From a virus: DNA of 21,073 nucleotides. Every line of letters starts with the position of its first letter. Position 1 is the first letter of the stretch. Of this stretch, positions 1 to 21,073 are shown piece after piece. Below the pieces are notes generated by a model. It searched no databases. It saw nothing but the letters and a program-made list of their open reading frames with translations, and had not been told where the DNA came from. The position numbers and the translations under genes were made by a program. Where the stretch lies: positions 1 to 21,073 of IMG/VR virus record IMGVR_UViG_3300020193_000168. One strand, given 5' to 3'.

Positions 1-1159
1 ATGGGCAGTAGAACAATCCAGCGTCATAAGGAGTTACTCCCTTATAACCTACCACAACATAATCTGCACCGCTGACAGAATATGGATCAACATACACTTT
101 GATGCGTCCGAAGAGCACGCCAGCGAATGTATTACCTGTATCGTCAACAACTAGATTTGTGTTGTTTGTTAGTGCTGAGTTGTAATCGAGAAGACCTGTC
201 ATTGCGAGGGCTGATGCAACGTCTGTGGAGACGATGACCATGTTGCCCTTGCCGCGACGGGTGTCTTTTGCGATTTTATTAGCTGCTTGTTCGATGCGGA
301 AAAGAAGTGACTTGTACTTCTCTGCCTGCCAACGACCAGAGGTGCCACCTGCTGCATCAGTTACTGTCGAACTTGATAGGTTGACAACATTTGATGACAC
401 GCCAGTGATACCGACATTTGCAGTAGCATAGATCGTACGAACAACTTCGCGGTTGATTTCAGCAAGAATTTCAGTTGACAAAATATTTGTCAATTCTGTT
501 TCTGCGTCGAGACCGTGAACTGCCTTTAGATCCTGGGCTAGTTCGAGCGTGTAAGCTGCTTGCAAGCCACGTGAATTGGCTGTAACAGCAACGCGATCGA
601 TTTGGAAGCCCATACGAGCAAGTGTTGCATCTTCAGCAAAAGCTGTTGTAAAGCCAATACCCGTATTTGCAAGACCGAACACTGCAGAATTTGCATCACC
701 TGGATTTACAGATGTGCTAAATGCTGTTGATGTTCCGTTACCTGAATGAGTATTTGCTTCGTTGAAGAGAGCTTCACCAGCGCGAGCTGAATCTGATGCA
801 AATGTTGAGCGCATAGCAAAGATAAGTCCTGTTGGACCTGTCATTGGCTGCACGCCGCAGATGTCATAAGCCATTAGATTTGGAAGAGCACGACGAACAA
901 GACCGATTAGAACTGGGTCAAATCCGTTGATGCCGCCTGCATTTGATGAAAGACCACTGATTCCTGCAGCACCCATGGAATTTGCTGGAGCAGTTTCCCA
1001 TAGATTTTGCATTGATCGTGTCTCTTCCATAAGAGCACGTTCCTGATTTTCTAGAACGAGTGCAGTAACTGCGCGCTTGTAAGGGTCGCTGATTGCTGGG
1101 AGTTCTGGGTGATCAAGAACTGGTGCCCACTTTTTTGCATATGTTTCGTTAATATACAT
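1..1159 (-). CDS. gp23: Major capsid protein gp23, N-terminal part (runs off window)
   Basis: This is the main shell protein of the T4-like head. My own translation gives an open frame from ATG at 1159 to the window edge (386 codons), starting MYINETYAKKWAPVLDH and reaching GVTPYDAGLFYCP near the edge; both ends and the order of motifs between them (ALVLENQERA, GFDPVLIGLVRRALPNLMAYD, AEINREVVRTIY) are typical of gp23. The start is fixed by GAGGA eight bases upstream. T4 gp23 loses 65 N-terminal residues to the gp21 protease; here the triplet L53-W54-E55 fits the (L/I)-x-E rule and would give a 55-residue propeptide, with Thr rather than the usual Ala/Gly after the cut. The gene lies 18 bases after gene 22, the T4 order. 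No late-promoter box was found just upstream. The C-terminal part is outside the window. Confidence 0.96.
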   Translation of the reverse strand, partial: MYINETYAKKWAPVLDHPELPAISDPYKRAVTALVLENQERALMEETRSMQNLWETAPANSMGAAGISGLSSNAGGINGFDPVLIGLVRRALPNLMAYDICGVQPMTGPTGLIFAMRSTFASDSARAGEALFNEANTHSGNGTSTAFSTSVNPGDANSAVFGLANTGIGFTTAFAEDATLARMGFQIDRVAVTANSRGLQAAYTLELAQDLKAVHGLDAETELTNILSTEILAEINREVVRTIYATANVGITGVSSNVVNLSSSTVTDAAGGTSGRWQAEKYKSLLFRIEQAANKIAKDTRRGKGNMVIVSTDVASALAMTGLLDYNSALTNNTNLVVDDTGNTFAGVLFGRIKVYVDPYSVSGADYVVVGYKGVTPYDAGLFYCP

Positions 1160-1177
1160 TTAGTGTTTCCTCAGTTA

Positions 1178-2086
1178 TTAGGCTTTTGGAGCCGTTTTTG
1201 ATATTGATTGAACATAACGAGCCATTACAGAGTTACCTTTTTCTACTTCTGGTTCTTCATCAAGAGAGACTCTTTGAAGTTCCTTTACCTCACTTTTCAC
1301 TTGTACTTTAGTCGGGAAGTAGTTCTCGCGTAATACCGCGAGTTTTTCTTCAAAATCACCTTCTGCGGTGAACTCCACACCCTCTGCGAGTGCCTTCATC
1401 TTTCCTGCTTGAACTGCTGTGAGTCCTTCGCAGAATGAATTAACTGCTTTCTCTTTCTGAACAGCATTTAGTTGTTCTTGGAGAGAAGAAATTGTTTTTT
1501 GTTGTCCTGCAACATATTCGTGAACACCTTCAACGTATTCAGCTGCATTCTCAAGTTCTGCTGCAAGTGTTTCTGCAACATCAACTCTTTCTTCAGGAAT
1601 TTCGATATAGTGTTCCTGGAACAATGAGCGTAGACCAGAAATAAAGTCCTCTGCGAGTTCGGCACGTAGACCTGTCTCGATAGCAACTTGATTCTGTTCC
1701 ATCCATTGCTCAACGACATAGTTGAGATACTCATCAACCTGCTCAGTGAGATTACTCTTAATCTCTTCATAAGCATTCGCAAGCACCTCGTCGTTTTGCT
1801 GTATGACTTGTTCAAGAATTGCTTCTACGCGAGAAGACACAGCAGATTCAAAAATCAATGTGGCTTTGGCGCGGAACTCTTCAGAGAGTGATTCGCCATT
1901 AAATAGCGCATCAACATCCTCTCTCATGTTGCCTCGGAACTGCTTAACCGTTTCTTTAATTGCAAGCATTCTTTGCTCGCGAATTTGCTCTTCGGTGAGT
2001 TCAGTTGTTTCATCTTCGATTGTTTCTGTTGTTTCCATTGATTGATCTTCTCCTACGTCGTAATCATGCTCCTGTGAAGCATTCAT
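1178..2086 (-). CDS. gp22: Probable nested gp22 scaffold from internal start
   Basis: In-frame ATG at codon 871 of the giant gene has a strong ribosome binding site, GAGGA (2098-2094), seven bases upstream. Starting here gives a 302-residue acidic, helical protein beginning MNASQEHDYDVGEDQ, close to the size and layout of ordinary T4-like gp22 (269 residues in T4). A second in-frame ATG at 2038 (codon 887) has AGGAG eleven bases upstream. Seen directly: the ribosome binding sites and the reading frame. Inferred: that the phage makes a short, abundant scaffold together with a longer minor form, as phage lambda does with Nu3 nested in gene C. If the internal start is not used, only the 1172-residue form exists. 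Confidence 0.55.
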   Translation of the reverse strand: MNASQEHDYDVGEDQSMETTETIEDETTELTEEQIREQRMLAIKETVKQFRGNMREDVDALFNGESLSEEFRAKATLIFESAVSSRVEAILEQVIQQNDEVLANAYEEIKSNLTEQVDEYLNYVVEQWMEQNQVAIETGLRAELAEDFISGLRSLFQEHYIEIPEERVDVAETLAAELENAAEYVEGVHEYVAGQQKTISSLQEQLNAVQKEKAVNSFCEGLTAVQAGKMKALAEGVEFTAEGDFEEKLAVLRENYFPTKVQVKSEVKELQRVSLDEEPEVEKGNSVMARYVQSISKTAPKA

Positions 2087-4696
2087 GTTTGAATCCTCAA
2101 TTCTTTCGTTCATAGCAGTGGGGCGTGGACGAACTACGTCCCAAATTCCTTTGACTAGATCATAACTAGCTTGACCAACAGCGCCAGCTCTGGCAGACCG
2201 TTCCCAATCTTGTCCAGTTAATGCACCGCCAATACCTGCTCGGATACCAGCGCGACCTGCTCTTTTGAGCCAATCGTATCCAACATCGCCTAAATCTTTT
2301 TTTCTGCCTTGGTCTGTTATCTCACCGCCACCTGTTTCGGATGCATTTGATGATGCATCTGATCCTGAACCACGATTGTTCCAATTCACATAAGAAGTTA
2401 AATCACCACCAGGTGCATTTCCACCAGGATTTGATGCACTTCCACCATCACTTCCACCACCTGGACCTTGTGGAGTCACAGATGGACCTGATGGACCTTG
2501 AGGACCAGTCACAGATGGACCTGCGCGATCGCGCACTCGCCATGGACCTTGAGGACCAGTCACAGATGGACCTGATGGACCAGCTTCAGTTTTAGCAAGA
2601 AGATCCTTAAGATCTTGAGCAAGTTTTAAATTGCCTTCTTTAGTTTTATCTCGGAGATTATACGCAGTTTCTGTGCCAAGTTTACCTGCAGCATTTATAG
2701 CTGCAGGATCTGGTTCTTGACCTGCTGCTTTTTGTGCTGCTGCAGCTGCAGCCATAGCTGTTGCTCCACCATAACGACGAATCGCAGCACCTGTTTTTCC
2801 GTAACGATCTTCGTCACTCATTTCAGATGGTGATTGGAATTTAGTTCCTGTCCAGAATTTGCCTTTATTTGCACCAGTTCCCCTTTCGCCATACTTCGGT
2901 GCTGCAGTGTTTGTTGCAGATGCTTTTGGTGGAATGATTTGTGTTCCATCGCCAGCCTTGAGACCTTCTTTATCGATTCTTTCTCTTTCGGCTTGCGCTC
3001 TTTTTTCTTCAGCCTCGGCTGCAGCATCTAGTGCTCTACCTCTAATAATTCGATCTTGAGCACCACGAATATTGCGTTTGTTCAAACGACGTGGACCACC
3101 CCTTTCAAATAAGTTTACAACGTATTCAACTTGATCCTCTGATAATGAATTAATAAACTGATCTAGTTGCTCTTCATTTAATGATGAGAGTTGATTAATG
3201 AGTTCGATGTTTTCAGCAGCCATTCTGTATGTCCCCGATCTTGATCTAATATTTTTCTTTGCATCTTGGAATGTTTGATCCCATTTGTTTGTATTTATGG
3301 TGTTTCCAATATCTAAAGGCTCATTATCTTGAGTTTGTGCTGTTAGATTTGAACCGCGATCGCGTTTTTGATTTGCAGCAACAATACCAGTTGATACTGC
3401 GTCACCTGCTAAATCTGAACCTGTTCCTTGTGCAACTTGTGCACCTGCAGCATTTGCAAGTGATCCGACAATTGCATCACGTGTTTTACCACCTTGTAAT
3501 TTAGCACCAGCAACATCGCGCGCAAGATTACCTACAAGCTCTGATCCTGTTGCTTTTGCAATACCGCCACCAATTCCTCCAGTCACTCCACCAATCGCAC
3601 CAGATTTGGCTCCTGATTTTAAGCCTGCTGAAAAACTACCGCCTGACAATTTACTTTGAACACCACCCTGAATTGTTCCCGATATGCTTTGTTGAACAGC
3701 ATTTTTCGCCAAGGTTTTTAAACCAGCTTTCAAACCTGCTTTTGCGACACCACTAGCAGCAGCACCAGCACCAGCAGCACCACCAGCTGCACCACCAGCT
3801 GCTGCTGCTCCAAAACCTAATTTTCCAGCGATCGCACTCCCAATTCCAGGTAAAAGAAATCCAGCCGCAATTGGAAGTGCAACTTTAGCAATTTTCTTTA
3901 AAATTTTTCCAATACTTCTTTTCTTTTTAAGGACCCATTGTCCACGTTTAAATTTCCATTTCTTACCCTTGGGTGGAGGTTCTGTTGGTTTTGGAGGGCG
4001 TCCTGTATTCGGAGCTGCTGTCGGAGCTGGTGCAGAGGCGTTAACATTACCATCAGATTCACCACCAATACTTGAATTTCCATAATCACGCGCTGCTAAT
4101 TCAGCAGGATCAGTTTCTTCATCTAAAGATGCAAGTTGAATTGTGTATACTATTTCCTCTTCATTTAATCCTTCAAAAAATTTAACTACTTCTTCATCGG
4201 ATTGTGATTCAATAAAATCTGCTAGTTGATCTGCGTCCTCTTCCAACTGCATGAATTCATCTTCAGTGAATTCTCGTTGTTTAAAATCATTAATAATCGC
4301 TTCAATTATTAATTCTTTTGCTCCATCCTCACCATATTGTTCAATTAAAATTTCATTGAGTTGTGCGCAAACACGATCGTAACCATGAGCTGCAATCAAA
4401 TTTTCCATTAAATTTTCAGATTTTTCAGATTCTGAATTTTCCTCTGACTCTTCATCCTCGGTTGGAAGTTTCTTAATTTCTTCTGCTGGAGCTCCAGGAC
4501 GACCTGGTTTTGGTGTTGCATTTATTGATTGTGCACTCATTAAACCTGGAGAAACAACATCTCCAGTGAGCATTTCACCACCAAGATCAGCAGCTGGGGT
4601 CATCATAGCAGCCATTGGAAGTGGTTCTCTTCCAGCACTTGCAACTGAAGCTGCAAGAATTTCTGCTGCTGATTCATGTAATGTTTTATGACCCAT
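1178..4696 (-). CDS. gp22: Giant prohead scaffold: ~870-residue extension fused in frame to gp22
   Basis: A 1172-residue protein between genes 21 and 23, the place of the T4 scaffold gene 22 (269 residues in T4). Residues ~871-1172 are gp22-like: acidic start, LTEEQIREQR, then long charged helices (EFRAKATLIFESAVSSRVEAIL), and a C terminus rich in (L/I)-x-E sites suited to gp21 digestion. The 870 residues before it are not normal for gp22: an N terminus with TLHESAAEIL and DLGG, an acidic stretch (80-200), a Lys-rich patch then a hydrophobic Ala/Gly-rich segment (245-443), a duplicated ~24-residue motif (166-189 and 507-530), a charged region rich in Arg/Lys/Glu (530-585), an Ala-rich block (645-658) and a short collagen-like Gly-Pro segment (705-748). 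Start ATG has GGAG six bases upstream and a TATAAATA box behind it. I infer that the extension is an internal head protein carried in by the scaffold; an accidental fusion of two genes is the alternative. Confidence 0.9.
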   Translation of the reverse strand: MGHKTLHESAAEILAASVASAGREPLPMAAMMTPAADLGGEMLTGDVVSPGLMSAQSINATPKPGRPGAPAEEIKKLPTEDEESEENSESEKSENLMENLIAAHGYDRVCAQLNEILIEQYGEDGAKELIIEAIINDFKQREFTEDEFMQLEEDADQLADFIESQSDEEVVKFFEGLNEEEIVYTIQLASLDEETDPAELAARDYGNSSIGGESDGNVNASAPAPTAAPNTGRPPKPTEPPPKGKKWKFKRGQWVLKKKRSIGKILKKIAKVALPIAAGFLLPGIGSAIAGKLGFGAAAAGGAAGGAAGAGAAASGVAKAGLKAGLKTLAKNAVQQSISGTIQGGVQSKLSGGSFSAGLKSGAKSGAIGGVTGGIGGGIAKATGSELVGNLARDVAGAKLQGGKTRDAIVGSLANAAGAQVAQGTGSDLAGDAVSTGIVAANQKRDRGSNLTAQTQDNEPLDIGNTINTNKWDQTFQDAKKNIRSRSGTYRMAAENIELINQLSSLNEEQLDQFINSLSEDQVEYVVNLFERGGPRRLNKRNIRGAQDRIIRGRALDAAAEAEEKRAQAERERIDKEGLKAGDGTQIIPPKASATNTAAPKYGERGTGANKGKFWTGTKFQSPSEMSDEDRYGKTGAAIRRYGGATAMAAAAAAQKAAGQEPDPAAINAAGKLGTETAYNLRDKTKEGNLKLAQDLKDLLAKTEAGPSGPSVTGPQGPWRVRDRAGPSVTGPQGPSGPSVTPQGPGGGSDGGSASNPGGNAPGGDLTSYVNWNNRGSGSDASSNASETGGGEITDQGRKKDLGDVGYDWLKRAGRAGIRAGIGGALTGQDWERSARAGAVGQASYDLVKGIWDVVRPRPTAMNERIEDSNMNASQEHDYDVGEDQSMETTETIEDETTELTEEQIREQRMLAIKETVKQFRGNMREDVDALFNGESLSEEFRAKATLIFESAVSSRVEAILEQVIQQNDEVLANAYEEIKSNLTEQVDEYLNYVVEQWMEQNQVAIETGLRAELAEDFISGLRSLFQEHYIEIPEERVDVAETLAAELENAAEYVEGVHEYVAGQQKTISSLQEQLNAVQKEKAVNSFCEGLTAVQAGKMKALAEGVEFTAEGDFEEKLAVLRENYFPTKVQVKSEVKELQRVSLDEEPEVEKGNSVMARYVQSISKTAPKA
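2094..2098 (-). promoter_or_regulatory. Internal ribosome binding site for nested gp22
   Basis: GAGGA seven bases before the in-frame ATG at 2086, deep inside the giant gene and exactly where ordinary gp22 would begin. Its strength equals that of the real starts of gp23 and gp19 in this window. Confidence 0.55.
2475..2574. repeat. 33-bp exact direct repeats split by an 18-bp insert
   Basis: Positions 2491-2523 and 2542-2574 are identical over 33 bases, and a 16-base partial copy lies at 2475-2490. The copies encode the collagen-like Gly-Pro-Ser-Val-Thr / Gly-Pro-Gln part of the giant scaffold gene. The 18 bases between them (2524-2541) encode WRVRDR out of pattern and contain the palindrome CGCGATCGCG. 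Confidence 0.9.
2525..2532. repeat. HIP1-type octamer GCGATCGC, copy 1
   Basis: Octameric palindrome identical to HIP1, a repeat that is very frequent in many freshwater cyanobacterial genomes. It lies in the 18-base insert between direct repeats and is extended to CGCGATCGCG. Read on the minus strand it encodes Arg-Asp-Arg. Confidence 0.6.
3356..3363. repeat. HIP1-type octamer GCGATCGC, copy 2
   Basis: Second exact copy, also within CGCGATCGCG and also read as Arg-Asp-Arg (KRDRG) in the giant scaffold gene. It lies just after the Ala/Gly-rich region. Confidence 0.55.
3828..3835. repeat. HIP1-type octamer GCGATCGC, copy 3
   Basis: Third exact copy, read as part of Ala-Ile-Ala in the hydrophobic segment of the giant scaffold gene. 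I found no other exact copy in the window. Confidence 0.5.
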
Positions 4697-4720
4697 TTAT
4701 AACTCCAAAAACGGTAATAT

Positions 4721-4728
4721 TATTTATA
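4721..4728 (-). promoter_or_regulatory. Late promoter TATAAATA for scaffold gene
   Basis: Perfect match to the T4 late-promoter box, in the 36-base gap between gene 21 and the giant gene. By T4 spacing, transcription would start near 4715, giving a leader of about 19 bases that still holds the GGAG site. Confidence 0.7.
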
Positions 4729-4732
4729 AAAC

Positions 4733-5377
4733 TTATAATTTGGACAAGAAGTTTTCAAAAATCTTCAATGAGATATCGTCTAATTGCTTCTGTTTTGCAG
4801 TCTTTATTTGATTATAATATTCATTTACATTAAATTCCCTCACAAAACCATTGTCCCAGACCCACTCTTTACCTTCCATAATGCCTTGAACAAAAGCACC
4901 TGGAGCTGATGGATCAGCTACAATATCAGCTGCAGTTGCAAGATAAAAGTCTGGTTGAACGATATTGACTCCATTGATCATCTTAAGAGAGCCCATACCA
5001 CGCGAGGATACACCAAGAGTAGCACCAGCCTCCATAAGATTTTTAGCAATTTTACCCATTGGAGTTTCAAGAACTTTTGCTTTACCCTCGAATATATTAC
5101 CATTGCGCGAAATATTGGTAATCATATGAGAGACGCGCTCTAGATTAATGGTTGGTGATTCTGGGTGACCGAGTTCGCCGAATGCACGATTCTTATCAAC
5201 GTATTCTTTCATATAACGATTGACTTCGTTTTCGAGAACCGTTACTGGATAAGAACGACCATTGCGGTTCTTTGTTTCAGCGACAAGGAATGGACCTTGA
5301 ATGTAAAGAGTCTTTACACCGTTATTTTCTTCGGTGATAACTTTAATTTCTTCAACTGTTTCTGTGATTAACTTCAT
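4733..5377 (-). CDS. gp21: Prohead core protease gp21
   Basis: Serine protease (T4 gp21 family) that sits in the prohead core and cuts the scaffold, the major capsid protein and other core proteins after (L/I)-x-E when assembly is complete. The 214 residues, about T4 length, show the family blocks: TKNRNGRSYP (35-44), FGELGHPESP with the probable catalytic His71, and LGVSSRGMG with the probable nucleophile Ser124 or Ser125; Asp151 in ATAADIVADPSAPGA may take part in the active site. Start ATG at 5377 has AGGA eight bases upstream, overlapping the stop of the preceding gene, so the two are likely translationally coupled. The gene stops just before the late-promoter box of the scaffold gene. 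Its substrates in this window probably include the giant scaffold, gp23 and the basic-tail protein upstream. Confidence 0.96.
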   Translation of the reverse strand: MKLITETVEEIKVITEENNGVKTLYIQGPFLVAETKNRNGRSYPVTVLENEVNRYMKEYVDKNRAFGELGHPESPTINLERVSHMITNISRNGNIFEGKAKVLETPMGKIAKNLMEAGATLGVSSRGMGSLKMINGVNIVQPDFYLATAADIVADPSAPGAFVQGIMEGKEWVWDNGFVREFNVNEYYNQIKTAKQKQLDDISLKIFENFLSKL

Positions 5378-5381
5378 TTTT

Positions 5382-6509
5382 CTATTCCTTTAATCCTAAT
5401 GATGCACGTTTTCTAAGTGATCTCTTTCTACGCATGAGAGCTCGTGCTTGCTTTGCTTTTCGTTTAACTTTTGCGCGCCGTTGTGCGCGTTTTCTGCGAA
5501 GTCTTTCTTGCACACTCATGCGCTTGAGTTTGCCGCCACGAATGGTATATCCTTTAACAGCAGAGAATTTTTTTCTTCTTTGGACTTTACCGCCACGAAC
5601 TCGTGCTTTAATAATTTTTGTACGACCTTGACGAATTATATTCGGATTGCGATTTGCTTCGCTTAATGGCTCTGGATCCAGTTCTGTAACCTCTTCATGT
5701 AATCCATAATGTGCTTGACGTAATGCTTTAGCATCTGAAGCCATAGCCTGGTTTTGCAAATGCGCAGCTCTACGTTCTGCTTCTGCTTGTTGATCTGGTG
5801 TTAATTTGGAGCGGTCTGCAACTATTGTTGCTGGAGATTTTCCAAGTGGATTTGGAAGTTTATTATAAAGATCCGAGATTTGTTTTGAACTTATTTTGGG
5901 ATTTGACATCACTTCGCGTCCAGCAATCAATGGTGACTGCATGGTGTTTACTTTTCTACTTATAAATGCATTTGCACCAATTTGTCTTGCGATGTTCTTT
6001 GATTTTTCTCTATTTGCTTTATTGCGCTCATTGAGTTCAACTGGTGCATTGATCGCAATTGCTTTTTTATAAAGATCTAATTTGTGTGTCGCTAATTGAT
6101 TTAAAATTGCATATACTTCTTCTTTAATATCCTCACGGCTCATATAATTTTTTGCTTCTTTTGACTTAATGATGCGAGGATTAAGAAATTGCATCATTTT
6201 AATTCTAAGTTCTTCTTTATGATCAAAAGTTTTATTATCTTTTTCTTCCTCTTGATCTTCTTCTGGATCATCTTCAACTTGTGCTGCTTGACCTGACAAT
6301 TCTTGTTTAGGCTGTTCAGATAATACTTTTCCAAGCAATTCCCGAACAACAATGTTTGATTGGTCGATGCTTGTATCTGTTGGTTTTATTCCAAGTTTTT
6401 TCTGTTGCATTTTTTCTTTTTGCGCAATAATTTTTTTTAAATTTGAACCCTTTCTTTCTTCGAAATCAGAACCTTCGCGATCTTCAAATTTTTGTTCTTC
6501 TAAATTCAT
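5382..6509 (-). CDS. Prohead-core-type protein with Arg/Lys-rich C-terminal tail
   Basis: I do not recognise a named function. The 375-residue protein is mixed-charge in its N-terminal part, with a strongly acidic run around 79-90, and extremely basic at the C terminus: I count 36 Lys/Arg in residues 295-375, including RVRGGKVQRRKKFS and YTIRGGKLKRMS followed by repeated RR/KR blocks. Just before that tail is PLSE-ANRN (Glu284/Ala285), an ideal gp21 cleavage site, so maturation could free a ~91-residue polycationic peptide inside the head. It overlaps the gene upstream by four bases (ATGA) and is followed at once by the protease gene, in the slot used by T4 prohead-core genes 67/68. Likely role, by inference: core or internal head protein binding DNA. 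I recall similar basic C termini next to other T4-like protease genes, but cannot confirm it here. Confidence 0.88.
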   Translation of the reverse strand: MNLEEQKFEDREGSDFEERKGSNLKKIIAQKEKMQQKKLGIKPTDTSIDQSNIVVRELLGKVLSEQPKQELSGQAAQVEDDPEEDQEEEKDNKTFDHKEELRIKMMQFLNPRIIKSKEAKNYMSREDIKEEVYAILNQLATHKLDLYKKAIAINAPVELNERNKANREKSKNIARQIGANAFISRKVNTMQSPLIAGREVMSNPKISSKQISDLYNKLPNPLGKSPATIVADRSKLTPDQQAEAERRAAHLQNQAMASDAKALRQAHYGLHEEVTELDPEPLSEANRNPNIIRQGRTKIIKARVRGGKVQRRKKFSAVKGYTIRGGKLKRMSVQERLRRKRAQRRAKVKRKAKQARALMRRKRSLRKRASLGLKE

Positions 6510-7294
6510 TTAATCAGTTCGGCAAATTGTTTTACTTTTTCAAATGCTTCTTTATCTTGAAGAGTCATGTCTTTTAATCTTGATTTATTTTCTTCATTAA
6601 GCAATGCATGAACTTTTGAAATTTTATCCATCGTTTGTTTTTCTACTTCAATTTGTTCACCAGATGCAAAAATAATAGGTATCATTTCTTCGTTTACATA
6701 TCCTTTTGCCGCTGGTTGATTTTGCATTGTACCACTAGTATTTACAACGCCAAATCCTTTATCATAATCATAAGGAACTGGAAATGTTAAACCATATTTG
6801 TTATCCGAATACATAACAACTCGCTGACCATTTGGGAATACTCTAATTGCTTGTCTTTTCAATAGAAGCATTGCAGGAGGATTAAATTGTTCATTCAATA
6901 TTTCGGTTTCTTCTTTTAATTTAATGTCTCTTAATGCTCTATTAAACTGAACATTCGAAGCATTTACAATTATTGGTAGCGGCAATGCATTTATCACTGG
7001 CGATAATTGATTTCTATTTTGTGCAGGTAACTTTCTCAAAATATCAAAATGCTTTAGGTTTGGATTTTTTTGCGAAGCTTGTATATATTTATCAATTGCA
7101 CTAGTTACCATTGAAGGATTCACACCCAATTTTAATCTACTGTTTGCAGCACTAATTCTTTTTTGTATCAGATTCCGTCGGCGCAGATTTATTTTAGTAA
7201 GTTGTTTTATTCTTTCATTTTTTGAAGATGTGTTTGTGTTTTGGGATTGTTTTTCCTCATTTAATCCTATTTGTTTATCGATATAATTTTTCAT
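6506..7294 (-). CDS. Conserved-looking head-region protein of unknown function
   Basis: A 262-residue protein that I do not recognise. Residues 1-100 are basic and Asn/Gln/Lys-rich. A better ordered core (about 140-200) contains PPAMLLLKRQAIRVFPNGQR and YGLTFPVPYDYDKGFGVVN, which looks like a beta-rich fold. The last ~48 residues form a charged helical segment (VHALLNEENKSRLKDM). Its ATG overlaps the stop codon of the small gene before it by one base (TAATG), and its TGA overlaps the next start by four bases, so the three genes 7491-5382 look translationally coupled. Position between portal and protease genes points to a prohead core or scaffold accessory role. That is inference from gene order only; there is no catalytic motif and no signal peptide or membrane segment. 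Confidence 0.85.
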   Translation of the reverse strand: MKNYIDKQIGLNEEKQSQNTNTSSKNERIKQLTKINLRRRNLIQKRISAANSRLKLGVNPSMVTSAIDKYIQASQKNPNLKHFDILRKLPAQNRNQLSPVINALPLPIIVNASNVQFNRALRDIKLKEETEILNEQFNPPAMLLLKRQAIRVFPNGQRVVMYSDNKYGLTFPVPYDYDKGFGVVNTSGTMQNQPAAKGYVNEEMIPIIFASGEQIEVEKQTMDKISKVHALLNEENKSRLKDMTLQDKEAFEKVKQFAELIK

Positions 7295-7491
7295 TATGCT
7301 TCGTCTGGAACCTCTGAAACTTCGACTGGAGCCGCATCAACGACTGGCGCAGAAATAAAATTAGAAGCAACTTCGACTTTTTTAATTTCTAGTGCATCTG
7401 CAATTTTATTTGCCAAAGCACCACTAAATGCTTCAGCTGCTGAATCGCCATCTTTTGAAAAAATCGCATTAATCAATGATTCACTGTTCAT
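7294..7491 (-). CDS. Small prohead-core-like protein (gp67/68 position)
   Basis: A 65-residue acidic protein directly after the portal gene, where T4 has the small prohead-core protein gp67. The N-terminal 45 residues form a probable amphipathic helix (LINAIFSKDGDSAAEAF, then LANKIADALEIKKVEVASN) of a kind I associate with small core proteins of T4-like phages; the C terminus is Pro/Val/Glu-rich. The start ATG has GGAG five bases upstream, and a perfect TATAAATA box lies between this start and the portal stop. It overlaps the next gene by one base. The assignment to a prohead-core family rests on position, size and the helix pattern, not on a firm sequence match. Confidence 0.75.
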   Translation of the reverse strand: MNSESLINAIFSKDGDSAAEAFSGALANKIADALEIKKVEVASNFISAPVVDAAPVEVSEVPDEA

Positions 7492-7502
7492 ATTATCTCC
7501 AA

Positions 7503-7510
7503 TATTTATA
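7503..7510 (-). promoter_or_regulatory. Late promoter TATAAATA before small core gene
   Basis: Perfect T4 late box in the gap after gene 20. By T4 spacing the start would be near 7497, leaving only ~6 bases of leader and cutting into the GGAG site. It may therefore serve mainly the two genes further downstream. Confidence 0.5.
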
Positions 7511-7513
7511 CAA

Positions 7514-9145
7514 TTATTGCTGTGGTTGTTGTTGCTGTTGTTGTGCTGCAGCTTGTTCAGGTGCTACTTGTGGCTGCATAGGAGCATATTGTGCCTGAAT
7601 CGCCATAATCTGTTGATTCATAACAGCTTCTTCTTGTGCTTTTACTATTGCGTCTTGCTCTTCTTCTATGCGTTCTGTCTCAAGCTGCATTTTAATCTTA
7701 GTGACTTCTTCCTCATCTAGATGCAATACATTTTTCCTCACCCATGACTTGGAGAAATATCTTCCTGTAAACTGCTCAACCTGCATTAATAACTGCATTC
7801 TGGCATTCATTAAATCTGCTTCTTTTAACTCAGAAAAGTTATTATCTTTTAAGAAGTCATAATGAATTTTTTCGCGCAGTTCTTTCCACTCATCAATAGA
7901 AGCAATTCCTTTGAGAGCAAGTTGACGTTCCAACAATTCATCTAAAAGTACTGTAAACTTTGAACGAAGTTTCTCAATAAACTTATTAAATTTAATTTCG
8001 TCGCGTGTAATTTCTTGGGTACGACCAAGCATAAATCCTTGTGCTGGTTCTAAACGAGTGATTGGAATATTAAGAGACTTATAAAGTTTCTGTTCGAAAT
8101 ATTTTACGTCTGACATTTCACCAAGATTTTGTCCTGGAGGCAGTGTCGTAATTTCTGTGGACTTACCTTCACCACGGCGAGGAATCCAGAAGTCTTCCAT
8201 GATTGACATGAACTTGCGATCGTCTTTGACTTCGCCTGTTGAAGAATCATAGACAACTTTGTTACGGAACTTTGTCATAAAGTCACGTAGATATTGCTCT
8301 GCCTTGAGTCGTGGCATATTACCAACGTCAATGTAGAATACACGACGCTCTGGAGCACGACTTAAACGATAGATAACGACAGCGTCCTCAACCATTCGGA
8401 GCTGGTTGAGAGGCTTTATTGCCTTGTGAAGGTAAGACAAAACCATTTGACGTTTTGGATCTAACAATCCAGAATTTACATTGACGATTGCGTCAACTGC
8501 AATTTTTACAGAAGCGTCGCCGACATTTGTCACAACTTGATTGCCTTGAGTTGTCGTTTTATCGTTGAACAAATAAAACTCTTGCACACCAACTACAACT
8601 TCTGCACCAGTTCTTGGTTCTTTTTTCTTTTGAATCTGACGAACTTTTTTAATTTTACGAGGATCGATATAAACTAATTCTTGAATACCGAGCTGAGGCT
8701 GTGCGCGATCAACAAGGACTTGAAAGAATAATCTTCCATCAATGTACCAGTCACGGAAAAGACCAGAACCATCATTTGAGAAGTTTAACAGCTTCAAGAC
8801 ATGCTTGAATTCTGCGCGAATGGCTTCTTTGATTTCTTCTGATTGATCGAGATCATCAAGAATAATTGAAACAGACTTACCTGATGCATCATGCACAATT
8901 GATTCGTTTACAATTTCATCGATTGCTGATTCGAGTTCAGGCTGAAGAGCCATCTCACGATATCGAGAAATTAGATCAACTTCATTTTTAAAACTGGCTT
9001 CAAGATCTAGGTATGTGCCAAAGTATCCACCTGTGCCAAGTTCCATAGCACCATCGTCTGAGACGGGTGCGGTAATTTGCGGTTGGATGTCGTTCTCTGA
9101 CTTTCTTCTTACGAGTTCAAAGCCAAATAAATTTATACCTGCCAT
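7514..9145 (-). CDS. gp20: Portal vertex protein gp20
   Basis: The portal is the dodecameric ring at one head vertex. It starts head assembly, and the terminase pumps DNA through it. The 543 residues (T4: 524) begin MAGINLFGFELVRRK and contain the gp20 pattern throughout: SRYREMALQPELESAIDEIV near the N terminus, LYKSLNIPITRLEP and a C-terminal helical domain ending in an Ala/Gln-rich tail with a run of six Gln. Start ATG has GGAG six bases upstream. A 49-base gap separates it from the preceding small gene. The low-complexity Gln tail is probably disordered. Function is certain from family; no odd residue or truncation was seen. Confidence 0.96.
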   Translation of the reverse strand: MAGINLFGFELVRRKSENDIQPQITAPVSDDGAMELGTGGYFGTYLDLEASFKNEVDLISRYREMALQPELESAIDEIVNESIVHDASGKSVSIILDDLDQSEEIKEAIRAEFKHVLKLLNFSNDGSGLFRDWYIDGRLFFQVLVDRAQPQLGIQELVYIDPRKIKKVRQIQKKKEPRTGAEVVVGVQEFYLFNDKTTTQGNQVVTNVGDASVKIAVDAIVNVNSGLLDPKRQMVLSYLHKAIKPLNQLRMVEDAVVIYRLSRAPERRVFYIDVGNMPRLKAEQYLRDFMTKFRNKVVYDSSTGEVKDDRKFMSIMEDFWIPRRGEGKSTEITTLPPGQNLGEMSDVKYFEQKLYKSLNIPITRLEPAQGFMLGRTQEITRDEIKFNKFIEKLRSKFTVLLDELLERQLALKGIASIDEWKELREKIHYDFLKDNNFSELKEADLMNARMQLLMQVEQFTGRYFSKSWVRKNVLHLDEEEVTKIKMQLETERIEEEQDAIVKAQEEAVMNQQIMAIQAQYAPMQPQVAPEQAAAQQQQQQPQQ

Positions 9146-9194
9146 AGTTTACTCCATTATAACAAATTCAATTGATTTTACAAATTATCCGCCC

Positions 9195-9491
9195 TTAGAT
9201 TTTTGCGGGTCTCACAGGTCTTGTGTTTTCGTTTCTACCAGAGCCAATTGGTGTTGGTGCTATTGAACTAAGACCTAATGGATTTTTTTGCTGTTTCGTA
9301 CGAACACCTGATTTTTTTCTACGAATATTATCTCGTGTACGCTGAATGTTACGAATTGCTGAGTTTAAATTTGCAGCAGTTCTTGTGATATTATTAATAC
9401 CACGTGTAATGCTGTCTACCTTACCCAAAAAGTTTTCAAGAGGACTACGCAGTCTACCAATTTTCCTTGGTCGTGAGTTTAAATTCGCCAT
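9195..9491 (-). CDS. Small basic protein between tail tube and portal, unknown
   Basis: A 98-residue, Arg/Lys/Asn-rich protein that I do not recognise. Residues ~18-58 could be one long helix with repeated Asn/Ile/Arg spacing (LGKVDSITRGINNITRTAAN, then NSAIRNIQRTRDNI), followed by a basic linker RRKKSGVRTKQQK and a Pro/Arg-rich end. It starts five bases after the gp19 stop with no clear Shine-Dalgarno sequence, so it may depend on coupling to gp19. T4 has no gene here between 19 and 20. The coding call rests on tight packing in the operon and absence of any competing frame. A structural or assembly role is only inferred from context. Confidence 0.75.
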   Translation of the reverse strand: MANLNSRPRKIGRLRSPLENFLGKVDSITRGINNITRTAANLNSAIRNIQRTRDNIRRKKSGVRTKQQKNPLGLSSIAPTPIGSGRNENTRPVRPAKI

Positions 9492-9496
9492 AAGTT

Positions 9497-10009
9497 TTAT
9501 TCAACAGCAACTTCTAGTGATGTCCAATATTGATATTGGAATGTCACAGCGTATTCTTCGATAGTATCATTTACATCCCAGCTTACATCAATTGGCGAAA
9601 CATCGACAGGGAACATATCAATAAATGTATATGACTTAATGATATCTCCTTGTTTACCGTACTGATAAACTTCAGCATCGAAAGCATATTGGCTGTAGAA
9701 TGCTTCGGAAAGATTGCTTTCATGACCGTTAATTCTAGCCATCCACTCTTCAAGCTGGTTACGAATAATAAAATCTTCGTCGTTAATAACAGTAATTGTC
9801 CATTCTGGGAATGTTCTGTTTCCTGCCATCTTGATCGTTCTACCAAAGTATGGAACTTCAATTGTTCCTATTGTAGAACCTGGTAGTTGCGCTGTTTTTG
9901 CTGTAAAGGTAAGTTTGCGATCAAACACTGGAATGTTGACTTCAAACAGATTAGGACGTGCGCCGTCGAATGGGAAATTACCTTTAAAGTCTGTAATATT
10001 GAAAGGCAT
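9497..10009 (-). CDS. gp19: Tail tube protein gp19
   Basis: This protein stacks as hexameric rings to form the inner tail tube through which DNA leaves. The 170 residues (T4: 163) start MPFNITDFKGNFPFDGARPN, contain the LTFTAKTAQLPGSTIG segment, and end with EEYAVTFQYQYWTSLEV, all typical of gp19. It follows the sheath gene as in T4. Start ATG has AGGAG six bases upstream. An AATAAATA box (one mismatch to the T4 late consensus) lies at the end of gene 18, giving a predicted ~16-base leader. That would allow tube protein to be made from its own transcript as well as by read-through from the sheath gene. Confidence 0.96.
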   Translation of the reverse strand: MPFNITDFKGNFPFDGARPNLFEVNIPVFDRKLTFTAKTAQLPGSTIGTIEVPYFGRTIKMAGNRTFPEWTITVINDEDFIIRNQLEEWMARINGHESNLSEAFYSQYAFDAEVYQYGKQGDIIKSYTFIDMFPVDVSPIDVSWDVNDTIEEYAVTFQYQYWTSLEVAVE

Positions 10010-10030
10010 TGCGTTCTCCTGACTTTATAT

Positions 10031-10038
10031 TATTTATT
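10031..10038 (-). promoter_or_regulatory. Late-promoter-like AATAAATA before gp19
   Basis: Seven of eight bases match the T4 late box, at the end of gene 18. The predicted leader is ~16 bases and includes the AGGAG site of gene 19. Confidence 0.5.
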
Positions 10039-11746
10039 AGAATCTACCAACGACTTCATCAAAGGATACACCAGTACGAACAGCAATAAAGTTGAGTTGG
10101 ATGAAATTAATGCTGCGATTAGGCTTGACATAAATGTCACCAATAAACTCATTGCGATCGATTACATCTTGTGTGTTGTTTGTTGAATTACATACAACCT
10201 TGAAGTCTGTGATTCCACGACGACCCTTCACCGTTCTCAAAAATGGTTCAACAATTGATACGAACTGCGATCTTGTAAACTCATCGTTAAATTCGAAGAG
10301 TTGTGCTTTTGCAGCGCGAGAAATTGCTTTTTCTAGAGTAATAAACAAACGACGAACATTGATGCGATCGAATGCACTTGGCTTTGAAAGCATTGTCTTG
10401 TCGCCGAATAGGATAGTACCCTCACCAGCAAACGACACAACAGGATTTACGCCATTCTTATAGAGCGTATCTCTGTCTGCTTTTGCAGGATAGTATGCAA
10501 GTTTGATGACGTTTTTGATTTGACCGCGTGAAGATCCAGCTGGCGAAAACCATGGGTCTCTTTCTATGTCAGTGCGTACACATAGACCAGCAACGTCACC
10601 ATTAAGTGGAATCCAGCGATATGTATCTGCATATTTGTCATACTGATACTTCCAACCGCTGTCCATCACTGCATAAGAGGATGACACGTTAGCAAGTGCA
10701 TTTTTACGATAGTTGACAACATCATCTGATGCTGTTGAAGAAGTGACGTTTGCAAGTGATGGTGATACGAATACCACGCAGTCCTTACGAACTTCTGCAA
10801 CGCTATTAATTGCATAAAGAGCTGTTGCAGGAGCAGCATCACCTGTCATAATAAGTGATACATCAATTAGATCGCTATCAATGAATTTACTGTATGCTGT
10901 TTGAACATTTCCAGCAACAACAACACCATCAGCACCAGAGGTCAATGATGATGTATGAACTGCTGCAACATTTACTAGCTGAGCAAACGTTTTACCAGCT
11001 GCAGTTGTTCCCCACGTTGTATAAGTGTTTGTAATATCTGGATGATCTGTCCAGTAAATGTATTTGGATTTTCGATAAAGTACATCTTTATAGAAATTTG
11101 AATTACCGACGCTATCTTTTGCATCGCTTGCTTTCGATAAGAATGGAAATTTTTCTAGAACTGATCCTGCACTGCCTGTCAAAAGACCATCTTCATCAAC
11201 AACCACGATGTGCATTTCGTCATTAGCTCCGCCAACTGCGCTTACATAGGCTGATGTTCCTGGTGCAGAGTCAAAGAAATTTTTATATGCCCAAGAATTA
11301 AAGTGCGTTGTATTTGTATTTGCCCAAACACTTACCTTTAATGAGTTTCCGAGTGCACCAGCATATCTTGCTGTCCATGCACCAGTGTTTGCAGTGTTTG
11401 AATTATAAAAAGTTGTGAAATACTGATCTTCGTTTTTGATAAGAAACGATGAGTTACCTGAAGTAGTTGCAGATCTTGTATTATCACCATTTACTGCTCG
11501 AACAACACGGAGATCGTTACCGTAGTTTAAAAAGTTTGCGCAGGTGAAAAAAGAAACTGCAGTGTTATTGTCTGGTTTGCCAAAAACTTCTACAAGACGA
11601 ATTTCATTTTCGACCTGTCTTGCGAATTCAGCTGGACCCCATTGGAACACTCCAGCAAATGCACCAGTTGTTGTTCCTGTGGAAGGCACTACGGTTGTTA
11701 AATCTACTTCAGAGGTAACAACGCCAGGAGATACTTGAAACGCCAT
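10037..11746 (-). CDS. gp18: Tail sheath protein gp18
   Basis: This is the contractile sheath subunit that surrounds the tail tube and contracts during infection. The 569 residues (T4: 659) have the family N terminus, MAFQVSPGVVTSEVDLTTVV, followed by TGAFAGVFQWGPAE, a variable middle, and the conserved C-terminal domain (KAISRAAKAQLFEFNDEF, DRNEFIGDIYVKPNRSINFI, ending FDEVVGRF). The shorter length relative to T4 falls in the variable outer domains. Start ATG has GGAG seven bases upstream. A CTCC seven bases before that GGAG could form a weak 4-bp hairpin over it. A 75-base gap from gene 17 holds a late-box variant (ACTAAATA), so 18 probably begins a transcription unit. Confidence 0.96.
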   Translation of the reverse strand: MAFQVSPGVVTSEVDLTTVVPSTGTTTGAFAGVFQWGPAEFARQVENEIRLVEVFGKPDNNTAVSFFTCANFLNYGNDLRVVRAVNGDNTRSATTSGNSSFLIKNEDQYFTTFYNSNTANTGAWTARYAGALGNSLKVSVWANTNTTHFNSWAYKNFFDSAPGTSAYVSAVGGANDEMHIVVVDEDGLLTGSAGSVLEKFPFLSKASDAKDSVGNSNFYKDVLYRKSKYIYWTDHPDITNTYTTWGTTAAGKTFAQLVNVAAVHTSSLTSGADGVVVAGNVQTAYSKFIDSDLIDVSLIMTGDAAPATALYAINSVAEVRKDCVVFVSPSLANVTSSTASDDVVNYRKNALANVSSSYAVMDSGWKYQYDKYADTYRWIPLNGDVAGLCVRTDIERDPWFSPAGSSRGQIKNVIKLAYYPAKADRDTLYKNGVNPVVSFAGEGTILFGDKTMLSKPSAFDRINVRRLFITLEKAISRAAKAQLFEFNDEFTRSQFVSIVEPFLRTVKGRRGITDFKVVCNSTNNTQDVIDRNEFIGDIYVKPNRSINFIQLNFIAVRTGVSFDEVVGRF

Positions 11747-11787
11747 GTTTATGCTCCTATAAATGGAGAAATAGAAAATCTACGGAA

Positions 11788-11795
11788 TATTTAGT
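11788..11795 (-). promoter_or_regulatory. Late-promoter variant ACTAAATA before gp18
   Basis: Lies in the 75-base gap between genes 17 and 18, the widest in the structural module. It differs from TATAAATA in two bases but is identical to the box before gene 13. The predicted leader is ~36 bases. Confidence 0.4.
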
Positions 11796-11821
11796 AAAAA
11801 GGAGTTTTCAAGAGGTTTTTA

Positions 11822-13456
11822 TCAATTTCCCCAACTTTTATTTTCGATAATGCTCCAAACAGCTCCATCAGAAACAAAAGAATTATCATGATCTTGTAAA
11901 GTAACGGGAAGAGGCAGAGATTCTTCTTCGATCTGACGCATCTGTTGTTCGTGCAATCTTTGTCGAATATTAGTATTGCTAATCTCAGAGAAAAAGTTTT
12001 GACTCGTACACCATGAGAATAATACTAAACACATCACTAAATCATCATGGCTCCCTTCTTCAGCCTCAAAACTAGTTCCTCTTGCGATAAATGTGGAGAG
12101 TTCTGAGATCGTTTCGAAATCTTGTATTAAGATCTGTTGAGATTCAATCAAATTCTTTAAAATCGAACAGCCCAATCGTTTAACGGATTTAGTGGTACGA
12201 ATACCACGGTCTGATTTCTTACCGTAACCCCATGTGAGTGTCATTCGTTTCTTAAGTTCTACTGTAGATAGGATGTTCTCATACTCATAATCGTCGAATA
12301 AAGAGTCTACAACTTGCTGTCCATTATCGTTAATCTCAATTAGAACATATGCTCCATTGTAATACTCACCCATTTTTTTAATGATACTTGGGTATACTAG
12401 AGGGCTTATATTATTATCTTTATAGGTCGCGCAAATTTGATATGGAATCTTTGTGATATCTACAACTACAAATGCAGAGTAATCTAAACCCTTTCCTCGA
12501 CTCGTATCTGCTACAATAATATAATTTCGACCAGGAATAGATTGATGATAAACACAAATACCGCTTTCTGTTCTAGACAGCGGAGTGACGAAGGCTAAAC
12601 TCTTGAGTCCTGCTGAAGAAATAAGAGTTCCAGAGGAACCCATAAATTCCGTCTCGACTTCTTGATAATATTTCTGTTCACCAAGAACTCGACGCTGTTC
12701 ATCTGCCCATTTTTGGTTGCGCCCAGGAACCTGTCGCCAATTGGCTTCAATATGCATGAAACCATTATGCCCTTCTACTGCCTCGGTCCACATTCGATAG
12801 AAGTGATTCATACCGTTCGGTGTCGATGAGATTAAGATCTTAGAAGTTTCACCAGAAGAAATGGTAGGGTAAACGGAAGTAAAGAAGTCTTCGGCAATAT
12901 TGCTTGGCACGAATGCAAACTCATCAAGATATAAAAGCGAAATAGAGAAACCACGGATCGCACTAGAAGCAGTTGAGGTAGCCATTACACGGCAATTATT
13001 CTCTAATTCAATATCACCTTTGTTCCAGACTTTTACGCCCTGCTGAATCCAGAGTGGCAATGCTTCGTATGCAATTTTAATACGACTCAGAATTTCACGC
13101 GCTGTTGGTGCTTTGTTAGCAAGAATAGCAACAAACTTATCTTGATTGAAAAGAATGTACCAAAGAATATAACCAACAATCATCGTCGTCTTACCCAACT
13201 GACGACCTGCTTTTAGAATTACTTTGCGATTGTTATTAATATCATTAATTGCTTGATTCTGGAATGGATAAAGATTGATATTCACAAAACCTTTATCTAA
13301 TGTAATAATCTTTACATAGCGTTCAATAAAGTAAATTGGATTTTTTGAGCACTTAATATACTCACGGACTTCATCTTCCGTAAGCGAAACAGGCATATTG
13401 ACTTTCTTTAAGAGCGGATTGCCAAGATAATTTTTAATTCGAGTTGGAAGGTTCAT
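11822..13456 (-). CDS. gp17: Terminase large subunit gp17
   Basis: This is the ATP-driven DNA packaging motor with a headful nuclease; it docks on the portal. The 544 residues (T4: 610) show the ATPase motifs: Walker A GRQLGKTT at 84-91, Walker B LLYLDE with Asp178/Glu179, and the coupling motif SSTPNG (210-215). The RNase H-like nuclease follows, with Asp317 in VADTSRG, Glu374 in LIEIND and Asp471/Asp472 in SHDDLVM; the 57-residue spacing of the first two matches T4 Asp401/Glu458. The N terminus overlaps the small-subunit gene by 23 bases. No clear Shine-Dalgarno precedes the ATG. Both enzymatic domains look intact. Confidence 0.97.
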   Translation of the reverse strand: MNLPTRIKNYLGNPLLKKVNMPVSLTEDEVREYIKCSKNPIYFIERYVKIITLDKGFVNINLYPFQNQAINDINNNRKVILKAGRQLGKTTMIVGYILWYILFNQDKFVAILANKAPTAREILSRIKIAYEALPLWIQQGVKVWNKGDIELENNCRVMATSTASSAIRGFSISLLYLDEFAFVPSNIAEDFFTSVYPTISSGETSKILISSTPNGMNHFYRMWTEAVEGHNGFMHIEANWRQVPGRNQKWADEQRRVLGEQKYYQEVETEFMGSSGTLISSAGLKSLAFVTPLSRTESGICVYHQSIPGRNYIIVADTSRGKGLDYSAFVVVDITKIPYQICATYKDNNISPLVYPSIIKKMGEYYNGAYVLIEINDNGQQVVDSLFDDYEYENILSTVELKKRMTLTWGYGKKSDRGIRTTKSVKRLGCSILKNLIESQQILIQDFETISELSTFIARGTSFEAEEGSHDDLVMCLVLFSWCTSQNFFSEISNTNIRQRLHEQQMRQIEEESLPLPVTLQDHDNSFVSDGAVWSIIENKSWGN

Positions 13457-13841
13457 TTTTAATTTTCTTTAGCAAGTCAGTTGTAGATCCAACGAACACT
13501 GCTTTGTCCACCGTGATATTTGTTGGTGCAACTTCCTTTGGTTTTAAATCTTGTTGCTGCTTTTGAAGAATCATAAGTTTCTCTGTAACATCGGAGAGAT
13601 TCTTAATCATATTTGCAGCGACTTCATATGCTCTTGGATGCTGAGATTCTTTGGCAACTTCAAGAATACCATCAAGTGCCTCGTTGCCTTTTTCAATTAG
13701 ATTATAATAGTTTGATCGTGAGTAATGAGCATCTGAATTTTCACCAGATTCTTTATGAATAGTGATTGGTTTGTCTTCTTTGACAAGAGGGATATAATCA
13801 GTATTCAATATTTGTGCAAGGTTTTTATCTGTTTCACTCAT
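13434..13841 (-). CDS. gp16: Terminase small subunit gp16
   Basis: The small terminase subunit recognises concatemeric DNA and regulates gp17. About 135 residues, starting MSETDKNLAQILNTDY. The central part (about 40-100) is helical and charged (NYYNLIEKGNEALDGILEVA, then ANMIKNLSDVTEKLMILQKQ), fitting the coiled-coil oligomerisation region of the family. It lies immediately before and overlaps the large subunit gene, which is the main support. I chose ATG at 13841; a GTG at 13847, overlapping the gene 15 stop by four bases (GTGA), would add two residues and is also possible. Neither has a good ribosome binding site, so coupling to gene 15 is likely. Confidence 0.9.
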   Translation of the reverse strand: MSETDKNLAQILNTDYIPLVKEDKPITIHKESGENSDAHYSRSNYYNLIEKGNEALDGILEVAKESQHPRAYEVAANMIKNLSDVTEKLMILQKQQQDLKPKEVAPTNITVDKAVFVGSTTDLLKKIKNEPSNSN

Positions 13842-13843
13842 AA

Positions 13844-14866
13844 TCACGTGATGTTAGGTGCATGTTCAATATCAACATCAAATCCAAAAGCAGTATTTGC
13901 ATTTGCCGAAAGTGGATCTGGCGTAACTGTAATATTTGTCAATTGATAATCTGTAGTAGATCTATAAGTATCTAGTATATAAACACTATTAGATACTGCA
14001 CCATATATCTTAGTATTGGTTTTAAACGAACCATTGATATCATTTACAATCAATGTATTTGATGTATTACTCCATGACGAGACAAAGCCAGTAGCAAATG
14101 CACCTTCTAGCAATGCTGGTTGACCTTCGAGTGATGGTGATTGATAAACAAGTTCACCAGTCTTATAGTCACCAAATCCAGTTATGAGTTTAAAACTTTT
14201 TGCTTCAAGACCGCCAGTATTGTATTCATAAGTATTCGCAGTAACCTTACGAATAACCTTAACATTACTTTGTGGACCGTATAAGTAACCCTTCATTGAA
14301 AAACCAAGATTCCATTGCAGCATTCGAAGCTGTGCTGGCGGACCCTCAGATCCACTTGGCGCATAATTCACACTTTGCAAAATTACAGGCACATCAACAG
14401 GATTGCCGACACCAACAAGATCCAATGTCATTGTATAATCTGGATTAAAATATGGCAAAATTTGTTCAATGAGTTGAGTTCCATCTTCTGTATTTCGAAC
14501 ATAAATGAAAAGTGAAAAATTGAAGTTATATGGTGCTAATGTAACAGTTTTTAACTGTGTGCTATTTAACGAGCCATATTGCTTTAGATATGGTGATAAC
14601 TTTCTAGTGGTATCATAAGCAATATCTATTAATTCGAATGACATTCTTGGCAACGTCATCTGCACTCTACGATCCAAATTAGGATCTTGTGTAATACGTT
14701 GATAGAATTTTTCTTTTGTAATATAATTTAAAGGTACGGTAACTCTTTCAATCTCACTAGTTCCTGCTAAATTATAGCGATACAATCTTAGATTGTTGAA
14801 CATCGTGCCGAAAGCGACGACCATTTTACGAGTGATTCGATGATAAAAATGTTGCCCAGATAACAT
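13844..14866 (-). CDS. gp15: Proximal tail sheath stabilization / tail completion protein gp15
   Basis: gp15 forms the hexameric ring that ends the tail and joins it to the neck. The start MLSGQHFYHRITRKMVVAFG with TMFNNLRLYRY, and APYNFNFSLFIYV with EDGTQLIEQILPYF (111-140), match the gp15 pattern. I use ATG at 14866 (340 residues), one base after the gene 14 stop; a TTG at 14881 in the same frame is open but has no support. T4 gp15 is 272 residues, and the extra length is C-terminal: residues ~236-300 (GELVYQSPSLEGQ, FVSSW, INGSFKTNTKIYG) form a beta-type module that also occurs at the end of gp14 in this window. Known: tail-to-neck joining. Inferred: the added module decorates the neck surface. 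Confidence 0.93.
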   Translation of the reverse strand: MLSGQHFYHRITRKMVVAFGTMFNNLRLYRYNLAGTSEIERVTVPLNYITKEKFYQRITQDPNLDRRVQMTLPRMSFELIDIAYDTTRKLSPYLKQYGSLNSTQLKTVTLAPYNFNFSLFIYVRNTEDGTQLIEQILPYFNPDYTMTLDLVGVGNPVDVPVILQSVNYAPSGSEGPPAQLRMLQWNLGFSMKGYLYGPQSNVKVIRKVTANTYEYNTGGLEAKSFKLITGFGDYKTGELVYQSPSLEGQPALLEGAFATGFVSSWSNTSNTLIVNDINGSFKTNTKIYGAVSNSVYILDTYRSTTDYQLTNITVTPDPLSANANTAFGFDVDIEHAPNIT

Positions 14867-14867
14867 C

Positions 14868-15743
14868 TTAGTTCTCGTCAATTGTTCCGAATGGATTAGA
14901 TTCTGTCCAATCTAATATATTATCTGCTTCATTTTCGATTAATACATTTTCTTCAAGTGTATCAGTTTGATTCTCTTGAGTATCGCCACTCACCACAGAC
15001 CATTGAGCGGTTGATTTTACTCCAATCACAACAGTATTTGGAGTAAATGTGCCTTTAATATTTCTTAGGATTAATTTTTGATCAGGTAAATCCCAACTCG
15101 AAACATATGCACGTGCTGTTGAATTTGCTAATGATGAACCTTGATATACAATTTCATGTATTTCATAAGTATTTGTCCCACCAGCTTGCATTGAAAATTC
15201 TACGCCATATGCACTTATTGCAGCAATGTTATCTATTTCATCAATGCCCGTTTTAATTACTTCACCATTGTAATTGAATGCTTCAAGATTGAGCGAGAAC
15301 ATGTATGGTGCTATTTTGCCAGCCTGGAAGAAGTTGGCTTCTTCTTCAACAAATTTAATTTCCAAAAGTTTTTGTTGCACTGGCATAAAAATTAAATCGC
15401 CTTCTTTCGGCAAATTACGAATTAATGCTGGAACATATCTTTCAAATGTTCTGCGCGCAACTGCGACTTTTGCTTCTTTTTGAATTTGTAAACCAAATTT
15501 ACTAAAGAATTCTTGCTGACCTGTGAAGTCTTGTAAAGATTCTAGATACATGTCAATCTTATATGCTTTGAGATATACCTTGACAGGATCATCGCCAAAA
15601 AGTCGATCAAGTTCCGACTGTGATTCTCTTGGCATATAATAAATGTCGATTCCATGATTTCGAATCGATTCGATAATCATATCCTCAATGAGCATCTGCT
15701 CACGAACTGAACCCTGATTGTTAAAATATACACTGACTGGCAT
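14868..15743 (-). CDS. gp14: Neck protein gp14
   Basis: gp14 and gp13 form the neck that closes the filled head and accepts the tail. I place the start at ATG 15743 (291 residues, MPVSVYFNNQGSVREQM), one base after the gene 13 stop; this N terminus is that of aquatic T4-like gp14 proteins, whereas a TTG three codons upstream is the only alternative. Family segments seen: IEDMIIESIRNHGIDIYYMP, FFSKFGLQIQKEAKVAVARR, and KEGDLIFMPVQQKLLEIKFV. The C-terminal part (about 196-252: HEIVYQGSSLANSTARAYV, then IKGTFTPNTVVIG) resembles the end of gp15. The last 40 residues are acidic and probably flexible. Confidence 0.94.
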   Translation of the reverse strand: MPVSVYFNNQGSVREQMLIEDMIIESIRNHGIDIYYMPRESQSELDRLFGDDPVKVYLKAYKIDMYLESLQDFTGQQEFFSKFGLQIQKEAKVAVARRTFERYVPALIRNLPKEGDLIFMPVQQKLLEIKFVEEEANFFQAGKIAPYMFSLNLEAFNYNGEVIKTGIDEIDNIAAISAYGVEFSMQAGGTNTYEIHEIVYQGSSLANSTARAYVSSWDLPDQKLILRNIKGTFTPNTVVIGVKSTAQWSVVSGDTQENQTDTLEENVLIENEADNILDWTESNPFGTIDEN

Positions 15744-15744
15744 T

Positions 15745-16509
15745 TTAGCCAACCATCATCATTGGTGGTTCTTCGTGAACGTCACGAAGTTTTGCTTCTA
15801 ATCTTGCAATCTCTTGACTTGCTTCTCCGAAGATACCATCTCCGTTAATTACAAGACCGCCAGGAAGTGCATAGTTTCCATACTTCTTAATATTGGCTCC
15901 CCATTGTCGCTTAAAGAGTTGTGTTGTATACTCTTTGAGCCAAGAATCATTAAATATACTATCGTATAATTCTACATCTACAATACGATTTGCCTGGAAT
16001 ACAATATAGTCATCAGCATCGAGTTTACCAGCCCAATCTTGCCATAAGTATAGACGATTGATTTTCTTATTGTAGGTGTATGGAATATCGCCAGTTACAA
16101 TCATGTCCAGCATTTGCAAATGTTGGCGTGCAATGTAATAATATGTGTATGATGAAGCTGAAAGGCTATAAAAGTCATTTAAACGAATTTGATAGTTGAC
16201 ATCAAACATGTTAAACTCAGTGCTACCCCCCATGGAGCTGATCGATGTTCCGGAAAACGGAAAGACTCGTGCGACACCGATAATATTGTCGCATAGAGTG
16301 ATATATTTGTTTAAAATGTCGCCTTCTGTAACTTTGTGTGCAAGATACATTGTCTCGGTGCCATCATAATGATATTCATGAAACATCTGTAATGCATCGT
16401 CTATACGATCGTCTAATTGATCGTCGTCGACGTTAATTTCAATAACTGGGAACCCCAGATTTCGTAAACAAAAGTCTTTAAGGGTGTTTTTGCTATGGGG
16501 TTTTGCCAT
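15745..16509 (-). CDS. gp13: Neck protein gp13
   Basis: A head-completion/neck protein that binds the portal side of the neck with gp14. The 254 residues (T4: 309) start MAKPHSKNTLKDFCLRNLGF and show the family core: VIEINVDDDQLDDRIDDALQ with FHEYHYDGTE, LWQDWAGKLDADDYIVFQAN, then a helical end with LFKRQWGANIKKYGNYALPG. The ATG has GAGG six bases upstream. A late-box variant ACTAAATA overlaps the stop codon of the preceding glycosyltransferase gene, so gene 13 probably begins the unit 13-14-15-16-17. The C-terminal Met/Pro run is unremarkable. Confidence 0.94.
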   Translation of the reverse strand: MAKPHSKNTLKDFCLRNLGFPVIEINVDDDQLDDRIDDALQMFHEYHYDGTETMYLAHKVTEGDILNKYITLCDNIIGVARVFPFSGTSISSMGGSTEFNMFDVNYQIRLNDFYSLSASSYTYYYIARQHLQMLDMIVTGDIPYTYNKKINRLYLWQDWAGKLDADDYIVFQANRIVDVELYDSIFNDSWLKEYTTQLFKRQWGANIKKYGNYALPGGLVINGDGIFGEASQEIARLEAKLRDVHEEPPMMMVG

Positions 16510-16532
16510 TTAGAACCTCGCATGTAGTTCTA

Positions 16533-16540
16533 TATTTAGT
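16533..16540 (-). promoter_or_regulatory. Late-promoter variant ACTAAATA before gp13
   Basis: Overlaps the stop codon of the GT2 gene and gives a predicted leader of ~18 bases holding the GAGG site of gene 13. It is the same variant as before gene 18, which supports both. Confidence 0.4.
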
Positions 16541-17286
16541 TATTCGACCAATCTGCCCTCTCGCGACGTATAGATAAGATTCGGATCCATATGAGCGAAT
16601 TGTTCCCAATTAGGCTCGCCTTCTAGAATTCGTTTGCCTGTCGACTCTTCTCCGATATGTTCTATGATATGTTGACCTTCTGAATTCTTGAGTTGCGCAG
16701 AATACATCTGATGAAAATGATTTAAATATACCATAACCATTCCTTCATTAATATTAAACTTCCAATATTCTCTAAATGGGAAATCTATAATAGACTTTCG
16801 ATATAGACTAAAGATAATCGGAAAGGTTTTTATATTCTTGCTGTAATGATATGATTTAAAGGGAGTATCATCAGGTTCAATCTGACTGGGTTTTTCATGA
16901 AAGTACCACGGTTGTCTTTGCAAGACTACAGAAGCCATTTTAGGATCGGTTTCAAGGCATTCGATCAGATCATCTACTCTTATGGATTCTATAAGTAAAA
17001 CGTCATCTTCCTGATGTAGTATATAATCCACATCCATTCCTTGTAGGCTTGTGAAAAAATCAGACCAATTAACTGATAATCCTTTGTTAGTTTTATTATT
17101 CCAAATTTCAAATCCATATCGTTTACCGATCAGATCAAAAATGGCATCATTTCGAGTTCTAGGATAATCGTCTATGATTATTTTTCGAACTTCATGATTT
17201 CCATAATCTAGATTCTTTAAAGAATCAAGAGTCGGAAACAGATATCGTAACCGATTACATGAGAAAATTACATGTAGAATCTTCAT
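16540..17286 (-). CDS. GT-A fold glycosyltransferase, family 2 type
   Basis: A probable nucleotide-sugar-dependent glycosyltransferase. The 248 residues begin MKILHVIFSCNRLRYLFPTL, the usual GT2 start (beta strand then substrate loop), followed by KIIIDDYP (35-42) and the metal/sugar-nucleotide motif HQEDDV with Asp94/Asp95. There is no membrane segment, so it should be cytosolic. The ATG follows the stop of the oxygenase-like gene with no gap and no good ribosome binding site, so translation is probably coupled. It is last in the four-gene cassette between the fibre genes and gene 13. Target unknown: a virion fibre, DNA base or host surface are all possible; the neighbouring collagen-like fibre is my preferred guess. 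Confidence 0.82.
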   Translation of the reverse strand: MKILHVIFSCNRLRYLFPTLDSLKNLDYGNHEVRKIIIDDYPRTRNDAIFDLIGKRYGFEIWNNKTNKGLSVNWSDFFTSLQGMDVDYILHQEDDVLLIESIRVDDLIECLETDPKMASVVLQRQPWYFHEKPSQIEPDDTPFKSYHYSKNIKTFPIIFSLYRKSIIDFPFREYWKFNINEGMVMVYLNHFHQMYSAQLKNSEGQHIIEHIGEESTGKRILEGEPNWEQFAHMDPNLIYTSREGRLVE

Positions 17287-17844
17287 TTAGTATTCTGTAT
17301 TAAAAAAGAAGGTTTGAAATAATCTTCCGTTTTCACGATTGTTTCCGAAGTAATCTAACGATGCATGATACAAATTACCACGATATAAAACCAAGCGATT
17401 ATATTTGTTAGAAACGTAGTCTGTCATTTCCCATTTGGTATAATCATACCCATCAAGTTGCGTCGCATCATTACTGAGTCTTTCATATTCTTTTGTTTCT
17501 TTATAACGATACAATGCAGTTCCAGAAGAAACTGGTGCATCAGGCGTTAGATAACAAACTCCAGCCCAAGTATTAAAACTATCGGCATGAATCCAAGTTC
17601 TATCAATGGCAGTACAAATTTGAAATGCGCCAGTATATCCAGATTCTTCAAACCAATGTGTGATCTTGCCACCAGCTTTAGTCATGATATGTTGAATCGA
17701 TTCTTTTAAATCATCAGGCAAATAAGGTTGTGTGCGAAGACCAGGATAATTGCCTGAGACCTCGAAAGGTTGAGTAAGTGCATAATCACGAACTAAATCT
17801 GGATTTGTATAGAAATCGTCTACAATTATAAGTTTTGTCTTCAT
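17287..17844 (-). CDS. 2OG-Fe(II) oxygenase-like protein (DUF6445 type)
   Basis: A likely non-haem iron, 2-oxoglutarate-dependent oxygenase. From ATG 17844 the protein has 185 residues (MKTKLIIVDDFYTNPDLVR). It shows an HxD pair (His86, Asp88 in WIHADSFNTWAG), a strand-rich core (VCYLTPDAPVSSGTALYRY), a distal His160 in NLYHAS and Arg174 in GRLFQTFFF, the iron- and oxoglutarate-binding layout of this fold. The open frame extends 20 codons upstream, but that stretch (MACFWMGWRF) is the antisense-like overlap of the preceding gene, and MKTKL starting 8 bases after its stop fits the operon better. Family membership from the motifs is fairly safe; the substrate is not known. Position among glycosyltransferases suggests hydroxylation of a residue or sugar. 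Confidence 0.8.
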   Translation of the reverse strand: MKTKLIIVDDFYTNPDLVRDYALTQPFEVSGNYPGLRTQPYLPDDLKESIQHIMTKAGGKITHWFEESGYTGAFQICTAIDRTWIHADSFNTWAGVCYLTPDAPVSSGTALYRYKETKEYERLSNDATQLDGYDYTKWEMTDYVSNKYNRLVLYRGNLYHASLDYFGNNRENGRLFQTFFFNTEY

Positions 17845-17852
17845 ACTTGACG

Positions 17853-18605
17853 TCAATAATACATAAATTTGCCAGAAGCGCCATCCCATCCAGAAACAAG
17901 CCAATCTGTTTCAATTAATTGATCTTTAAATGGTCGCGTTAAATAATATGAAAGAGTTTCAATGTCATATTGATACATTTCTTTACTATCAATAAAACTC
18001 ATTGATGCCTCATTTATATCTATCATCTTATCTAATTGCGAACTACCAAAGCCATAAAGCACAGTGCAATATTGGCGAAGCATATCGTCTTCCTGAATGG
18101 TTCTTTCATCAACCATCCAATAATTCCAAGCATCCTTCCATTTAAACTGCAGTGGCTTTTTGAAGAAAATTTTATCTTTATTTTCTTCGATAAACAATGC
18201 ATCATTAAAGTTGTCATAGAAATATCTTCCTGTGGCTTTGATGACAAAGTCATGACTTTGTATTTCTTTTTTAAAATGTTTATAGAAAGTGTTAAGCAAC
18301 AAACTTTCGCAATAACTTTTGTTTAAATGCGTATTTACTTTCTCAAAAACAGTATATGATATTTCTTTAAGTGGTATGAACTCCACGTTTTTAAAAAAAC
18401 TAAAAAATCCCATATACTCTCTGTAATCATCTGATGAGTCGACTATTTTTATCGTCGCATCTGGAAGAGTATTTTTAATTGAATTAATTGTAAAGAACGT
18501 TTGTCTAAATCGCTCCTCTTTGTCGAAAATGGAACGTGTTTTACTGTATGTAAATTTTCCATCTCTCGGTTGAATTGAGGAACCAACAACTACAAGTTTA
18601 TTCAT
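17853..18605 (-). CDS. Glycosyltransferase-like protein, activity unknown
   Basis: A 250-residue protein resembling GT-A-type transferases but without a motif I can assign firmly. It begins MNKLVVVGSSIQPRDG, has RFRQTFFTINSIKNTLPDAT (a helix after strand one) then IKIVDSSDDYREYM, and the segment HDFVIKATGRYFYDNF, whose K-x-(S/T)-G-R-Y pattern I associate with uncharacterised phage and bacterial transferases. The C-terminal part is aromatic-rich (LVSGWDGASGKFMYY). The ATG overlaps the end of the GT4 gene by eight bases, so the two should be co-translated. The role is inferred from neighbours: a step in building or attaching a glycan. It could also be a non-catalytic partner. Confidence 0.75.
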   Translation of the reverse strand: MNKLVVVGSSIQPRDGKFTYSKTRSIFDKEERFRQTFFTINSIKNTLPDATIKIVDSSDDYREYMGFFSFFKNVEFIPLKEISYTVFEKVNTHLNKSYCESLLLNTFYKHFKKEIQSHDFVIKATGRYFYDNFNDALFIEENKDKIFFKKPLQFKWKDAWNYWMVDERTIQEDDMLRQYCTVLYGFGSSQLDKMIDINEASMSFIDSKEMYQYDIETLSYYLTRPFKDQLIETDWLVSGWDGASGKFMYY

Positions 18606-19593
18606 AGAATTTATTCTTTATGACTTTTTGTAGGTACTGATGATGCTGCTCATGTACTTTCTCATCGGAGAAGTTTAAACCCCATTTTCTGCAATTTTCT
18701 GATTTAATATTGTCAATCGATTCGATAGCAGTTAGAATAGATTTAAAATTGCGTGCACGATAACCTGTTTCTCCCTGTAAAACAATTTCAGGAAATGCAC
18801 CCCAATCTGTTGTAATCACAGGAGTGCCAGAAAGATTGGCTTCAATAATCATGTTGCCAAATGGTTCAACATAATATGTTAATGCAATCAAACTCTTTGC
18901 ATTCTTCATTAGTTCTTTTCTCTTCTCGGGTCCAGCATAACCAATCATCTCAACATGTGAAGGCGTTGTGCTATAACCCAAATGCTGTAAAGAACCTGGA
19001 CCAGCAATAATAAGTTTTTTTCCAAGAATTGCTGTGGCTTGAATTGCTAGATGCACGCCTTTTTCTTCGCATACTCTACCGAAGAATAGAAAGTAATCAT
19101 CTTTTTTGTCACTGTATTCAAACTCATCGACTGTAAATGGATTTGGAATTACTGCATCGAACCAAGAAGGGTTCATAAGCATTCCACGCTCACCATAAAA
19201 CATATGCATTTGAGCATAAGAAGTGAACGCTCTATATGGAGCAAAAATACCATTTGAGCGATAACCAATCGAAGGTTCAACTGGCTTGAGTTTTGGATTC
19301 ATCTCGCAAGCAAGTTTATTCTCAATTCCATAAAAGCATACAATTAAATCATCGTCGCTAGAGTTTTGTTTTATATGTGTTCCAATTTGTTCATTGAAAC
19401 TTTGTATGTCTAAACCATCAATAGGAGTATCAACGTGTTCACAATCCACCTGAGCACCAGGGATACCGTAGTGGATGATTTCGTAGTGCGGCGAAAGATG
19501 CTTGATATACTTGTATAGATGTACAGCAAATGGATCGATGCGATTCATCAACCCTGTAGCACTTCTTGGATTTCCAAAAGCGTGTATTTTCAT
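18598..19593 (-). CDS. GT-B fold glycosyltransferase, family 4
   Basis: A retaining-type glycosyltransferase by family. The 331 residues show the GT4 C-terminal domain well: FLFFGRVCEEKGVHLAIQA (168-186), KLIIAGPG (193-200), and the E-x7-E motif from Glu243 (EPFGNMIIE to Glu251) followed by LSGTPVITTDWGAFPEIV and GETGYRARN. The N-terminal half is the less conserved acceptor domain. Start ATG at 19593 has no good Shine-Dalgarno sequence. A CATAAATA late-box match lies 43 bases upstream with a predicted 37-base leader, making this the first gene of the modification cassette. It probably acts in the cytosol on a virion or host glycan; the sugar and acceptor cannot be read from sequence. Confidence 0.9.
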   Translation of the reverse strand: MKIHAFGNPRSATGLMNRIDPFAVHLYKYIKHLSPHYEIIHYGIPGAQVDCEHVDTPIDGLDIQSFNEQIGTHIKQNSSDDDLIVCFYGIENKLACEMNPKLKPVEPSIGYRSNGIFAPYRAFTSYAQMHMFYGERGMLMNPSWFDAVIPNPFTVDEFEYSDKKDDYFLFFGRVCEEKGVHLAIQATAILGKKLIIAGPGSLQHLGYSTTPSHVEMIGYAGPEKRKELMKNAKSLIALTYYVEPFGNMIIEANLSGTPVITTDWGAFPEIVLQGETGYRARNFKSILTAIESIDNIKSENCRKWGLNFSDEKVHEQHHQYLQKVIKNKFYE

Positions 19594-19635
19594 AATGAAA
19601 TTATAACTTATTTTTACAAATAAATCAACTTTTTA

Positions 19636-19643
19636 TATTTATG
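19636..19643 (-). promoter_or_regulatory. Late-promoter-like CATAAATA before GT4 gene
   Basis: Matches the relaxed NATAAATA form of the late box. It lies in the 58-base gap between the small fibre-associated gene and the glycosyltransferase cassette, with a predicted leader of ~37 bases. Confidence 0.5.
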
Positions 19644-19651
19644 GTAATCGA

Positions 19652-20272
19652 CTATAGTGATACTTCTGCGTCTGATGCTAGAAAAAATGGTCGAGTTATT
19701 AATGTACCGCCACTGTCTTTTAAAATTAAATTTCCAGAAAGAGTTTTATCATCAATTCCTGGACCTGGAGGTTCAATAAATGATGTTAAAGTCCAGCTTC
19801 TTGTTGTGCTTAATGCCAAATCTGTATTTACAGAATCTCCACCAGGTGTGTTGCCTGATGTTTTTTGTAACTGTATTGTGTAATCGCCAGCACTTCCAGA
19901 TGTTAACCAAGTTCGATTGAAGATATTTTGATCACCAGCATCGCCAATTACAATTATACTCATTTGCCCATTACTGCGAAAATAGATAGCAGCTGACGCA
20001 TAGGCAGATGAAAATGGTGGATCATACATTGAAAATTGGCTTGCTTGAATGTTGAGTTCGCTATCAACATTATAGTTTATGACTCTTTCTATGTTATCAC
20101 AAATACCACCAGGAATGTTTATTCCCCAGCGACAGTCGCCAAATTTAATTGCGCCTGAAGATTTAACTGCCAAGTTTCTTGTATTTGCATCATTTAATTT
20201 TAAAATTGCTGAAGACGTTTTACCAAGTTCACTATTAATTTGAGATGCAGTTGTTTCACTAGGAATTGGCAT
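19652..20272 (-). CDS. Small virion/fibre-associated protein
   Basis: A 206-residue protein starting [20 protein letters not shown] after the initial Met. The pattern (I/P)-x-x-x-x-x-A-S-Q-I-N-x-E-L-G followed by LND is a short module I know from the ends of many phage structural and adhesin-like proteins. The rest is predicted beta-rich and Gly/Ser-rich ([20 protein letters not shown], then [20 protein letters not shown]) with a Pro-Gly turn (EPPGPGIDD). I choose ATG 20272, with GAGGA seven to eight bases upstream, over TTG 20275. It overlaps the fibre gene by 14 bases, so it is probably made with the fibre and may be a tip or attachment protein. The exact function is unknown. Confidence 0.8.
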
Positions 20273-21073
20273 CAAACTTCCTCAAAGTTTCTTCAATTTG
20301 ACTTACCTTTTTATTGAGATCTTTAATTGCCTCAATCAATAACGGAATCATTTTTTCATATCGCACTGCCTTAAAGCCATCGTCGCGATCTACTACAATT
20401 TCTGGTAATACAGACTCAACTTCTTGTGCAATTACACCAACATCATGTTTACGAACAAAAAATCCGTCTTCACCACCACGAGAAGCAATATGACTATCAA
20501 TCCAATCAAATTCAATACCTCTGATTTCTTGCACTTTTTCAAGTGCATCTGGTAAAACTTTGACATTTTCTTTGAGTCTAGCATCGGAAGAATAAAATGC
20601 TGTGATCTCACCAGTTGCACGAATTTCACTACCTGCAGCTGCAGTAGAAGTGGTGCTCACCATCAAACCACCAAAATAAACGTGATTGGTTGTGTTTGCA
20701 GCACCAGCTGGACCCTGTGGACCTTGAGGACCAGTTGCACCTTGTGCTCCTTGTGCTCCTTGTGCTCCTTGTGCTCCTTGACTTCCTTGTGCTCCTTGCG
20801 CTCCTTGCGCTCCTTGTGCTCCTTGATTTCCTTGTGCTCCTTGTGCTCCTTGATTTCCTTGTGGACCTTGCGGACCTTGTGGTCCTTGTGGACCAGTTGC
20901 ACCAGTGGCACCCTGTGCTCCTTGCGCTCCTTGTGCTCCTTGTGCTCCTTGATTTCCTTGTGGACCTTGTGGTCCTTGAGGACCAGTTGCACCAGTGGCA
21001 CCCTGTGCTCCTTGCGCTCCTTGCGCTCCTTGCGCTCCTTGTGCTCCTTGATTTCCTTGTGGACCTTGTGGTC
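20259..21073 (-). CDS. Collagen-like fibre protein with C-terminal S74 chaperone (5' end outside window)
   Basis: The 3' part of a fibre gene; the frame is open from the window edge to TAG at 20259. The visible N-terminal part is about 41 uninterrupted Gly-x-y triplets ([12 protein letters not shown]), expected to form a collagen-type triple helix. A short linker ([15 protein letters not shown]) leads to a peptidase S74 domain: [20 protein letters not shown] with the Ser-Asp and Lys positions kept, [15 protein letters not shown], then a coiled-coil end ([20 protein letters not shown]). By family, S74 trimerises the fibre and cuts itself off at the Ser of the SSD motif (codon near 20588). The gene lies upstream of gene 13, where T4 has the whisker gene wac, so a collar or tail fibre is possible. 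An internal TTG/ATG near 20666 is not needed as a start. Confidence 0.9.
20703..21073 (-). repeat. Tandem 9-bp coding repeat (Gly-x-y), collagen-like
   Basis: A 9-base periodicity runs without a break to the window edge. There is a higher-order order of two GAT, two to four GPQ, one GNQ and several GAQ triplets, seen nearly three times. The codons are close to identical between copies, so slippage or recombination could change the length. It continues beyond the window. Confidence 0.95.

Follow-up and report, generated by a model that had tools for sequence, protein, structure and literature searches.

The window analysed here, the whole stretch of 21,073 bases, is an IMG/VR fragment that carries a T4-like phage head-tail cluster on its minus strand. 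Its long gp22 gene lies between the gp21 protease gene as upstream neighbour and the gp23 capsid gene as downstream neighbour (from 1159 down; Pfam Gp23, 1.9e-102), which is the placement of a T4-type gp22 scaffold (T4_CASP), and as the earlier note had described, the frame between genes 21 and 23 runs without interruption across 1172 codons (Table 1). The octamer TATAAATA upstream of the gene, which matches the T4 late promoter consensus, is also found upstream of gp22 in most relatives inspected; it occurs twice in the window against 1.2 copies expected by chance and is weak evidence if taken alone. A missed stop or frameshift, by which a sequencing or assembly error would have falsely joined two genes, had been named in the earlier note as the outcome that would overturn this description, and the frame does contain domain-like boundaries. 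However, the frame is equally continuous in independent contigs from other metagenomes, the gp22 N-terminal arm sits upstream of the insert and the insert shows purifying selection, so that an error of this kind is refuted and its residual probability is negligible.

Table 1. Features of the long gp22 gene and its surroundings (window coordinates; residues are those of the window gp22; a slash marks a gp21-type site).
Feature	Position	Strand	Basis
Gene 68-position protein (T4), Lys/Arg-rich putative core protein, 375 aa	5382..6509	-	
gp21 prohead protease, proposed processing enzyme	4733..5377	-	Pfam Peptidase_S77 7.5e-34
TATAAATA, putative late promoter upstream of gp22 gene	4721..4728	-	consensus match
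Long gp22 gene, 1172 aa, single open frame	1178..4696	-	ORF analysis and profile match
N-terminal arm, residues 1-78 (KTLxESAAEILxAS..DLGG..KPGxxGAPAE)	4463..4696	-	alignment with short gp22s
Acidic helical segment, residues 79-193, net charge -31, 7 L/I-x-E sites, end SLDE/E	4118..4462	-	
Predicted cargo block 1, residues 194-503, net +19, no L/I-x-E site	3188..4117	-	
Cationic helix, then Gly/Ala-rich (glycine-zipper-like) segment, residues 259-440	3377..3922	-	
Second acidic hairpin, residues 493-531 (LSSLNE/EQLDQFINSLSE/DQVEYVVNLFE/), three L/I-x-E sites	3104..3220	-	
Predicted cargo block 2, residues 532-866, net +12, no L/I-x-E site	2099..3103	-	
Helical segment, residues 604-708, pLDDT about 84-94 in full-length model	2573..2887	-	
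GAGG, putative ribosome-binding site for internal start	2095..2098	-	
ATG of Met871, putative internal start, 302-aa plain scaffold	2084..2086	-	
ATG of Met887, second putative internal start (GGAG at 2050-2053)	2036..2038	-	
gp22 scaffold core, residues 901-1172 (T4_CASP 924-1164)	1181..1996	-	Pfam/PHROG

Profile analysis of the window gp22 identified Pfam T4_CASP (PF25623) at residues 924–1164 (1.3e-60; 205.5 bits against a curated cut-off of 27) and PHROG_237 at residues 850–1168 (2.7e-71), while Pfam, PHROG and PDB searches with the insert gave nothing significant. Alignment showed that residues 1–78 and ~900–1172 both correspond to short gp22 proteins of relatives (e.g. L016, L018 and L019 with 411, 412 and 365 aa). 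Because this arm and core are both common to short gp22s, the alignments indicate that an ordinary gp22 of 360–410 residues has received the extra ~780 residues within its acidic linker. The extension had been described in the earlier note as fused to the N-terminus of a gp22 recognisable only in the last ~300 codons; the profile matches are indeed C-terminal only, but the first ~78 residues are already ordinary gp22 and the N-terminal fusion did not hold.

A census of relatives was compiled from the 80 best core matches and the earlier loci, using gp22 proteins with their start on the contig. Core identity of at least 75% was accompanied in every case by a gp22 of 948–1388 aa and identity of 62% or less in every case by one of 323–523 aa, giving 11 long and 56 short gp22s in distinct relatives; the gp22 gene of L014, an 83% core match, is incomplete on its 2-kb fragment. 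Of the possibility raised beforehand, that gp22 has this length in all relatives and the extension is ordinary scaffold, the length part was thus correct within one clade of close relatives and wrong for every more distant relative. Annotated cyanophages and a pelagiphage have gp22 proteins of 349–410 aa (S-PM2 392, P-SSM7 349, Mosig 410). At 1172 aa the window gp22 lies outside the range of the 56 short relatives and outside ~270–520 aa, a length that describes known T4_CASP members and is no criterion for exclusion from the family.

Phylogenies built from 67 distinct rows for gp21 and for the gp22 core each united all 11 long gp22s in one clade of uncultured T4-like phages, with support of 100/98 and 100/100, respectively, and in the gp22 core tree this clade was nested among short forms, which is consistent with one gain of the insert. 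The insert in this clade measures about 550–1000 residues and lies between the N-terminal arm and the scaffold core. On these alignments and trees we regard the insertion and its restriction to a single clade as almost certain. The gene psbA, considered as a hint to the host, was absent from seven long-clade records, all of them fragments.

The dN/dS values of the insert were 0.2–0.6 in pairs with enough divergence in comparison to 0.18–0.27 in the core, indicating that the insert is a real, translated protein evolving faster under purifying selection, with cargo block 2 as the fastest-evolving part. A structure model of full-length gp22 was poor (mean pLDDT 46), although the hairpins were predicted to be helical with moderate confidence; the high score of the helical segment at residues ~604–708 was not reproduced when it was folded alone, and Foldseek with the full model returned no match at E<=0.001. 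Searches of annotated phages, plasmids and GTDB bacterial and archaeal genomes gave no free-standing homologue of the insert. Block 2 of the long form L009 contains a LysM sequence (PF01476, 3.6e-8, above the cut-off) at 3292–3594 of that locus, in two stretches that are apparently half-domains in permuted order. Cyanophage genes named 'late control gene D/endolysin' matched the L040 block only weakly (E about 0.03–0.08), and these matches were not used. As a lead only, proteins of ~600 aa that appear virion-like in other tailed-phage contigs (L125–L163) share with the insert a compositionally biased stretch of cationic helix, FIPGVG and Gly-rich sequence (GFFKKIGKALKK...FIPGVG...) at about 30–38%; this likeness may reflect either homology or convergence, and their PHROG matches (tape measure) fall outside the stretch concerned.

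Composition analysis confirmed the acidic, basic/hydrophobic, Ala/Gly-rich, charged and collagen-like segments listed in the earlier note, and the alignment of long forms revealed a repeated plan: a helical, acidic segment closes with a hairpin, and a long, mostly cationic Gly/Ala-rich block follows. The order is hairpin and block, second hairpin (LSSLNEEQLDQFINSLSE), second block, junction and scaffold, the first hairpin being of the type LSEEExDxYxxxLxEEELVYAIQLxSLNE. Two blocks are present in the window gp22, and three hairpins with three blocks in L040, where the second block begins after MSLAE/AR. In block 1 of the window gp22, a cationic helix precedes a Gly-rich segment of hydrophobic character (VALPIAAGFLLPGIGSAIA), and relatives have similar PGVG segments; block 2 contains collagen-like repeats and a C-terminal Gly-rich helix, KRAGRAGIRAGIGGALTGQDW. 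These repeats are short and imperfect (~2462–2583), with no long uninterrupted Gly-X-Y array of a collagen-like protein found among them, and they are not evident in the inserts of L009 and L011. Net charge of the blocks ranged from +8 to +21.

T4 gp21 cleaves after L/I-x-E (PMC9026906), a short motif that is common in acidic helices. The window gp22 has 24 such motifs, one at residue 8 and the others in the acidic segment, second hairpin and scaffold core, and its residues 194–503 and 532–866 are free of them. This pattern is repeated in other long forms, whose blocks between hairpins span 217–358 residues with 0–1 motif, L029 and L030 having one extra motif inside block 2. The apparent motif depletion in cargo blocks (2 against 17.4 expected) was rejected as partly circular, as block borders had followed the motifs. 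A motif-blind comparison, in which the inserts of nine orthologues were sorted by charge in 40-residue bins with the expectation taken from shuffles, showed no depletion in cationic bins (17 observed, 10.4 expected), while acidic bins contained 112 motifs in comparison to 65 expected; our claim is limited to this enrichment in acidic bins. The blocks are long and uncut more because of low Glu content than because of selection against the motif, which does not affect what gp21 would leave. As in the T4 internal proteins and Alt, a gp21-type site precedes the predicted mature part, here as a motif at SLDE193 and hairpin 2, but the block sequences are inside gp22 and not in a separate gene with a short N-terminal targeting peptide.

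Every long form that covers the junction of insert and scaffold carries GAGG-N8-ATG in frame, and the product predicted from this internal start has 302 aa in the window and about 285–289 aa in most other long forms. When the internal ATGs of the main window genes (n=135) were scored for anti-Shine-Dalgarno pairing, two reached -5.9 kcal/mol or better, namely Met871 (-6.0) and Met887 (-6.9), and no such start site was found at the matching place in three short gp22s checked. At the level of sequence, an in-frame internal start with a ribosome-binding site before the scaffold part corresponds to the lambda C/Nu3 type. Alternatively, only the full-length protein may be made and GAGG-N8-ATG may simply result from conservation of the residues E-[D/E/G]-x-x-M, since codon use is all GAG in six of 34 invariant Glu columns, making conserved GAG alone weak evidence, and the motif has one further copy in the window, as expected by chance. 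However, the spacing is kept in L011 (GAGGAATTACATATG) and L040 (GAGGGACAGACAATG) despite different residues, the L040 junction reading NEGQTMS instead of EDSNMN with the 8 nt unchanged; a second GGAG...ATG follows 7–16 codons further on in most long forms, and all other internal ATGs in the window are weaker. Disuse of the nested start is therefore considered unlikely, and the internal start is probably functional.

Enlargement in this lineage also involved the protein at the gene 68 position, which has 285–478 aa in the long clade in comparison to about 100 aa in most short-gp22 relatives (L010, L007, L011, L018 and L019 were among those inspected). The ~100-aa proteins typically start with ...IIAE/ANVQ, like a T4 targeting peptide, and most long-clade proteins inspected have an LxE/A-N or LxE/A-K site before the basic domain. 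As this protein and gp22 are both enlarged in the long clade, the comparison indicates that two core proteins grew in one lineage. In the short-gp22 phage L048, the basic protein at the gene 68 position and the ORF upstream of it form a single fusion (2566–3408), apparently of independent origin; the window counterpart of that upstream ORF is at 6506–7294. Small unrelated domains occupy the same gp22 linker in some short forms (L055, L050, L058, L105 and L098), and the ~80-residue domain of L098 is missing from L097 and L100, which are otherwise nearly identical. These small domains had no Pfam family match, and those of L098, L055 and L105, the three tested by tblastn, matched no phage record.

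We lean towards the reading that the long gp22 is a head scaffold with cargo inside its own chain, which gp21 would free, and with a nested start that would provide for scaffold number. Full-length gp22 would enter the prohead core via its scaffold domain, and gp21 would cut at the hairpins, so that scaffold and acidic spacers would be digested to peptides and two basic proteins (three in L040) would be left in the head with the DNA, like T4 internal proteins after targeting-peptide removal. Most scaffold would come from the internal start (GAGG-N8-ATG, Met871), setting its copy number apart from that of the cargo; T4 contains about 576 gp22 copies (PMC9026906). Retention of gp21-released cargo in the virion is rather probable. 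At least part of the cargo might then be ejected and act at the host envelope, the least certain step, which is suggested by the LysM motif of L009 and by the segments that resemble glycine zippers and is proposed tentatively. The cargo idea of the earlier note thereby gained circumstantial support from clustered L/I-x-E motifs in acidic hairpins, the L009 LysM, linker domains elsewhere and the probable internal start, but its anatomy had to be revised to an insertion inside gp22. More broadly, gp22 may be a modular polyprotein carrier in phages of this family, with the linker as a bay for unrelated head cargo. Such cargo would range from small domains of ~50–150 residues (L055, L098, L105, L058) up to the two or three large blocks of the long clade, with the hairpins as core-binding and gp21-cutting spacers and with a nested start that would uncouple the copy numbers of scaffold and cargo.

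The insert could instead be a purely structural enlargement: additional scaffold serving to fill a larger or prolate core or to set its size, which gp21 would degrade and which would be expelled with nothing functional left in the virion. In T4, the core proteins gp22, gp67 and gp68 probably contribute to determining head size (PMC9026906), the gene 68-position protein is bigger in the same clade, and low-complexity, collagen-like and Ala/Gly-rich stretches would fit a filler. However, gp21 would leave long blocks intact where L/I-x-E sites are few or absent, basic and glycine-zipper-like sequence, LysM-bearing in L009, is unlike acidic coiled scaffold, and a conserved start bypassing the insert suggests a need for plain scaffold alongside; we judge mere enlargement to be improbable. 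Instead of being ejected to act at the envelope, the cationic Gly-rich blocks could condense DNA as internal proteins or counter restriction, as T4 internal proteins are basic and DNA-binding (PMC9026906), IPI inhibits a restriction enzyme (PMC3012670), and the blocks share net positive charge and fast evolution. Hydrophobic Gly-rich cores and the LysM motif suit an envelope role better, and the DNA-directed or anti-restriction function is judged possible but less likely than not.

The reading of a cargo-carrying scaffold can be placed among known head systems. Short gp22s of T4-like phages (PF25623, PHROG_237; Kyanoviridae and IMG/VR relatives) share the gene order 21-22-23 and the C-terminal core with the window gp22, and the closest short-gp22 relatives also share its N-terminal arm and acidic linker; the difference lies in the ~780 residues inserted in that linker and the putative nested start at the junction. 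In lambda C/Nu3, the scaffold is made in frame from the 3' part of the protease gene, in which it is nested. An in-frame internal start that gives a shorter product of a head gene is a feature of lambda C/Nu3 and T4 gene 21 and putatively of the window gp22, although the long product is the protease in lambda and would be cargo plus scaffold here. T4 gene 21 has a functional second start at Met45 (PMC9026906), so that an internal start has a precedent among T4 head genes. T4 IPI-III and Alt reach the head by way of the core, and gp21 releases them by cutting after L/I-x-E, the IPs being basic, as is proposed for the window blocks; however, T4 internal proteins are encoded by separate genes, the IPs with N-terminal propeptides of 10–19 residues, whereas the window cargo would be within the scaffold chain between acidic hairpins. 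The P22 scaffold is needed to bring ejection proteins into the procapsid (PMC8402733), but the two are separate in P22 and one covalent chain in the window gp22. Head and ejection proteins of the giant phages SPN3US and phiKZ have long propeptides cut by a gp21 relative after x-x-E motifs (PMC7411985), but such a propeptide forms the N-terminal portion of its own cargo protein and does not belong to a scaffold. Descriptions of such insert-bearing gp22 proteins were not found among the open-access papers searched.

Short targeting peptides are the known route for loading T4-like internal proteins. If the scaffold itself carries cargo, this would constitute a second, covalent loading route in which one nested start would allow simple tuning of cargo and scaffold amounts, and the unannotated linkers of environmental T4-like gp22 genes would be a place to seek ejected proteins.

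Inspection by eye of the remaining window showed glycosyltransferase-like and other non-structural-looking ORFs at 16540–19593 (-), between the neck and tail-fibre genes. At 20259–21071 (-), collagen-like Gln-Gly repeats precede a C-terminal chaperone-like domain of the DARLKENV.. type, and the underlying 9-base repeat leaves several frames open.
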